Origin: Psychrilyobacter atlanticus DSM 19335
GTDB lineage: Bacteria; Fusobacteriota; Fusobacteriia; Fusobacteriales; Fusobacteriaceae
Direction of reading: 5' to 3'
NCBI RefSeq assembly: GCF_000426625.1
Contig: NZ_KE384548.1
Location: 372,001-436,000 of the forward strand
DNA: 64,000 nucleotides
This document shows positions 1 to 64,000 of the stretch, piece after piece. Both the position numbers and the translations under genes were made by a program. The notes under the pieces were generated by a model, which saw only the letters and a program-made list of their open reading frames with translations, was not told the origin of the DNA and searched no databases. Numbering within the stretch: the stretch's first letter is position 1; each line of letters begins with the position of its first letter.

Positions 1-71
1 ACACTATAGCGGGATTGGTAGCGGGATCTTCTGCACATTTTTTATTTGTTTTTTATAGTTCATTTATGTAA
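1..71 (+). CDS. 3' end of a membrane protein (partial)
   Basis: The third forward frame is open from the window edge to a TAA at 69-71 and gives 22 residues rich in G, A, L, F and V, ending FYSSFM. This looks like the last transmembrane segment of an inner-membrane protein. A strong terminator follows 13 bases later, which supports a real gene end here. The family cannot be told from so short a tail. Confidence 0.4.
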   Translation, partial: TIAGLVAGSSAHFLFVFYSSFM

Positions 72-84
72 AAATAATATTATC

Positions 85-112
85 AAGGAGTTTTCTAAAA
101 AGAAAACTCCTT
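85..112 (+). terminator. intrinsic terminator after the partial membrane gene
   Basis: AAGGAGTTTTC (85-95) pairs with GAAAACTCCTT (102-112) around a six-base loop, and TTTTT follows. Confidence 0.85.
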
Positions 113-148
113 TTTTAGTTGATTTTATACATCTCTTTTTAAATAAAG

Positions 149-177
149 TTGCAAATGTTTCATTTATCATATATAAT
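149..177 (+). promoter_or_regulatory. sigma-70 promoter of the DUF2325/DUF2023 pair
   Basis: TTGCAA (149-154), a 17-base spacer and a perfect TATAAT (172-177) lie 45 bases before the first gene. The AT-rich stretch at 176-215 contains GATAATCAAAATTAATTA, which only weakly resembles a Fur box. Confidence 0.7.
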
Positions 178-221
178 GATTAACATATAGTTTGATAATC
201 AAAATTAATTAGGAGGAAAAC

Positions 222-512
222 ATGATAGCAATAATTGGAGGAGTAAAAGGAATAGAATTTGAATATAAGGGATTGATGAAGAAAAATAATCTTAAGTGTA
301 AAATATATAATCAAAATTGTCCGAATTTTGAGAAAAAGATAAAAAATTGCGAAGCCTGTATAATGTTTACCAATACAGTAAGTCATAAACTTTCAACTTC
401 ATGTAATAAGGTCTGTAAGAAAAATGATATAAAATTAATAAGAGTTCATTCAAGTAGTATAAATAAATTAAAAGAAAGTATCTGCGAAGTATGCGAATAT
501 TTAGATAATTAG
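222..512 (+). CDS. DUF2325-family small cysteine-rich protein
   Basis: A 96-residue soluble protein that begins with the MIAIIGG strand-loop typical of DUF2325 (PF10087). It carries several cysteines (NCPNF, NCEAC, CNKVC, ICEVC) that could bind metal. DUF2325 proteins have no settled biochemical role. An AGGAGG site precedes the ATG, and the next gene starts 9 bases after the stop with its own AGGAGG, so the two form an operon behind the promoter at 149-177. A role in metal or redox physiology is only an inference from the cysteines. Confidence 0.7.
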   Translation: MIAIIGGVKGIEFEYKGLMKKNNLKCKIYNQNCPNFEKKIKNCEACIMFTNTVSHKLSTSCNKVCKKNDIKLIRVHSSSINKLKESICEVCEYLDN

Positions 513-521
513 GAGGAAAAG

Positions 522-848
522 ATGAAGGTATTTGTTCACCATATATATGAATATGAAAAAGGATTAAGAAATTTAGTTTTACATACAACATCTAAAGAAA
601 ACCTTGAGATGATTGAGATGAAGTTAGGGAATAGGAAGATCAATTATAAGATCTATGAAACAAAAAATGGAAAACTCAATATTTTTTTTGGAGCAGAGGA
701 GTGTGTAGAAGTTATAAAAAAAATTGGGAAAGATTATTTGGTAGATTATACAGCAGAGGAAGATTTTATATTAGGGATTATGCTGGGTTATGATAGGAAA
801 AAGCAATGTGAAAGATTTATGAAATATGATGAAATAAATAGAGCTTAA
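522..848 (+). CDS. DUF2023-like protein
   Basis: A 108-residue soluble protein starting MKVFVHHIYEYEKGLRNL. It resembles the DUF2023 family (PF09633), whose members are about this size and often lie near small redox proteins. The central FFGAEECVEVIKKIG and the acidic DYTAEEDFILGIMLGYD stretch fit that family. No catalytic motif is evident and the function is unknown. It is translated from its own AGGAGG site as the second gene of a two-gene operon, ended by the hairpin at 837-866. Confidence 0.6.
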   Translation: MKVFVHHIYEYEKGLRNLVLHTTSKENLEMIEMKLGNRKINYKIYETKNGKLNIFFGAEECVEVIKKIGKDYLVDYTAEEDFILGIMLGYDRKKQCERFMKYDEINRA

Positions 849-866
849 ATAAAGAAAAGCTCTATT
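837..866. terminator. bidirectional terminator between DUF2023-like gene and ybaK
   Basis: AATAGAGCTT (837-846) pairs with AAGCTCTATT (857-866); TATTTTAATT follows on the plus strand. It starts inside the last codons of the upstream gene and can serve the convergent ybaK transcript. Confidence 0.7.
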
Positions 867-883
867 TATTTTAATTGTTAATC

Positions 884-1360
884 TTATAGGTATATAGAGA
901 TATCATCTACATGGATATTTAAAACTTGAATTAACTTATTTGGATCGATTTCAATCTGCATCCCTCTTTTTCCACCACTGATGACAATAGTTTCAAAACT
1001 TAGGCAGGAATCTCCAATATAAGTAGGAAAAGATTTTTTCATCCCTAGAGGAGAGCATCCGCCCCTCATATATCCTGTTATTTTTAGGAGATCTTTCATA
1101 TGAATCATCTCAACTTTCTTATTTTTACTGACTTTAGCCAATTTTTTTAAATCTAATTCCATCTCTCCTGAGATACAAGCTACTAGATAGCCAGTTTTAT
1201 CTCCTAAAAGGACTAAAGTTTTAAAAATTCTATCGATATCAACCTTAGTTTTTTTTGCCATAGCTACAGCACTGAGATCGGATTCGTCATATTCATATTC
1301 ATTTATCACATATGGAATTTTATTTTTATCTAGGATTCTCATAGCGTTTGTTTTTTTCAT
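884..1360 (-). CDS. ybaK: Cys-tRNA(Pro)/Cys-tRNA deacylase YbaK
   Basis: A 158-residue single-domain protein of the YbaK/EbsC family, which hydrolyses cysteinyl-tRNA(Pro) mischarged by prolyl-tRNA synthetase. Family marks are the N-terminal NAMRILDKNKIPY, the FKTLV stretch with the likely functional lysine at 47, the VACISGEMELDLKKLAK core and the glycine-rich YMRGGCSPLGMKK loop. The length is normal. The start codon overlaps the end of the upstream MerR gene by four bases, so the two are translationally coupled. The MerR/ybaK arrangement seems incidental to MerR function. Confidence 0.93.
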   Translation of the reverse strand: MKKTNAMRILDKNKIPYVINEYEYDESDLSAVAMAKKTKVDIDRIFKTLVLLGDKTGYLVACISGEMELDLKKLAKVSKNKKVEMIHMKDLLKITGYMRGGCSPLGMKKSFPTYIGDSCLSFETIVISGGKRGMQIEIDPNKLIQVLNIHVDDISIYL

Positions 1361-2166
1361 AATTCCTCCTCTATCTTAAACAATATTTCACTTAAATAAT
1401 CATCGACTGAACTTGATGTATGAGCGCCTAAGATAGCCCTACCATAAGCTTTACCAGCTGATTTTAATTGATTCTCTTCCAAGTATTCTTTGATTTTTTT
1501 CATGGCAGGTTCATTATATGTTTTAGGATTACCTCTGTAGATTAGAGATATATATAATCCCCCAGACATTAAATATTCATTTTCTGCTTTTTTATTTTTG
1601 GAAAGTTCATGGATTAAACCATTACAGCTATATCTCCCCTCCAATAATTCATCTACATCTAACAATCCATAGACTTTACCCTCTATTTCATCAGTTTTTT
1701 TCTTGAGTGTCATACCTATCTGGTACAATTCAGGTTTCTCCACTATATTTATTGGTTCAAATTCAATTTTTTCAAATTTAGTTTTATATACTTTAATTAT
1801 CTTTATCTCAAAAGTTTCGTTGATCTCTGGAGTAGATTTGAGTTTTGCTATATGATTGTCTACGCCGATCTTTAATTTCTTTAAATTTTTTATCTCATCT
1901 TCTATTTTTTTTGAAATAATAATTAATTCATCTAGGAGGCCGCCTCTATTCTTAATTTCTTTTATCTTTTTTAAAGAAACTCCCATCTTTTTCAGTGAGA
2001 ATATAATATATGCTTCCTTTATATGCTCTTTTAAATAATATCTATACCCTGTAATAGGATTTTTAAAAGCTGGAATCAATAGACCCAGTTCCTCATAATG
2101 TCTCAGTGTTTTGGTTGTAATATTCAATATTTTGGCTAATTCGCCGATAGTAAAAAAAAATTTCAT
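1357..2166 (-). CDS. MerR-family regulator with C-terminal effector domain
   Basis: A 269-residue regulator. Residues 5-72 are a MerR winged helix (IGELAKILNITTKTLRHYEELGLLIP, then YRYY), residues about 75-115 a coiled-coil linker, and the rest a GyrI/BmrR-like ligand-binding region ending in the ATSSSVDDYLSEILFKIEEEL-type tail. Such regulators twist an over-long promoter spacer when they bind drug-like ligands. It is divergent from an acetyltransferase gene, and a MerR-type dyad lies between them. It probably controls itself and that gene; the ligand is unknown. Confidence 0.88.
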   Translation of the reverse strand: MKFFFTIGELAKILNITTKTLRHYEELGLLIPAFKNPITGYRYYLKEHIKEAYIIFSLKKMGVSLKKIKEIKNRGGLLDELIIISKKIEDEIKNLKKLKIGVDNHIAKLKSTPEINETFEIKIIKVYKTKFEKIEFEPINIVEKPELYQIGMTLKKKTDEIEGKVYGLLDVDELLEGRYSCNGLIHELSKNKKAENEYLMSGGLYISLIYRGNPKTYNEPAMKKIKEYLEENQLKSAGKAYGRAILGAHTSSSVDDYLSEILFKIEEEL

Positions 2167-2178
2167 ATTTCCCCCTTG

Positions 2179-2195
2179 AACCTTGCCCTTAGGTT
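2179..2195. promoter_or_regulatory. MerR-type operator between merR and acetyltransferase genes
   Basis: The dyad AACCT, seven bases, AGGTT sits 13 bases before the MerR start codon and 42 bases before the divergent acetyltransferase gene. The half-site matches the ACCT...AGGT core common to MerR-family operators. Confidence 0.55.
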
Positions 2196-2236
2196 AAAGC
2201 TTATCATATAAATATAAAATATTAAAGGAGGGAATC

Positions 2237-2893
2237 ATGAAAAAAGATCATTGGTTTTATACAAAACTTATAAAGGACGAAATAACAAATGAAAATATTG
2301 AGGCAGGGGTAGGAAGTTATTATTCAGGCTATTATCAGGATGGGAATTTTGAGGATCATAATGTAAGGTATCTTTATGGAACCCCTAAGGATAAAGAGTT
2401 GGCAGATATTAGATGGGTCCCTGATAAATTAAAGATAGGTAAATACAACTCTATAGCTAGTGGAGTAGTATTTATGATGGGAGGAAATTCAACACATAAT
2501 TTAAATTTTGTTTCAGTTTATCCATTTCCTGCCATTATAGAAAATGCTTACGAAAGTCGTGGAGACACTGTAGTTGGGAATGATGTTTGGCTGGGGATGG
2601 AAGCTATGGTCATGCCAGGAATTAAGATAGGACATGGTTCAGTAGTTGCTGCAAGAAGTGTAGTAACAAAAGATGTTCCTCCTTATACTATAGTCGGTGG
2701 AAACCCGGCTAAGGTTATAAGGAGAAGGTTTTCAGAGGCCGAGATTGAGATGTTATTAGAAATGAAATGGTGGGATTGGTCTGAGGAGGAGATAAATTTA
2801 GCTTTACCATACTTTATAAAAGGGGTTGAAGATCTCTATGAATATTGGAAACAATTAAAAAATGAACATGACGTTGCCTCCAAAAAGGCATAG
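2237..2893 (+). CDS. CatB/Vat-type hexapeptide-repeat O-acetyltransferase
   Basis: A 218-residue left-handed beta-helix acetyltransferase of the xenobiotic group (streptogramin Vat, chloramphenicol CatB). It shows the family insert GGNSTHN with the presumptive catalytic His87, the hexapeptide run at 115-155 (VVGNDVWLGMEAMVMPGI...), VVAARSVVTKDVPPYTIVGGNPAKVI, and the WWDW motif near 175. It transfers acetyl from acetyl-CoA to a hydroxyl of the acceptor. Its divergent MerR regulator suggests induction by a toxic small molecule. Whether the acceptor is an antibiotic cannot be told, since many CatB-like enzymes act on sugars or unknown substrates. Confidence 0.88.
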   Translation: MKKDHWFYTKLIKDEITNENIEAGVGSYYSGYYQDGNFEDHNVRYLYGTPKDKELADIRWVPDKLKIGKYNSIASGVVFMMGGNSTHNLNFVSVYPFPAIIENAYESRGDTVVGNDVWLGMEAMVMPGIKIGHGSVVAARSVVTKDVPPYTIVGGNPAKVIRRRFSEAEIEMLLEMKWWDWSEEEINLALPYFIKGVEDLYEYWKQLKNEHDVASKKA

Positions 2894-2952
2894 TCTAAAT
2901 TTTTCTGGTTTTAGCTGATATTATGAGATGGTGTAATTTTCTAGATAAAAAA

Positions 2953-2974
2953 AGGAGGACTTGAATGTCCTCCT
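2953..2974. terminator. bidirectional terminator
   Basis: AGGAGGAC (2953-2960) pairs with GTCCTCCT (2967-2974). A-rich DNA on the left and T-rich DNA on the right let it end both the acetyltransferase transcript and the converging small gene. Confidence 0.85.
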
Positions 2975-2980
2975 AATTTT

Positions 2981-3292
2981 TTATAGATGAATAATAAAGT
3001 AACTTTTCCCCTTAACTTTAAATTCTACAGGTTTTCTCTCTCTAATTTTTCTAAATTTTGTGTGAGTATATCTTTTTACCATTTTTTGAGGATAATCCTC
3101 TGCTTTTTTTCTACTCATAGTAACTATAGTATTGATTACTTCTGATTTTTTATTACTAACCAGATAATCTTCATTCATACAACTAAATAAAACACCCCTA
3201 TAGATAGGATCTCCTTTTATCTGTTTAAAATTTATATTTTTACCCAATCTTTCATTGATATATAAGCCTAGGGCCATCATTCTATCTTTCAT
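2981..3292 (-). CDS. conserved small protein of unknown function
   Basis: I do not recognise this 103-residue basic protein (MKDRMMALGLYINERLGKNI...). It is soluble, rich in Lys and Arg, and has no signal peptide, cysteine motif or clear catalytic signature. The longer frame to 3316 begins with residues encoded by the AAGGAG ribosome site itself, so the ATG at 3292, eight bases after that site, is the better start. It is a single gene between two terminators, downstream of and on the same strand as pyrG. Confidence 0.6.
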   Translation of the reverse strand: MKDRMMALGLYINERLGKNINFKQIKGDPIYRGVLFSCMNEDYLVSNKKSEVINTIVTMSRKKAEDYPQKMVKRYTHTKFRKIRERKPVEFKVKGKSYFIIHL

Positions 3293-3362
3293 AATTATCT
3301 TCTCCTTTTTGATCACTAACTAGCACTATTGCCGCTAATAAAATTTTATTTTTAGACAAAAA

Positions 3363-3386
3363 TTTGGCTGAGAGATCCCAGCCAAA
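3363..3386 (-). terminator. pyrG terminator
   Basis: On the minus strand TTTGGCTG (3386-3379) pairs with CAGCCAAA (3370-3363), and TTTTTGTC follows. It lies six bases beyond the pyrG stop codon. Confidence 0.8.
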
Positions 3387-3392
3387 TGATTT

Positions 3393-5012
<1,620 letters not shown>

Positions 5013-5021
5013 TTAACACAT

Positions 5022-5064
5022 AAAAAAAAGGCGAAAAAAAAAACGGATGTTTTGATTTATCGCC
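5022..5064 (-). promoter_or_regulatory. terminator-like hairpin in the pyrG leader (candidate attenuator)
   Basis: Between the pyrG promoter and its ribosome site the minus strand reads GGCGA (5064-5060), an A-rich loop, ten U, TCGCC (5034-5030), then eight U and AUG. A-rich and U-rich arms can extend the stem. The hairpin ends about 33 bases before the start codon, a position where it can only affect pyrG. Confidence 0.55.
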
Positions 5065-5121
5065 TATAATAATTTTTTTTAAAACAGAAATATTTCTTTC
5101 CCTGTTTAATTTACTTTAATA

Positions 5122-5150
5122 AGTATACTATAGAACCTAAAAAAAATCAA
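5122..5150 (-). promoter_or_regulatory. pyrG promoter
   Basis: On the minus strand TTGATT (5150-5145), a 17-base spacer and TATACT (5127-5122). Transcription would start near 5115 with A or G, giving a leader of about 125 bases. Confidence 0.65.
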
Positions 5151-5181
5151 TAATTTTTTTAGATTCTATAGTCTTTGTTTC

Positions 5182-6228
5182 TTACCCCTCAATTGGGTTT
5201 AAATTAATTTTAGGATTTAAATTCAAAATAAAGTGAGTAAGTAAATTTATTTCATCTTCAATATCATAAAAACTAGCTGTTTCTACTGGAGAGTGCATAT
5301 ATCTGATTGGCAGAGAAACTAAAGCTACAGGAACCCCTTTACCAGTATATTTTATAGTATCAGCATCTGTACCAGTCCTTCTAGGAGTCAGCTCATATTG
5401 TAAATTTATATCTAATTCTTCAGCTGATTTTTCTAACTCTGAATTAATTTTGAGATTTATAGGAGCTCCTTTAGCTAAAACAGGTCCGCCCTCTAATGAA
5501 AACTCTCCATTGGCATTGGTATCTACCCCGGGATAGTCAGTAGCAAAGGTAACGTCACAAATCACAGCCATATCCGGGTTAATTTTTGAGCCAGCAAAAT
5601 AAGCTCCACCTTGATTAGTTTCTTCAGTACTTGTATTTACAGCATAAACTCCTATATCTAGGTTTTCCTCAGCCAGCTTTCTTATAACTTCAGCTATGAT
5701 GAAACTTCCAGTTTTATTATCTAAGGCTTTACCAGCAATTCTATTCTCCTGCAAAAGTTCAGTTTCTCTCTTGTAAACTGCCATATCTCCAATATTTAAA
5801 AATTTTATTGCTGATTCTTTATTTTTAAAACCACAATCTACATATATATCATCCATAGTAAGATTTTCTTTCACTCCTCCATGGTGCTCAGCATTGGCTC
5901 CGACTACTCCAACAACCTCTTCTTTACCCAAGAATTTTATTTTCATACCCACAGCAATTTTGGGACTGATCCCCCCTAGTTTCTCCAAGAAGATAAAACC
6001 ATTAGAATCGATTCTTTTAACCATAAATCCAATTTCATCCCCATGAGCTGCGATCATAACTTTAAAATCTGCTTCTGGGTTTAAAACTGCATATGCATTG
6101 CCTACATTATCACTCTCTGTTTTGTGGGAAAACTCTTTCACATAGTCCAGCCAAAGAAGTTGAACTTCTTTTTCCATTCCAGACGGTGAAGAAGTATCCA
6201 AAAGATCCATTAAAAATTTTCTGTTCAT
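5182..6228 (-). CDS. M42-family metalloaminopeptidase
   Basis: A 348-residue di-zinc exopeptidase of the M42 family (glutamyl aminopeptidase PepA / TET / FrvX type). Expected metal and catalytic positions are present: His62 and Asp64 in AAHGDEIG, the bridging aspartate in KALDNKTG, the EE pair in STEETNQGGA, the later aspartate in CDVTFATD, and the C-terminal histidine in YMHSPVETA. These cytosolic enzymes trim peptides and often form dodecamers. The gene stands alone between aroK and pyrG. Substrate preference within M42 cannot be read from the sequence. Confidence 0.92.
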   Translation of the reverse strand: MNRKFLMDLLDTSSPSGMEKEVQLLWLDYVKEFSHKTESDNVGNAYAVLNPEADFKVMIAAHGDEIGFMVKRIDSNGFIFLEKLGGISPKIAVGMKIKFLGKEEVVGVVGANAEHHGGVKENLTMDDIYVDCGFKNKESAIKFLNIGDMAVYKRETELLQENRIAGKALDNKTGSFIIAEVIRKLAEENLDIGVYAVNTSTEETNQGGAYFAGSKINPDMAVICDVTFATDYPGVDTNANGEFSLEGGPVLAKGAPINLKINSELEKSAEELDINLQYELTPRRTGTDADTIKYTGKGVPVALVSLPIRYMHSPVETASFYDIEDEINLLTHFILNLNPKINLNPIEG

Positions 6229-6344
6229 AAGTTATGCCCCCTAGTATTTTTATTCTCCAAAAAAATTATAAAACTCACCAATAAATTAAAGGTTATAAAA
6301 ACTTTCATTGTGACTATAATTAGATGCAACATTACGTTGCCTTT

Positions 6345-6866
6345 TTAGTCAAATTTAATATACATTTTTTTTATTTTATCCACAGTATCCCAGATGTTAG
6401 TTCTAGAATCAATATGGACTTGATCGTCCATGTATTTTTTGTAATTATCGATTCTTTCGTCTAAAAGTTCAACAATACGAGAATGCAGGTCCTCTACATC
6501 ATTTAGGAGAGGCCGGGTATTTCTCCTGGATACCCTCTTATAGATACATTCAATGGTGCAATCTAAATAGATTACAAAGCCGCTTTCTTTTAAAAGCATT
6601 ATATTAGCATCAGATGCTACAACACCGCCCCCTGTAGAAATAACGGTGTTGTTCATTTTGGAAATTTCTTTAACATATTTTGCTTCAATCTCTCTGAAAT
6701 ATTTTTCCCCTTTCAGAGCAAATATCTCTTTTACCTTCATATTTTCTTTGTGTTCTATATAATGGTCTGTATCTACAAAGTTCATCTCTAAAACTTTAGC
6801 CAGCTCTCTACCCACTGTAGATTTTCCACTTCCCATAAATCCTATTAAAATTAAATTTTGTTTCAT
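6345..6866 (-). CDS. aroK: shikimate kinase
   Basis: A 173-residue P-loop kinase that phosphorylates shikimate at O3 in the aromatic amino acid pathway. Motifs in order are the Walker A GFMGSGKST, the substrate-binding DTD, the STGGGVV loop and the lid RNTRPLL. The ATG at 6866 is eight bases behind a GAGG site; a GTG three codons upstream overlaps that site and is less likely. No other aro genes flank it, so in this genome it is a single-gene unit. Confidence 0.95.
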   Translation of the reverse strand: MKQNLILIGFMGSGKSTVGRELAKVLEMNFVDTDHYIEHKENMKVKEIFALKGEKYFREIEAKYVKEISKMNNTVISTGGGVVASDANIMLLKESGFVIYLDCTIECIYKRVSRRNTRPLLNDVEDLHSRIVELLDERIDNYKKYMDDQVHIDSRTNIWDTVDKIKKMYIKFD

Positions 6867-7080
6867 AAGGTTCACCTCGAGACAATTATATCATAATATT
6901 AAATACTTTTGATTACTTTTATTTTCTCTTTTTTGAGTAATAACCATTTATTGAATGGAGAATCGCGATTTTATAAAAGTAAAAGGATATTAGGGTGTTT
7001 TTTGTATAACATAATATGCTGGATAGAAAATGAATAAATATTTTATAGGTTATATATCATGCAAAAATACAGGAGGGAAA

Positions 7081-8040
7081 ATGGGATATAAAAAATTATA
7101 TTTAATATTAAGTATTTTATTTTTAAGTTTAACTGCCTGCAAAAAATATGAGGAACCCATAAAAATAGGGGTTAATGATTGGCCACCATGTGAATTATGG
7201 TATATAGCGGAAGAACAGGGTTATTTTGAAGATACTAAAGTGGAAATTATTAGGTTTTCTACCTGGGCAGATAGTTTAACTGCTTTTTATTTAGGGAAGA
7301 CAGATATAGTAAGTTCATCATATTTTAATACTCTTTATTATGATAAAAAAGGAGAAGGTGCAAAGATAATCCTTACTGCTGATATGATAGTGGGAGGAGA
7401 CGGTCTGGTAGTTAAAGATTACATTGAGGATCTAAAGGATCTAAAAGAGAAAAAAATAGCAGTAGAACTGGGAACAGATGAGCATTTTTTACTTCATAAA
7501 GTGTTAGAAAAAATAGGGCTAAAAGAGGAGGATGTTACAATAATTCCATCTACTTCTAAAGAAAGTATGGAAAAATTTATTCGTGGGGAAGTAGATGCCT
7601 GTTTAACATATGAACCTTTTATGAGCCGGGCTGCTGAAAAAGGAGGAGGGAGAGTTACTTTTACTACAGCTAATTTACCAGAGTATATAATCGATGTTTT
7701 ACTTGCCCGAAATGAGGTTTTAGAGGTAAGAAAGAAAGATTATTCAAACATTATTCGTGCCTGGTATAAGGCTCAAAAATTTGTAAAGGAAAATCCAGAG
7801 GAAGCCTATAGAATAATGAGTTCTAAAGAAAACATAACACCAAAAGAATTTAAATCATTCTATGAGAGTTTTGAAATGTTTAGTTTAGAAGACAATAAAA
7901 AGATATTTAGTTCAGAAAAATTAAAAGAAAAATTGATGGAGATGGATAAATTTTTATTCAAAAATGATCTAATCTCTGACAGGATAGAGATAGAAAAAAT
8001 ATATACAGATGAAATTCTCATTGATATAGGAGATGAGTAA
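7081..8040 (+). CDS. NMT1/TauA-type solute-binding lipoprotein
   Basis: A 319-residue periplasmic-binding-protein-like lipoprotein. The signal peptide ends in the lipobox LTAC with Cys20 as lipid site. The mature part has the NMT1/THI5/nitrate-taurine binder pattern: IKIGVNDWPPCELWYIAEEQGYF, the middle ADSLTAFYLGKTDIV and VKDYIEDLKDLKEKKIAVELGT. The AGGAGGG at 7071-7077 fits the ATG at 7081, not the earlier one at 7030. No permease or ATPase adjoins it. The next gene, two bases on, is a membrane diguanylate cyclase, so it probably acts as a sensor subunit. The ligand is unknown. Confidence 0.85.
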   Translation: MGYKKLYLILSILFLSLTACKKYEEPIKIGVNDWPPCELWYIAEEQGYFEDTKVEIIRFSTWADSLTAFYLGKTDIVSSSYFNTLYYDKKGEGAKIILTADMIVGGDGLVVKDYIEDLKDLKEKKIAVELGTDEHFLLHKVLEKIGLKEEDVTIIPSTSKESMEKFIRGEVDACLTYEPFMSRAAEKGGGRVTFTTANLPEYIIDVLLARNEVLEVRKKDYSNIIRAWYKAQKFVKENPEEAYRIMSSKENITPKEFKSFYESFEMFSLEDNKKIFSSEKLKEKLMEMDKFLFKNDLISDRIEIEKIYTDEILIDIGDE

Positions 8041-8041
8041 G

Positions 8042-9388
8042 ATGAGTAAGGGGTTTAGAAGATCCTTCTACAGTTTATATCTTAAAATTTCAATGGGGCT
8101 GATAGCCGTAATAGTTACAATTATGTTTTTATCATTTTTTTTCGTAGATAAACTTCTGTATAGTTATTTAAAACTTCAATATAAAGAACAGGTCTTCTCT
8201 GTTATTTCAGGATTAGACTGGGCAGCATCAGGTCTTTTGGAAAATAAAGAAATAAACTCTTTACAGAGATTGACAGAAAATATTGGTTCCTACTCTTTTA
8301 TAGAAAAAATACGTGTTTATAATACAGAAGATCACATCATATCTTCTAATAATAAAAGGGAAGTTGGAAAAGAATTAAAGGAAAGGATTGTCAGTGAAAT
8401 ATTAATAAAAAATAAATTACGAAGCATGGAGATAAATTTTAAAGAGGGACGGTTTAAAGTGGCTGTTCCTATAAAGGGAAAGGAGTATAGCAGAGTGACA
8501 AAATCTGGAATAGTAGGAGTACTCTATATAAAGGTTGACCTAAAAGGGATAGATAAGCTCATGTTTGAATATAGGTATAGTATTATTAGGGATATCACTA
8601 TAGTGGGAGTTCTTTTACTCATTATTATATTGACTTTATTGACCAAAAAAATATTTATTCCTCTTATTAAATTATCAGATGCTGCAATAGAAGTATCTCG
8701 TGGGAATTATAAAAGTAAAATTGAAAATAATTCTAAATTAGAATTTAATTATTTGATCGATGAATTTAATCATATGATCGAACAGATTAACATAAGGGAT
8801 GAAAAATTAAGGATCAGTAGAAAAAAATTAGAAGATTATAGTTTATCATTGGAAAAAAAAGTGAAAGAACGAACCAAGGAGCTGCATCTAAGCAATGAAA
8901 AATTTAAAAAAATAGCAATTACAGATGGTTTGACTAAAATTTATAATAGGAAATATATCTTAGAAAAACTTGGCTCAGAAATAGAAAAATCAATAAGAAT
9001 TCATGAGAAACCATCTATTGTTATGTTGGATGTAGATGACTTTAAAAGAATAAATGATAACTATGGTCATCAAACAGGTGATGAGGTATTAAAAAAAATA
9101 AGTAAAGTTATAAAGAACAGTTTAAGAGACATAGATTTACTTGGAAGATACGGTGGGGAAGAATTTATTATTATTATTCCTGAAACAAATATAGAAAAAT
9201 CTTTTCATATAGCTGAAAGAATCAGGAAAGAAGTTGAAAATATAAGGTACGATAATAAAAATATTAAAACAACGATAAGTTTAGGAGTTGTAGAAGTAGT
9301 CGATGAAAACCAGCATGAAATTATAAGAAAGGTCGATAAACTTCTCTATAAAGCTAAAGAAAACGGGAAAAATAGGGTAGAAAAATAA
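8042..9388 (+). CDS. membrane diguanylate cyclase with HAMP and GGEEF domains
   Basis: A 448-residue inner-membrane enzyme. A transmembrane helix near 15-38 precedes a periplasmic domain of about 140 residues, a second helix near 182-204, a HAMP linker, a coiled coil (KLEDYSLSLEKKVKERTKEL) and a GGDEF domain from about 293. The active site is GGEEF and the inhibitory I-site RDID lies five residues before it, so it should make c-di-GMP under product control. The ATG at 8042 has AGGAG nine bases upstream; the ATG at 8033 touches it. It is coupled to the binding lipoprotein upstream, and the two likely form one ligand-sensing unit. Confidence 0.9.
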   Translation: MSKGFRRSFYSLYLKISMGLIAVIVTIMFLSFFFVDKLLYSYLKLQYKEQVFSVISGLDWAASGLLENKEINSLQRLTENIGSYSFIEKIRVYNTEDHIISSNNKREVGKELKERIVSEILIKNKLRSMEINFKEGRFKVAVPIKGKEYSRVTKSGIVGVLYIKVDLKGIDKLMFEYRYSIIRDITIVGVLLLIIILTLLTKKIFIPLIKLSDAAIEVSRGNYKSKIENNSKLEFNYLIDEFNHMIEQINIRDEKLRISRKKLEDYSLSLEKKVKERTKELHLSNEKFKKIAITDGLTKIYNRKYILEKLGSEIEKSIRIHEKPSIVMLDVDDFKRINDNYGHQTGDEVLKKISKVIKNSLRDIDLLGRYGGEEFIIIIPETNIEKSFHIAERIRKEVENIRYDNKNIKTTISLGVVEVVDENQHEIIRKVDKLLYKAKENGKNRVEK

Positions 9389-9420
9389 AAAAAGCTGAAG
9401 AAATTATTTTGGCTTTTTTT
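9387..9420 (+). terminator. terminator of the lipoprotein/cyclase operon
   Basis: A7GC pairs with GCT7 around a loop of about 16 bases just past the stop codon, ending in seven T. Confidence 0.65.
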
Positions 9421-9514
9421 ACTTTATAAAGTGGAAAAAATAAATATTATGCTAGTTTAGAAAAGATTACTATTATTTGAATTCAAAGAATGATGAATTT
9501 TTAAAGGAGGAAAA

Positions 9515-10135
9515 ATGTTTGAAAAACTCAGAGAATCTATGGTAGAAAATCAGCTTCTTTATCGTGGAATAAAAGACTCTAAAGTAATAGCTGCATTTTT
9601 AGAAGTTGAAAGACACCTTTTTGTCGAAAAAGAAGAGGTAGAGTTTGCCTACAATGATTATCCCCTTCCAATTGGATCAGGACAGACAATTTCCCAACCA
9701 TATATCGTAGCTTATATGATGGAAAAATTAAAGATAGAAAAAAATGATATAGTTTTAGAGGTAGGAGCAGGATCGGGATATGAAGCGGCACTTATATCTA
9801 AAATTGCAAAGCAGGTTATTACTTTAGAGGTGAACTTTGACCTTTATTTGAAGTCTAAAGAAAAACTCAATTATTTAGGTTATGAAAATATTGAAGTGCT
9901 GAATAAAAATGGCTTTGAAGGGTATGAAGAAAAGGCTCCCTATGATGTGATAATAGTATCAGCTGCGCCTTCAGAAATCCCACAGAACCTCATAAAACAG
10001 TTGAAAATAGGGGGAAGGATGATTGTTCCTGTAGGCAGATTCACACAACAATTATTTTATATAGAGAAAAATGGTAGGGACAAATTTTTAATAACTGCTC
10101 TAGCCTATGTAAAGTTTGTACCTATGATCAAATAA
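9515..10135 (+). CDS. pcm: protein-L-isoaspartate O-methyltransferase
   Basis: A 206-residue SAM-dependent methyltransferase that begins repair of isoaspartyl residues in aged proteins. It has the PCMT opening (MVENQLLYRGIKDSKVIAAFLEVERHLFV), the GQTISQPYIVAYM segment that shapes the substrate pocket, motif I LEVGAGSGYEAALI and the late GGRMIVPVG. Size is typical. A strong AAAGGAGG site lies before it. It is a single gene. Confidence 0.93.
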   Translation: MFEKLRESMVENQLLYRGIKDSKVIAAFLEVERHLFVEKEEVEFAYNDYPLPIGSGQTISQPYIVAYMMEKLKIEKNDIVLEVGAGSGYEAALISKIAKQVITLEVNFDLYLKSKEKLNYLGYENIEVLNKNGFEGYEEKAPYDVIIVSAAPSEIPQNLIKQLKIGGRMIVPVGRFTQQLFYIEKNGRDKFLITALAYVKFVPMIK

Positions 10136-10243
10136 GTTTTTATAAAAAAACACTAGAAAAATAAATTTCTTAAAAAATAAATTTAATAATTATGGTACAA
10201 TAATTCCATATGACATTATTAAACTAGGGAGGATACAGGTATA

Positions 10244-10921
10244 ATGAAAAAAATAATTATTGCTTTAATAACACTTCTTTCTTTGAATCTTTACGGAGAG
10301 ACAGAGGGAGAAGGAAAGAATAGAAAGGCGTTTGATGTAGATGGGAATAAATATATAATCAGGCCACTATATGGAATAGCTACACAATCAGATTTAGGTG
10401 ATTTATTGACCTTTAAAGATTTAAAGAAAGACCCAAACGATGGAAAACTTGCTGGAATACAGGTGGAAAGATATGTATATAAGAGACCATATGATTTTCC
10501 AATAAACATAACTTTACAGAGTAGTTTTATTACTCATTTTAACAGTTATAGCGGCGATGAAACAGATTATTACACAAATGATAATACCTATGAGATAAAT
10601 TTTGGTATAAAGATATACTGGACAGAGTTTCCATGGGATAAATATGTTCGTACAAGACTGGGGGTATCGGAAGGATTATCTTATACAAGTAATATTACTA
10701 ACCTAGAAAGATACAATCAATACTATAAAAATAATTCTAATTATTTAAACTATATAGATATTACTCTTTCTTTTAATGCTAAGGATATCACTAAGATAGA
10801 TGAACTAGAAGATACCTATATTGGAATGGGAATTTCACATAGATCAGGGATATTTGGGACTATTAACGGTGTAGATGGTGGATCAAATAATGTGACATTC
10901 TTTTTTGAAACAGAATTATAG
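10244..10921 (+). CDS. outer-membrane beta-barrel protein, PagL/acyloxyacyl-hydrolase-like
   Basis: A 225-residue exported protein with a signal peptide ending near LYGE. Alternating strands follow (ITLQSSFITHF, TYEINFGIKIYW, RTRLGVSEGLSY, LNYIDITLSF) and it ends in an aromatic-rich strand, FFFETEL. The segments TEFPWDKYVRTRLGVSEGLSY and GMGISHRSGIFGTINGVDGGSN resemble a family of small barrels often annotated as lipid A deacylase-like, whose signature is a His-Arg-Ser-Gly motif. Enzymatic activity is not shown. The next gene, also a surface protein, starts 9 bases later and is probably co-transcribed. Confidence 0.6.
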   Translation: MKKIIIALITLLSLNLYGETEGEGKNRKAFDVDGNKYIIRPLYGIATQSDLGDLLTFKDLKKDPNDGKLAGIQVERYVYKRPYDFPINITLQSSFITHFNSYSGDETDYYTNDNTYEINFGIKIYWTEFPWDKYVRTRLGVSEGLSYTSNITNLERYNQYYKNNSNYLNYIDITLSFNAKDITKIDELEDTYIGMGISHRSGIFGTINGVDGGSNNVTFFFETEL

Positions 10922-10930
10922 GAGGAAAAA

Positions 10931-11503
10931 ATGAAAAAGATAATATTATTTTTAAGTTTAATGGTCAGTATGACTATAACAAGTTTTAGTGAGACTACAA
11001 ATTTTCAGTTGGGATTAACTCCTACTTTAAATATAGGTGAAGGTGAAGATGTCAAAGGGCTACGTGTACCGGTATTTTTTGGAACTACAGAAGAAGTTAC
11101 AGGGGTTGATTTTAACATATTTGCCAGTGACGTGGATAAATTCACAGGTCTGCAGGGTGGAATATTTTTAGGAGCAGGAATATTTAATAAAGTTAACACT
11201 GAATTTAAAGGGGCCGGTCTAGGGCTTGTTAATCTTCATGATGGGAACAGTAAGGGGCTTTTAATAGGAGCAGGAAATCTTACAAATGAGTTTACAGGAT
11301 TAAAATTAGGGATATTTAATTATTCAAAATCTAATTCAAATTATGAATTTGGAGTAATCAATTACTCTAAAGAAACATTTTTTCAAGTGGGGCTTATAAA
11401 TATTGCAGGGAAGATAAATGGTATTCAAATAGGGTTTTTAAACTTTGCAAGTAATGGTATTTTACCGGTAATGCCTTTTTTGAATTTTAACTGGAAGCTA
11501 TAA
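10931..11503 (+). CDS. LA_2272-type surface repeat protein
   Basis: A 190-residue exported protein with a signal peptide to about residue 20. It is built of short repeats of about 15-20 residues of the form G-h-x-h-G-h-h-N (GLGLVNLHDGNSKGLLIGAGN, GLKLGIFNYS, FGVINYS, QVGLINIAG, GIQIGFLNFAS) and a final MPFLNFNWKL. This matches the LA_2272-family surface repeats known from Leptospira and Fusobacteria; their role is unknown. A clear paralogue lies at 51729-52286. Spacing of 9 bases to the barrel gene upstream suggests a shared operon. Confidence 0.75.
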   Translation: MKKIILFLSLMVSMTITSFSETTNFQLGLTPTLNIGEGEDVKGLRVPVFFGTTEEVTGVDFNIFASDVDKFTGLQGGIFLGAGIFNKVNTEFKGAGLGLVNLHDGNSKGLLIGAGNLTNEFTGLKLGIFNYSKSNSNYEFGVINYSKETFFQVGLINIAGKINGIQIGFLNFASNGILPVMPFLNFNWKL

Positions 11504-11609
11504 AGGTTAAAGATTAGGAATAAAAACATAAAGTATTAAGTATAAATTAAATAGATTAAAAAATAAATTATTGTGGATTTTAATATTTAAAACAAAAGAG
11601 GGGGAACCT

Positions 11610-13124
11610 ATGAAGGATAGACAACTGTTAAGTGAATTTGCAAACGTAATAAACTCCGATAGGTATCAATATACAGAAAGCGATGTTTTTTTAAAAGAGG
11701 GAATGCAGGAAAAGGTAGCTGTTTTTGACATGTACTTTCGTAAAACAGAGGATGGAGGCTTAGCTGTAGTTTCCGGTATTCATGAAGTGATTAAACTAAT
11801 AGAGGTTTTAAATAGTACAAGTGAGGAAGAAAAAAGAAAATATTTTTCTCCCCTCATTAATGAGGAAGAATTATTGGAATATTTAGTAAAGTTAAAATTT
11901 ACAGGTGATATATATGCGATGCGAGACGGGGAGATAGCGTATCCAAATGAGCCTATCATAACTATAAAAGCTCCTATAATTCAGGCTAAGATCTTAGAAA
12001 CACCTATTTTAAATATAATGAATATGCAGATGGCAATAGCTACAAAAGCATCTCGTGTAACTAGAGCTGCTTATCCTACCCCAGTGCTATCCTTTGGAAG
12101 TAGAAGAGCACATGGATTCAGTTCTGCTGTAGAGGGTAATAAAGCAGCTTATATCGGAGGATGCACGACCCATTCAAATATTGTTACAGAATATAAATAT
12201 GGTATCCCTAGTGTAGGAACTATGGCACACTCATATATTCAGACTTTTGGTGTAGGAAGGGAAGCAGAAAAAGAATCTTTTGATAAATTTATAAAAAATA
12301 GAAGAAGTGGAAATAACCCTCTTATTCTTTTAATAGATACCTATAATACCTTGAAGATCGGAATTCAGAATGCTATTGATTCTTTTAAAGAAAATGGGAT
12401 AGATGACTCCTACGAAGGGACTTACGGTATAAGGATTGACTCAGGAGATTTAGCATACCTGTCTAAAAAATGCAGAAAATTATTGGATAAGGCATCACTT
12501 TATAAGGCTCAAATAGTTTTGACCAATGGATTAGATGAAAATTTAATAAGAGCTTTAAAGGAACAGGATGTCGCAGTAGACTCTTATGGTGTAGGAGATG
12601 CTATTGCTGTAAGTAAGTCAAATCCTTGTTTTGGAGGGGTATATAAAATTGTAGAAGTTGACGGAGAATCGGTAATAAAGCTATCGGAGGATATTATTAA
12701 GATATCAAATCCTGGTTTTAAAGAAGTTTACAGGCTCTATGATAAAAAGGGATTAGCTTATGCAGATTTAATAACTTTAACTGATGGAGATAATGATAAG
12801 AAGCTGTTGATGAATAATGAAACTTTAGAACTTAGAGATGAAAATTATGAGTTTAAAAGTGCTAGTTTGGCAGGGGGGGATTATACCCATAAAAAGCTTA
12901 CTAAAATATATGTAAAAGATGGTCAAATAACTGAAGAATATTCAAAGCTAAAAGATATAAGGATTTCAAGGGATTATTATTTGACAGAATTAGAAAAAAT
13001 ATCTAGCGAAAGAAAAAGGTTGGAAAATCCACATAAATATAAGGTAGACTTATCTCATGATTTGAGAAGATTAAAATATAAGCTTATAAATAAAATATCT
13101 AAACAAATCAAGGGTGAAATATAG
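11610..13124 (+). CDS. pncB: nicotinate phosphoribosyltransferase
   Basis: A 504-residue enzyme of NAD salvage that joins nicotinate and PRPP, with ATP hydrolysis, to give nicotinate mononucleotide. Family marks include the TMYFRK-like FDMYFRKTEDGGLAVVSG, SFGSRRAHGFSSA with the phosphorylatable-histidine region, GGCTTHSNIVTEYKYGIPSVGTMAHS, and the PRPP-binding LIDTYNTLKIGI and GIRIDSGDL. It is of the long Gram-positive type. The GAGGGGG at 11599-11605 fits the ATG at 11610. A terminator follows. Confidence 0.95.
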   Translation: MKDRQLLSEFANVINSDRYQYTESDVFLKEGMQEKVAVFDMYFRKTEDGGLAVVSGIHEVIKLIEVLNSTSEEEKRKYFSPLINEEELLEYLVKLKFTGDIYAMRDGEIAYPNEPIITIKAPIIQAKILETPILNIMNMQMAIATKASRVTRAAYPTPVLSFGSRRAHGFSSAVEGNKAAYIGGCTTHSNIVTEYKYGIPSVGTMAHSYIQTFGVGREAEKESFDKFIKNRRSGNNPLILLIDTYNTLKIGIQNAIDSFKENGIDDSYEGTYGIRIDSGDLAYLSKKCRKLLDKASLYKAQIVLTNGLDENLIRALKEQDVAVDSYGVGDAIAVSKSNPCFGGVYKIVEVDGESVIKLSEDIIKISNPGFKEVYRLYDKKGLAYADLITLTDGDNDKKLLMNNETLELRDENYEFKSASLAGGDYTHKKLTKIYVKDGQITEEYSKLKDIRISRDYYLTELEKISSERKRLENPHKYKVDLSHDLRRLKYKLINKISKQIKGEI

Positions 13125-13145
13125 AAAAAATCATTTAAATAAGTA

Positions 13146-13178
13146 AAAAGACCAGAAAATTTTATTTTCTGGTCTTTT
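13146..13178. terminator. bidirectional terminator between pncB and the zinc-ribbon gene
   Basis: AAAAGACCAGAAAAT (13146-13160) pairs perfectly with ATTTTCTGGTCTTTT (13164-13178). Confidence 0.9.
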
Positions 13179-13188
13179 CATATTTTAG

Positions 13189-14007
13189 TTAAGAATTGAG
13201 TCTAGCTGGTTTTTTTAGATGTCTTTCACTTAAATTTTTTATAAGATCTCTGATTTTTTCATATTGCTTCGCAGTTATTTCATTGGCTATAGCTATAGAA
13301 ATTTCGAATTCTCCTAGATTTCTATGAAGTTCTGCCTTTAAAATCTTTTCGGCGCTGCTGTCTCCTAAAATATCTAAAAGGATTTTCATGTTTTCTTTTT
13401 CTGGAATAGTATAAAATACTTCTGCCTCTCCTACTTCTTCCATCTCTTTAATTTGAGCTAGGATGTTATTCAGATGATTTTTTTCCTTTAATCTGCCAAA
13501 GACTTCCTCTCTTTTTTGAACTAATTCGTTAATTTTTTCTTCCACTATAGATATAGATGTATTTTCAGAAAGAGTTTCCTTTTTTTGAACCATCTTAGCA
13601 ATATATTGGTTAAAGTGTGTTATAGAAGGGATTTGCGAAATGGTAGCCTTTAAAAGTTCTACCTTTACTTTGAGATCATCTAAAGAATCGATATCTCTAT
13701 ATTTATCATTGGTTCTCTGCCAGGTTTTTATTCGAATATTTAGAGTTTTAAAATTTTCATCTTTTAAAATTTCTAAGTATTCCTCAACTGTGGGTTCTAG
13801 GAGAAGAATCGCGGCCTTCTCTTTGATTTCCTCACATTCGTTGACAAATTTGATTTTTTTGCAGGTATCGCATATAAACACATCTATCATTCTAGGAGTC
13901 ATAGCTCCTTCTACTACCCCGTCGGTGTAGATTGTAGCCTCTATATCACCTGTAAATTCAGACGTTTTAGTTCTGTATTTAGTTCCGCATTTACATTCAA
14001 AATTCAT
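13189..14007 (-). CDS. unrecognised zinc-ribbon and coiled-coil protein
   Basis: A 272-residue soluble protein I cannot assign. Its N-terminus has two cysteine pairs, C5-x-C7 and C46-x-x-C49, spaced as in a zinc ribbon. Residues about 85-215 are charged and helical with coiled-coil character (EEKINELVQKREEVFGRLKEKN). A C-terminal stretch of about 60 residues (ENMKILLDILGDSSAEKILKAELHRNLGEFEISIAIAN) is also helical. It starts 26 bases after the glycosyltransferase gene on the same strand, so the two may be co-transcribed. Confidence 0.6.
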   Translation of the reverse strand: MNFECKCGTKYRTKTSEFTGDIEATIYTDGVVEGAMTPRMIDVFICDTCKKIKFVNECEEIKEKAAILLLEPTVEEYLEILKDENFKTLNIRIKTWQRTNDKYRDIDSLDDLKVKVELLKATISQIPSITHFNQYIAKMVQKKETLSENTSISIVEEKINELVQKREEVFGRLKEKNHLNNILAQIKEMEEVGEAEVFYTIPEKENMKILLDILGDSSAEKILKAELHRNLGEFEISIAIANEITAKQYEKIRDLIKNLSERHLKKPARLNS

Positions 14008-14032
14008 ATTGTTCCTCCAGTTTAAAATTTTT

Positions 14033-15244
14033 TTACTGATATTTAAGATCTTTTAAAATATCATCTAATTGAGAAGTTAAATTTTTCCATGTGAATCTAT
14101 CTAAAGAAATATTATGATTTATATCATGAAGAGTGCTTAAAGAATTTAAAAGGGCGCTCTTTATGTTTTCTATGTAGATTTCTTCGTTTTGTTCTTTTAA
14201 CTGATCCTGAGAGACTCTCTCTGGGATATCTATGTATGTGATCATATTTGAATCATTGATCACATCTCCAAACCAAGGCTTTATACCGGGAAGATCAGAA
14301 GCGACAACTCTCAATCCACAGGCTAGAGCTTCTACTAAAACTAAGGGTAATCCTTCATATAAGGATGGGAGGATAAATATGTGTCCCTTATTGTAAATCT
14401 CTTTTAATTTAGTCTGTTCAATCATACCCCAAAACTTTATCTCATTTTTACTTTTTTTACTCTGGGTTAGAATGTTTTTATATTCCTTCCCATGTCCCAT
14501 ACCGATCAAGTTAAGTCTTATTTGTTTATCTGTTTTAATAGAAGAAAAGGCCTCTATTAGGTACCGAATTCCCTTTGCATAAGATATTTTACCGGTAAAA
14601 ATTATATCGATTATTTCATTATTTTTTTTTGTATCCATCGAATGGAAAACTTTATTATTAAATCCTATTCCAAGGGGAACAACCTTGTGAGGTTCTACAC
14701 TATAAATCTTTTGAATTTCTTTTTTTTGAACTTCGTGAAGAGCTATTATTTTATCTAAATTTTTTATATTTTTCAGGATGAAATTATCTTTTAGGCTGTG
14801 TGTGTTCATTTGCCTAAGATCAGTTCCGTGACAAAATCCAACTACTTTAATATCTTTGACCCATTCCCTGACTAAGGCAGTTAAAAAATACAAATGATGA
14901 CAGAGGATATAGTCTGGATTAAACTCTTTTACAGCTTTTAAAATTTGCTCTTTAAAAGCATCTTCATAGAGGTTTACCATGGAACTATCCATCTCTTTGT
15001 ATATAGTGCTTTTATAAGGCATGATATCACTCATACCTGCAATTGGAAAAGGGAGTTCAGATGTATTGAAAATAACTTCATAGGTAGAGGAAATATCTAT
15101 GCCTTTTAGTTCCCCTTTAAATTCGCTGCCACAAACTAAACTTTGAGAGTACTTTAAATCAGTAAATTCTTTTATTAGATTTTTTAGATAGATTCCACTT
15201 CCAGTATCACTTGGTTTTTGAGATATAATATGAAGAATTTTCAT
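14033..15244 (-). CDS. GT4-family glycosyltransferase
   Basis: A 403-residue GT-B retaining glycosyltransferase. The N-terminal half has the acceptor-side KILHIISQKPSDTGSGIYLKNLI and CHGTDLRQM. The C-terminal half has the nucleotide-sugar-binding FTGKISYAKGIRYLIEAF and the E-x7-E motif in EGLPLVLVEALACGLRVVASD. Donor and acceptor are not evident. The ATG at 15244 follows AGGAGG; the longer frame from 15277 starts upstream of that site. No other polysaccharide genes lie close by, so it may serve a dedicated glycolipid or spore-independent envelope step; this is speculative. Confidence 0.88.
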   Translation of the reverse strand: MKILHIISQKPSDTGSGIYLKNLIKEFTDLKYSQSLVCGSEFKGELKGIDISSTYEVIFNTSELPFPIAGMSDIMPYKSTIYKEMDSSMVNLYEDAFKEQILKAVKEFNPDYILCHHLYFLTALVREWVKDIKVVGFCHGTDLRQMNTHSLKDNFILKNIKNLDKIIALHEVQKKEIQKIYSVEPHKVVPLGIGFNNKVFHSMDTKKNNEIIDIIFTGKISYAKGIRYLIEAFSSIKTDKQIRLNLIGMGHGKEYKNILTQSKKSKNEIKFWGMIEQTKLKEIYNKGHIFILPSLYEGLPLVLVEALACGLRVVASDLPGIKPWFGDVINDSNMITYIDIPERVSQDQLKEQNEEIYIENIKSALLNSLSTLHDINHNISLDRFTWKNLTSQLDDILKDLKYQ

Positions 15245-15530
15245 TAAATGTCCTCCTAGGTAATTAAAAACTTTCACTATATTTTAACTAAAATAGACAA
15301 TTTTTACAATATTTTTCAATAATTTTCGTATTTAATTGTTTAATTTTTGATCTTTTTAAGTTTATTTTAATTATTTTATTAGTAATATCATATGTTGCAT
15401 CTTTTTTATAATTAGAATTTAATGTATTATAAATGGTTTTAATGTTTTGTATCCGTAACAAAAAATTGGTAAAAATCCCATTATTATGGTATTATTTTCA
15501 CATGTATTGTTTTTTGTAGAAGGAGGAAAG

Positions 15531-16415
15531 ATGGTTGAGGCGTTATTAGGAATTTTATTTTGTATGGGATTATGGTATCTTGCAGTTTTTTTTAAAGATT
15601 ATAGAGAGGTTAAAAGAAAGAATAAGGTAGAGAAGGAAAACAAGGTAGCTTTAAGTGGTATTGGGTTTATAATTTGTTTTTTTGACACCCTTGGAATAGG
15701 CGGATTTGCACCTATGACCGCTATATTTAAACAGTTTAAGTTAGTAAATGACAGGATTATTCCAGGAACTTTAAACACTGCGATGACTATTCCTATTGTT
15801 ATTGAAGCTCTTATTTTTATCAAAGATGTAAAGGTGGATCTGGTTACTTTAATATCTATGCTTGTAGCTGCAACTTTAGGAGCTCTTTTAGGTGCAGGGT
15901 ATGTGTCCAAATTGAACGAGAAAAAGGTTCAACTTTATATGGGGATAGCTTTAATAGTTGTGGTAATAATAATGTTAGCTGGTAAATTAGGAATACTTTC
16001 ATCTGGTGGAGATGCAGTCGGTCTTTCTGGGGTTAAATTAATTATAGCAATTGCAGGTAACTTTATATTAGGAGCACTTATGACTCTCGGAATAGGACTT
16101 TATGCCCCTTGTATGGCATTGGTATATGCTCTTGGACTAAGTCCATTAGTTGCTTTCCCTATTATGATGGGATCATGTGCATACTTAATGCCGGCAGCCA
16201 GTGCTAAATTTATCCGTGAAGGAGCCTATCATAGAAGTGTTACTCTATGGAGTACAATATTTGGGTCGGTTGGAGTTGTTGTGGCAGCATATTTAGTTAA
16301 ATCATTACCTATAAATATTTTAACTTGGGTTGTTATGGGAGTTATCCTTTACACGTCGGTTAATTTATTAAAGGATTCTTTTTCACCTGAAAATCAAGAG
16401 CCTGTTAATGTTTAA
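15531..16415 (+). CDS. TSUP (TauE/SafE) family transporter, first copy
   Basis: A 294-residue integral membrane protein with about eight hydrophobic helices. It has the TSUP arrangement of two related halves, each with a glycine-rich loop (FDTLGIGGFAPMTAIFK and LGALMTLGIGLYAPCMALVYALG). Family members export or import sulfite, sulfoacetate and other small anions by proton coupling. AAGGAGG lies seven bases before the ATG at 15531. The gene is alone and ended by the hairpin at 16505-16543. The substrate is not known; a second, only distantly similar TSUP lies at 20970-21737. Confidence 0.87.
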   Translation: MVEALLGILFCMGLWYLAVFFKDYREVKRKNKVEKENKVALSGIGFIICFFDTLGIGGFAPMTAIFKQFKLVNDRIIPGTLNTAMTIPIVIEALIFIKDVKVDLVTLISMLVAATLGALLGAGYVSKLNEKKVQLYMGIALIVVVIIMLAGKLGILSSGGDAVGLSGVKLIIAIAGNFILGALMTLGIGLYAPCMALVYALGLSPLVAFPIMMGSCAYLMPAASAKFIREGAYHRSVTLWSTIFGSVGVVVAAYLVKSLPINILTWVVMGVILYTSVNLLKDSFSPENQEPVNV

Positions 16416-16504
16416 TTAGATATAACAAATAATCCTTGATAGATATATGTTAGGTTAGAATTTTCTATAAAGGTAATATATTTAAACTTTTATAGAGACA
16501 AATT

Positions 16505-16552
16505 AAGTTCATTGAAAAAACAGTTAGTTTTTTCAATGGACTTTAAATTTTT
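16505..16552 (+). terminator. terminator of the first TSUP gene
   Basis: AAGTTCATTGAAAAAAC (16505-16521) pairs with GTTTTTTCAATGGACTT (16527-16543); AAATTTTTTTT follows. Confidence 0.8.
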
Positions 16553-16748
16553 TTTGACTGTTTCAGTATCTAATTAAATAGATAAAATAAATTTTGAGAT
16601 GGTCATTTTAATTTAAAATAATAATAATACATATCATAGGTTATAAAAATAACACCTATATAAATGGTTCTGTATTTCTTTTGATTGAATTTTTTAATGG
16701 TTTATGTTAAAATTGTCAGATATAATAAGCGATAAAGAGGAGATGAAC

Positions 16749-17342
16749 ATGAAGAAAAGAATAGTCTTTGATAGGATCGGAGATATGAAATACATCTCTC
16801 ATTTAGATACTATAAGATTTTTAGAGAGACTCTTTAAGAAAACAGGTATCACTATAAAACATTCAGAAGGTTTTACTCCAAGACCAAAGTTGTCCTTTGG
16901 AAATCCAGTGTCATTAGGAGATGAAGCATACAACGAACTAATGGATGCTGAAATAATCTCCGAATTGTCCAATGAGGAGATAGTAGAACTTCTAAATTCC
17001 AACTCACCTGAAGGGTTTAAATTTCATGAGATTTATGATGTCCCAAAGAAATCGGGGATAGCCAATGATTTTGATATTTTAATCTATGAAGTAGAGGGAT
17101 GCACAGCGGATATAGATGGTTTAGAGAATCTATTGAATAGGGAAGAAATCATAGAAATAAGAGAAAAAAGAGGAAAAACCCAAGAAAGAAACTTAAAAGA
17201 AAAAATAGCAGATTTTAAAAGAATTGGTAATAAGATTTTTTTAGAACTATATAATATTTCTCCCAAAGGTTTATTTACATTGGCTGAGATAGATAGTAAA
17301 GATCTAAAAGTTACAAGAATGGGATATAAAAAAAGTAATTAA
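16749..17342 (+). CDS. DUF2344 (radical-SAM-linked) protein
   Basis: A 197-residue protein with the DUF2344/TIGR03936 opening [32 protein letters not shown] and [14 protein letters not shown]. In most genomes this domain follows or is fused to a B12-binding radical SAM protein (TIGR03960); that partner is not in this window. Its function is unproven, though it is often found by ribosome and tRNA genes. The ATG at 16749 lies six bases after AGAGGAG. It runs into serS 34 bases on, so an operon with serS and the following membrane gene is likely. Confidence 0.85.
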
Positions 17343-17376
17343 AATAAAATATAAAATAAAATATGGAGGGGTAAAC

Positions 17377-18648
17377 ATGTTAGATTTAAAGTATATCAGA
17401 AATAACATTGAATTTTTAAAAGGAATTTTAGAAAATAGAAACGCCAAGATAGATTTAGATAGATTTGAGCAGTTAGATGAGGAAAGAAGAGAGTTATTAT
17501 CAGAGGTAGAAGTTTTAAAGTTTAAAAGAAATAATGCTTCACAAGAAGTTGGAAAATTAAAGAGAGCTGGAGAAGACGCATCTCACATAATCGAAGAGAT
17601 GGGATCTGTAAGCTCTAGTATCAAAGCAATAGATAAAAAATTATCTGTAATCGAAGGGGAGATCAAATATTTCCAAATGACTATTCCAAATGTATATCAT
17701 GAGTCTACACCAGTTGGAAATGACGACACTGATAATATCTTAGTTAGAACTTGGGGAGAACCTTCAAAATTTGATTTCGATGTTAAACCTCATTGGGAAT
17801 TAGGAGAGGAATTAGATATATTAGATTTCGAAAGAGGAGTAAAATTAGGAGGATCTAGATTCACTCTATATAGAGGAGCAGGAGCTAGATTAGAAAGAGC
17901 ACTAATAAACTTCATGTTAGATTTACATACTACAGAGCATGGATATACAGAGCATCTTACACCAATTTTAGTAAAACCTGAAATATGTGAAGGAACTGGT
18001 CAATTACCAAAATTTGGTGACGATATGTATAAGACTGAAGATGATATGTACCTAATCTCAACTTCAGAGATAACTTTAACAAATATCCATAGAGGAGAAA
18101 CTTTAACAGAAGCAGATCTACCTAAATACTATACTGCATTCTCACCTTGTTTTAGAAGGGAAGCAGGATCATATGGTAGAGATATTAGAGGATTAATTAG
18201 ACAGCATCAATTTAATAAAGTTGAGATGGTAAAATTAGCTCATCCTAATAACTCAAATGAAGAATTAGAAAAAATGGTAGTAAATGCAGAGACTGTATTA
18301 CAAAAATTAGGATTACCATATAGAGTAGTTCAACTTTGTACAGGAGATATCGGGTTCTCAGCAACTAAAACATATGATTTAGAGGTATGGTTACCATCTG
18401 AAGATACATATAGAGAGATCTCATCTTGTTCTAACTGTGGAAATTTCCAAGCTAGAAGAATGGGACTTAGATTTAAACCATCTGAAGGTGGAAAGAGTGA
18501 ATTTGTTCATACATTGAATGGATCTGGATTAGCAGTAGGAAGAACTTTACTAGCTATTATGGAAAATTATCAGCAAGCAGATGGAAGTTTCTTAATTCCA
18601 GAAGCTCTTAAGCCATACATGGGCGGGTTAGATGTTGTTAAAAAGTAG
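17377..18648 (+). CDS. serS: seryl-tRNA synthetase
   Basis: A 423-residue class II aminoacyl-tRNA synthetase that charges tRNA(Ser) and tRNA(Sec). Residues 1-105 form the long antiparallel coiled-coil arm. The catalytic core has motif 2 ([21 protein letters not shown]) and motif 3 ([20 protein letters not shown]), with TSEITLTN binding serine. A GGAGGGG site precedes the ATG. No T-box leader is visible upstream. The next gene starts inside its last 17 bases. Confidence 0.98.
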
Positions 18649-19105
18649 TATATTCTTTATACTCCTAATTACCATCCTTACATCTAATATATATATATTA
18701 ATAATAGTAGCAGGTTTGATGATTTTTTCAAACCTGCTATTTAACAAAAATTTAAAAAATTCTATAAAGAAGATGAAATATGTCTTTCTTCTTTATTTCA
18801 CTACAATATTATTTCAATTGTTGATGATTCAAGATGGGGAAGTTATTTTTAAATTTTATAATTTTTATATCACCTGGAGGGGAGTTACTCAGGTTGGGAT
18901 TAATTTTTTGAGGATTTTTGATATATTACTTATTTCGTGGCTAATAAATGCACAAAACATTTTTACTGGAAAATTACAGAGATATAACGAATTAATAGAT
19001 ACGATTATAGAATTAGTTCCAGAGGTTTTTGTTCTATTTAAGAAGAAGATGAAATTCAAGGCGTTTTTTAGGCATATTTTAAAGCAAATAGAGGGTAAAA
19101 TATAA
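18632..19105 (+). CDS. small membrane protein, weakly EcfT/CbiQ-like
   Basis: A 157-residue protein with about four hydrophobic segments in the first 115 residues and a charged helical tail ([23 protein letters not shown]). The layout faintly recalls the transmembrane subunit of ECF transporters, but it is some 100 residues too short and lacks the Ala-Arg-Gly coupling motifs. Its start lies 17 bases inside serS, implying translational coupling. No ECF ATPase is nearby. I would call it a conserved membrane protein of unknown function. Confidence 0.6.
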
Positions 19106-19117
19106 TCTTTCAAAAGA

Positions 19118-19146
19118 TTGCTTTTATGTATTAAATTTGGTATTAT
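19118..19146 (+). promoter_or_regulatory. fbaA promoter
   Basis: TTGCTT (19118-19123), a 17-base spacer and TATTAT (19141-19146), with AGAGGAGG at 19174-19181 and the ATG at 19187. Confidence 0.7.
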
Positions 19147-19186
19147 TAAAGAGTAGAAAAACTCAAATACAATAGAGGAGGTAATT

Positions 19187-20167
19187 ATGAGATATAATTA
19201 CAAAGATTTAGGATTAGTGAACACTAAAGAGATGTTCGTTAAAGCAAATAAAGAAGGATATGCAGTACCTGCATTTAACTTTAACAACATGGAGCAAATG
19301 TTAGCAATCGTAGAAGCTGCTGCATTAAAAGGGTCACCAGTTATATTACAATGTTCAGGTGGAGCAAGAACTTATATGGGTAAACCAGTAGTACCTATGT
19401 TAGCTAAAGCTGCTGTTGACGTTGCAAGAGAAATGGGATCAGACATCCCTATCGCTTTACATTTAGATCATGGTTCATCTTTTGAGCAAGCAAAAGATTG
19501 TATCGAATGGGGATTCTCATCAGTAATGATCGATGCATCTCATCATTCATTCGAAGAAAATATTGCTGAATCTAAAAAAGTTGCAGAATACGCACATGCA
19601 AATGGTGTAACTGTTGAGGCTGAATTAGGTGTTTTAGCTGGAATCGAAGATGAAGTAGAAGCTGAAGAGCACATTTTCACACAACCACATGAAGTAGAAG
19701 AATTCGTAAAGGCATCTGGTGTAGATTCACTAGCTATCTCAATCGGAACTTCACATGGTGCACACAAATTCAAACCAGGAGATGATCCTAAATTAAGATT
19801 AGACATCTTAGCTGAAATCGAAGAAAGAATCCCTGGATTCCCTATCGTATTACATGGTTCATCATCAGTACCTGCAAAATTCTGTGACATGATCAAAGAA
19901 TTTGGTGGAGAAATCAAAGATGCAATTGGTATCCCTAATGATCAATTAAGAGGAGCTACTAAATCTGCAGTTGCTAAAATCAACGTTGATACAGACGGAA
20001 GATTAGCATTCACAGCTGGAATCAGAGAAGTATTCACTAATAAACCAGGTGAATTTGATCCTAGAAAATATTTAACACCAGCAAAGAACTACATGAGAGA
20101 TTTCTATATGGAAAAAATCGAAAATGTATTTGGTTCTGAAGGTGCTTATAAAAAAGGAAATAAATAA
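19187..20167 (+). CDS. fbaA: class II fructose-bisphosphate aldolase
   Basis: A 326-residue zinc-dependent aldolase that cleaves fructose 1,6-bisphosphate in glycolysis. Catalytic and metal-binding regions are present: ALHLDHGSSFE with the proton-donor aspartate and zinc histidine, VEAELG, ISIGTSHGAHKF, and VLHGSSSVP. Codon use is strongly biased (for example ATC and TTA runs), as expected for an abundant glycolytic enzyme. It has its own promoter and terminator. Confidence 0.97.
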   Translation: MRYNYKDLGLVNTKEMFVKANKEGYAVPAFNFNNMEQMLAIVEAAALKGSPVILQCSGGARTYMGKPVVPMLAKAAVDVAREMGSDIPIALHLDHGSSFEQAKDCIEWGFSSVMIDASHHSFEENIAESKKVAEYAHANGVTVEAELGVLAGIEDEVEAEEHIFTQPHEVEEFVKASGVDSLAISIGTSHGAHKFKPGDDPKLRLDILAEIEERIPGFPIVLHGSSSVPAKFCDMIKEFGGEIKDAIGIPNDQLRGATKSAVAKINVDTDGRLAFTAGIREVFTNKPGEFDPRKYLTPAKNYMRDFYMEKIENVFGSEGAYKKGNK

Positions 20168-20179
20168 TTAAATTTAAAA

Positions 20180-20207
20180 GGAGATAGTCTAACTATCTCC
20201 TTTTTTT
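20180..20207 (+). terminator. fbaA terminator
   Basis: GGAGATAGT (20180-20188) pairs with ACTATCTCC (20192-20200), followed by TTTTTTT. Confidence 0.9.
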
Positions 20208-20215
20208 ATATTTAA

Positions 20216-20809
20216 CTATGACCTCTTGTGATAGGTATAGTTGATTTTAGAATCAAGAACTCTTTGGTATTGTTTTAATTTTCTTTTTCCCTTACTGGGA
20301 TCTAAGAAAAGCAATGAAAAAAATTCCCAAAGGAAAACCCATCCTCCTACATAAAATCCCTCTATGATTATTTCCCATACCAGATGAGTGACAGAAAGAT
20401 TTTTTTTAATAATAGAAATAGCAAAAATAAATAAAATCCCTGTAATAAAACTCCCCATAGCTGATCTATAAGTCTCATAGATCTCCTTTTTTTTCTTCTT
20501 GCGCAGATATAAAAAATAATGTTTAATTTCCTTTATTCCTCTGGTTTCTTTAACCTGATCATAGACCTTTTGAGGCATATTTATATTCACTAAAAGGTTG
20601 TAGCGAAAGGGAATGTCTTCTATGGAATCCTCTAAATAGATAATTAAATCATCATCTAAATCCTTGTTCTTAAAAGGCGAAAAATCTAGAGTACTATAAA
20701 GTGATTCATAGTGATCTACGAAAATATCTATTATATAAGAATTAGTTTTCTTATCAAATCTAAAAAGTTCATCTAATTTTATCTCATTTTTTAAATTTTT
20801 AAAAATCAT
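20216..20809 (-). CDS. membrane protein of unknown function
   Basis: A 197-residue protein that I do not recognise. Residues 1-115 are soluble and charged, ending in the basic run RKKKKKEIYETYRS. Two hydrophobic segments follow (SFITGILFIFAISII and EGFYVGGWVFLWEFFSLLFL), then a basic tail. The layout suggests a cytoplasmic domain anchored by a helical hairpin. The ATG at 20809 is preceded by GAGGTGG; an upstream GTG lies inside that site. It converges on fbaA and is divergent from the second TSUP gene. Confidence 0.6.
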   Translation of the reverse strand: MIFKNLKNEIKLDELFRFDKKTNSYIIDIFVDHYESLYSTLDFSPFKNKDLDDDLIIYLEDSIEDIPFRYNLLVNINMPQKVYDQVKETRGIKEIKHYFLYLRKKKKKEIYETYRSAMGSFITGILFIFAISIIKKNLSVTHLVWEIIIEGFYVGGWVFLWEFFSLLFLDPSKGKRKLKQYQRVLDSKINYTYHKRS

Positions 20810-20905
20810 TTTAACCACCTCATGGTTGTTTATATTAATTTTTACAAAGTTAAGTAAAAAAATCCTTTTTTAGAGACTTTAATAAGATAATAAATGAGGA
20901 GTTAG

Positions 20906-20934
20906 TTGACATAAATAAGAGATTAGCCTATCAT
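20906..20934 (+). promoter_or_regulatory. promoter of the second TSUP gene
   Basis: A perfect TTGACA (20906-20911), 17 bases, then TATCAT (20929-20934). Confidence 0.75.
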
Positions 20935-20969
20935 AGACATACATATTAATTTTACAAAGGTGGAAAAAA

Positions 20970-21737
20970 ATGATGATATTATACTTTGGGATAGGACTAC
21001 TGGCAACAATTTTTGGGTCATTGGTTGGATTAGGCGGAGGAGTGGTTATAAAACCGGTTTTAGATGCTATAGGAACCTATGACCTTACTACTATTGGGAT
21101 ACTCTCTTCTTTTACGGTCTTCTCCATGGCTGTTGTATCTACGGGAAAACAAATAAAGAAAGGATTTAAAGTTGAAAAAAATATGCTGATAATTGCAGCA
21201 GGATCAATATTAGGGGGGGGGATTGGTAATTTATTATTCAGTCTTTTTCTAAAAGCCTTAAATAATGAAGGTTTTGCTACAGCTATTCAAGGGTTTATAC
21301 TGGCATTTTTGCTGATCTTGGTTTTATTTAAAGAAAATTTTCCAAAATATCATTTGAAAAATTATCTAGGGCTATTTTTAGTAGGGATGATCCTTGGAAC
21401 TATAGCATCTTTTTTAGGTGTAGGAGGGGGACCTATAAATGTGATGGTCTTGGTTTTACTTATGAATATGGATATAAAAAAAAGTGCTACAACGTCAATA
21501 TTGATAATTTTGTTGTCTCAGTTTACAAAGTTACTCTTGATATTTATAGAAAGCAGATTTAGAGGACTTGACCTTTCTATGCTCTATGTGATGATTCCAG
21601 GAGGTATTTTAGGAGGTTTTATAGGTGCTCATTTTAACCATAAATTGACCCATGAAACGATCCATAGGATATTCAATATTGCCATAGTAGTATTGGTAAT
21701 TTTAAATATTTATAATGTGATAAGCAGTTTAGTATAG
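20970..21737 (+). CDS. TSUP (TauE/SafE) family transporter, second copy
   Basis: A 255-residue membrane protein of the shorter TSUP type with about eight helices. The two glycine-rich half-signatures are clear: TIFGSLVGLGGGVVIKPVL and GTIASFLGVGGGPINVMVL. Members move small anions such as sulfite or sulfonates. It is a stand-alone gene with a consensus promoter and a strong terminator. Substrate unknown. Confidence 0.9.
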   Translation: MMILYFGIGLLATIFGSLVGLGGGVVIKPVLDAIGTYDLTTIGILSSFTVFSMAVVSTGKQIKKGFKVEKNMLIIAAGSILGGGIGNLLFSLFLKALNNEGFATAIQGFILAFLLILVLFKENFPKYHLKNYLGLFLVGMILGTIASFLGVGGGPINVMVLVLLMNMDIKKSATTSILIILLSQFTKLLLIFIESRFRGLDLSMLYVMIPGGILGGFIGAHFNHKLTHETIHRIFNIAIVVLVILNIYNVISSLV

Positions 21738-21768
21738 AAAAAAGAGCGGAAAAATCCGCTCTTTTTTT
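21738..21768. terminator. bidirectional terminator between TSUP and glnN
   Basis: AAAAAAGAGCGGA (21738-21750) and TCCGCTCTTTTTTT (21755-21768) form a perfect stem with A and T tracts on both sides. Confidence 0.92.
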
Positions 21769-21770
21769 AT

Positions 21771-23882
21771 TTATAATTTAAATAATAATTCTTCATAAGT
21801 CGGGAATGGCCACATCTTGTGTTCTACTATTCCTTCTAAGTTATCTCCATGAGTCCTTAACTCTTTCATAAGAGGCAATAATTGATCTTTAGTGAAGTTA
21901 ACACTTAGTGTGATATCTTCTAAATTATTTAACTCCTCTAATTTTTCTTCTAATTTTTTAGCGGTATTGTATAAACCGGCATTATTTTTTAAGATAGAAG
22001 TTAGAAGTTCTTTTTGAGTTACTGCGAACCCCTCTCCTAATATTTTAGAAGATTTTTTAATTATTTCAGCTAGCTCTAAAGCGTATCTATTTGATGCTGG
22101 ATAGATATCTTGGACAGCCATCTTAATCATTACAGCTGATTCTGTAACTATTTGATTATAATAATTTTCAGCATAGATATTATATCTAGAGATCAATTCT
22201 CCCTCAGATAATACTCCGTGTCTTCCAAATAGTTCAATTGTTTCAGAAGTGATATAAGTTCCTATTACATCTGTTGTAGATTTTAAATTAGGCAGTCCCC
22301 TTTCCTTAGCTTCTTCTACCCATTCCTCACCATAACCATTTCCAGAGAAGATGATTCTTTTATGCTCTTTGTATGTTTTAGATATTAATTTTTGAATTCC
22401 TTTAGTCTTATCTTCTACTCCTTCTAACTCATCAGCAAACTCTTTTAATACATCTGCCATAATAGTATTTATCATGATATTAGGTGTAGAAGTACTTTGA
22501 CTAGAACCAGGCATTCTAAATTCAAACTTATTTCCTGTAAATGCAAACGGAGAAGTTCTGTTTCTATCGGTGATATCCATAGATAACTTAGGTAAAGAAT
22601 CTACTCCAATTTCCATTTTACTTTTAGTTTCTAATTTTTCATCAGTCTTTTTAAAGATAGTTTCTAACTCATCCCCTAAGAAGATAGAGATTATAGCTGG
22701 TGGAGCTTCATGTCCTCCTAATCTGTTGTCGTTAGATGCACTTGCAGTAGATAGTCTAAGAAGTGGTGCATACTTATCTACAGCCTTTATAACAGCAGCT
22801 ACAAAGATTAAAAATTGTGCATTCTCTTTAGGATTTTTCCCTGGATCAAATAAGTTTATTCCATCATCGGTAGCCAGAGACCAGTTATTATGTTTACCTG
22901 AACCATTAACATCTGCAAATGGTTTTTCATGTAATAACGCAACTAGATCATGTCTGATAGCTACTTTGTTTATAGTATCCATTACAAGTTGATTTTGGTC
23001 GGTAGCTACATTTGAAGTACTGTATACAGGGGCAAGCTCAAATTGGTTAGGAGCTACCTCGTTATGTTTTGTCTTTGAAGGGATTCCTAATCTCCATAAT
23101 TCAAAGTCCAATTCTCTCATATAGGCAGCTACTCTCTCTTCAATAGTTCCATAATAATGACTTCTAAGCTCCTGTGATTTAGCAGGTTTTGCACCAAATA
23201 ATGTTCTACCTGTATGAGCTAAGTCCAATCTTTTGTTGAATAAGTTTTTTTCAACTAAGAAATATTCCTGTTCTGCTCCTAAACATGTAGTGATATGTTG
23301 AGAAGTGTTATTTCCTAAGATCTTTAAGATTCTAAGAGCTTGTTTTTCAACGGCATTCATAGATCTAAGCAGAGGTACTTTTTTATCCAAAGCCTCTCCA
23401 GTATAAGCAACAAAAGCAGTAGGGATATATAGTGTAATCCCTGTATTGTCATCCTTTAAAAAAGCTGGTGATGTAGTATCCCAAGCAGTATATCCACGAG
23501 CTTCGAAAGTAGATCTTAGCCCACCATTTGGAAATGAAGATGCATCTGATTCTCCTTTAATTAACTCTTTTCCAGAGAATTCCATTATGATTTGTCCGTC
23601 TCCAATAGGAGAGATGAAAGAATCATGTTTTTCTGCAGTAAGTCCATTTAATGGTTGGAACCAGTGAGTAAAATGAGTTGCTCCTTTTTCTATTGCCCAG
23701 TCCTTCATGGCATTGGCAATTACTTCAGCAATGGAAAGAGTTAATTCCTTTCTACCATTTTGTACCTCTAAAAATTCTTTGAACACACTCTTTGGGACAC
23801 GTTGTCTCAAGGTAGTTTTGTCGAAGCAATAATCTCCATAAATTTCAGGTACACTTTTAGTTTCATTAATAATTTTTTCCAT
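21771..23882 (-). CDS. glnN: type III glutamine synthetase
   Basis: A 703-residue GSIII that condenses ammonia and glutamate with ATP. GSIII-specific length and motifs are visible: ATHFTHWFQPLNG, CLGAEQEYFLV with metal-binding glutamates, KHNEVAPNQFELAPVY, DVNGSGKHNNWSLAT, and ASNDNRLGGHEAPPAI. It is the only ammonia-assimilation gene in the window. The leader is unusual: promoter at 24245-24273, a 34-codon ORF ending in an intrinsic terminator, then a purine-riboswitch aptamer with a second terminator. AGGAGG lies six bases before the ATG. Confidence 0.98.
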   Translation of the reverse strand: MEKIINETKSVPEIYGDYCFDKTTLRQRVPKSVFKEFLEVQNGRKELTLSIAEVIANAMKDWAIEKGATHFTHWFQPLNGLTAEKHDSFISPIGDGQIIMEFSGKELIKGESDASSFPNGGLRSTFEARGYTAWDTTSPAFLKDDNTGITLYIPTAFVAYTGEALDKKVPLLRSMNAVEKQALRILKILGNNTSQHITTCLGAEQEYFLVEKNLFNKRLDLAHTGRTLFGAKPAKSQELRSHYYGTIEERVAAYMRELDFELWRLGIPSKTKHNEVAPNQFELAPVYSTSNVATDQNQLVMDTINKVAIRHDLVALLHEKPFADVNGSGKHNNWSLATDDGINLFDPGKNPKENAQFLIFVAAVIKAVDKYAPLLRLSTASASNDNRLGGHEAPPAIISIFLGDELETIFKKTDEKLETKSKMEIGVDSLPKLSMDITDRNRTSPFAFTGNKFEFRMPGSSQSTSTPNIMINTIMADVLKEFADELEGVEDKTKGIQKLISKTYKEHKRIIFSGNGYGEEWVEEAKERGLPNLKSTTDVIGTYITSETIELFGRHGVLSEGELISRYNIYAENYYNQIVTESAVMIKMAVQDIYPASNRYALELAEIIKKSSKILGEGFAVTQKELLTSILKNNAGLYNTAKKLEEKLEELNNLEDITLSVNFTKDQLLPLMKELRTHGDNLEGIVEHKMWPFPTYEELLFKL

Positions 23883-23926
23883 TTGGACCTCCTAAGTTGT
23901 TTGAATGTTCATTGTGATTAATTTAT

Positions 23927-24055
23927 AAAAAAACCAAGACATGTTTTAAGTAAGTGAAAAACAAGCCTCGGACGATAGCGGCATAAATTCACTTATAGTG
24001 GTTAATTTGTGGTAAACCCTAGAAACTCCCAACCATATTATGGGGATATATAAGT
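23927..24055 (-). promoter_or_regulatory. purine riboswitch (guanine-type, variant) with terminator platform before glnN
   Basis: Read on the minus strand, the aptamer spans 24055-23991. P1 ACUUAU pairs with AUAAGU. L2 AAUAUGG and L3 CCACAAA have the loop-loop G-G / C-C pairs. J2/3 is GUUUCUA, and J3/1 is ACU with C at the specificity position (C74), as in guanine binders. One departure from consensus is G rather than C at position 53. Then CCGAGGC (23971-23965) pairs with GUCUUGG (23940-23934) and UGUUUU with AAAACA, followed by seven U, a terminator. The P1 3' strand UAAGUGAA (23995-23988) is complementary to UUCACUUA (23958-23951) in that terminator's loop and arms. This gives an OFF switch when purine stabilises P1. 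Confidence 0.8.
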
Positions 24056-24069
24056 TTTATATAAATTTT

Positions 24070-24105
24070 AAAAAAGGGGGACAGTGACCTGAAGTCACTA
24101 TCCCC
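24070..24105 (-). terminator. strong intrinsic terminator upstream of the riboswitch
   Basis: On the minus strand GGGGATAGTGAC (24105-24094) pairs along all 12 positions (one G-U) with GTCACTGTCCCC (24088-24077), followed by C and six T. The stop codon of the 34-codon ORF sits inside its 5' arm. No good second promoter is visible between this terminator and the aptamer, so glnN transcription from the upstream promoter must pass through it. Confidence 0.9.
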
Positions 24106-24202
24106 TATAAGAAACTATTTTTAGTTTTTTAGATACTAAGCCCATCTTTGAAGTGAAGCTAAATATGAAAATGTCTAATTTATCAATTTTTTTTAAAACC
24201 AT
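24098..24202 (-). CDS. 34-residue leader ORF upstream of glnN
   Basis: ATG at 24202 lies seven bases behind a strong GGAGG, and 34 codons run to a TAG at 24098. The basic, hydrophobic peptide begins MVLKKIDKLDIF and ends KIVSYRG; it matches no family I know. It starts about 35 bases after the predicted transcription start. Its last three codons (AGG GGA TAG) form the 5' arm of the terminator at 24070-24105, so a ribosome ending there would cover that arm. It may be a regulatory leader peptide rather than a functional product. It shows no run of glutamine or another single amino acid. Confidence 0.6.
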   Translation of the reverse strand: MVLKKIDKLDIFIFSFTSKMGLVSKKLKIVSYRG

Positions 24203-24244
24203 TTGCTTACCTCCAAATTTTTATGTGTACCAACTATTTAGAGC

Positions 24245-24273
24245 ATTATAACAAATTTTTAGGAAAGAAGCAA
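24245..24273 (-). promoter_or_regulatory. promoter of the glnN leader
   Basis: On the minus strand TTGCTT (24273-24268), 17 bases, and a perfect TATAAT (24250-24245). Confidence 0.8.
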
Positions 24274-24280
24274 TTTTTTT

Positions 24281-24309
24281 TTGTAAAGATGATTGAGTTG
24301 GGGTATACT
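24281..24309 (+). promoter_or_regulatory. glgB promoter
   Basis: TTGTAA (24281-24286), a 17-base spacer and TATACT (24304-24309), 39 bases before glgB. It is divergent from the glnN promoter; the two -35 boxes lie only seven bases apart, so a factor bound between them could affect both. Confidence 0.7.
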
Positions 24310-24348
24310 CCTAATGTACAACAAACTTAACAAATAAAGGGGTTAGCT

Positions 24349-26235
24349 ATGAAATATGAGGAAGAAAAAAATAAAAGTGAATTTGATGTTCATATTTTTC
24401 ACGAAGGAAACCATTTTGAGTCATATTATCTATTAGGTGCACATATAAATGAATGTGGAGTATCTTTTAGAGTTTGGGCTCCCAATGCCAAAAGTCTTTC
24501 AGTGGTAGGAGATTTTAATAATTGGGATCATAATAGTCACAGGATGAAAAAAATTAATGATTTTTGGTTTCTTCAAATTGATGGGATAAAAAAAGGTGAT
24601 AAATATAAATATGTTGTTGAAACATGGAAGGCTGAAAAACTTGTAAAATCAGATCCATATGCACTGTATTCAGAATTAAGACCAAATACAGCTTCAATAG
24701 TATGGGATTTAGAAAATTATTCTTGGAATGACCAAGGATGGCAAGAGGATAAAAAATCCTATCAACCGTATAAAAATCCAATGAATATCTACGAAGTTCA
24801 TTTGGGATCATGGAAAAAACCTCAAGGGAGGGAAAATTTTCAAACCTATAGAGAGTTGGCAGAGGAACTACCTAAATATGTTTCTGAAATGGGATATACC
24901 CATGTAGAATTAATGCCTATAGCTGAGTATCCACTGGATGATTCTTGGGGATACCAGGGGACGGGATATTTTTCAGTAACCAGTAGGCATGGGGTACCAG
25001 AAGATTTTAAATATTTGATAGATGAATTACATAGATACAAAATAGGAGTTATTTTAGATTGGGTGCCAGGACATTTTTGTAAAGATGCCCATGGATTGTA
25101 TAGATTTGACGGTACCCCAACATATGAGTATAGCAATCCAATATTAGGAGAAAATGAACAGTGGGGAACCTGTAACTTTGATCTGTCCAAACGAGAGATT
25201 CATAGTTTCTTAATATCAAATGCTATATTCTGGATGAAGGAATATCATATAGATGGCCTCAGGGTAGATGCGGTATCTAATATGTTGTATTTAGATTTTT
25301 GCAAGGAACCCAGTCCGGAGTTAAAAAATAAAGATGGGGGGAATCAAAATTTATGGGCAGTTGATTTTATGCAAAGGTTGAATGGAGCTATATTTAAAGA
25401 GTTTCCAAATGCACTTATGATCGCTGAAGAATCTACGTCTCGGCCAAATATAACAAAAGGGAAGGAAGAAAATGGACTAGGGTTTAACTATAAATGGAAT
25501 ATGGGTTGGATGAATGATATTTTAAAATACATGGAGCTTGATCCTATCAATAGAAAGTTCCATCATAACCTAATCACGTTTTCAATAGTTTATGCATTTT
25601 CAGAAAATTATGTTCTGCCTTTTTCCCATGATGAAGTAGTTCACGGGAAAAAATCTCTTATAGAAAAATTTCCAGGTTACTATGTGGATAAATTTGCAAG
25701 TTTGAGATTGCTCCTAGGGTATATGATGGCACACCCAGGAAAAAAACTTCTTTTTATGGGTGGTGAGATCGGTCAGTTCTTAGAATGGAGGTTTTATGAA
25801 TCTATAGAATGGCAGTTATTGGAACTTCAAAAACACAGAGAGATGCAAGAATTTGTTAAAAACTTAAACTTTTTTTATAGGAAAGAGAAATCTTTTTGGG
25901 AAATTGATCATTCATATGAAGGATTTCACTGGTTAGAGGCGAATAATAGTAATTGTGGGATAGTTTCCTTTATGAGAAAGAGTGAGGATAAGGATGAATT
26001 TATAATAGCAATATATAATTTCACCCCTGTCCATTATTCTAAACATAAGATGGGAGTACCTAGGTTTGTTGATTATGAAGAAGTATTGAACAGTGATACC
26101 AATGAGTATGGGGGACAAGGGAGAGTAAATTCAAAAGTGTTAAAACCTAGATGGGGTGGCGTAGGTAAAGAACTTTGCCATATAGAGATAGATATAGCTC
26201 CCCTTTCAGTAATATATTTAAAACCAAAATTTTAA
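24349..26235 (+). CDS. glgB: 1,4-alpha-glucan branching enzyme
   Basis: A 628-residue GH13 enzyme that adds alpha-1,6 branches to glycogen. An N-terminal CBM48 module (VSFRVWAPNAKSLSVVGDFNNW, about 35-125) precedes the catalytic barrel. Active-site positions include the nucleophile Asp307 in GLRVDAVSNM, the acid Glu360 in MIAEEST and His427-Asp428 in FSHDEVVHG. A C-terminal beta domain closes it. First gene of a glycogen operon: glgC follows after 151 bases and the rest are close-packed. It is shorter than enteric GlgB, lacking the extra N-terminal module. Confidence 0.97.
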   Translation: MKYEEEKNKSEFDVHIFHEGNHFESYYLLGAHINECGVSFRVWAPNAKSLSVVGDFNNWDHNSHRMKKINDFWFLQIDGIKKGDKYKYVVETWKAEKLVKSDPYALYSELRPNTASIVWDLENYSWNDQGWQEDKKSYQPYKNPMNIYEVHLGSWKKPQGRENFQTYRELAEELPKYVSEMGYTHVELMPIAEYPLDDSWGYQGTGYFSVTSRHGVPEDFKYLIDELHRYKIGVILDWVPGHFCKDAHGLYRFDGTPTYEYSNPILGENEQWGTCNFDLSKREIHSFLISNAIFWMKEYHIDGLRVDAVSNMLYLDFCKEPSPELKNKDGGNQNLWAVDFMQRLNGAIFKEFPNALMIAEESTSRPNITKGKEENGLGFNYKWNMGWMNDILKYMELDPINRKFHHNLITFSIVYAFSENYVLPFSHDEVVHGKKSLIEKFPGYYVDKFASLRLLLGYMMAHPGKKLLFMGGEIGQFLEWRFYESIEWQLLELQKHREMQEFVKNLNFFYRKEKSFWEIDHSYEGFHWLEANNSNCGIVSFMRKSEDKDEFIIAIYNFTPVHYSKHKMGVPRFVDYEEVLNSDTNEYGGQGRVNSKVLKPRWGGVGKELCHIEIDIAPLSVIYLKPKF

Positions 26236-26386
26236 AATACAGTATTTAGAAAACTTTTAGTCTTAAAACTTAAAACGAACATTTTTTTATAATATAACGC
26301 TTAAAAAGTAATCAATTTACTTAATTAAATGTAAGGTAATTGTGATAAGATGTCTAAAAGTTAAACATTCATAGGAGGGAGTTTAA

Positions 26387-27511
26387 ATGAGAAAAAAAGA
26401 GATGATAGCTATGCTATTAGCAGGAGGACAAGGGAGTCGATTGGTTCCTTTAACTTCAGATGTAGCCAAACCAGCAGTTGATTTTGGGGGTAAATATAAA
26501 ATTATAGATTTTCCATTGAGTAATTGCACAAACTCAGGAATCGATACTGTGGGAATACTTACCCAGTATAGACCATTTTTATTAAATACACATATAGGAA
26601 CAGGCTCAGCTTGGGACCTGAATAGTATGCATGGGGGAACAGCAATACTTCCGCCATATACAACTCAAGAAGGTGGAGCATGGTATAAAGGAACAGCTAA
26701 TGCCATCTATCAAAATATCCAGTATATAGATAGATATGATCCAGATCATGTACTTATCTTATCTGGAGATCACATCTATAAGATGGATTATAATAAGATG
26801 TTAAGGGAGCATAAAAAACAAGGAGCAGATGTGACAATTGCTGCTTTAACAGTAACCTTAGAAGAAGCTAAAAGATTTGGAATAATGAATGTCAGAGATG
26901 ATAACACAATATATGAATTTGAAGAAAAACCAGAAAAACCAAAGAGTAATCTAGCTTCTATGGGGATCTATATCTTTAAATGGTCAGAATTAAAAAAATA
27001 TTTGATTGAAGATGAAAAGAATAAAGAATCGGAAAATGATTTTGGTATGAATATACTGCCTAAGATGTTAGATGATGGGCTAAAAATGGTCACTCACCCA
27101 TTTAAAGGTTACTGGAAAGATGTCGGAACAATCAATAGTTTATGGGAAGCTAATATGGATCTATTGGATGAAAACAATGATTTGAATTTACATACAAATA
27201 ATTGGAAGATTTATACATCGGGAGAGCCAAAAGGCGCTGCCTATTTTGGTGAAAGTGCTAACGTCGAAAATTCGATGGTAGTTGACGGATGTGAAGTGAA
27301 TGGTTCAATAAAGAATACAGTACTGTTTCCTGGGGTAATTATTGAGGAGGGAGCTGTAGTTGAAAATTCAGTGCTATTTCCAAATGTAAAAATAGGAAAA
27401 GGAGTAATCTTAGATAGAGTTATAGTAGGAGAAAATACAAATGTTCTGTCTGGAACTCATGCAGGAGATACTACAATAAAGGTGATACCGCAAAATAAAA
27501 CTATAAAATAA
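26387..27511 (+). CDS. glgC: glucose-1-phosphate adenylyltransferase, catalytic subunit
   Basis: A 374-residue enzyme making ADP-glucose from glucose 1-phosphate and ATP, the committed step of glycogen synthesis. It has the nucleotide-binding [37 protein letters not shown], the substrate-binding [11 protein letters not shown], and a C-terminal left-handed helix of hexapeptide-like repeats ([17 protein letters not shown]). AGGAGGG precedes the ATG. The 151-base gap from glgB contains TATAAT at 26288-26293 without a convincing -35, so a secondary promoter is possible. It pairs with glgD, 15 bases downstream, as expected for a heterotetramer. Confidence 0.97.
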
Positions 27512-27526
27512 ATTTGGAGGGGAATT

Positions 27527-28648
27527 ATGGCAAAATCATATATGGGATTAATACTGGCAGCTCAAGATACTAATGATATTATGGGTCTTACAAAATATAG
27601 ACCTATTGCATCTATTCCATTTGCAGGAAGATATAGAATAATAGATTTTTCATTGACTAACTTAACTAGAACTGGGATTTCGAATGTAGGAATAGTGGTT
27701 CCACATAATTACGTAAGATCATTAAGAGATCATATAAGGGGAGGTCAGTTTTGGGACCTAAATAGAAAAAATGGAGGGATATTTTTGATGCATCCTACCA
27801 TTGATGCTGAAATTGGTAAATCAAATGTAAAAAACTTTAGATCTAATTTAGAGTATTTACATAAGAGTAAGGAAAATAATGTTGTACTATGCTCATCTCA
27901 TTTAGTAGCTAATATTGATCTGCGGTCTATCATAGACTCTCATGAAAAATCAGGTAGAGATCTCACAATAGTCTATAAAAAAGTAGATAAGAACCTAAAG
28001 GGTTATAGAGGTTGTACAAGTGTAATACTAAATGAAGATAAAGAAATAGAAAACTTTGGAGTAGTTGTAGATTCACGAGAAGAAACAAATATATCGTTAG
28101 AGATAAAAATTATAAGAAAAGATCTTTTAATAGACCTTCTAATGAGCGGGGTACAAAATGGACTTGTAGGAGATTTAAACAAGTTTATTGAAAATAGTGT
28201 CCATAAAATTTCTACTAATTTGTATGAATTCACTGGATATGGTAAATTTATTGATTCTACAAAAAATTATTTTAAAGCAAATAAAGATATATTAAAAAAA
28301 GAGATAAGAGAGGAACTCCTCCTAAGCAATGGAGGGATATCTACAAAAATTAATGACACTCCTCCAGCTATATACAAACCAAATTCTAAGGTATCTAATT
28401 CACTTATAGCTAACGGGTGTATTGTGAAGGGATCGGTAAAAAATAGTATCATAGGTAGAAGGGTAGTTATAAAAAAGGGAGCGACCATAGAAAATAGTAT
28501 AATCTTACAATCTTGTATAATTGAAGAGGGCGTGGAGATAAGAAATGTGATCATAGATAAGAACGTAACAATTAGCAGATATCAAAAAGTGATTGGATCG
28601 GAAGATTTTCCATTGATAATAGAAAAAAAATCACTCTTAGACGGATAA
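27527..28648 (+). CDS. glgD: glucose-1-phosphate adenylyltransferase regulatory-type subunit GlgD
   Basis: A 373-residue GlgC paralogue. It keeps the fold (TKYRPIASIPFAGRYRIIDFSLTNL and the C-terminal hexapeptide repeats GSVKNSIIGRRVVIKKGATIENSII). The glycine-rich ATP loop is degraded: LILAAQDTNDIMGLTKY stands where GlgC has [14 protein letters not shown], as in other GlgD proteins of Firmicutes. In those bacteria GlgD modulates GlgC activity in a GlgC/GlgD complex. It is tightly linked to glgC (15 bases) and glgA (55 bases). Confidence 0.95.
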   Translation: MAKSYMGLILAAQDTNDIMGLTKYRPIASIPFAGRYRIIDFSLTNLTRTGISNVGIVVPHNYVRSLRDHIRGGQFWDLNRKNGGIFLMHPTIDAEIGKSNVKNFRSNLEYLHKSKENNVVLCSSHLVANIDLRSIIDSHEKSGRDLTIVYKKVDKNLKGYRGCTSVILNEDKEIENFGVVVDSREETNISLEIKIIRKDLLIDLLMSGVQNGLVGDLNKFIENSVHKISTNLYEFTGYGKFIDSTKNYFKANKDILKKEIREELLLSNGGISTKINDTPPAIYKPNSKVSNSLIANGCIVKGSVKNSIIGRRVVIKKGATIENSIILQSCIIEEGVEIRNVIIDKNVTISRYQKVIGSEDFPLIIEKKSLLDG

Positions 28649-28703
28649 CATAAATTTTTGCTGGCTCTGAGGAGTCAGCATTTTAAGAAAAAAGGAGAAC
28701 ATT

Positions 28704-30131
28704 ATGAAAATATTATTTGTAAGTAGTGAGGCACACCCCTTTGCCAAGAGCGGAGGGTTAGGGGATGTAGCATACTCCCTTCCTAAAGCCCTTGTTAAAA
28801 CCACAGATATCAGGGTGATTATGCCTAAATACACAAGTATCCATGATAGATATCGTAGTGGAATGAGATTGGTATCTAAGTTTACAACTAATGTATCTTG
28901 GAGGGAAAAATATGTAGGTCTTTATAATATGAAATATGATAATATTCCATTTTATTTTATAGATAATGAAGGTTATTTTAATCGTCCAGATGCCTATGGG
29001 TATTTTGATGACGGAGAACGATTTGCGTATTTTGCTAGAGCAGTAATAGATTCTATTGAACATATGGACTTTATACCTGATATAATCCATTGCAATGATT
29101 GGCAGTCAGCTTTAATTCCTGTGTTTTTAAGGGCTTTTTATGGAGACAAATATAAAGATATAAAGGTGGTATATACTATACATAATCTTAAATTCCAGGG
29201 TGTGTATAGCAAAAATACACTTCACGATATCCTAGGTTTGAGTGATTATTATTTTGATGAGGAAAGATTAAAGTTTAACGACGCAATTTCCTATATGAAA
29301 GGGGGAATCACTTTTTCTGACTATATAACTACAGTGAGTGATACGTATGCCAATGAGATAAAATATCCTTTTTTTGGAGAGGGTCTTCACGGTCTTTTTC
29401 AAAAGTTAGATTATAAAGTTACAGGAATAGTAAATGGTATAGATTATGAGACCTTTAACCCTAGAAAAGATAAGGAGCTTTGCACTAAATATGGGATCTC
29501 TACAAGAGTAAAAAAAATAAAGAATAAACTGGCTTTACAGAAAGAATTAGGACTCCTAGAGAGTGAGAGTATACCAGTTATAGGGATTGTAACACGGCTT
29601 ACAGGGCAAAAAGGTTTAGATCTTATAGCACATATATTAGAAGAATTATTAGTTCTAGATGTACAGCTGGTTGTATTAGGAACTGGAGATATTCAATTTG
29701 AAGATCTATTTAGATATTATGCACATATATATCCATCTAAATTATCAGCAAATATTACTTTTGACAGTGCACTAGCTAAAAAAATATATGCTGGATCGGA
29801 CATATTCTTGATGCCGTCATTATTTGAACCGTGTGGATTATCTCAATTGATTTCTATGAGGTATGGAACTATCCCTATTGTAAGGGAAACAGGGGGATTA
29901 AAGGATACTGTTATTCCATATAACGAGTTTGAAGAGACAGGAACAGGCTTTGGATTTAAAAATTATAATGCTCATGAATTGTTGGAAACCTTAAAGTATG
30001 CTTTAAGTGTCTATGAAAAGAAAGAAAAATGGGATAAATTGGTTAAAAATGCCATGGAAAGAAAGAGCAGCTGGGCAAATGCAGCTAAAGAATATAAGAA
30101 GATATACAAAGCTCTGATAAATAAAAAATAG
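28704..30131 (+). CDS. glgA: glycogen synthase (ADP-glucose)
   Basis: A 475-residue GT5 enzyme that extends alpha-1,4 glucan chains with ADP-glucose. It begins KILFVSSEAHPFAKSGGLGDVAYSLPKAL, with the conserved KSGGLGDV donor motif, and has YTIHNLKFQG, TVSDTYANEI, VNGIDYETFNP and GLTGQKGLD-like VTRLTGQKGLD. The E-x7-E type catalytic region is MPSLFEPCGLSQLISMRYGTIPIVRETGGL. Fourth gene of the glg operon; glgP begins 21 bases downstream. Confidence 0.97.
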   Translation: MKILFVSSEAHPFAKSGGLGDVAYSLPKALVKTTDIRVIMPKYTSIHDRYRSGMRLVSKFTTNVSWREKYVGLYNMKYDNIPFYFIDNEGYFNRPDAYGYFDDGERFAYFARAVIDSIEHMDFIPDIIHCNDWQSALIPVFLRAFYGDKYKDIKVVYTIHNLKFQGVYSKNTLHDILGLSDYYFDEERLKFNDAISYMKGGITFSDYITTVSDTYANEIKYPFFGEGLHGLFQKLDYKVTGIVNGIDYETFNPRKDKELCTKYGISTRVKKIKNKLALQKELGLLESESIPVIGIVTRLTGQKGLDLIAHILEELLVLDVQLVVLGTGDIQFEDLFRYYAHIYPSKLSANITFDSALAKKIYAGSDIFLMPSLFEPCGLSQLISMRYGTIPIVRETGGLKDTVIPYNEFEETGTGFGFKNYNAHELLETLKYALSVYEKKEKWDKLVKNAMERKSSWANAAKEYKKIYKALINKK

Positions 30132-30152
30132 AGGAAAGATAGGAGAGATATT

Positions 30153-32549
30153 ATGAATATTACAAAAGAAAAGATCCTATCTGATTTAAAAAAAGTGGCT
30201 ATGATAATGTTCACAAAGGAATTTGTGGATACATCTAAGGAAGATCAGTATAAGATATTTGCCACAGTTATAAAGGGGTATCTTTCAGAAAATTGGTTGG
30301 AAAAAAATGAAAATTATAGGATTGGAAAGGAAAAACAGGTATATTATTTTTCTTTAGAATTTTTATTGGGAAAGATGACATGTACTAATATAATTAATTT
30401 AGGTTTAGAAGAACTATGTATGGAAGTTATGGATGAATTGGGGTTAGATTTCAAGGGATTTGATAAATATGACGCTGAACCAGGTCTTGGAAATGGTGGA
30501 TTAGGAAGACTAGCGGCTTGTTTTTTAGATTCTATGGCATCTATAGGAATACCAGGACATGGATGTGGTATAAGGTATGATTATGGCTTATTTGAACAAA
30601 AAATAGTAAATGGAGAGCAGATAGAAGGGCCTGATAATTGGTTAAAAAATGGATTCGTTTGGGAGACTAAAAAAAGTCATCAGTCTAAAAGGATAAAATT
30701 TTATGGAGACATAACTTTAAAAGAGTTAGGGGGATGTTTAACTCCTGTTCATACGGGGTATGAAACAATCCTAGCGGTTCCCTATGATGTACCTATTGTA
30801 GGTTATAAGAATAAGGTTGTAAATAATCTGAGATTATGGAAAGCTCAAATAGAAGGTAATGATTTTGATTTTAATTCCTTTAGTTATGGTACTTTTTCAG
30901 AGTTAGATGAAAAGAAAAGAAACGCCGAGGCTATTTCAAAACTGTTATATCCAGATGATACCACTGAAAGCGGTAGATTACTTCGATTAAAACAGGAATA
31001 TTTCTTTGTCAGTGCCGGACTCCAGAGTATAGTGGACTATAATTCTAAGAAAGGAATTACACCGAATGAATTTCCTAATACCTTCAGCATACAAATAAAT
31101 GATACCCATCCTGCTCTTTGTGTTGCAGAGTTTATGAGGATTTTAATAGACGAAAAAAAAGTATATTGGGATGAAGCTTGGGAAATCACAAAAGAAGTGA
31201 TGTCCTATACCAATCACACTATTTTAACTGAAGCTATGGAAAAATGGGAGATAGATAAAGTTCAACAATTAATACCTAGAGTATATATGATAATTGAAGA
31301 GATTAACAGAAGGTTTTGTGATGAAGTTTATCAAAAATACGATGATTGGGACAGGGTTATGGAAGTTGCGATTATTAAAGATAGACTAATAAATATGGCA
31401 CATTTAGCTATTGTAGGAAGTCACTCTATAAATGGAGTCTCAAAGTTACATACAGAGGTCTTAACAAAAAAAGTACTGAAAAACTTTTATGAATTATATC
31501 CGGAGAGGTTTAATAATAAGACTAACGGAATAACTCATAGGAGGTGGCTTTTAAAGTCAAATAAAGCACTGACAACATTGATAGATGAGATGATTGGATC
31601 TAGTTGGAAAGATGACCCTAATCTTTTGGAAAAATTAACTGAATTTTCAGAAGATAAAAATTTTTGTGAGAAGATAGAGGGAATAAAACTAGAAAATAAA
31701 AAAAAATTAGCTGAACTTATATGGCAAGAAACAGGGATAGAGGTTGATATTAATTCTATCTTTGATACCCACGTAAAGAGGCTCCATGGGTATAAAAGGC
31801 AGCTTTTGAATATTTTGCATATAATATATTTATACAGAGAAATACTTGAAAATAAAGATTTTACAATGCATCCAAAAACATTTATCTTTTCAGCAAAAGC
31901 AGCACCGGGTTATTATTTAGCTAAAAGAATTATAAAATTAATTAATTCTGTAGGAAAGTTAATAAATAATGACGATAGAATCAATAAATTTATAAAAGTA
32001 ATATTTATTCCAAACTATAGTGTGAGTAAAGCTCAGATAATAATCCCTGGAAGTGACCTAAGTGAACAAATATCCACTGTTGGGATGGAAGCTAGCGGGA
32101 CATCAAATATGAAATTTATGATGAATGGAGCCTTAACTATTGGGACTTTAGATGGAGCAAATGTTGAAATAAAAGAAGCTGTAGGAGGAGAAAATATATT
32201 TATTTTTGGATTAAATTATAAGGAATTAAAAGAAATAGAGAAAAAACAATCTTATAATCCAATAAAATTTTTAAAAGAAAATCCTAAAATAAATAAAATT
32301 GTAGAGATGCTCCGAGATGGGACCTTTGGAGGAGATTTTTCAAGTATATACAGCCACTTAGTAGATGAAGATAGATATTTTGTTTTAAAAGATTTTAACT
32401 CCTACTTAGAGACTCATAAAAAGATAGATGGTATTTACCGTGATCGCGACAGATGGAATTCAATGGTAGTTAAAAACATTGCAAAATCTGGTCATTTTTC
32501 TAGTGATAATACCATAAGAAAATATGCAGAAGAAATTTGGAAGATATAA
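30153..32549 (+). CDS. glgP: glycogen/maltodextrin phosphorylase
   Basis: A 798-residue GT35 phosphorylase releasing glucose 1-phosphate from alpha-1,4 glucans. The pyridoxal-phosphate lysine is about residue 654, in MEASGTSNMKFMMNGALTIGTLDGANVEI. Other marks are YYFSLEFLLGK, EPGLGNGGLGRLAACFLDS, NDTHPAL, and the NGITHRRWL stretch. It is about 798 residues long, the short bacterial form without the animal regulatory extension. It is the last gene of glgBCDAP and is followed by a strong terminator. The cell can thus store and mobilise glycogen from one operon. Confidence 0.97.
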   Translation: MNITKEKILSDLKKVAMIMFTKEFVDTSKEDQYKIFATVIKGYLSENWLEKNENYRIGKEKQVYYFSLEFLLGKMTCTNIINLGLEELCMEVMDELGLDFKGFDKYDAEPGLGNGGLGRLAACFLDSMASIGIPGHGCGIRYDYGLFEQKIVNGEQIEGPDNWLKNGFVWETKKSHQSKRIKFYGDITLKELGGCLTPVHTGYETILAVPYDVPIVGYKNKVVNNLRLWKAQIEGNDFDFNSFSYGTFSELDEKKRNAEAISKLLYPDDTTESGRLLRLKQEYFFVSAGLQSIVDYNSKKGITPNEFPNTFSIQINDTHPALCVAEFMRILIDEKKVYWDEAWEITKEVMSYTNHTILTEAMEKWEIDKVQQLIPRVYMIIEEINRRFCDEVYQKYDDWDRVMEVAIIKDRLINMAHLAIVGSHSINGVSKLHTEVLTKKVLKNFYELYPERFNNKTNGITHRRWLLKSNKALTTLIDEMIGSSWKDDPNLLEKLTEFSEDKNFCEKIEGIKLENKKKLAELIWQETGIEVDINSIFDTHVKRLHGYKRQLLNILHIIYLYREILENKDFTMHPKTFIFSAKAAPGYYLAKRIIKLINSVGKLINNDDRINKFIKVIFIPNYSVSKAQIIIPGSDLSEQISTVGMEASGTSNMKFMMNGALTIGTLDGANVEIKEAVGGENIFIFGLNYKELKEIEKKQSYNPIKFLKENPKINKIVEMLRDGTFGGDFSSIYSHLVDEDRYFVLKDFNSYLETHKKIDGIYRDRDRWNSMVVKNIAKSGHFSSDNTIRKYAEEIWKI

Positions 32550-32551
32550 AG

Positions 32552-32581
32552 AAAAAACCTGATTTTAAATCAGGTTTTTTT
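32552..32581 (+). terminator. glg operon terminator
   Basis: AAAAAACCTGATTT and AAATCAGGTTTTTT form a perfect 14-base-pair stem with a two-base loop, three bases past the glgP stop codon. Confidence 0.93.
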
Positions 32582-32598
32582 AATTTCTAAAAGAGATT

Positions 32599-33273
32599 TT
32601 ATTGTTTTTCGAGTTCTAATTTTCTTAAATTCTCACCACTCATAGTGTAGATAAGTCCCTTCCCAAGCTGCATAATTTTATCTGACAGCCGTTCAAATTT
32701 TTTGCTTAAAAGGAGAATGATGGATCCGCCTACAATATTTTCAGGACTTTCCTTCATAAAATCGATTATCTCGTTTACAACTTCTACTCTCATCTCATCT
32801 ATCTCTTCGTCAGAAGCCAAAAGAATATATATTTTTTTTTCATCTTTTTCTATAAAAGCTTTCATATAGGTTTCAAATATGTCGTTAACTTTTTTTGCCA
32901 TCTCCTCAATTATATAGAGGTGTTCCTTTGCACCATTACCGTGTTTATGGAGCTTTCTCATAAGTTTGAGATTGTTTTTTAAAAGATCTCCCATCCTCTC
33001 TAACATCTTAACACAATCTATGAAGGTTAAGAGGGCTCTCAAATCTCTTGCTGCTGGCTGGAATCTGGCTATAGCTTGGATAGAGTCTTCCTTTATTTTT
33101 ACTTCGCAGGAATTTATCCTATCTTCAACTACCTTTGCCTCGCCGTAGAGTGATTGTATAAAGACTCTTTTTTCAAGCATCTCCATATTGATTTTAAAAA
33201 GTCTGTCTACATTTTTAAACATCTCAATAAATTCTTTTGTTAGTTCATCAATTCTTTCGTGAAGATTTTTCAT
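32599..33273 (-). CDS. phoU: phosphate-transport regulator PhoU
   Basis: A 224-residue all-helical protein of two PhoU repeats, with the metal-binding motifs near EEMAKKVNDIFE and EVVNEIIDF and the characteristic ERMGDLLKN and ERLSDKIMQLGKG. PhoU damps the Pho response by linking the Pst transporter to the sensor kinase. The ATG at 33273 follows AAGGAGGAG. It is the last gene of the pst operon. No phoR or phoB lies in the window. Confidence 0.93.
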   Translation of the reverse strand: MKNLHERIDELTKEFIEMFKNVDRLFKINMEMLEKRVFIQSLYGEAKVVEDRINSCEVKIKEDSIQAIARFQPAARDLRALLTFIDCVKMLERMGDLLKNNLKLMRKLHKHGNGAKEHLYIIEEMAKKVNDIFETYMKAFIEKDEKKIYILLASDEEIDEMRVEVVNEIIDFMKESPENIVGGSIILLLSKKFERLSDKIMQLGKGLIYTMSGENLRKLELEKQ

Positions 33274-33322
33274 TTTCTCCTCCTTATTTTTTAGAAGTTT
33301 CACTCCTATTTTTCATATTGTT

Positions 33323-34087
33323 CTATCCAAATTTACCTGTGATATAATCCTCTGTTTTTTTGTTGTCAGGATTGGTAAAGATCTTTGCAGTTTTATTGAA
33401 CTCCTCCACTATACCCTGATAGAAGAACCCGGTATATTCAGAGATTCTGGCTGCTTGCTGCATATTATGAGTCACTATGATTATAGTGTAATCCTTTTGA
33501 AGCTTTCTTATGAGCTCTTCTATCTTAGCTGTAGAGATAGGGTCTAGTGCAGATGTGGGTTCATCCATGAGAAGAATCTCTGGCTTTACTGCAATGGCCC
33601 TGGCTATACAAAGTCTCTGCTGTTGTCCCCCTGAAAGGCCGAGAGCAGATTGATGGAGTTTGTCTTTTACTTCATCCCATAGAGCCACTGCCTTTAAACT
33701 CTCTTCTACAGTTTGATCTAAGATTATTTTGTTTTTTTCCCCATGAAGTTTTGGACCATAGACAATATTTTCATATATAGTTTTTGGAAATGGGTTTGGT
33801 TTTTGAAAAACCATTCCAATTTTTTTTCTGAGTTCAACAATATCATATTTTTTGCTGAAAATATCATCCCCATCTAATTTAATTTCTCCCTCATATTTTG
33901 ATATATCTATGAGGTCGTTCATCCTATTTACCGATCTTAAAAATGTAGATTTCCCACACCCAGAAGGGCCGATAAGGGCTGTGACTTTATTTTTATAAAA
34001 ATCCATATTAACATCTTTTAAAGCTTGAAATTTACCGTAATAAAAATTAAAGTTTTTTACTTCCAGCCTAAGTTCATTATTGTTCAT
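33323..34087 (-). CDS. pstB: phosphate ABC transporter ATPase
   Basis: A 254-residue ABC ATPase of the high-affinity phosphate importer. It has Walker [10 protein letters not shown], the Q-loop FQKPNPFP, the signature LSGGQQQR, Walker [14 protein letters not shown] and the switch histidine in [12 protein letters not shown]. Sequence such as NRMNDLI and the [13 protein letters not shown] stretch are typical of PstB. It is 49 bases from phoU and 42 from pstA in one operon. Confidence 0.98.
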
Positions 34088-34129
34088 TTTTTTCCTCCTA
34101 AAATTAAAGCTATATTAAATATATGAAAT

Positions 34130-34972
34130 CTACCTCTGTTTAAATTTTGTTCTTACATATGCTCCTAATACATTGAATCCAACTGTTATTGACACCAGGA
34201 CAAATAATGTTCCATCCATATTAGCCTTTGGCATATTAGGAACTTGGGTAGATATTACATACAGGTGATATGGCAGTGTCATAGCCTGATCCCAGATACT
34301 TTCAGGTAAAAATGGTAGATAGAATGCTGCTACAGTAAACATTATAGGAGCGGTTTCTCCTGCGGCTCTAGATATACTCAAGATAACACCTGTAAGTATC
34401 CCAGGTGACCCTGCAGGAAGAATAACTTTCCATATGGTTTCCCACTTGGTAGCACCTAATGCTAGGGAAGCTTCTCTTAAGTGGTTAGGTACCGCCAATA
34501 GGGATTCTCTAGTAGCTGTAATGATTACTGGTAGACACATTATTCCCAATGTGAGAGAACCGGCTAAGATAGAAGCTCCCATCTTCATATATATTACGAA
34601 GAAGGCCATACCAAAAAGTCCATATATGATACTCGGTATCCCAGCTAAATTAACTATTGTAAGGTTGATAGTTCTTCTTATCCAATTGTCTTTAGAATAT
34701 TCTACAAGGTAAACACCTGTAAGTATTCCAAATGGTACAGATACAACTATAGTTCCCAATGTAAGGTACAGACTTCCAATGATTGCTGGTAAAATTCCTC
34801 CTGCCCTCATCCCATCTTTTGGAGCCTGGCTTAAAAAATTCCATGAAATAGCAGGAACTCCTGTAAAGATTATATATCCTAAGATAAGAACTACTGGAAG
34901 TATAGAAAGTAATCCTATAGTCTTTATGAAACTTTCTATTATTTTTTCTCCTTTTCCCTTTAGTATGCTCAT
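34130..34972 (-). CDS. pstA: phosphate ABC transporter permease PstA
   Basis: A 280-residue membrane permease with about six helices. The cytoplasmic coupling loop LREASLALGATKWETIWKVILPAGSPGILTG is the EAA motif that contacts PstB. The AGGILPAIIGSLYLT segment and NMPKANMDG tail are typical of PstA. It lies 22 bases from pstC. Confidence 0.96.
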   Translation of the reverse strand: MSILKGKGEKIIESFIKTIGLLSILPVVLILGYIIFTGVPAISWNFLSQAPKDGMRAGGILPAIIGSLYLTLGTIVVSVPFGILTGVYLVEYSKDNWIRRTINLTIVNLAGIPSIIYGLFGMAFFVIYMKMGASILAGSLTLGIMCLPVIITATRESLLAVPNHLREASLALGATKWETIWKVILPAGSPGILTGVILSISRAAGETAPIMFTVAAFYLPFLPESIWDQAMTLPYHLYVISTQVPNMPKANMDGTLFVLVSITVGFNVLGAYVRTKFKQR

Positions 34973-34994
34973 TATTTATCTCCTTTTAATATTT

Positions 34995-35873
34995 TTATTT
35001 TCCCATTGTTTTTCTAGATTTATGTATAAAGTGATCGGCTATTGTATTAGTGGCAAAACTGATAGCAAATAATATAAGGGCTACTGCGAAAAGTGAGTAA
35101 TAATGAGTACTGCCCTGAACTACTTCTCCCATCTCAGCAGCAATAGTAGCTGTAAGTGTTCTTACTGGTGAAAGGATGCCAGAATCTAAGATAGGTGCGT
35201 TACCTGTTACCATAAGTACCGTCATTGTTTCACCGATGATTCTTCCAAATCCCAACATAATCCCAGCAAATATTCCTGGAAAAGCTGCCGGTAAAATAAT
35301 CTTAATGATGGTTTCTAACTTATTTGCCCCTAAGGCTAAAGATGCTTCTTTGTAAGAATTATCAAGAGCTCTGATGGAATCATCCGATATACTTACCATA
35401 GTAGGTATCGACATAAAGGCTAATAATATACCCCCTGTAAGTGCAGTGAGCCCTGTATTTAACCCAAAGAATTCTTTGATAGGGTTAGAAAGAACATAGA
35501 GTCCTATATAACCCAGTACAACTGAAGGTAGAGCTGCCATGGTTTCTATAAGAACCTTAAGTCTTTCTCTCGTTTTTGAAGAAGCATATTCAGCTATATA
35601 TATGGCTGTAATAATACTCAGGGGTACAGAAATACCTAATGCCACTAAGGTCACCCAGAAACTTCCCATAAATAAAGGAAGTAATCCATATTTATCAGAA
35701 AGAGAGATCCATTCCTTTCCTAAGAAGAAGTTTCCTATAGGGAAGCTGGTAAAAAACTTCATACTGTTTGTAAAAACAAAGAAGAATATTAAAAATACAA
35801 TTATTATGTTAAATCCTGCTATCCCGAAGATACTATTCTTCATAAGTAAATCTTTAGTTTTTCTTATATTCAT
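34995..35873 (-). CDS. pstC: phosphate ABC transporter permease PstC
   Basis: A 292-residue permease that pairs with PstA to form the membrane channel. It has about six helices, the GLLPLFMGSFWVTLVALGISVPLSI stretch and the coupling loop YKEASLALGANKLETIIKIILPAAFPGIFAG. The start follows AAGGAGACAGAATA. It is separated from pstS by 143 bases that contain a strong hairpin, so pstS mRNA may be the more stable or abundant segment. Confidence 0.96.
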   Translation of the reverse strand: MNIRKTKDLLMKNSIFGIAGFNIIIVFLIFFFVFTNSMKFFTSFPIGNFFLGKEWISLSDKYGLLPLFMGSFWVTLVALGISVPLSIITAIYIAEYASSKTRERLKVLIETMAALPSVVLGYIGLYVLSNPIKEFFGLNTGLTALTGGILLAFMSIPTMVSISDDSIRALDNSYKEASLALGANKLETIIKIILPAAFPGIFAGIMLGFGRIIGETMTVLMVTGNAPILDSGILSPVRTLTATIAAEMGEVVQGSTHYYSLFAVALILFAISFATNTIADHFIHKSRKTMGK

Positions 35874-35962
35874 TATTCTGTCTCCTTATTTATAATTATT
35901 ATCTTAAATTTATAACCGACATTTATTTTCAGTTATAAATTTTAAATAATAGAACTTTTTAC

Positions 35963-35992
35963 AATAATCCCTGTATTTAGACAGGGATTATT
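35963..35992 (-). promoter_or_regulatory. pstS-pstC intercistronic hairpin
   Basis: AATAATCCCTG (35963-35973) and CAGGGATTATT (35982-35992) form a perfect 11-base-pair stem. On the minus strand it is followed by GTAAAAAG, not a T tract, so it looks like an mRNA-stabilising or partial-termination hairpin rather than a full terminator. Confidence 0.6.
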
Positions 35993-36016
35993 GAATTATG
36001 TATCTATTTATTTAAA

Positions 36017-36850
36017 TTATTTAGCTGGTACAAATCCTTCTGATTTTACAATTTCTTGTCCCTTTGGTGAAAGGGCAAATTCTACTAATTTAGCTTCGTC
36101 ACCTTTTCTGTCTCCATCAACATACCAGTAGATCTCTCTTGCAATAGGATAACTCTTATCTGCTACATTTTGGAAAGAGGGTTCTATTCCGTCGACAGCT
36201 ACTTCGTTAACAGAATCTTCCATATATCCCATACCGATATATCCTATGGCATATTTATTAGATTTTACTTCTTGAAGTATCGCTTGATTCGAAGGCATGT
36301 ATAGTGTTTTAGTTCCATACTCTTTAGTACTTTCTTTTTTACCGTTTCTGACAATTGCTTCTTTGAAGTAAGAGTGTGTTCCTGAAGAAGAGTCTCTAGA
36401 TAAAACGACAATCTCAGCGTCTTCTCCTCCTAATTCATTCCAGTTAGTGATTTCCCCTGAGAAAACTTTTCCTAATGATTCTTTATCTAAGTCTGCAACT
36501 TTATTATCGTGGTTTACAATAACAGTAATTCCATCAAATCCAAGTACAATCTCCTCTATGTTGATACTACTTTCTTTAGCTTTTTGCAGTTCCTTTTCTT
36601 TTATAGATCTAGAAGCCATTGCGATATGAACTGTCCCGTTTAATTTTGCTGCTATACCAGTTCCAGATCCTCCCCCTGTAACTGCAATCCTTGCTCCTTT
36701 ATTTTCTTTCATGAATTCTTCTGCAATGGCCTGAGAGGTATTTAATATTGTATCTGAACCCTGTAATTTAATTACCTCTGATTTAGTTTTTCCCTCTCCA
36801 CATGCTACAAAGAGTAGTAATGATGCACCTAATAATATTTTCTTTAACAT
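36017..36850 (-). CDS. pstS: phosphate-binding lipoprotein
   Basis: A 277-residue phosphate-binding protein. The signal peptide ends in the lipobox LFVACGEG, so it is a lipoprotein. Phosphate-binding loops are present: KLQGSDTILN, GGGSGTGIAAKLNG, and SRDSSSGTHSYF. The ATG at 36850 is preceded by GGGAGG at seven bases; the one 15 bases upstream overlaps it. First gene of pstSCAB-phoU, preceded by an array of TTTACA repeats that resemble Pho boxes. Confidence 0.95.
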   Translation of the reverse strand: MLKKILLGASLLLFVACGEGKTKSEVIKLQGSDTILNTSQAIAEEFMKENKGARIAVTGGGSGTGIAAKLNGTVHIAMASRSIKEKELQKAKESSINIEEIVLGFDGITVIVNHDNKVADLDKESLGKVFSGEITNWNELGGEDAEIVVLSRDSSSGTHSYFKEAIVRNGKKESTKEYGTKTLYMPSNQAILQEVKSNKYAIGYIGMGYMEDSVNEVAVDGIEPSFQNVADKSYPIAREIYWYVDGDRKGDEAKLVEFALSPKGQEIVKSEGFVPAK

Positions 36851-36904
36851 TTCATAACCTCCCAAATTTATTTATTTCTTATATTTAGAAGTTTACGATA
36901 TCTG

Positions 36905-36973
36905 TGTAAAAATAATATTTATATGGAGTAAAGATCGTGTAAAAATAAAATTACAGTGTAAAATTATTGTAAA
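36905..36973 (-). promoter_or_regulatory. phased TTTACA repeats upstream of pstS (Pho-box-like)
   Basis: On the minus strand TTTACA occurs at 36973-36968, 36962-36957, 36943-36938 and 36910-36905, and TTTACT at 36932-36927. Spacings are 11, 19, 11 and 22 bases. The 11-base period equals one DNA turn and matches the direct-repeat layout of PhoP/PhoB boxes. A weak -10-like TATAAG lies at 36883-36878. Confidence 0.6.
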
Positions 36974-37014
36974 AAATCAACGTGGTGTTACAGCCAAATA
37001 AGTATAATTTTGTA

Positions 37015-37045
37015 TAAAAAAAAGCTATCCTAAGATAACTTTTTT
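37015..37045 (-). terminator. dtd terminator
   Basis: On the minus strand A7GTTATC, a TTAG loop and GATAGCT7 form a stem with one mismatch, immediately after the dtd stop codon. Confidence 0.65.
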
Positions 37046-37054
37046 TGAAATATT

Positions 37055-37510
37055 CTATCCTCTAAGTCTTGCAGGAGAATCAATTACCAAGGTAACAGGA
37101 CCATCATTTAAAAGATCCACCTTCATGTCGGCACCAAATTCACCACTTTCTACATGAACTCCTAATTTTTTACATCTATCTATAAATTCTTCATACATAG
37201 GAATAGCTTTTTCTGGTCTGGCAGCATCTGTAAACCCTGGTCTTCTTCCCTTTTCACAGTCACCATAAAGGGTAAATTGTGAAACTATTAGAAGGCTTCC
37301 GTCTACATCGGTCAAGGAATTATTCATCTTTCCATCCTCATCTTCAAATATTCTAAGTCCTATGACTTTATTAACCATCCACTCTAATTCCTTCATATTA
37401 TCATCTACGTGGATACCTAATAACAGTAATAATCCATTGTCTATTTTTCCAATTACACTTCCTTCTACTTCTACACTTGCCCTTGAAACTCTTTGTAAAA
37501 CGACTCTCAT
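37055..37510 (-). CDS. dtd: D-aminoacyl-tRNA deacylase
   Basis: A 151-residue enzyme that removes D-amino acids (and glycine from tRNA(Ala)) from tRNA. It starts MRVVLQRVSRASVEVEG, and has the active-site SQFTLYGD with the catalytic threonine, the KGRRPGF-like motif and the C-terminal NDGPVTLVIDSP with the Gly-cisPro-like loop region. Length is normal. It precedes no partner gene here; the Cof-type HAD gene upstream, 46 bases away, is on the same strand and may be co-transcribed. Confidence 0.96.
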   Translation of the reverse strand: MRVVLQRVSRASVEVEGSVIGKIDNGLLLLLGIHVDDNMKELEWMVNKVIGLRIFEDEDGKMNNSLTDVDGSLLIVSQFTLYGDCEKGRRPGFTDAARPEKAIPMYEEFIDRCKKLGVHVESGEFGADMKVDLLNDGPVTLVIDSPARLRG

Positions 37511-37556
37511 ATCCTGTTCCTCCTAGTAATCTTTCAAAAATTTATGATTAAAGCTA

Positions 37557-38363
37557 TTATTTTTGTATTTGAAATATTTCCTCTAATTTCTTAGCTACTC
37601 CATCGTCTGTATTGTTTCCAATAACTTCTAGATGCGGTAACGTTTCTTTTAGTGTCTGGCTTCCGTTTTCCATTATGAATCCTTTTCCTACCAGTCCTAA
37701 CATCTCTAAATCGTTTAATCCGTCACCAAAGGCTATTGTTTCTTCAATTTTGATATCTTCTAATTTTAAAACTTCTACTATGGCAGTTCCCTTAGATACA
37801 TCTTTGGCCATTACTTCCAAACAGATAGGGAGTGACATAGTTACATTAAGCTGATCAGGATAAAGTCCCTTGATTTTTTCTTCTAATTGCGACATTACCT
37901 TTGGATCTTCGTGAAGGTAGAAAAACTTAGTAATTTTGGTATTTTTTAGATCTTCAAAATTAGCTAAAGTATAGGTAAACCCAGATTCAGTATGAAATTC
38001 TTCCGTCCACTGAGCTTCTTTTTCTGTATACCAATGATCTCCAGCATATAGATTAACGTAAATTTCCTCATCTAGTTTAAGATCGATTATCCCTCTTGAT
38101 ATAGATAGGGGAAGATCTCTAGCTAAGATCTCTTTATTTTCTTCATCATGGACTCTAGCCCCGTTAGAGGTAATCATAATGCTGTCTAAATCCAATATTT
38201 TTTTTATAGCTAATACATCGGTATGGTGTCTTCCAGTTGCGATGAAAAATTTAACCCCACTATCGATGATAGATTTAATAACTGTTTTAGTATAGTCTGA
38301 AATTTTATGTTCTGAATTTAAAAGTGTACCATCCAAATCAGAAATAACTGCTTTATATTTCAT
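37557..38363 (-). CDS. Cof-type HAD phosphatase
   Basis: A 268-residue HAD phosphatase of the Cof/YwtE subgroup. Motif I is DLDGTLLNSEH, motif II the ATGRH threonine region, motif III a conserved lysine (DVSKGTAI), and motif IV FGDGLNDLEML. A type IIB cap sits between motifs II and III. Members dephosphorylate sugar phosphates, flavin or PLP, but the substrate cannot be told from sequence. Confidence 0.92.
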   Translation of the reverse strand: MKYKAVISDLDGTLLNSEHKISDYTKTVIKSIIDSGVKFFIATGRHHTDVLAIKKILDLDSIMITSNGARVHDEENKEILARDLPLSISRGIIDLKLDEEIYVNLYAGDHWYTEKEAQWTEEFHTESGFTYTLANFEDLKNTKITKFFYLHEDPKVMSQLEEKIKGLYPDQLNVTMSLPICLEVMAKDVSKGTAIVEVLKLEDIKIEETIAFGDGLNDLEMLGLVGKGFIMENGSQTLKETLPHLEVIGNNTDDGVAKKLEEIFQIQK

Positions 38364-38554
38364 AAGTATAATCTCCTTTTTTTCTTATTATTATAGCATA
38401 GATTGGTCTAAAAAAATCTAGCCTTTAACCTTGTTAAAAATAAAAAAAGAAATCCAAGAAACTCTTAATTAATTTTAGGAGTTTTTTTGTGGAAAAAATC
38501 ACTAAATAATGGTATTATTTATCTATTGAATAAAGATTTATAGGGGGATTTATT

Positions 38555-39643
38555 TTGAATATAGAAAGAATATTAAATAAAGAAAAATTAGATCGAAGTG
38601 ATTTGATCGACTTAATGAATACAAGTTCAGCAGAGGATATAGAAAAAATATTCAAAAAAGCTTATGAAGTTAAGTTAGAAAATATTGGGAATAAAGTTTA
38701 TTATCGTGGACTCATAGAAATCAGTAATGAGTGCATTAAAAACTGCCTTTATTGTGGAATTAGACGAGACAACGATAATGTTGAAAAATTTAGAATGACC
38801 AAAGAACAGATCTTAGAAGGGGCTAAGTGGATATATGAAAATAACTATGCATCTATAGCTATTCAAGCTGGAGAGAGGTGTGATGAAGAATTTGTTAACT
38901 TTATTGAGGACGTTGTAATTGGAATAAAAGAGATTTCTAACAATAAATTGGGGATTACTCTATCCCTCGGGGAACAGACATATGAAACTTATAAAAGATG
39001 GTACGATGCAGGAGCTCATAGATATTTACTTAGAATTGAGAGCTCTAATAAAGAGATCTATGAATCTCTTCACCCAAAAGATCCTCTTCACAATCATGAG
39101 ACTAGAATAGAATGTCTAAGAGACCTTAGAAAAGCTGGATATCAAGTAGGTACGGGAGTAATGATTGGTTTACCAGGTCAGACTACAGAAGATTTAGTGG
39201 ATGATATATTATTTTATGAGAAGATGGATATAGATATGATAGGTATGGGGCCTTATATCCTTCATGATGATACTCCCATGGGGAAAAAGGAAAAAAATAA
39301 TATCTTAGATAAGAAAAAAAGAGTGGAATTAGGGTTAAAGATGATAGCCTTGACGAGAATCTACTTAAAAGATGTTAATATCGCAGCAACTACTGCTCTT
39401 CAGGGATTAGATCCTCTTGGCAGAGAGAAAGGATTAAAAGCGGGAGCTAATATTTTAATGCCTATTACAACTTTAAAAGAGCATAAGGCTAAATATCAAC
39501 TTTATAACAATAAACCATGTATAGATGATAATGCTGATCAGTGTAAAAGTTGTCTAGGAAAGAGGGTTGAAAGTGTAGGAGATGAGATTATTTATAACAA
39601 CTGGGGAGACTCTCCACATTTTAAAAAGAAACTGCTTAAATAA
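38555..39643 (+). CDS. hydE: [FeFe]-hydrogenase maturation radical SAM protein
   Basis: A 362-residue radical SAM enzyme. The cluster motif C60-x3-C64-x2-C67 lies in ECIKNCLYCGIRRDN. A second cluster motif, C322-x7-C330-x2-C333, is near the C-terminus. Together with the GECR-like AGERCDEEF, LSLGEQTYETYKRW and YLLRIESSN these mark HydE, which acts with HydF and HydG to build the [2Fe] subcluster of [FeFe] hydrogenase. The start is a TTG behind TAGGGGGAT. No hydF, hydG or hydrogenase gene is in the window. It is the last core gene before the accessory region. Confidence 0.93.
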   Translation: MNIERILNKEKLDRSDLIDLMNTSSAEDIEKIFKKAYEVKLENIGNKVYYRGLIEISNECIKNCLYCGIRRDNDNVEKFRMTKEQILEGAKWIYENNYASIAIQAGERCDEEFVNFIEDVVIGIKEISNNKLGITLSLGEQTYETYKRWYDAGAHRYLLRIESSNKEIYESLHPKDPLHNHETRIECLRDLRKAGYQVGTGVMIGLPGQTTEDLVDDILFYEKMDIDMIGMGPYILHDDTPMGKKEKNNILDKKKRVELGLKMIALTRIYLKDVNIAATTALQGLDPLGREKGLKAGANILMPITTLKEHKAKYQLYNNKPCIDDNADQCKSCLGKRVESVGDEIIYNNWGDSPHFKKKLLK

Positions 39644-40169
39644 CTTAGTTTAAAAGATATAAGAGAAATTAAAAAGAGGAAAGTTTAGAGTATATCTAGC
39701 TTTCTTTTTTTATTGTCTAAGAAATTATAAAAATCTGAATAGTACTTGTTTGGATGAAACGTTATATTGCTTTTTTATTGATAATTCTGTTTTTTAAAAG
39801 ACTTTCTTTTTATTAGACAGTAAAGAATATTATGGGTAAATAAAAAAGCTGCTATTAAAAGCAGCAATAAATTTATTTGAAATGACGCACCTAATAGGCA
39901 TTATTTAAACCTATTTCTATTCATTAAACCCCCATTTTTATTAGGGTTTAATATCAATATTTTACGCGTTTTTTTGAGAAAATTATTTTTTGTCCCCAAA
40001 CTGTCCCCACGGGATCAATATTTTTAGTATATAATTTGACTCAATTTCTACCTCTAAAGTAATTAAAAAAGATCCTAATTTTTTTAGGATCTTTTATTAG
40101 TTTCTGGGGCTTCAAGCACTCTAGTGAGTGCTGTAGTTTAGACCATTTTAAACCTCTATTATTATACTT
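39644..40169. other. gene-free junction between core and accessory DNA
   Basis: It holds several hairpins and no convincing gene. One is a GAAAG...CTTTC stem with a T run near 39690 that could end hydE. Another is GCTGCTATTAAAAGCAGC near 39848. A third is ATTAAACCC...GGGTTTAAT near 39924-39952. A repeat-family hairpin sits at 40071-40091. On the minus strand about 20 codons ending at 39960 read like an integrase tail (VGTVWGQK) but have no start or body. Confidence 0.5.
40071..40091. repeat. dispersed GATCCTAA hairpin, copy 1
   Basis: GATCCTAA and TTAGGATC around a T-rich centre, flanked by A and T tracts, so it also works as a terminator. It lies downstream of the decayed yhcG-like gene on the minus strand. 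Three further copies are at 48196, 49177 and 54612. Confidence 0.85.
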
Positions 40170-41057
40170 TTATTTTTCATCCAATTCATTTTCTATTTCC
40201 TCTATACTAGGTAACGAGGACTTCAATTCTTTAGGTAAGTTTTGTGTTAATTGATATTCACTAATCCCCATAGGTTTATTTATGTCTTTTAAAGAATACT
40301 CTACAACTGTATTATTTTTAGACTGACAAATTAATAAACCTATAGTTGGATTATCTAATTCTTCAGCGAGTAAATCATCGACTACTGACACATAAAAATT
40401 TAATTTACCTGCATATTCAGGCATAAACTTACCTGTCTTTAACTCTATAACTAAATAGGAACGTAATTTTATATGGTAAAAGAGTAAGTCCATATAAAAT
40501 CATCACCATTTACTGTTAATTTATATTGTCTCCCTACATAAGAAAAGCCAGATCCTAGTTCTAATAAAAATTTGGTTATATTTTCAACTAAAGAATCCTC
40601 TAACTCTCTCTCGTTGTAACCCTTTGTAAGAGTCAAAAAATCAAAACAATAGGGATCTTTTAATGTTTGTATAGCCAAATCAGAATGGATATCAGGAAGT
40701 TTTTCTTTAAAATTAGTTATCGCAACACCTTGTCTGGCATATAGATTGTATTCAATTTGATTCATCAAAACATTTCTAGACCAATTATTTTCTATTATTC
40801 CGTTTATGTAAAAAATAGCTTCTTCTATATCTTTAATTTTTTGAATAATCAGTATGTTATGACCCCAAGGAATTTGAAATATTCTTTCTATTTTAAATTG
40901 CGAAACAACTTGTTTCGTAATTTCATTTTTGAATATCCAATATTTATACCACTTTCTCATATGTTCTAAATTCCTTATAGAAAACCCTTTGATATTAGGG
41001 AATTCTTTTTGTAGATCTTTGCTAATTTCTTTTATAAATCCACTTCCCCATTGTTCG
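40170..41057 (-). pseudogene. decayed YhcG/DUF1016 PDDEXK nuclease-family gene
   Basis: Two overlapping minus-strand frames join to one DUF1016 protein. The 5' part (from about 41057) reads IEQWGSGFIKEISKDLQKEF, then GFSIRNLEHMRKWYKYW, and runs to VNGDDF near 40500. There the frame is lost and the expected DLLFYH continues in the other frame, followed by the catalytic-type VIELKTGKFMPEYAGKLNFY, to a TAA at 40170. One base appears missing at the junction. A stop codon lies just before the first recognisable residue, so about 60 N-terminal residues are also missing. An intact relative is at 49202-50218. Confidence 0.85.
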
Positions 41058-41143
41058 ATTTAGTTTAATTTTTTAAATTTGATTTTTTAAAATATTAATG
41101 GCAAACTTGAATTGGTAAAACTAAATAATAAATGTGGTGTGAA

Positions 41144-41353
41144 ATGATAGTTAGAAAATTAAAAGATACAGAAGCTGAACAAGTTAAGGATTTATTTTTA
41201 TATTATATTGATCAAGTTAAAGATCTTGAGATTATCTCACTAAGTAAATTTAGAGAAATTTCTAATAATGGTTTGGTTTATTTAATGCATTCAATTACGG
41301 AGCATCAGAGTCCATCGTATAATGATACACTAAAAATTGATGACATAAACTAA
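41144..41353 (+). CDS. short unrecognised ORF, possible gene remnant
   Basis: A 69-residue frame starting MIVRKLKDTEAEQVKDLFLYYI. The first 20 residues look like the start of a GNAT acetyltransferase, but the rest has no acetyl-CoA-binding motif and the ribosome site is poor (GTGGTGTGAA). A weak hairpin AGGGC...GCCCT follows. It may be a truncated fragment and not expressed. Confidence 0.25.
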   Translation: MIVRKLKDTEAEQVKDLFLYYIDQVKDLEIISLSKFREISNNGLVYLMHSITEHQSPSYNDTLKIDDIN

Positions 41354-41459
41354 AAAACTAGGGCAATCAGCCCTGATACAAAATAACTGCTAGATCATTT
41401 TTTATATCCACATATTCAATATAAAATTGATTAAAAATCAAAATCTAAGGAGGTTTTCT

Positions 41460-42536
41460 ATGAATAAAACTATTTTGATTCTTACTTTGTTAATATCTTT
41501 AAGTATGAACACTTTTTCGTCATCATACTCTCCTAAAATTGAGGAAGTAGCAAGAGGACAGGGTATCATATGGGCTTTTGATTTTCTGCCCGGGGGTAAT
41601 ATTTTATTTACAGAGAGGGAGGGAAGATTAAAACACCTTGATCTGGAAACGAAGGAGATCACTGAAATAACTGGGATACCAGAGGTTGAAACTGTGGGGC
41701 AGGGGGGCTTACTGGATATCCATATAGATAAGAAGCTTCAGGTGTTTTTAACATATTCAGCTAGGGATTCAGAAGCAGGTCTTACCACTGCTGTCTACAG
41801 TGCCCGATGGGAAGATATGAAGCTGGTGGAGGGAAAGACTATATTTATAGCCACAACGAAAAAAAACAATGAGGGCCGGCACTTTGGGAGCAGGATAGAG
41901 GAGAGCAGCAGGGGAAACCTCTTTATCACAGTAGGTGACAGGGGAGAGAGGGAGTATGCACAAGAGCTAGATTCCCACCAAGGTAAGGTCCTCAGGATAA
42001 CCAAAGAGGGAGAAGCAGTGAAGGATAATCCTTTTACCAAAAGAAAGGGTACCCTCCCTGAAATATATAGTTACGGACATAGAAACTCCCAGGGAATCTT
42101 CTATGACAGGAGTAAGGATGAGCTCTGGATAAATGAACATGGACCCCGTGGCGGAGATGAGATCAACTTAGTAGAACCTGGGAAAAACTACGGCTGGCCT
42201 GTGATTACCCACGGACGTGAGTACTGGGGACCTAGTATCGGCGTGGGAACTGAAAAGGAGGGAATGGAACAGCCTCTCTATCACTTCACCCCGTCCATTG
42301 CCCCTTCAGGTCTTTTTATCTATAGCGGAAAGATGTTTAAAGATTGGAAGGGAAGCTTTTTCTCAGGAGCCCTTAAACTGACACATCTAAACAGACTTTA
42401 TGAAGAAGATGGTAGCTGGAAGGAGGAGCGGATAGATACTTTCGGAAAGGAACGGGTACGGGCTATAAAAGAGGCTCCAGACGGATCGATTTTTGTGGGT
42501 ACAGACTCTGGCAGGATTATCCGTCTCTTCTTCTAG
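41460..42536 (+). CDS. PQQ-dependent aldose sugar dehydrogenase-like protein
   Basis: A 358-residue exported six-bladed beta-propeller of the GSDH/Asd (YliI) family. A signal peptide spans residues 1-23. Family motifs include FLPGGNILFTEREGRLK, the catalytic-type HFGSRIEES, VGDRGER, GHRNSQGI, HGPRGGDEINLVEPGKNYGWP and the final IFVGTDSGRIIRL. Such enzymes oxidise sugars at the cell surface using PQQ. AAGGAGG lies before the ATG at 41460. The gene is visibly richer in G and C (AGG, CCC, GGG codons) than its neighbours, a sign of recent transfer. PQQ synthesis genes are not in the window. Confidence 0.9.
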   Translation: MNKTILILTLLISLSMNTFSSSYSPKIEEVARGQGIIWAFDFLPGGNILFTEREGRLKHLDLETKEITEITGIPEVETVGQGGLLDIHIDKKLQVFLTYSARDSEAGLTTAVYSARWEDMKLVEGKTIFIATTKKNNEGRHFGSRIEESSRGNLFITVGDRGEREYAQELDSHQGKVLRITKEGEAVKDNPFTKRKGTLPEIYSYGHRNSQGIFYDRSKDELWINEHGPRGGDEINLVEPGKNYGWPVITHGREYWGPSIGVGTEKEGMEQPLYHFTPSIAPSGLFIYSGKMFKDWKGSFFSGALKLTHLNRLYEEDGSWKEERIDTFGKERVRAIKEAPDGSIFVGTDSGRIIRLFF

Positions 42537-42605
42537 GGACTCTTTCTACAACATTATTTTCTCTATTTTTGATTTTTTTCATACTAAGATGAAATATCAA
42601 AAATC

Positions 42606-42641
42606 AAAAAGAGGGTGACCCTTTTGGATCACCCTCTTTTT
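42606..42641 (+). terminator. terminator of the PQQ dehydrogenase gene
   Basis: AAAAAGAGGGTGA and TCACCCTCTTTTT form a strong stem around a ten-base loop. Confidence 0.9.
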
Positions 42642-42670
42642 AATTAATATTTTTTATTGTATAGTGAATA

Positions 42671-42706
42671 ACACTAAATTTATAGTGTGATTATAAGTTT
42701 GATTCT
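42671..42706. repeat. CTAAATTTATAG repeat family, copy A
   Basis: The hairpin ACACTAAATTTATAGTGT is followed by TAAGTTTGATTCTATT. The same hairpin plus tail, with few changes, recurs at 44021-44056 on the other side of the pilin gene, and at 59748 with a longer shared tail. Confidence 0.8.
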
Positions 42707-43952
42707 ATTCGTTTTCTTCTTCTTTTTTATTTATAGTAATAGGATCACCTGAATTTGTATTGTCTAAAAGTATATCTTTAGATATTTCCTCTGTTGTCCC
42801 ATCTGGATGAGTAATTGTTAAATTAACACTGTCTTGAGCACTCTTTATTAGGCGTACATTTTGTACTACGTATGTACCGTTTCCAGTTGCTCCATTTTTT
42901 ACTGCTCCCGATGTCAGTTCAAAATAGGAAACAGGTTCTGTTATTTCAAAAGAATATTCATCTGAATACGACCCTGAATCTCTATAACTGCTCTGTGTAG
43001 CGATTGCTTCTCCATTTTTATCATAGGCAGTAATGTTTACTTGAGTAGCGTTTCGACTATTTTCATCAAACCATGAACCTAATCCATCTAGAGTAAAAAT
43101 AACCTTATTGATATCTTCTCCGTCTACAGCTATTTGTAATGAGTTATTTTTATTTAGTCCTGAGCTAAGATTAGTAGACCCTATTCCATTTCCTTGAGCC
43201 CCTGCTCCATTAAATTCTTTTAAATTTCCATTAGCAACTGTAGTAGTAACAATTGTTCCATCCTCTAATATTAATACTGCTTCATTTCCGGTGACGCTTC
43301 CCCAATCACTTAACTTAGCTTCATCTCCATCTGCAGTTCCTATATTTATTTGATTTGCATTCCCTGAAACATTATCTGAATCTGGAATATATCTTATTTC
43401 TGTATCTGATGAATAGACCTCTCCATCTACAATATCTTCCCATTTTCCATCTTCATTTTTAAATTGTAATTTTCCATAAGATAGACTATCACTACTATTA
43501 TAAGTTAATTTAGATATAGCCGGTGTTTCTCCACCCCATATTTCATATTCTTCATCTTTTGTATATGCTCCATCTGGTAAATTAGCGTAGATTTCTCCTT
43601 CATCCTTATTATATACCCAACCACCCACATTACTTCTTGAATAAGTAACTTCAGAATTAGCTTTATGACTAACCCCTTCTTTATCTGTAAATGAAGGGGT
43701 AGGTTCAATACTGTAAGCTTTCAATAAACCTGGATTTAATTTATCATATAAATTTGGGAACTCATCTAAGAGAGATTCGTCTAAAGATAACCGAGATCTG
43801 ATTACTCCTAAATTATGTTGTACTTTAGCTACTGTACCCTTTCTCATTTCTTTTATTAATTTTGGTGCAACAGTTCCAGCGAGAACACCGGTTATAGCTA
43901 CTACAATTAATACTTCAAGTATTGTAAATCCTTTTTTTAAATTATGTTTCAT
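42705..43952 (-). CDS. large pseudopilin with type IV prepilin signal
   Basis: A 415-residue protein with a class III signal: leader MKHNLKKG, then FTILEVLIVVAITGVLAGTVAPKLI with glutamate at +5. A prepilin peptidase should cleave between G8 and F9. The N-terminal helix is followed by about 100 pilin-like residues and then by beta-rich segments of Gly, Ser, Asn and Asp (residues 190-390) resembling a carbohydrate-binding or adhesive module, ending in an acidic tail. Typical pseudopilins are 120-200 residues, so this is enlarged. No pilus assembly genes adjoin it. It is flanked on both sides by the same short repeat. Confidence 0.85.
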   Translation of the reverse strand: MKHNLKKGFTILEVLIVVAITGVLAGTVAPKLIKEMRKGTVAKVQHNLGVIRSRLSLDESLLDEFPNLYDKLNPGLLKAYSIEPTPSFTDKEGVSHKANSEVTYSRSNVGGWVYNKDEGEIYANLPDGAYTKDEEYEIWGGETPAISKLTYNSSDSLSYGKLQFKNEDGKWEDIVDGEVYSSDTEIRYIPDSDNVSGNANQINIGTADGDEAKLSDWGSVTGNEAVLILEDGTIVTTTVANGNLKEFNGAGAQGNGIGSTNLSSGLNKNNSLQIAVDGEDINKVIFTLDGLGSWFDENSRNATQVNITAYDKNGEAIATQSSYRDSGSYSDEYSFEITEPVSYFELTSGAVKNGATGNGTYVVQNVRLIKSAQDSVNLTITHPDGTTEEISKDILLDNTNSGDPITINKKEEENE

Positions 43953-44020
43953 AAAATCACCTCAATATATATATTGAGTATACCATAAACAATAATCAAA
44001 TATAAAGTTCAAATAAAAGA

Positions 44021-44094
44021 ACGCTAAATTTATAGTGTTTTTCTAAGTTTGACTCTATTAATTTTTAAGTGAAAGTTACAAAAGTGTTATTTTG
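44021..44094. repeat. CTAAATTTATAG repeat family, copy B
   Basis: The hairpin ACGCTAAATTTATAGTGT (44021-44038), TAAGTTTGACTCTATT (44044-44059) and the trailing GAAAGTTACAAAAG (44071-44084). It matches copy A in the first 36 bases and copy C in both the hairpin and the trailing part. Confidence 0.8.
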
Positions 44095-44212
44095 AAACTT
44101 TCATATTGTTTTCTTCATCTTTCCCCAAACAATTAAAATATCTGAAATTAATATCTTTTCAATCCTAGCCCACCCCTACAGTTTGGTAAATTCTAGTATA
44201 TGAGGTTATATA

Positions 44213-44242
44213 TTGACTAACAACCTTACGTAGTGCTATAAT
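44213..44242 (+). promoter_or_regulatory. promoter of the rep gene
   Basis: TTGACT (44213-44218), an 18-base spacer and TATAAT (44237-44242), 30 bases before the initiator gene. Confidence 0.75.
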
Positions 44243-44271
44243 CCTTTTGTAATAAAGGTTAAAATGGGATA

Positions 44272-45018
44272 ATGATGAGTAAAACAATAAGAGATAGTAA
44301 GGCGGTGAACGATTCATTGATAACAACAGTAAAAGACCAAGGAGTGACTTTGAAAATATTTTATTGTTTAATAGAAAAATTTAATCAACAATACGAGTAC
44401 GAGCCTTTACAACTAACAAAATCAGAATTATGGGATTTATGCGGATTAACAGGGGAGTATAATAGTAAAGATATACATAAATTAATAGAAGTATTGACGA
44501 GATCTGAAACTTATAATTTAAAAGGCAAAAATATCATTAATGGGGCTATATTTGTTATTGAAATACTAGCTAGTGGAAATATAGATATACATATACCAAA
44601 GCCATTTAGAAAACATTTATCTTATGAAAGAGATATGAAATTAATGACTAAAGCAAAAAAGAGAGAGAGAATGACTATTGAGGGTTTAGATGATTACGAT
44701 AGAGAAGTAAAAATGAAATCTAAAGAATTAGTTTTATTAAATAAAGCACATATTTTAGGGCTTACAGGAAAATATAATATAAGGCTTTACACTCTTTTAA
44801 AGCAATGGGATAAAATAGGTAGATATGAAAAATCTTGGGGAGAATTTAAAAACATAATGGAAGTACCAAATAGTTATAAATCTAGTGATATAGACAAGCA
44901 TGTTTTAAATAAAGTTAAAACAGAACTATTAAAAGCAAATATAAAGATCACCAAGATAGAAAAGATAAAAAAAGGTAGAAGTATAGATAAAATAAGAATA
45001 TTGTTTAAAACTGTTTAA
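44272..45018 (+). CDS. plasmid-type Rep_3 (RepB family) replication initiator
   Basis: A 248-residue initiator with the tandem winged-helix layout of Rep_3 (PF01051). N-terminal marks are ITTVKDQGVTLKIFYCLIEKF and LTKSELWDLCGLTG; the second half has HILGLTGKYNIRLYTLLKQWDKIGRYEKSWGEFKNIM, the strand-helix pattern that binds iterons. Such proteins start replication of theta plasmids. No iteron array is obvious in the 180 bases upstream. In this setting it suggests an integrated plasmid or a plasmid remnant, unless the contig itself is a plasmid; the core genes argue against that. Confidence 0.9.
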   Translation: MMSKTIRDSKAVNDSLITTVKDQGVTLKIFYCLIEKFNQQYEYEPLQLTKSELWDLCGLTGEYNSKDIHKLIEVLTRSETYNLKGKNIINGAIFVIEILASGNIDIHIPKPFRKHLSYERDMKLMTKAKKRERMTIEGLDDYDREVKMKSKELVLLNKAHILGLTGKYNIRLYTLLKQWDKIGRYEKSWGEFKNIMEVPNSYKSSDIDKHVLNKVKTELLKANIKITKIEKIKKGRSIDKIRILFKTV

Positions 45019-45030
45019 GGAGGTTGTAAG

Positions 45031-45192
45031 ATGAAGTGGGATAAATTCGAGAAAATGTGCAAAGACAAAATTACTAGAAAAGAGCAGAGAGCTTTAGTAA
45101 AGAAGGCGGTTGATGAAATTAAAAAAGATGAAGAGAAGATGATAATAATAGTGTTAGCTAAAGCGTTGAGTATAAATCTCAAGAATAGATAG
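45031..45192 (+). CDS. small 53-residue protein in the rep operon
   Basis: ATG at 45031 sits behind AAGGAGG, 12 bases past the rep stop, and 53 codons run to a TAG at 45192. The product is highly charged and helical (KMCKDKITRKEQRALVKKAVDEI...). It matches no family I know, but small charged genes just after Rep_3 often act in copy control or partition. That role is inference. A pair of long inverted repeats follows directly. Confidence 0.6.
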   Translation: MKWDKFEKMCKDKITRKEQRALVKKAVDEIKKDEEKMIIIVLAKALSINLKNR

Positions 45193-45274
45193 TTAATTTA
45201 TAGATTTAAAGAAAAAATCTATAAATTAAAATCCTGGCATTCCTAGTTAATAAAATGTACTTTTGTTAACTAGG
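45193..45274. repeat. two inverted repeats downstream of the rep operon
   Basis: TTAATTTATAGATTT (45193-45207) is a perfect inverted match to AAATCTATAAATTAA (45215-45229). Then CCTAGTTAA (45242-45250) matches TTAACTAGG (45266-45274). Neither is followed by a T tract. They could be plasmid recombination or origin structures, or transcript-end hairpins. Confidence 0.65.
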
Positions 45275-45356
45275 GATCATAATGGGGAAATAAAGATATT
45301 AGTTATTAAAGTCATTCTTTAAACATAAAAACAAATTCTTATTTGTTCTAGTAAAT

Positions 45357-45390
45357 AAAAAGCACACTATTTTTTTTTAGTGTGCTTTTT
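45357..45390. terminator. bidirectional terminator downstream of bla
   Basis: AAAAAGCACACTA (45357-45369) and TAGTGTGCTTTTT (45378-45390) form a perfect 13-base-pair stem. Confidence 0.93.
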
Positions 45391-45417
45391 AACATTATTT
45401 TTACAATATTCGGATAT

Positions 45418-46293
45418 TTAATTCTTCAAATATTCATTAAATATTACGTCACCTATTTGAACAATAGCTTCATTTCTCTCAACAAATGTTGCATCCGTTT
45501 GAGTTAAATAGACACTGATAATTATAGGAGTTCTATCTTCAGACCAAACTACTGCTGTTATACCTCGAGAGCCATACCCTCCGGCACCTGATCTGTCTGC
45601 AATAAGATATTTTTTAGGAAGAACCGCTCTAAAGAGGTTATCTGCGACCTTATTATCCATCATCCATTTTTTTAGTTGCTCTTTTGAAGTGTTAGATAAT
45701 ACTTTTCCATATAATAATTTATTTAGGGTTTTTACAATAGCCTTTGGGGTTGTAGTATCACGTTCATCCCCTTTTAAAGCTTCATTAAGTTCCGGTTCTA
45801 TTCTATCTATTCTAGTTGTAGTATCACCTATTTCTCTTAAAAATTTAGTTAATTCTTGAGGACCCCCTAAATTTTCTAACATTATATTTGCAGCGGTATT
45901 GTCACTCATTGACATAGCTGCTGAACAAACTTCATTTAATTTCATTGTCTCACCTACAAACTCTTTTGTAACTGGAGCATAGCTAAGAATTTCATCCTCA
46001 TGTATACTTATCTTTTTTTCTAATGATAACAATCTTTGATCTGTTTTATATAAAATATTTGCCGCTGCTAAAGTTTTAAATGTACTCATCAATGGAAACC
46101 TTTTGTCACCATTATACTCTGATATTCTATGATCTTTAGTATCATATACAGCCACACCAACATTTGCACCTAGCCTTTTTTCTACCGCAGTTATCTCTTT
46201 GATAACTACATTAGGAAGTTTATTTGCAAACGTAATTGAATTTACTAGTAACATACAAACTACAGGAATAAATTTTACTATTTTCTTTATCAT
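45418..46293 (-). CDS. class A beta-lactamase, CARB/RSG-like
   Basis: A 291-residue secreted serine beta-lactamase. The signal peptide ends near TFANK. Active-site motifs are S70-T-F-K in MSTFK, SDN130-132 in MSMSDNTAAN, the omega-loop Glu166 in RIEPELNE, and R234-S-G in DRSGAGGYGSRG. Most class A enzymes have K-T/S-G; the RSG form marks the CARB/PSE carbenicillinases, and the following TAVVWSEDRTPIIISVYL and ATFVERNEAIVQIGDVIF are also close to CARB. The ATG at 46293 follows GGAGAG. Expected activity is hydrolysis of penicillins, mainly carboxypenicillins; this is inferred from motifs. Confidence 0.93.
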   Translation of the reverse strand: MIKKIVKFIPVVCMLLVNSITFANKLPNVVIKEITAVEKRLGANVGVAVYDTKDHRISEYNGDKRFPLMSTFKTLAAANILYKTDQRLLSLEKKISIHEDEILSYAPVTKEFVGETMKLNEVCSAAMSMSDNTAANIMLENLGGPQELTKFLREIGDTTTRIDRIEPELNEALKGDERDTTTPKAIVKTLNKLLYGKVLSNTSKEQLKKWMMDNKVADNLFRAVLPKKYLIADRSGAGGYGSRGITAVVWSEDRTPIIISVYLTQTDATFVERNEAIVQIGDVIFNEYLKN

Positions 46294-46322
46294 ACTCTTC
46301 TCTCCTTCATATATATTTTTCA

Positions 46323-46361
46323 TTGTTATATTATAATAACAATGTTTTAAGAGGAGTTCAA
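46323..46361 (-). promoter_or_regulatory. bla promoter with an overlapping inverted repeat
   Basis: On the minus strand TTGAAC (46361-46356), 17 bases, and TATTAT (46338-46333). The -10 lies within TTGTTAT, six bases, ATAACAA (46342-46323), a 7-base inverted repeat that could be a repressor site. No blaI or blaR gene is nearby. Confidence 0.55.
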
Positions 46362-46402
46362 ATTTTTTATAATCAAACTAAAAAAACTAAATTCTAAACA
46401 TA

Positions 46403-46620
46403 CTATTTAATTTTCAATGTCCACCAAAACAACTCGCTTATAGAATTTGCCCTTCTAAAAACCTTAAACTGAAATAATTTAGTCTTATGATTCCATGGCG
46501 CTATCTTAAATTCTAATCCTTTTCCTTTGAGTTTAAATCCTCCAAACACAGCGACACCTTATATTTATCCAGTTCACTGTCTATCTGATCATTGGAGGTC
46601 AAATAATCACGGACAAAATT
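46403..46620 (-). pseudogene. unidentified gene remnant
   Basis: On the minus strand NDQIDSELDKYK is read in one frame (from about 46600), then the frame shifts and about 50 residues follow (VAVFGGFKLKGKGL..., ending SELFWWTLKIK) to a TAG at 46403. The two parts read like one protein with a frameshift near 46555. I cannot name the family. No start codon or ribosome site is present. Confidence 0.3.
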
Positions 46621-46640
46621 CAAAGAAAATCCAAAGAGAA
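46611..46640. repeat. GGACAAAATTCAAAGAAAATC repeat, copy 1
   Basis: A 30-base stretch starting GGACAAAATTCAAAGAAAAT recurs with small changes at 59694-59733 and 63217-63256, each time in gene-free DNA. Confidence 0.55.
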
Positions 46641-46840
46641 GTGAAAAAAACTACTAAGAGAACATTAAATGTTAATATAACTCTTCTTAAATAGTGTCTA
46701 TTAGAGGTTGTAAGCTTTCAAATCATAATAAAATTATGGTATATTTTATTATAGGAAAAAATCACCTACATAAATGTAGATATATAATTTTTTATCTATT
46801 ATTAACAATTAAAAAGGGCATAGAAAGAGGAGGAGATTAA

Positions 46841-48103
46841 ATGATATTATTATGGACTAAAGAAAACTGCATTGCAAAAATAAAAATAAAAAATTTAGGG
46901 TATGATACTCTTCACGTCACTTCTTTTGAGAAAATGATTGAATTACTTAGAAATAATCCAACAATTAATTTGCTTATAATTGATGTCGATTCATTTGATA
47001 ATGTTATAATTTTTCTAGAAGAAATTTTAGCAATTAAAAATATTCCTATTATATACCTTACGTCAAAACACGAAAGATCTTTGGATGAAAAATATAATAA
47101 TACTGCTTGTTATGGATATCTCTATAGTAATTCTAATAATTTTGTTTTTGATTCTACAATTAAAATGGCTTTTAGTTTTTTTGAAAAAAACAAAAAATTA
47201 AAAAAGTTGGAAGGACAGTTAAAAAAAGGTGAAATAGAATATCAAAATATATTTAAAAATCATCACGCTATAATGTTAATTATAAATCCTAAAACTGGGG
47301 ATATCATTCGAGCTAACCTTGCCGCTAGTAATTTTTATGGATGGAGTCAGAAAGAACTAAGGAATATGAATATAAGAGATATAAATACGCTAACTAAAGA
47401 ACAAGTTAAAGCTAAGATGCAATTAGCAAATTCAAAAAATAAAGCCCAATTCTTCTTTAAGCACAAATTATCTGATGGAACTATTAAGGATGTTGAGGTG
47501 CATTCAGGATCAATGATGATAGAAGGGAATAAAATGCTTTTTTCTATTATTTACGATATAACCGAACGTAAACAGGCTGAAAAAAAAATTAAATACTTTG
47601 CTTACTTTGATTCATTAACAAGTTTACCTAATCGTAAAATGTTTTCTGAAAAATTAAATCAAGCAATTTTGAATTCAGAAAAAAATAATTTAAAATTTGC
47701 TCTTTTTTTCATGGATTTAGATTCTTTTAAAAATGTTAACGATTCCTTTGGGCATCTTATAGGAGATCAACTTCTCATTAACGTCGCAAAACGTCTAAAA
47801 AAAAGTCTACGTAAAGATAGTAAAATATTTCGTTTAGGTGGAGACGAATTCGCAATAATTGTAGAGGACATTACTACCTATCAAAAGATTTCTATAATTT
47901 GTAATAGAATACTTAAAGAATTAGAAAAACCTTTTATCCTTAACAATAACGAAGTGTCTTCTTCTGTCAGCATAGGTATTTCTATTTATCCTGATAATGG
48001 GTTAGATGCTAAAACTATTTTAAAAAACTCAGATAAAGCAATGTATAACGTAAAAAAATCTGGGAAAAGGGGATATAAATTTTATTCTTCAGAGATAATT
48101 TAA
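46841..48103 (+). CDS. diguanylate cyclase with receiver-like, PAS and GGDEF domains
   Basis: A 420-residue cytoplasmic protein. Residues 1-120 resemble a receiver fold (LLIIDVDSFDNVIIFLEEI, IPIIYLTSKHE) with only one convincing acidic position, so phosphorylation is doubtful. Residues 135-250 form a PAS domain ending in DITERKQAE. Residues 255-420 are a GGDEF domain (DSLTSLPNRKMF, FMDLDSFKNVNDSFGH, RLGGDEFAII). The active site is intact and should make c-di-GMP. No RxxD I-site lies at the usual place: five residues before GGDEF the sequence is RKDSKIF. It is a single gene; the sensed signal is unknown. Confidence 0.9.
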   Translation: MILLWTKENCIAKIKIKNLGYDTLHVTSFEKMIELLRNNPTINLLIIDVDSFDNVIIFLEEILAIKNIPIIYLTSKHERSLDEKYNNTACYGYLYSNSNNFVFDSTIKMAFSFFEKNKKLKKLEGQLKKGEIEYQNIFKNHHAIMLIINPKTGDIIRANLAASNFYGWSQKELRNMNIRDINTLTKEQVKAKMQLANSKNKAQFFFKHKLSDGTIKDVEVHSGSMMIEGNKMLFSIIYDITERKQAEKKIKYFAYFDSLTSLPNRKMFSEKLNQAILNSEKNNLKFALFFMDLDSFKNVNDSFGHLIGDQLLINVAKRLKKSLRKDSKIFRLGGDEFAIIVEDITTYQKISIICNRILKELEKPFILNNNEVSSSVSIGISIYPDNGLDAKTILKNSDKAMYNVKKSGKRGYKFYSSEII

Positions 48104-48451
48104 ATTTTTCTTTATTTATAAATTTTTTTCATATTCTTCAAATTATTTTATTAGCTAGAGTAATTATTGAATAAATTAGAATAGAAAATAAAAAAGATCC
48201 TAATTTTTTAGGATCTTTTATTATTTGAATTTTCATAGTTCTTCTTTAAAAAAGTCCACAATCTGTAGGCTTTTATTTTTAGAATAAAATAGATACCATA
48301 GCAAGTATCGTTATGAACCTTTAAGTTTAAACATTTAAATACTTCTTTTTTCTAATTAGGCAACAAGTTATTGCACAATTGTAGATCAATAAAGATAAAA
48401 GTTTCTCATGTACTTTTTATTTTAGGATAATGCATTAACTTTTCTAATTTT
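48104..48451. other. gene-free region with a repeat hairpin
   Basis: I see no gene. The dispersed GATCCTAA hairpin lies at 48196-48215. The rest is AT-rich DNA between the cyclase gene and the AlbA_2 remnant. Confidence 0.5.
48196..48215. repeat. dispersed GATCCTAA hairpin, copy 2
   Basis: GATCCTAATTTTTTAGGATC with AAAAAA on the left and TTTTATTATTT on the right. The same flanks occur around copy 4 at 54612. Confidence 0.88.
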
Positions 48452-48630
48452 TTAAGGTATAATGAGTTGATTTTCTTTTATAAAATTCAAAATGATTTTT
48501 TCTTGATTATTTAGTATTTTCCCAGTACTTTTGAGTTTTCCAGTACTTTCGTTTCTAAATAATCTAACTCCTACAAAATCATTTATCTCTTCTATAAATG
48601 GCTCTTTTAACCCTGCTTTTAAACATGATA
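48452..48630 (-). pseudogene. remnant of AlbA_2-type gene C-terminus with internal deletion
   Basis: On the minus strand the reading CLKAGLKEPFIEEINDFVG, then VRLFRNESTGK, matches the protein at the window's end (63639-64000) almost exactly. After KIILNFIKEN the reading jumps to the last bases before the stop. The missing stretch is bounded in the intact copy by GAAAA at both ends. The tandem repeat of the intact copy is also shorter here. Nothing upstream of CLKAGL is preserved. Confidence 0.8.
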
Positions 48631-49059
48631 TTCTAAAAAATAAACTTCACGATTATTTATACTAGATTCTCCAACTCTAACAACTTTAGCTCCGAGCTTA
48701 GAGTAGAAATTTACAACTTCTGGAGTAGCAACTAGAGAAAAAGAAGCAATAGATTCTTTTTTACAATAAGAAATTAAAAAATACCACATTATTTGCCCAT
48801 ATCCGCTACCTATCAAGTTAGAAGATATATAAAAATGATTAAGAGTTTTACTAAGAGTTTCGAGAGAAAAAAAGCCTAAAATATTTAAAGAATCTTCTAA
48901 AATTAGGACATGATTATTTTCTATATATTTTTCTGTCACTGAATACTGTTCTTTAAATATATCAAGAAATTCTTGCCCAAATCCCCAGTAACCTTCAGAA
49001 GAAACAGCTAAATTTGTTAAGAATTTTGCTTCAGTTGGTATAGCTAGCCTAATATTCAT
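48619..49059 (-). CDS. GNAT-family N-acetyltransferase
   Basis: A 146-residue single-domain GNAT. It begins MNIRLAIPTEAKFLTNLAV, has the acetyl-CoA loop in NLIGSGYGQIMWYFLISYC (a Q/RxxGxG-like SGYGQ), and the C-terminal FYSKLGAKVVRVGE of GNAT motif B. The ATG at 49059 follows GGGAG. Its last four codons and stop lie inside the AlbA_2 remnant, so the 3' end was made by recombination; the natural C-terminus may have been a few residues different. The substrate is unknown. Confidence 0.8.
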   Translation of the reverse strand: MNIRLAIPTEAKFLTNLAVSSEGYWGFGQEFLDIFKEQYSVTEKYIENNHVLILEDSLNILGFFSLETLSKTLNHFYISSNLIGSGYGQIMWYFLISYCKKESIASFSLVATPEVVNFYSKLGAKVVRVGESSINNREVYFLEYHV

Positions 49060-49176
49060 AATATCAACTCCCATAAATACATTTAATATTTTATACCTTT
49101 ATTAAAAAAAATATCAAGAACAATTAAGAATTTGTTTCTAGATTTAATGATTGTTTCAATTTAAAAAATAATAAAA

Positions 49177-49196
49177 GATCCTAATTTTTTAGGATC
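49177..49196. repeat. dispersed GATCCTAA hairpin, copy 3
   Basis: GATCCTAATTTTTTAGGATC lies 6 bases beyond the stop of the intact yhcG-like gene on the minus strand and can act as its terminator. Confidence 0.88.
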
Positions 49197-49201
49197 TATA
49201 C

Positions 49202-50218
49202 TTAACTTTCATCTTCTACTATCTTTTTTAACTCTTCTTTAGAAGGGAGGACTGTATTATATCTACTAGCAAAAATTTGTGTGTTATTTTCAGGGAGAGT
49301 TATCTCCACCAAAGTATCATTTTTATTCTTACATATAATTATTCCAATAGTTTTATTTTCATCCTCTAATTTTACATATCTATCATAATAATTTACATAC
49401 ATTTGCATCTGTCCTATATCCTGGTGTTTCAATTTTCCTATTTTTAAATCTATAACTACAAAACATTTTAATATTCTATTATAAAATACTAAATCTACAA
49501 AAAAATGTTCTTCATCAAAAGTAAATTTTACTTGTCTACCTTGGAATAGAAACCCTTTTCCTAATTCCATGATAAATTTTTCTATATGGTTTATAATAGC
49601 CGTTTCAAGATCATTTTCACTATATTTTGTCAAACCTTCCAAACCTAAAAATTCTAAAACATATGGATCTTTCACTAAATTTTTAGGTTTTTCAATTAAT
49701 TGCCCTTGTTTTGACAATAGTTTTATTTCTTCTTTATCACGACTAAGTACTAACCTTTCATACAATCCTGTATCAAACTGTCTTTTAAGTTCTCTCAAAC
49801 TCCAATTATTATTAGTCGATTCTATCTCATAGAAATTACGTTCCTCTAAACTGTCTATCTTGCATAAGAATATATAGTGGGACCAACTCAATTTGAATTG
49901 GGCAGACAGTGTCTGCCCAATTGAATATTTTTGATAAAACATTCTCATTTGTTTTAAATTTCTCTCTGAAAATCCTTTTCCAAATTCTAAAGTTAACTTT
50001 TTAGAAAGAGTTTCTAGTAATTTCTTTCCGTATTCAGCTCTCTTTTTTCCTTCTTGCTCCTCCACTACTATCATCCTACCTATTTCAAAATAGGTGTTAA
50101 CCATAGCACTGTTTATTACTTTATTTACATTTTTTCTAGCTTGTTGGAGTAACTCAGAGATATTTTGATAAATATTATTATTTACGTTTACTCTTTCATT
50201 TTTTTTTTTGATTTCCAT
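49202..50218 (-). CDS. YhcG/DUF1016 PDDEXK nuclease-family protein (intact)
   Basis: A 338-residue protein. The N-terminal helical domain (about 1-170) has the DUF1016 hallmarks YFEIGRMIVVEEQEGKKRAEYG, SKKLTLEFGKGFSERNLKQMRMFYQKY and LSWSHYIFLCKI. The C-terminal PDDEXK-like domain (about 195-325) has FFVDLVFYNRILKCFVVIDLKIGKL (D...D-x-K; most relatives have E-L-K) and QMQMYVNYYDRY. Family members occur in mobile and defence-linked regions and are proposed DNA-repair or restriction-like nucleases. This genome has a second, decayed relative at 40170-41057, also trailed by the same hairpin. Confidence 0.9.
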   Translation of the reverse strand: MEIKKKNERVNVNNNIYQNISELLQQARKNVNKVINSAMVNTYFEIGRMIVVEEQEGKKRAEYGKKLLETLSKKLTLEFGKGFSERNLKQMRMFYQKYSIGQTLSAQFKLSWSHYIFLCKIDSLEERNFYEIESTNNNWSLRELKRQFDTGLYERLVLSRDKEEIKLLSKQGQLIEKPKNLVKDPYVLEFLGLEGLTKYSENDLETAIINHIEKFIMELGKGFLFQGRQVKFTFDEEHFFVDLVFYNRILKCFVVIDLKIGKLKHQDIGQMQMYVNYYDRYVKLEDENKTIGIIICKNKNDTLVEITLPENNTQIFASRYNTVLPSKEELKKIVEDES

Positions 50219-50323
50219 TTATTCCTCCAATCTGTCATTTCTTAATTAATTTTATATATTAACTTTTAGCATAAATTTATATTGTCTTTTTAAGCTCTAT
50301 TTTCTTACTGTCTCAAATGGAAG

Positions 50324-50818
50324 TTATAAAAGGGTTATAGCCTGCGCCTTTGCCCTCTCTAGCCTCTTACTAATATGATTTATAGTCTTAATATCATCAT
50401 TAATCATCTTACTAAACTCTCTTATTTGAGTATCTGATACTTTGCTGATATCTGGTATTATTATATTCCTATGTTCATCATACATTGTCACGCCCTGTAT
50501 CGTATAACCTTCTTTAAAGTCCTTATGACCCGCTAGTACTATGGTAGTAAGATGTATATCATCTCCACTTCTATCTAATATTAACTTAATTTTAGATTCC
50601 TTAGGGATATTCTTGAAATTATTTTCAAAATACTTTTTATCATCTTCTAACCTTGTTTCCTTATCTCTATCATCAGTGTGAAGTTTTATAATACTCATTA
50701 GTAATTCATCATTCTCTACATAGTCATAAATACTTGAAACACTATCCTCTAAGACTTTGAGTTCTACTCCCATCGTCAGAGTAGAAATTAATAATAACCC
50801 CATTAATATTTTTTTCAT
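50324..50818 (-). CDS. exported protein of unknown function
   Basis: A 164-residue protein with a signal peptide (MKKILMGLLLISTLTMG) and a hydrophilic mature part. It shows no motif I recognise (LKVLEDSVSSIYDYVENDELLMSI..., TTIVLAGHKDFKEGYTIQGVTMYDE). The C-terminal 40 residues look helical and coiled. A ribosome site AAGGA precedes the ATG. It is flanked upstream on the same strand by the kinase-like gene, 90 bases away. Confidence 0.6.
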   Translation of the reverse strand: MKKILMGLLLISTLTMGVELKVLEDSVSSIYDYVENDELLMSIIKLHTDDRDKETRLEDDKKYFENNFKNIPKESKIKLILDRSGDDIHLTTIVLAGHKDFKEGYTIQGVTMYDEHRNIIIPDISKVSDTQIREFSKMINDDIKTINHISKRLERAKAQAITLL

Positions 50819-50907
50819 TCCTTAACTCCCTTTTTTTAATTACTTTATTGCTCTTAATTATAATCTTTACTTAATATATTTGGTATTGAGGTTAAGATTA
50901 ATACAAT

Positions 50908-51558
50908 CTATATATTAAGTTCTTTTTTTACACTTTCTAAATTATAATCAATCATTTTCTTATAGCCTAAAAATTCTTCTCTTAACTCCTCTTTGAAATC
51001 TTTATAAAAATTATTCTTAAATTTTATAAAAACATATTTTTTAAATTTCTTTGTTCTGTATAATTTTCTTTTATAAGCATCTAAATCTATAAGAACTAAT
51101 TCTCCTTCACTATTCAGTAAGGCTCCGTCAGTATTATAATCAGTTGGGTATATTTTGTTTTTTAATATTATTAAAAAGTAGTCAAAAAAAGTCTGAAGAA
51201 GTTCCTTAGTATAACCACATTCGTGCATATGAATCCCTGCTTTTTCAGTTACATATAATGATTCTCTCTCAAAAAAAGAAGTTTTATTTATCGAAGTAGC
51301 CAAAGCTTTTGCATGTGGTATGTGTATTTTATTTAATTTGTTTGAGATATATTTATAATGAACTACAGGATCTTTTTTTAAACCAAAAGCAATGGGAATT
51401 TTTCTCCGACCATAGGATCTATATTTTTTGATATAGCAGGTTAATCCATATATATTTTCTACATAAACATTTTTTTTATCTCTGTCATTACTAATACACC
51501 TCTTGTTTTTTAATTCTTCATAATTAAAATAACTCTTAAAATAACTCTCTGGCAGCAT
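50908..51558 (-). CDS. kinase-like protein, LPS-kinase (WaaP/Kdo kinase) type
   Basis: A 216-residue protein with a small eukaryote-type kinase fold. After a beta-rich N-lobe (residues 30-90), the catalytic-loop-like YPTDYNTDGALLNSEGELVLIDLDAY (about 142-167) stands where lipopolysaccharide kinases have H-x-D-x4-N and D-F/L-D. The usual loop histidine is replaced by threonine, aspartate is retained and the following N and DLD are present. This suggests phosphorylation of a lipopolysaccharide core sugar, but assignment is tentative. It is not surrounded by other LPS genes. Confidence 0.6.
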   Translation of the reverse strand: MLPESYFKSYFNYEELKNKRCISNDRDKKNVYVENIYGLTCYIKKYRSYGRRKIPIAFGLKKDPVVHYKYISNKLNKIHIPHAKALATSINKTSFFERESLYVTEKAGIHMHECGYTKELLQTFFDYFLIILKNKIYPTDYNTDGALLNSEGELVLIDLDAYKRKLYRTKKFKKYVFIKFKNNFYKDFKEELREEFLGYKKMIDYNLESVKKELNI

Positions 51559-51728
51559 CTCGAACCTCCTTTAAATAAAACTTTATTATTAATTTATTTT
51601 AATTTTACATTAGTTAGCAGATTTTTAATAGATACTTTATTAAAAAAAATTAATTTTAGTCCTAGAAATAATCTGCTATTAATAGTATAGTAATTATAGA
51701 AACAAATAAAATATTAGGAGGTTTAGAA

Positions 51729-52286
51729 ATGAAAAGAGTTAAAATTTTATTAGGAATGTTATTTTTGTTATCTAGTATGTCATTTGCGACTGGATTTCAA
51801 TTTAACGCAATGGGGAGTCAAATGCCAAAATCTGAAAATGTCAGTGGATTAAGATTAAATTTGCTTTATGGTAAAACAACTAATGTAACAGGATTAGACT
51901 TTAATCTAATTGCTTTAGGTGAGACTGAAAACTTCAAAGGGTTACAATTTGGACTTTTAGGCGCTAACAAAGTAAATAATTCATTTACTGGTGTTGGATT
52001 AGGTATTGCTAATTTACATAATGGATCATCGACTGGTGCTCTTTTAGGGTTAGTTAATATGAGTAATAATGTAAAAGGTGTACAATTAGGAACTGTTAAC
52101 TACTCTACTGGAAGATCTACTGTAGATCTTGGATTAGTAAACATTTCTCAAGGTGCAGCTTTCCAAATGGGATTATTTAATATGACTAATGATCTTACTG
52201 GTGTACAATTAGGTTTAATCAATATGGCAAAAACTGGATTTTTACCAATATTTCCATTCATTAATATCGATGGAAGATTATTCTAG
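51729..52286 (+). CDS. LA_2272-type surface repeat protein, second copy
   Basis: A 185-residue exported protein (signal peptide to about residue 21). It shares the repeat pattern of the gene at 10931: VSGLRLNLLYGKTTNVTGLDFNLIA, GVGLGIANLHNGSSTGALLGLVN, GVQLGTVNYS, LGLVNISQGAAFQMGLFN, GVQLGLINMAKTGFLPIFPFIN. Colinear repeats and identical spacing show the two are paralogues. The function of the family is unknown. It stands alone, ended by a palindromic terminator. Confidence 0.75.
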   Translation: MKRVKILLGMLFLLSSMSFATGFQFNAMGSQMPKSENVSGLRLNLLYGKTTNVTGLDFNLIALGETENFKGLQFGLLGANKVNNSFTGVGLGIANLHNGSSTGALLGLVNMSNNVKGVQLGTVNYSTGRSTVDLGLVNISQGAAFQMGLFNMTNDLTGVQLGLINMAKTGFLPIFPFINIDGRLF

Positions 52287-52301
52287 AATTAAAAAAATAA
52301 A

Positions 52302-52327
52302 GGTATCTCTAATTAATTAGAGATACC
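52302..52327. terminator. palindromic bidirectional terminator
   Basis: GGTATCTCTAAT and ATTAGAGATACC make a near-perfect palindrome with T tracts beyond, between the surface-repeat gene and the converging hydrolase gene. Confidence 0.9.
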
Positions 52328-52344
52328 TATTTTTTAATAACTGT

Positions 52345-53751
52345 TTAATAGATTTTATCTGTTATATTTTTTTCAACATAATTAAAAAAATCATTGTATC
52401 TAAGCCTTCCCGAGACATTAGCAGGAATAACTGCTGTTCCATTTTCTCCTTTAATATTTCCTCCTCCTAAGAATGTATCTTTTCCATAGAGAGGGTTTTC
52501 AGGAGAGATAGGTAAAGAAATATGTGCTAATGAAAAAGTATTTTTAGACCATTTAAAGTCTAACTCATTATTCATGTCAATTTTTTGTCCATTACTATAC
52601 TTTATCAGTTCAACCTTTTCTGTTTTATTCACCATATTACTCACCACTATAATATCGCCAATAATTTTAGATTCTTCTATTTCTTTTTCAAAGTTAATCT
52701 CTTTGATTTTAGATTCATATAAATCACTGTATTTTCTGTTAACATCAAAAATTGTAAGTTCATTTTTTTTATTCCTAATTTCCTCCAATACCTTAAATAG
52801 TTCTTGAGAGTCTACTGTAGCATCTTGAATAGACGTATAAGAATAAATTGGAGGTAAATCAGCTTTTTCGTTTTTACTAAGTTTTGAAAGGTTTTTTCGC
52901 GACTCTTTTATAAGAGTATATACCTGAGCTACAGAATTTTTATCAAAAGAATTATACTTAGCCATATCATATTCTGGATAGATATCTATCCATGCAAATT
53001 TATTTAACCCAGGAATCTTACTTACTAAGATATCTAAAAATACATATTTAGCCAAAGGGTCAATCCCCATTGCAGGGGAAAGCCAAAATACTCCATCTGG
53101 TCTTGGGAGTTTTTTGTCCTTACTTATGTCGTGGGTAATATATTGCAAAGTAGCGGTTGCTCCTGTGGAGAATCCCAACATATAGAATTTATAATTCTTT
53201 ATTCCCTGAATTTTATTTTTAACTATTTTTGCTCCAAACTTTGCAGTTTTTGAAAAATCTTTCCAGTTTAAGTTTAGAAGTTCGCCAGGATAAGTTCCAT
53301 GATAGGGATATCTTAAAGCCAACACATAATATCCCTTATCATAGAAAGTTTTTGCCATTTCTCTCATAGAATAAGGTGAACCTGTTAATCCATGAAGCAT
53401 TAAAATTCCTCCCTTTGGATTTTTAGGCATCATCTCAAAAGATAGGTTAACATCTTTTTCCAAATGGCCATAAGGGGAACTTTGTGAGCCTCTAATGTAT
53501 CTATTATAAGACCCCTTCTTTTTTATTTCAACTTCCTTATATATTTCTTCTAAAAATTTTTTTTCATCTGCTAAATAACTTTCGATATCACTATATTTGT
53601 CATAATCTAACTCTTTTACCTTACTGATTTTATGCCATGGCATAAGTTTTAAATTACTTTGTCTGTCTAAATATGCTCTTAAGATTTGAACTGTTATTAA
53701 GAAAAGCATTAATACAATTAACATTTTAACTATCAATTTAAATTTTTTCAT
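52345..53751 (-). CDS. membrane-anchored alpha/beta hydrolase
   Basis: A 468-residue protein. An N-terminal hydrophobic segment (residues 8-26) should anchor it to the membrane or be cleaved. The hydrolase core starts at GGILMLHGLTGSPYSMREMA (oxyanion loop HGLTG) and has the nucleophile elbow GFSTG, typical of serine esterases and lipases. The middle and C-terminal parts contain extra insertions; SLAHISLPISPENPLYG carries a plausible catalytic histidine. Its natural substrate is unknown. It is monocistronic by appearance. Confidence 0.82.
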   Translation of the reverse strand: MKKFKLIVKMLIVLMLFLITVQILRAYLDRQSNLKLMPWHKISKVKELDYDKYSDIESYLADEKKFLEEIYKEVEIKKKGSYNRYIRGSQSSPYGHLEKDVNLSFEMMPKNPKGGILMLHGLTGSPYSMREMAKTFYDKGYYVLALRYPYHGTYPGELLNLNWKDFSKTAKFGAKIVKNKIQGIKNYKFYMLGFSTGATATLQYITHDISKDKKLPRPDGVFWLSPAMGIDPLAKYVFLDILVSKIPGLNKFAWIDIYPEYDMAKYNSFDKNSVAQVYTLIKESRKNLSKLSKNEKADLPPIYSYTSIQDATVDSQELFKVLEEIRNKKNELTIFDVNRKYSDLYESKIKEINFEKEIEESKIIGDIIVVSNMVNKTEKVELIKYSNGQKIDMNNELDFKWSKNTFSLAHISLPISPENPLYGKDTFLGGGNIKGENGTAVIPANVSGRLRYNDFFNYVEKNITDKIY

Positions 53752-53869
53752 ATATAGCCTCCTAGCTTTTTCACGTTCATTCGATACCCGTATAATTATA
53801 CATATATCTAAAAAGTGAAGATAAATCTTTGTTCACTTATATATATTCACAAAATTTAATATACATTTA

Positions 53870-54094
53870 TTATCTAGATATTAATTGTATATTAAATTTT
53901 GAAAAATGATTAGTATCATTTGTGTCATTTTGATATATTTTTATTTGCAAATTTTTATGACCTGTATTCATTATAAGTTGTTCTTGAATTTTAGTTCTAT
54001 CTACAGTATTGCTAAAGAATGGCTTTATAATAAAAAAGTTAATATAGCCATATGTAAATAAAATTAAAATAATTACCCAAATTGTTTTTTTCAT
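53870..54094 (-). CDS. small membrane protein of unknown function
   Basis: A 74-residue protein with one N-terminal transmembrane helix (IWVIILILFTYGYINFF) and a polar tail. GGAGGAC lies just before the ATG. I know of no family. A good inverted repeat, ATGATAACAACCGTTATCAT (54261-54280), lies about 170 bases upstream in the direction of its promoter and may be an operator. Confidence 0.5.
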   Translation of the reverse strand: MKKTIWVIILILFTYGYINFFIIKPFFSNTVDRTKIQEQLIMNTGHKNLQIKIYQNDTNDTNHFSKFNIQLISR

Positions 54095-54812
54095 ATGTCC
54101 TCCATTTTAATGCACAACTTTATTAAGTTACGTATTAAAATTAACTAAAATGTTAAATTAAAGATAACTGGTAGTTATACTTAATATAAATATAGATTCT
54201 ATAAGCTTTATAAGTCTATAGTTCTGTAGAATTGTTATTTTAAAAAAAATATATATAGCAATGATAACAACCGTTATCATAACAGGTGTTATTGTAACAT
54301 AGCTTAGCTTAAAATAAAATTAAATAAAATTAATTCTTTTTTATTTTATTTTAGTGAAAAGAATGATTTTAAAGCTTTTAGAACCATATAAGAATGAAAA
54401 ACAATTAGATGAATCAATTATAATGAAAAATTAATGTTAAATGACAGAAAAATATTTATTTAATTATCCTTTTTTCTCATTTCTTCTAATATTTTTCTTG
54501 CTATAGAATACTTAAACAGTTAAAAAAAAATAAAAAGTAACATTAAATATTATACAGCTAATATTGTAATCGCACACATTAGTGCCTACGTTTTTAAAAG
54601 TATTTAAAAAAGATCCTAATTTTTTAGGATCTTTTATTATTTAACTCTGGATTTATTAAATTGATCTTGAACTACATATACTTAGTAGTTTTCTACTATG
54701 TGACCTACTGGGATTAAAATGACTTTACAAATATTTCTCCCATCAGCTTGTGCTACTAGGATGCCTTTCTTTCTATTCATATAATTGTACAACAACAAAA
54801 AGACAACTAAAT
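54095..54812. other. gene-free region with remnants and a repeat hairpin
   Basis: It holds the inverted repeat at 54261-54280, a 49-base remnant of the AlbA_2-type gene (54468-54516, matching 63712-63760) and the GATCCTAA hairpin at 54612-54631. A 32-codon minus-strand frame (54780-54682, MNRKKGILVAQADGRN...) lacks a ribosome site. I see no convincing complete gene. Confidence 0.5.
54612..54631. repeat. dispersed GATCCTAA hairpin, copy 4
   Basis: GATCCTAATTTTTTAGGATC with the same AAAAAA and TTTTATTATTT flanks as copy 2. Confidence 0.88.
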
Positions 54813-55694
54813 TTAGTCCATTTTAATAATATGCTTCATAAATTCATTCAACAATGGTGATAACCATTTATTTTTATGATATGATAGTTGAATTGAAAAT
54901 TTAATTTTATCCCCATCCCCCTCAATAACTCTAATCTTTTTAGCTTCTATTAAATCTTCAACACAATATTGAGGTAGTAAGCTTATTCCAAGATTATTTA
55001 CCACACATTGCTTTATGGCTTCAATACTTGAAAACTCCAATGTTCTTAATGGTGAAACATCTATATTGTAGAGGTAGTTTTGAAAAAAGTGTCTTAAAGC
55101 ACATTCTTTTTCTGTAAAAATAAAACATTTTTTCTCTATCGCACCTTTATTTTCTCTGTTAATATTTTTAACATCAAACTCTTTACCACTAATAAATACA
55201 AGTCTTTCTTCACTAATTTTATGAGTTATTAAATCTTCAAAATCTCTTTGAGGTCCTAATGTAATAGTGAGATCAAGCTCACCAGTATATAATTTTTCTC
55301 TAAGCTTAGAACAGTTATCACTTATAAGTTTTAAATTAACATTTGGATAGGCACGATTAAATTGAGACAATCCTGAATTTAAACGGTATACGACCAGCGA
55401 CTCCGAAACACCGATATTTAACTCTCCTTTTTCGTCCATTTTATCTACTGAAATATTCTTAATCATATCATAAATATTTAGCAACTTAACTACATACATG
55501 TATAATTCATTTCCTGTATCTGTTACATTTATTGTTTTTCCAAGACGATCAAAGAGAGGTGATCCTACCTCTCTTTCAAGGGATTGTATGTGCTCACTAA
55601 CAGTTGATTTCCCATAATATAAACTCTCCGCTGCTCTAGAAAAACTTTTAAGTTCAACTACTTTTTTAAATGTTTTAAATTTACGAATTTCCAT
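54813..55694 (-). CDS. LysR-family transcriptional regulator
   Basis: A 293-residue LysR regulator. Residues 1-60 are the winged helix-turn-helix (MEIRKFKTFKKVVELKSFSRAAESLYYGKSTVSEHIQSLEREVG...), and residues about 88-290 are the periplasmic-binding-like effector domain (GELNIGVSESLVVYRLN...). AAAGGAG precedes the ATG. The upstream region (55695-56035) is non-coding and no divergent metabolic gene lies next to it, so its target is not evident. Confidence 0.92.
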   Translation of the reverse strand: MEIRKFKTFKKVVELKSFSRAAESLYYGKSTVSEHIQSLEREVGSPLFDRLGKTINVTDTGNELYMYVVKLLNIYDMIKNISVDKMDEKGELNIGVSESLVVYRLNSGLSQFNRAYPNVNLKLISDNCSKLREKLYTGELDLTITLGPQRDFEDLITHKISEERLVFISGKEFDVKNINRENKGAIEKKCFIFTEKECALRHFFQNYLYNIDVSPLRTLEFSSIEAIKQCVVNNLGISLLPQYCVEDLIEAKKIRVIEGDGDKIKFSIQLSYHKNKWLSPLLNEFMKHIIKMD

Positions 55695-56035
55695 TTACTT
55701 AATCTCCTTTTATTTGATAGGTTCGCATTTTCCGAACTTTAAGTTCCAATACTTTGATTTTACTTGATTTTTGATACATGTTATTATAACATAGATTTGT
55801 TATTTTATTTATAAGTACATGATTTTCATTTCAAGGAAATATGTTATTTTATTTATGAATGTACTTATATATAAGAATCATGTGATAAAAAACCTTTGGA
55901 AATATTGGAATAAAAACTGTAGGTCTATAAATATCAGCCAGTTGCCTAGAGTTTGGGCGTTTTATTGATTTTAACTTAAATACATAACTTATAAAGTTGT
56001 GTGTATTTTTATTTTTTGTTTGAATGGAGGATAGT
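55695..56035. other. gene-free region upstream of the LysR gene
   Basis: It contains a hairpin, AATACATAACTT paired with AAGTTGTGTGTATT (about 55979-56008), followed by TTTATTTTTTG, which looks like a plus-strand terminator. No gene is seen. Confidence 0.5.
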
Positions 56036-56128
56036 GTGAAAAGAGTAATTGGGATAATCGTTTTAAATTTAGTTTTACTTACCTATAGCTATGCCGGTTT
56101 TTCTGTGATAAGACCATCAAATGGCTGA
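56036..56128 (+). pseudogene. truncated exported-protein remnant
   Basis: Behind TGGAGG, a GTG at 56036 opens 30 codons, MKRVIGIIVLNLVLLTYSYA followed by GFSVIRPSNG and a TGA. This is a full signal peptide with only about ten mature residues, so probably a gene cut off by a deletion. Confidence 0.35.
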
Positions 56129-56234
56129 GTGGACAGATTATAAATAAGTACTTATAGATCTAAATCTGGATAAATTACCAGGGCATTAAAAATAAGCCAG
56201 ATTGATAGTGAAAATAATCACGAAGGAGGTGTTT

Positions 56235-57578
56235 ATGAAAATTAAATCAAAGGAGTCGTTAAAAATCGTTGGATGTTATATTTTCTTTTGTGTTTTATGG
56301 ATATTGTTTTCTTATGAAATTCTACATCAGATGAAACAAGGTACAGATTTATATAAAACCCTTCAAACTTATAAAGGATCATTTTTCATCCTTTTAACCT
56401 CAATTTTATTGTTTAAGTTGATTCAAAACAGTTACTTCAAAATTCAAGCCCTGGACAGCCAGCTTCAAAATCGTATCTCAGAGTTAAAGTATAGTCAAAT
56501 AGAGGTAAACGATATGAATAATGCTATAGATAAACTATTTGATATTTCTTTGAAGATGCTTGACCCGGATAAGTGTAGCGAAAAAACATTTATAAAAAAA
56601 ATATTTAGAATTGCTTCCAAGTTAGTCTCAGAAAGTGATCTTGGGAGTGCTTTTGTTGTCAGAGAGGGCAATCTAAAGTTTATAGACTCTATGGGGTTTA
56701 ATCTGGATGAATTAAATGAAATGTTTACAGAGAAAAATCTTTATTCTTTCTCCTCAAAACGTGTAATCGTTAATAGAAATTGTGAAAAGGAAATAAAAAA
56801 GAAACTAAAGAATAAAAATTCCTCATTGAAAGATGTAAAAGAATCTATGTATATAGGAATATATGCAGATAAAAATATTATCGGGGGCTTTAACCTGGAT
56901 ATAAGTAAGGGTTCTAATGAGTATTTTACAAAAGAAACCATCTATAAGATTCAGATGATTCAAAACATTTCCAATAAGTTTTACAATCTAAAAAAGGCTA
57001 GTGATTACAGGTTTGAAATGCAAAATGATGTTGTCCAGTCTTTTATAACAGCCTTGGAATTCCACGACCAGTATACAAGAGGACATTCAGAATCGGTGGG
57101 ATCATACAGCGTTAAACTAGGAAATTCATTGAATTTGGATGAAAAACAATTGGATGAACTGTACTGGGCTGCTCTCCTGCATGATATTGGAAAAATCATC
57201 ATACCCAGCGAGACACTGAATAAAGAAGGGGAATTAACCGATGCAGAATATGAAATAGTAAAAAATCACTCGAAAGTAGGAGCTGAAATAGTTAGAAATA
57301 GCAGCAGTTTAAAAGAGGTCTCTCAATATATATTATATCACCACGAACGTTGGGATGGTAAGGGATATCCTGAGGGGTTAAAAGGAGATGAAATCCCATT
57401 GATATCCCAAATCATATCTGTAGCCGATACGTGGCACGCCATGACATCAGAAAGACCATATAAAAAAAAATTATCTAATGATGAAGCCATAGACGAACTT
57501 ATTAGAAATAGAGGTACCCAGTTATCACCTAAGGTTGTAAGTGTTTTTATGAAAAATAAAAACTATTTTACCAGTTAG
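56235..57578 (+). CDS. membrane HD-GYP phosphodiesterase
   Basis: A 447-residue protein. Two N-terminal helices (about 8-28 and 46-64) are followed by a short coiled coil, a GAF-like domain (about 95-255, SDLGSAFVVREGNLKFIDSMG) and an HD-GYP domain (about 270-447). The metal site is LLHDIGKIIIP, then HHERWDGKGYPEGLKGDEIPL, VADTWHAMTSERPYK. HD-GYP proteins hydrolyse c-di-GMP to pGpG/GMP. The ATG at 56235 follows AAGGAGG. The next gene, 34 bases on, is a diguanylate cyclase, so synthesis and breakdown are encoded together. Confidence 0.92.
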   Translation: MKIKSKESLKIVGCYIFFCVLWILFSYEILHQMKQGTDLYKTLQTYKGSFFILLTSILLFKLIQNSYFKIQALDSQLQNRISELKYSQIEVNDMNNAIDKLFDISLKMLDPDKCSEKTFIKKIFRIASKLVSESDLGSAFVVREGNLKFIDSMGFNLDELNEMFTEKNLYSFSSKRVIVNRNCEKEIKKKLKNKNSSLKDVKESMYIGIYADKNIIGGFNLDISKGSNEYFTKETIYKIQMIQNISNKFYNLKKASDYRFEMQNDVVQSFITALEFHDQYTRGHSESVGSYSVKLGNSLNLDEKQLDELYWAALLHDIGKIIIPSETLNKEGELTDAEYEIVKNHSKVGAEIVRNSSSLKEVSQYILYHHERWDGKGYPEGLKGDEIPLISQIISVADTWHAMTSERPYKKKLSNDEAIDELIRNRGTQLSPKVVSVFMKNKNYFTS

Positions 57579-57612
57579 AATCTAATTTTAAAAATAAAAA
57601 GGAGAAAATTTA

Positions 57613-58992
57613 ATGAAAAATAAAAAGGTTATCCATTTTATATCCCTATCCATCATTATTATACCCATATTTTTGGTCTATTATTTTTTGAATTACAAGG
57701 AAAGTATATGGAAAGATCCAGGTTTTCATTACTACTATGTTATTTTAAGCTCTTCAATAGCCGTAGCAGTTAGCTGGGTTGCATTCAAAGAGTATAAAAA
57801 AACAAGATCTAAAAGAATCTTTTTAATTTCCTTAGGATTTCATGGAGTAGGAGTGCTTTATACTTTTCATGCCTTCATAACACCTGGAAAATCACTCTTT
57901 ACATTTTCAGATATCCAGACTCATATCAAAGCATTTATTTTTTTTGGAGACTCAAGCAGATTATGGATAGCTCTAATGCTTTTTTCTCCTGAAATACTTA
58001 AGGGAAAGGACGATAAAAAAAATTATAGTTCCAAAGTATTGCTTGTAAGCGGATTAATATTGATATTATTTTCAGTAATTGTATCATTAAACCCGGAAAT
58101 TCTTCCGAATGCTAAAACCAGTGATGGGAAAGATACCGTTTATTCAATTTTATTTAAAGTAGTTACATTAATTCTTTTGGGAATAACTGCTTTAAAGTAT
58201 TTTTATTCATATAAGATAAAACCTAATTTATCGGTTTTATCTCTATTAATCGGTGTTTTATTGATAATGGAAACAGTGGTAACATTTATGATTTCTAAAC
58301 CATGGGGATCAGTCTGGTGGCTGGCTCATAACCTATTTTTACTCAGCTATATAAGTATGGGAAGCGGTATCTTATATAGTCTATTAACCAATAAAAAGTT
58401 TGAATATTTTGATGTTTTAGGAAAGATGGAGGAATACGTTAAAAATTTAAAAGTTACAAATAAAGAATTAAATATTTTAGCAAATATAGATCTATTAACA
58501 GATCTGCCAAACAGAAGTTTTTTTATGAACATACTGAAGAAGTATATTGCTAAATCAAAGAAAGAAAATAATACTTTTGCTGTACTTTTTATGGATTTAG
58601 ACGGCTTTAAAAAAATCAATGATACTTATGGTCATGATACAGGAGATAAAGTACTCAAGCTGGCTGCTAAAAGAATAAAAGGTTCTATAAAGAAAGAAGA
58701 TATAGTGGCTAGATTAGGTGGAGATGAGTTTATTGCGATACTGAGAAACATAGAGAGGGGTTTTGTATCTAAAGCTGCAGACAGAATACTGAGTGCAGTT
58801 AATAACCCCATGAATATAGATGGCAATATATGTGATATAAGTGTAAGTATAGGGATATCATTATTCCCTTATGATGGTACTAATATCAGTGAACTGATGA
58901 GAAAAAGTGATAAAGCTATGTATCGAGTTAAAAAAAAATCTAAAAATAATTATACATTTTATAGTGAATCTTCTACTCCCTCTACAGTTTAA
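57613..58992 (+). CDS. multi-helix membrane diguanylate cyclase
   Basis: A 459-residue protein. Its N-terminal 275 residues contain about eight hydrophobic segments, a MASE-like membrane sensor with histidines and aromatics (FHYYYVILSSSIAVAVSWVAF, LGFHGVGVLYTFHAFITPG). The C-terminal GGDEF domain (about 300-450) has DLLTDLPNRSFF, FMDLDGFKKINDTYGHDTGD and RLGGDEFIAIL, with intact GGDEF. It is an enzymatic counterpart to the HD-GYP gene just upstream. The sensed signal is unknown. Confidence 0.9.
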   Translation: MKNKKVIHFISLSIIIIPIFLVYYFLNYKESIWKDPGFHYYYVILSSSIAVAVSWVAFKEYKKTRSKRIFLISLGFHGVGVLYTFHAFITPGKSLFTFSDIQTHIKAFIFFGDSSRLWIALMLFSPEILKGKDDKKNYSSKVLLVSGLILILFSVIVSLNPEILPNAKTSDGKDTVYSILFKVVTLILLGITALKYFYSYKIKPNLSVLSLLIGVLLIMETVVTFMISKPWGSVWWLAHNLFLLSYISMGSGILYSLLTNKKFEYFDVLGKMEEYVKNLKVTNKELNILANIDLLTDLPNRSFFMNILKKYIAKSKKENNTFAVLFMDLDGFKKINDTYGHDTGDKVLKLAAKRIKGSIKKEDIVARLGGDEFIAILRNIERGFVSKAADRILSAVNNPMNIDGNICDISVSIGISLFPYDGTNISELMRKSDKAMYRVKKKSKNNYTFYSESSTPSTV

Positions 58993-59157
58993 TAACTTTT
59001 TAAAAGTTGAAATTACAATTGCCTGACAAGAATTATATGAGTATTCTAAAAAAAGATAATACTACATTTAGAAAACTCGATTCTACGATATTTAATAAAG
59101 AAGAAGAGGATGAGATAACTTGGGTTATTATTAGAATTAAATAGGAAGAGGAGGAAA

Positions 59158-59334
59158 ATGAAAAAAACAAGATGGTATTTAACAAGGTATTTTAAATATT
59201 ATATATTAAAGCCACATTATAAAAAATTATATGGAAGTTTTGAAACATATTGTAAGCAACAAAAATTATGTAGGAAAAACTCATTTGTATTAAAAGTTAA
59301 CGGAGAATATATATATGTTAGAAGAGACGGTTAA
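59158..59334 (+). CDS. 58-residue basic protein of unknown function
   Basis: ATG at 59158 sits right behind AAGAGGAGGAAA, and 58 codons run to a TAA at 59334. The product is very basic and aromatic (MKKTRWYLTRYFKYYILKPH...). Its last codons overlap the cold-shock fragment in another frame. I know no family. The strong ribosome site favours translation. An upstream frame of 35 codons at 59037-59144 lacks such a site. Confidence 0.5.
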   Translation: MKKTRWYLTRYFKYYILKPHYKKLYGSFETYCKQQKLCRKNSFVLKVNGEYIYVRRDG

Positions 59335-59380
59335 ATGGTTTAATGGTGATAAAGGGTTTGGTTTTTACAAATCAATATAG
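59315..59380 (+). pseudogene. 5' fragment of a cold-shock-domain gene
   Basis: A 21-codon frame reads MLEETVKWFNGDKGFGFYKSI then TAG. The stretch VKWFN-x-x-KGFGF is the start of the cold-shock domain (RNP1), but the remaining about 45 residues are absent. It appears to be a broken csp gene. Confidence 0.6.
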
Positions 59381-59403
59381 AAGGTTTTAAAATTTTGAAT
59401 ATT

Positions 59404-59435
59404 AAAAGTGGTAGAAGTTTTTACCGCTTTTTTAT
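59404..59435 (+). terminator. terminator after the cold-shock fragment
   Basis: AAAAGTGGTA (59404-59413) pairs with TACCGCTTTT (59422-59431), then TTT. Confidence 0.8.
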
Positions 59436-59491
59436 TTACCGTTTTTAGTATATTAAATATAAAAAGTTAGTAAATCCACAAATAATATCTT

Positions 59492-59556
59492 GTACATTTA
59501 TTTGATACTATCTCAATTTTCGTTTGTAACCCTCTTATTTTTATTGGGATTCAGAC
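59492..59556. repeat. TGTACATTTATTT...CAGACTGTC repeat, copy 1
   Basis: This AT-rich segment shares TGTACATTTATTT, TTTTGTTTGTA-like, TATTTTTATT and TCAGACTGTC in the same order with 62393-62462. It is gene-free at both sites. Confidence 0.5.
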
Positions 59557-59693
59557 TGTCTGAGGTAGTTTAAATAGCTTAATTCTTTTTAATCACAATA
59601 ATCTCAGTAAGTGTAAAGTGATTTAATTACTTTCTGTAGTTTTTAATGATTTATTTGTCGGTTAAAATTGACATAATTATATTAAATAATCGT

Positions 59694-59733
59694 GGACAAA
59701 AAATCAAGAAAATCGAAGACAAGATGATAAATA
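59694..59733. repeat. GGACAAAATTCAAAGAAAATC repeat, copy 2
   Basis: GGACAAAAAATCAAGAAAAT followed by CGAAGACAAGATGATAAATA. It is closest to copy 3 at 63217-63256. Confidence 0.55.
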
Positions 59734-59747
59734 GTACTAAATAAAAA

Positions 59748-59812
59748 GACGCTAAATTTATAGCGTCTTTTTTAAACTGATTTTATTGATATGGTTTTTG
59801 AAAGTTACAAAA
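59748..59812. repeat. CTAAATTTATAG repeat family, copy C
   Basis: GACGCTAAATTTATAGCGTC (59748-59767), TTTTTT, ACTGATTTTATTGATA and GAAAGTTACAAAAG. The hairpin with its T run can act as a terminator. Confidence 0.8.
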
Positions 59813-59913
59813 GGATTAAAAAGTAATATTAAAAGATGCTTATAAAGTGAGAGATCCCTAGTATATAATAAAACAAATGATGATTTGCTCTTGTTGATAC
59901 CATTAATCTAGCA

Positions 59914-59946
59914 AATAATACCTAGAGTATAACTCTAGGTATTATT
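59914..59946. terminator. strong hairpin downstream of the yjjG-like gene
   Basis: AATAATACCTAGAG and CTCTAGGTATTATT form a 14-base-pair stem with a five-base loop, 82 bases past the stop codon on the minus strand. Confidence 0.65.
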
Positions 59947-60027
59947 ACAACTTTCAAGTAAGAAAATACATATTTTATTACTTAGGAGTGACTTTAGAAA
60001 ATTGCTCATTATCTATTTATCTTCTCA

Positions 60028-60732
60028 TTAACTTCCAGTGTTTCCGCTTATTAACATCTCTAGCATCTCTTTAAAGTTAGATACTTCATATGTTGGTTTG
60101 ATATCATCTCTGGATTCTTTATTCTTTGGGTTGTACCAACAAGTGTCGATACCATAGTTGATTCCGCCAAGGATATCTGACGATAGGTTGTCCCCTACCA
60201 TGATTACATCATCCCTATCTAAATGATTCATCTTCTTCATTGTGTATTCAAATATTGATGAATTTGGCTTAGATATTCCTATAGTCTCAGACACTACTAT
60301 CTCCTCAAAATAGTGACTAATAATTGATTTTTTTATTCTATTGTCTTGTACTTTAGTTAGTCCATTAGTTATGATAGCCAGCCTTATCTTATCCTTTAGC
60401 TTCTCTAGCATCTCTATAGCTCCATTTAATACAAATGATCCATTTCCTAACTCCGTCATATACAGGTCAGCAAACTCAGCAGCATCATAGACTATACCTA
60501 ATCTTTCAAAATACCTTCTAAATCTCTCTACCTTAAGCACTCCTATTTCTATCTTCCCCTCGTCTAGTTCATGCCAAATTCTACCATTTACCTCTTCATA
60601 TAAAGATAGATGATGCTCTTTATTATAACCTATCCCTATCTTCTTAAGAGACTCCTCCAGAGCATAATCCTCTGCTCTCTTGAAATCAAATAGTGTTTCA
60701 TCTGCATCAAATAATATTACTTTATACTTCAT
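60028..60732 (-). CDS. yjjG: YjjG-type HAD nucleotidase
   Basis: A 234-residue HAD phosphatase of the noncanonical pyrimidine nucleotidase group (TIGR02254). Motif I is LFDADETLFDF with a helical cap after it (KRAEDYALEESL), motif II AIITNGLTKVQ, motif III SKPNSSIF and motif IV MVGDNLSSDILGG. YjjG dephosphorylates dUMP, dTMP and damaged pyrimidine nucleotides. The nearest ATG, at 60732, follows GAGGAGGGAAGC. Upstream, a 27-base unit carrying ATG/TTG, ATGAAG and a ribosome site is repeated in tandem, giving start codons at 60759 and 60786 (TTG) in the same frame. Confidence 0.9.
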   Translation of the reverse strand: MKYKVILFDADETLFDFKRAEDYALEESLKKIGIGYNKEHHLSLYEEVNGRIWHELDEGKIEIGVLKVERFRRYFERLGIVYDAAEFADLYMTELGNGSFVLNGAIEMLEKLKDKIRLAIITNGLTKVQDNRIKKSIISHYFEEIVVSETIGISKPNSSIFEYTMKKMNHLDRDDVIMVGDNLSSDILGGINYGIDTCWYNPKNKESRDDIKPTYEVSNFKEMLEMLISGNTGS

Positions 60733-60786
60733 GCTTCCCTCCTCATTTCTAAACTTCATGCTTCCCTCCTTATTTCTAAACTTCAA
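60732..60786 (-). repeat. 27-base tandem duplication of the yjjG ribosome-site/start region
   Basis: On the minus strand AAGTTTAGAAAT, A/GAGGAGGGAAGC, ATG is present twice before the real start, with one base differing (AAGGAGG against GAGGAGG). The two units and the following MKYK codons share one frame. Confidence 0.85.
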
Positions 60787-60811
60787 TTTGAAAACTCACC
60801 ACAGAATAGTA

Positions 60812-61450
60812 TTACGCCAAGTTTGAGGACATCTTTTTTCTCTTTTCCTCCATATGATTTTTAGTTAGTCCTATACTTAGAGACAATAAAATCATACTTA
60901 TTATAGTTCCCTCTCTTACCAATATAGGGATATTAGTTGAGAATGAAATCCCTAGAGAAATAGCAATGGATATTATATCAATTAAGTATCTTAACTTAAT
61001 AAATGGAACTTTAGTAACCCTATTAACCTCTATACAAATTCCTTCTAAAGGGAAAGTTATTACATTATAATACGCTATCATCCCTATAGAAGCTCCACTT
61101 ATTATAGTGCCTAAACTTAGTAATAGTATTCTTTGGAAGTAATTTAGATATAATACCCCACTTAAAACATTATATGTAAAATAATTGATAAAGAATCCAA
61201 ACATAAATGTAGATACTCCCTGTATTAAGTACTTCACTTTATATTTTCCCTTTGTAAGTATAATATATGCAAGTAAAAATATAGTATTAAAAACAATTGT
61301 AACTGTACCTATCTTAATATTATTAGCAAGAGCTACAGCTTGATTCATAGAGTTATAACTACTAATCCCCACATTTGATACGATACCTCAGCTGATCCCG
61401 AAAGCTGAAACTATATAAAAAATAGAAGATTTAAAAACCTTTTTAAACAT
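60812..61450 (-). pseudogene. YczE/YitT-like membrane gene interrupted by an in-frame UGA
   Basis: From an ATG at 61450 behind AAGGAGG the minus strand reads MFKKVFKSSIFYIVSAFGIS, then TGA (61390-61388), then GIVSNVGISSYNSMNQAVAL in the same frame to 60812. The joined product is 212 residues with about five helices and the family's FGI...N-x-GISSYNSMN opening and FPLEGICIEVNRVT loop. The family has no proven substrate. One substitution (for example from GGA or TTA) explains the stop. Without readthrough only 20 residues would be made, though an internal GTG or ATG could restart translation. Confidence 0.75.
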
Positions 61451-61524
61451 AATTTTGTACCTCCTTAAACTATAACGTTAAATTATTACACTATTATTTT
61501 AATAGAATTTCGTTTATAATAATA

Positions 61525-61536
61525 TGAGATATCTCA
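61525..61536. promoter_or_regulatory. palindrome in the YeiL-like/YczE-like intergenic region
   Basis: The perfect palindrome TGAGATATCTCA sits between a TATAAT (61515-61520) and the ribosome site of the Crp/Fnr gene. A bound dimer here would block the gene's own promoter. Confidence 0.5.
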
Positions 61537-61553
61537 CATTATAGGAGGATTTT

Positions 61554-62225
61554 ATGAAAAAATACACTATTACAAAGCTACCTTCTGACCTGGCTCCAAA
61601 GGTTGAAAAATACGGTAATATCTTTTACAGTCCATTATCTAATATAGAAATTGAAAGCTTTCAAACTGGAGAAACAATTATCTCTTCCAATAATTCAATA
61701 GATAAATTTAGATTTATGATAGAAGGAAGAGCTAAGATAACTCTTATACATGAAGATGGTAAACAGTCCATAGTTCATTTTTTAAAAGCTGAGGAGTATC
61801 TTGGTGAATTAACCTTTCTTGATATAGAAAATAATCATAAAGAAGTTACTGCAATTTCAGATTCTATTTTTATTTCCATTGACATGAAATGGGCAAAAGT
61901 AAACCTAAGTAATAATAGTAGATTTCTTTTTTCTTTAAATCAATTTATTGGAAGAAAGATGTTAGCTCGGACTAATTTTAATTCTAAAAATCAAAATTAC
62001 GAATTAAGAAATCGCCTTGCTGCATATATCTTGTTTTCACAAAATAATAATATTTATAGGGAAAAACATACTGAAACTGCTGAATATTTAGGTGTTAGCT
62101 ATAGACATCTATTGCATACTTTCAAGGAGTTTACTGATAAGGGGATTCTAATAAAAAATGGAAAGTATTACCAAATAGATACAGAATCTTTAAAGCTTCT
62201 GTCACTTGATATTCAAATTATATAA
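61554..62225 (+). CDS. Crp/Fnr-family regulator, YeiL-like
   Basis: A 223-residue regulator. Residues about 25-135 form a cyclic-nucleotide-type beta barrel (ETIISSNNSIDKFRFMIEGRAKITLIHEDGKQSIVHFLKAEEYLGELTFLD). The C-terminal winged helix (ETAEYLGVSYRHLLHTFKEFTDKGIL) is Crp-like. The pairing with a divergent YitT/YczE-type membrane gene is common for YeiL regulators, which makes that gene the likely target. Inducer unknown. AGGAGG is six bases before the ATG. Confidence 0.87.
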   Translation: MKKYTITKLPSDLAPKVEKYGNIFYSPLSNIEIESFQTGETIISSNNSIDKFRFMIEGRAKITLIHEDGKQSIVHFLKAEEYLGELTFLDIENNHKEVTAISDSIFISIDMKWAKVNLSNNSRFLFSLNQFIGRKMLARTNFNSKNQNYELRNRLAAYILFSQNNNIYREKHTETAEYLGVSYRHLLHTFKEFTDKGILIKNGKYYQIDTESLKLLSLDIQII

Positions 62226-62336
62226 TATTGGCTTCTCAAAGAAGACTCTTTTATAGCTCAAAACATTACATAGAAATCTAAGAATTTATTTCTATTAATT
62301 AGATTATTAAATCTAAATCCTTGAAAAAGAATAACT

Positions 62337-62367
62337 AAAAAGTCTACCAATTAAGGTAGACTTTTTT
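62337..62367 (+). terminator. terminator of the YeiL-like gene
   Basis: AAAAAGTCTACC (62337-62348) pairs with GGTAGACTTTTTTT (62355-62368) around AATTAA. Confidence 0.88.
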
Positions 62368-62392
62368 TAGTTATTTTAACATGTAATTTATT

Positions 62393-62462
62393 GTACATTT
62401 ATTTAGTGTTTTTTCATTTTTTGTTTGTAGTCTATACTATTTTATTAGTTCTCAGACTGTCC
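62393..62462. repeat. TGTACATTTATTT...CAGACTGTC repeat, copy 2
   Basis: Second copy of the segment at 59492-59556, here directly after a terminator. The 180 bases to the next gene hold nothing else I can name. Confidence 0.5.
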
Positions 62463-62643
62463 GCAGATACTCTCAAAACACCAAACTGGATAAACACTAA
62501 TAATGTCAACGGTTTAATTTTTTGAGAATATAATATAACCGAAATTATATTTATTTTGATTACTTCCTATAATTTTTAATAGTCATACAACTAAGAAAGG
62601 ATAAAGAGATAAAAGGTTATAATAAAAATATTTGCTTTAATAG

Positions 62644-63117
62644 TTAATAATTATTTTCCATATATTTTTTTATCAGAGTAATTTTTTCCTCTCTATTAGG
62701 CAATAATTTGTAGATACTATACCAGTCATTTAATTTAGCCAAAGGAATTTTTATATTATCAATCTCCATAAAATCTCCAATAGAGTCCTTAGTAAAGTCA
62801 AAAGAATAATCTTTGCCACCAAAACAGATACATAACCCTGCCATAACGTCTATTTCTATTCCGTCAATAATGTACTCATAAAAATATCTAGTTTTATAAA
62901 TTTTATTAGGAAATCTTTCTTGTTTTTCGCCTAAATCAGATAAAATATTATCTAATTTATTAATGTCTTTTAAATCAATTAAAATATCAATATCTCTAGG
63001 ACCCTGAACTATTCCATAATAGTTTAGCATTATTGATGCTCCTACAGCCCAAGTAATATTTTGATCATCTAATAATTTAGCAATTTTTTTTAAAACAAAT
63101 TCCAGTTGATTATTCAT
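62644..63117 (-). CDS. nucleotidyltransferase-fold protein (DUF6036/AbiEii-like)
   Basis: A 157-residue protein with the minimal nucleotidyltransferase signature: WAVGASIMLNYYGIVQGPRDIDILID, where the glycine-serine pair and the D-x-D metal site are present, and a third acidic residue in DGIEIDVMAG. Proteins of this type may be antitoxins or tRNA/protein AMPylators in toxin-antitoxin systems, but no HEPN or AbiEii toxin partner is next to it. GGAGG precedes the ATG at 63117; the start at 63168 lacks such a site. Confidence 0.75.
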   Translation of the reverse strand: MNNQLEFVLKKIAKLLDDQNITWAVGASIMLNYYGIVQGPRDIDILIDLKDINKLDNILSDLGEKQERFPNKIYKTRYFYEYIIDGIEIDVMAGLCICFGGKDYSFDFTKDSIGDFMEIDNIKIPLAKLNDWYSIYKLLPNREEKITLIKKYMENNY

Positions 63118-63168
63118 TTTGTACCTCCAAATAAAATTGTATAATTGATTTATTATAATCGCATTCAA

Positions 63169-63433
63169 TTTTAAAATGCAATGAAATAAATAAAAAGTTT
63201 TAAATCAAAATTAATCGGAGACAAAATTCAAATGGAATTGAAGACAAAATAATAAAAAATATAAAAAAAAGATTAAGTGTATTGCTTTTATCGCTCGATA
63301 AAAGTATTATGCTAAATACCATACTATTTTGTGTTGTTTTAATAAATTTTAACACACTTTATATAAGCGTTAAAAATAACATTATTTTCTTTTTTAATAA
63401 AAGAAGGAAAGGTTTGGCCCTCTCCTAAAAATT
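63169..63433. other. gene-free region with an inverted repeat and a repeat segment
   Basis: It holds the third GGACAAAA segment (63217-63256) and a perfect 9-base inverted repeat, CTTTTATCG with CGATAAAAG (63285-63304). No gene is seen. Confidence 0.5.
63217..63256. repeat. GGACAAAATTCAAAGAAAATC repeat, copy 3
   Basis: GGAGACAAAATTCAAATGGA followed by ATTGAAGACAAAATAATAAA, similar to copies at 46611 and 59694. Confidence 0.55.
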
Positions 63434-63599
63434 TTACTTTTTATTGATTTCGGAACTCCCGAAATAGAAACCTATTATCAGCATGGTGATATTGGTTATA
63501 GAGCCAACTACCATGCTATTCATCTGTTTGTCGCTGCCTACTTCTCCCTTTAAGATTATCCAGTATAGGTAAATACAAAACAGCACCCATACAATGTAC
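63434..63599 (-). pseudogene. two-helix membrane protein remnant, phage-like
   Basis: A minus-strand frame without a start codon reads YIVWVLFCIYLYWIILKG, then EVGSDKQMNSMVVGSITNIT, then MLIIGFYFGSSEINKK to a TAA at 63434. The second helix followed by YFGSS resembles short membrane proteins of phages and mobile elements. The N-terminus is missing. Confidence 0.3.
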
Positions 63600-63638
63600 T
63601 AGTGATTCTAATTTCTATCTGTTCATAGAACTGTATAA

Positions 63639-64000
63639 TTATAAAGAAACCTTTTGTTTTTTAATAATATAATGAGTTGATTTTCCCTTCCCTACTTTTA
63701 AAATAATTTCTTTTTTTCTCATTTCTTCTAGTACTTTTCTTGCTCTAGAATCTTTAACATTTAAAAGTTCTTCTACTTCTTTTTTTGTAACTTGCTCGTT
63801 TTCTTTTATAAAGTTATAAATTATTTTTTCTTGATTATTTAATATTTTTCCAGTACTTTTCGAGTTTTCCAGTATTTTTCCAGTACTTTTCGAGTTTTCC
63901 AGTATTTTTCCAGTACTTTCATTTCTAAATAATCTAACTCCTACAAAATCATTGACTTCTTCTATAAATGGCTCTTTTAATCCCGCCTTTAAACAAGATA
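63639..64000 (-). CDS. AlbA_2-type ATP-binding protein, C-terminal part (runs off window)
   Basis: The minus-strand frame enters from beyond base 64000 and ends at a TAA at 63639, giving 119 residues: CLKAGLKEPFIEEVNDFVG, VRLFRNESTGK, a repeated stretch, then a winged helix (NFIKENEQVTKKEVEELLNV, ARKVLEEMRKKEIILKVGKGK) ending KQKVSL. This is the tail of the COG2865 type, with an AlbA_2 domain upstream and a helix-turn-helix at the end. Such genes are common in accessory DNA and some belong to defence loci. The upstream part cannot be seen. Confidence 0.8.
   Translation of the reverse strand, partial: SCLKAGLKEPFIEEVNDFVGVRLFRNESTGKILENSKSTGKILENSKSTGKILNNQEKIIYNFIKENEQVTKKEVEELLNVKDSRARKVLEEMRKKEIILKVGKGKSTHYIIKKQKVSL
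63841..63919. repeat. 30-base in-frame tandem repeat in the AlbA_2-type gene
   Basis: The unit AGTATTTTTCCAGTACTTTT followed by CGAGTTTTCC occurs at 63841-63870 and 63871-63900, then partly again to 63919. It encodes GKILENSKST repeated in frame between the core domain and the winged helix. Confidence 0.9.

Follow-up and report, generated by a model that had tools for sequence, protein, structure and literature searches.

Transcription of glnN, the gene for glutamine synthetase type III in Psychrilyobacter atlanticus DSM 19335, is probably now controlled by a guanine-class purine riboswitch born of a duplication of the purL leader. The arrangement was analysed in a 64,000-nucleotide stretch of this genome (the window, in genome G000, whose positions are used throughout). 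Three aspects are new: glutamine synthetase as the target gene; an origin from the purL leader that can still be read; and a departure from the aptamer consensus that has been conserved.

The regulated gene, glnN (21771..23882, minus strand), encodes 703 amino acids and is preceded by the ribosome-binding site AGGAGG (23888..23893, minus strand). Its product matches three Pfam domains (GSIII_N, Gln-synt_C, and Gln-synt_C-ter, with PF12437 at 3.8e-74 and PF18318 at 9.8e-40), which agree with the type III enzyme named in an earlier reading of the sequence alone (hereafter, the sequence-only reading). It is the only match to the glutamine synthetase catalytic domain (PF00120) in a genome that is 97.9% complete; complete shut-off would therefore be costly without outside glutamine.

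A cmscan search of the whole window returns a single Rfam match: the purine riboswitch family RF00167 scores 57.3 bits (cut-off 37 bits; E 3.2e-7) over minus-strand positions 23976-24073. The three-stem aptamer, P1-P2-P3, occupies 23991..24055 (minus strand). Its loops and junctions read AAUAUGG (L2), GUUUCUA (J2/3), CCACAAA (L3), and AC-UAU (J3/1), so that all motifs named in the sequence-only reading are present. The GG of L2 and the CC of L3 keep the kissing contacts intact, and the guanine-class positions U22, U47, and U51 are retained along with C74, the ligand-discriminating position, which that reading had also called correctly (23998). Its boundaries are accurate too, with P1 starting at 24055 and the U-run of the terminator stopping at 23927. 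The P3 stem carries a U-U mismatch. By C74 the element is thus a purine riboswitch of the guanine type, guanine binding itself being predicted. A chance match is ruled out by the E value, by the 12 elements of this family that the genome carries, and by four orthologues.

The predicted folding energy of the aptamer is ordinary (z -0.8), a score that is uninformative for a small AU-rich element. Support for the element therefore comes from the covariance model, from relatives, and from conservation. Relatives score 56.4-81.5 bits against RF00167. RNAalifold proposed an incorrect structure for the aptamer alignment, so the three-stem structure known for the family was imposed; with it, 85.9% of P1, P2, and P3 cells are paired across 37 distinct fusobacterial aptamers, and covariation is 0.543 versus 0.218 after shuffling. 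The glnN-leader orthologues, taken alone, vary too little to display covariation.

Downstream of the aptamer lie the parts of a switch (all minus strand). The 5' arm of an antiterminator, UAAGUGAA (23988..23995), was located by partial-transcript folding in three species and overlaps the 3' strand of P1; its 3' arm, UUCACUUA (23951..23958), overlaps both the 5' arm and the loop of T2, an intrinsic terminator (CCGAGGCUUGUUUU...AAAACAUGUCUUGG plus U7, 23927..23971; -12.7 kcal/mol). In G055 the antiterminator pairing is kept through a G-U pair. P1, antiterminator, and terminator thus share sequence, as the sequence-only reading proposed, and in folding the P1/antiterminator and terminator-plus-U-run structures are mutually exclusive, a design identical to that of purL. 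While the transcript still lacks the 3' arm of the terminator, the antiterminator fold is predicted at -20.9 and the aptamer fold at -14.7 kcal/mol; once the terminator is complete, the two outcomes differ by about 1 kcal/mol or less, as expected of a switch (all equilibrium predictions that exclude ligand and tertiary contacts). The same pattern appears in three species (G000, G059, and G055). Because the P1 3' strand is common to the antiterminator, ligand binding should favour termination. As modelled, then, the platform is a transcriptional OFF switch of the purL design.

The resemblance to purL extends to the sequence. The glnN aptamer shares 61-64 of 73 bases with purL aptamers in each of the five genomes of the genus that were examined, against 53 of 73 for the next-best gene (apart from purL of G054, a species of another genus, at 58 of 76 aligned). 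The two platforms also resemble one another (z 4-8), and the spacer preceding the ribosome-binding site likewise aligns between the leaders. Judged from these alignments, the glnN leader was copied from the purL leader and has since diverged.

These observations suggest a simple mechanism. When guanine or hypoxanthine is low, the P1 3' strand would join the antiterminator (UAAGUGAA with UUCACUUA), blocking T2 and allowing glnN to be transcribed; when ligand is bound, P1 would hold, T2 would form, and transcription would end ahead of glnN. The enzymes GlmS, PurF, PurL, and GuaA all consume glutamine. Since purine synthesis spends glutamine amide nitrogen (at PurF, PurL, and GuaA), the arrangement would constitute end-product feedback, through which purine sufficiency lowers the glutamine supply. 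That guanine turns glnN transcription off is the best reading of the leader, with the ligand a prediction. The sequence-only reading had guanine or hypoxanthine switching off glutamine synthetase; the guanine type (C74), the OFF platform, and the position directly before glnN all stand, and we infer the remainder: the guanine response of glnN, the identity of the ligand, the direction of control in the cell, and a sensitivity below that of the purL parent.

Reduced sensitivity is proposed because of a single residue. A triple formed by A23, G46, and C53 above the ligand pocket was reported to be present in every sequence examined (PMC3764141). The glnN aptamer has A23 and G46, but position 53 is G (24019, facing G46 at 24026, as the sequence-only reading had noted). 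C53 is found in 84 of 86 distinct fusobacterial aptamers, and both G53 sequences are glnN leaders. A pattern scan adds two more G53 aptamers: the glnN leader of G061, which makes G53 fixed in all four glnN orthologues of the genus; and one in G087, from another family, which rules out the idea that G53 is unique to glnN leaders. (The unrelated G087 aptamer, L282 943-1040, minus strand, precedes a gene for a secreted product resembling a methylthioadenosine/adenosylhomocysteine nucleosidase.) In the predicted ligand-free partial transcript, the pairs G53-C74, A52-U75, and U51-A76 extend P3 over the pocket. G53 could thus weaken or alter ligand binding, and we infer from the modelled fold that it lowers sensitivity to guanine. 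With G53 and a possible C74 pairing, the switch would respond less readily than its purL parent, so that the sole glutamine synthetase would be trimmed and not silenced.

The same residue raises the possibility that the leader is a relic: a copied purL leader whose ligand binding was abolished by C53G together with the P3 mismatch, leaving a fixed leader in which the antiterminator usually wins. The described invariance of the triple (PMC3764141) favours this idea, as do the predicted pairing of G53 with C74, which would fill the pocket, and an aptamer fold predicted to be weaker than that of purL (-9.2 versus -12.6 kcal/mol). The pattern of substitution argues otherwise. Between G000 and G055 none of 68 aptamer bases has changed, whereas 15 of 105 positions differ in the small upstream ORF discussed below (Fisher p 5e-4 against the aptamer), as do 82 of 239 fourfold sites of glnN (34%; Fisher p 4e-11). 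Across the four orthologues neighbouring sequence diverges strongly, but the aptamer changes only at position 62 in L3 (G059) and near position 45 at the P2/J2-3 edge (G061), both of which vary across the family. Comparison of these sequences indicates that the aptamer is under purifying selection. Moreover, the terminator and antiterminator pairing are kept, and G53 arose independently in G087 before the nucleosidase-like gene. Loss of function is accordingly an improbable account.

A second alternative accepts a working guanine switch and gives it another meaning, in which guanine reports that purines are on hand as a nitrogen source, their breakdown yielding ammonium and lessening the need for glutamine synthetase, or acts as a general signal of nitrogen or growth, and not as feedback from purine synthesis. 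The composition of the regulon lends this some appeal. Besides glnN, the 12 purine riboswitches of the genome precede xpt, three purine permease genes, guaA, guaB, purL, and genes for a nucleoside-binding lipoprotein and an EamA transporter, and aptamers with U74 (the adenine type) precede adenosine-deaminase-like and adenine-deaminase-like genes (targets named by inspection of downstream ORFs). The relatives G055, G059, G057, and G060 have the same set with small differences. It is the permease and deaminase genes that fit a role in nitrogen scavenging. The parent leader, however, came from purL, a glutamine-consuming biosynthetic gene, and the genus described below in which a glmS ribozyme precedes glnN also places a report on a glutamine-consuming pathway before this gene. 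We therefore regard this meaning as unlikely.

Very improbable is a changed ligand specificity (for a nucleoside, xanthine, or another metabolite), for which a G53 in the top layer of the pocket that is fixed in four glnN orthologues and seen once elsewhere, combined with an unusual gene, would speak, a core change with an atypical gene having marked the xanthine-II, guanine-II, and 2'-dG variants (PMC9295807), but no direct contact with the ligand is described for position 53, U22, U47, U51, and C74 are all kept, and an independent glnN switch in G054 has an ordinary C53, which points to guanine as the useful signal.

Feedback from purine synthesis by a retuned guanine switch gains from RNA sensors placed before glnN in other lineages. 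Of 98 genomes from the phylum Fusobacteriota, 85 yielded a glnN, and the loci examined were scanned with Rfam, with a model from 42 fusobacterial aptamers, or with both. Four species of the window's genus (G000, G059, G055, and G061) have a purine riboswitch before glnN; the G061 orthologue, which was located by pattern scan, shows the whole leader layout. No purine riboswitch was found before glnN in two members of the genus (G060 and G058), nor within the 200 bases available before a contig end in G057. G054, one species of another genus, carries a purine aptamer before glnN (81.5 bits) whose P1 3' strand opens a 13-bp antiterminator competing with a terminator. This aptamer shows no kinship with purL (best match 54 of 79) and lies before a small upstream ORF, whereas that of G000 lies after one. 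A common origin for the two switches is ruled out by these opposite positions and by aptamers unrelated within the family. Since the G054 aptamer is unrelated and in another genus, purine switches were recruited to glnN at least twice. The sequence-only reading had suggested looking elsewhere in the phylum for the same element; the yield is three more congeners and this unrelated case. Overall, a purine riboswitch before glnN is present in 2 of 29 genera, with none in most of the phylum, which speaks against the feedback reading. Outside the phylum, 80 glnN loci gave no purine matches, and in 40 of these loci no Rfam match preceded glnN.

A different RNA occupies this position in genus g25, which belongs to another family. 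All four of its genomes have a glmS ribozyme (RF00234, 72.3-87.7 bits) whose 3' end lies about 35-50 bases ahead of glnN (L059 1292-1451; L064 3638-3798; L061 3029-3188; L089 624-782). The conserved core segments AGCGCY and GACGAGGA are intact, and three of the four genomes have a second glmS ribozyme before glmS itself. Like the purine switch, the glmS ribozyme is an end-product sensor of a glutamine-consuming pathway; it differs in being a self-cleaving RNA, found in a different phylogenetic branch and outside this window. Conservation in four species, the second recruitment, and the g25 ribozyme together support the view that glutamine synthetase is functionally tied to glutamine-consuming pathways, and suggest that these pathways feed back on glutamine supply through RNA.

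In Escherichia coli, products of glutamine metabolism, AMP and glucosamine-6-phosphate among them, inhibit glutamine synthetase by cumulative feedback. The purine and g25 arrangements before glnN would, by analogy, parallel this logic. A broader hypothesis, to which we give roughly even chances, is that glutamine synthetase in the Fusobacteriota is under lineage-specific RNA sensors borrowed from glutamine-consuming pathways (the guanine riboswitch twice, the glmS ribozyme once), and that the borrowed aptamer in the window's genus was retuned by C53G. If true, classical cumulative feedback inhibition of the enzyme would have a counterpart at the RNA level, and the hypothesis makes a general prediction open to testing: end-product RNA sensors of glutamine-consuming pathways get recruited to glutamine synthetase. 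A purine riboswitch would here govern the entry of nitrogen into metabolism, beyond the purine synthesis, salvage, and transport that such riboswitches are described as controlling, and the conserved G53 provides a natural way to test how much change the purine pocket tolerates while still working.

Known guanine riboswitches, in the xpt and purL leaders, have the same three-stem junction, L2/L3 contacts, C74, P1-sharing antiterminator, and OFF terminator. The glnN element differs in controlling glutamine synthetase; in having G53 in place of C53, and a P3 U-U mismatch; and in sitting behind a small ORF and another terminator. The rare variants (xanthine-II, guanine-II, 2'-dG-II, and 2'-dG/guanosine) likewise combine a changed core position with an atypical gene, but they alter the ligand-contacting position 51, have insertions in J2/3, or both, whereas the glnN element changes only position 53 and has no insertion (PMC9295807). 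The cyanobacterial glutamine riboswitch (glnA RNA, RF01739) is likewise an RNA element within a circuit that controls glutamine synthetase, but it senses glutamine itself and is an unrelated RNA (PMC11477304 ref 60); the Rfam scan found no match to it in the window. A comparative study of riboswitch regulons assigned purine riboswitches to the metabolism and transport of purines (PMC3766115). Searches of the open literature turned up no description of a purine or guanine riboswitch with glutamine synthetase or glnN, as the sequence-only reading also stated, though absence overall is not thereby proven. RNA-based control of glnN is apparently a wider and undescribed pattern.

Upstream of the riboswitch lies a second layer (all minus strand). 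A likely promoter, TTGCTT and TATAAT separated by 17 nt (24245..24273), was identified by reading the sequence; TTGCTT falls under the hexamer threshold of the mechanical scan, which therefore missed it. The -10 element (TATAAT or TATACT) and the spacing are kept among relatives. There follows a small ORF of 34 codons (MVLKKIDKLDIFIFSFTSKMGLVSKKLKIVSYRG*; 24098..24202) with its own ribosome-binding site. Its stop lies within the 5' arm of T1, a first intrinsic terminator found by terminator scan, with a perfect GC-rich hairpin and a U-run (24070..24105). Since the ORF and T1 lie upstream of the riboswitch, glnN probably passes two attenuators in series, with the riboswitch acting only on transcripts that get past T1. 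In G060 the T1 hairpin immediately precedes the glnN ribosome-binding site and leaves no room for another promoter; expression of glnN therefore probably depends on read-through of T1. The small ORF is present in G059, G055 (with an in-frame deletion), G060, and G061, and together with T1 it may form a translation-coupled attenuator. Leader-peptide control through glutamine codons was considered and rejected, as the ORF has none in G000, G059, G055, or G060.

G045, the three Ilyobacter-group genomes, and G054 likewise have a small ORF ahead of glnN whose end falls at or within a terminator, with little similarity between the peptides. In total, four genera show an arrangement in which the stop codon of such an ORF lies within or next to a terminator (window 24070-24273, minus strand; L049-L053).

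Other purine aptamers encountered in the survey have features of their own. That of the EamA transporter gene in the window's genome has a swapped L2/L3 contact (GG to GC in L2, CC to GC in L3), and G054 has two tandem swapped-contact aptamers (U74) before a nucleoside-binding lipoprotein gene; aptamers of this kind are located at L012 1501-1602 (minus strand), L225, and L231. Purine riboswitches also lie upstream of genes that sequence inspection identifies as formate-tetrahydrofolate ligase-like (three genomes) and xanthine-dehydrogenase-FAD-subunit-like (one gene, in G054; L242, L246, L274, and L239).
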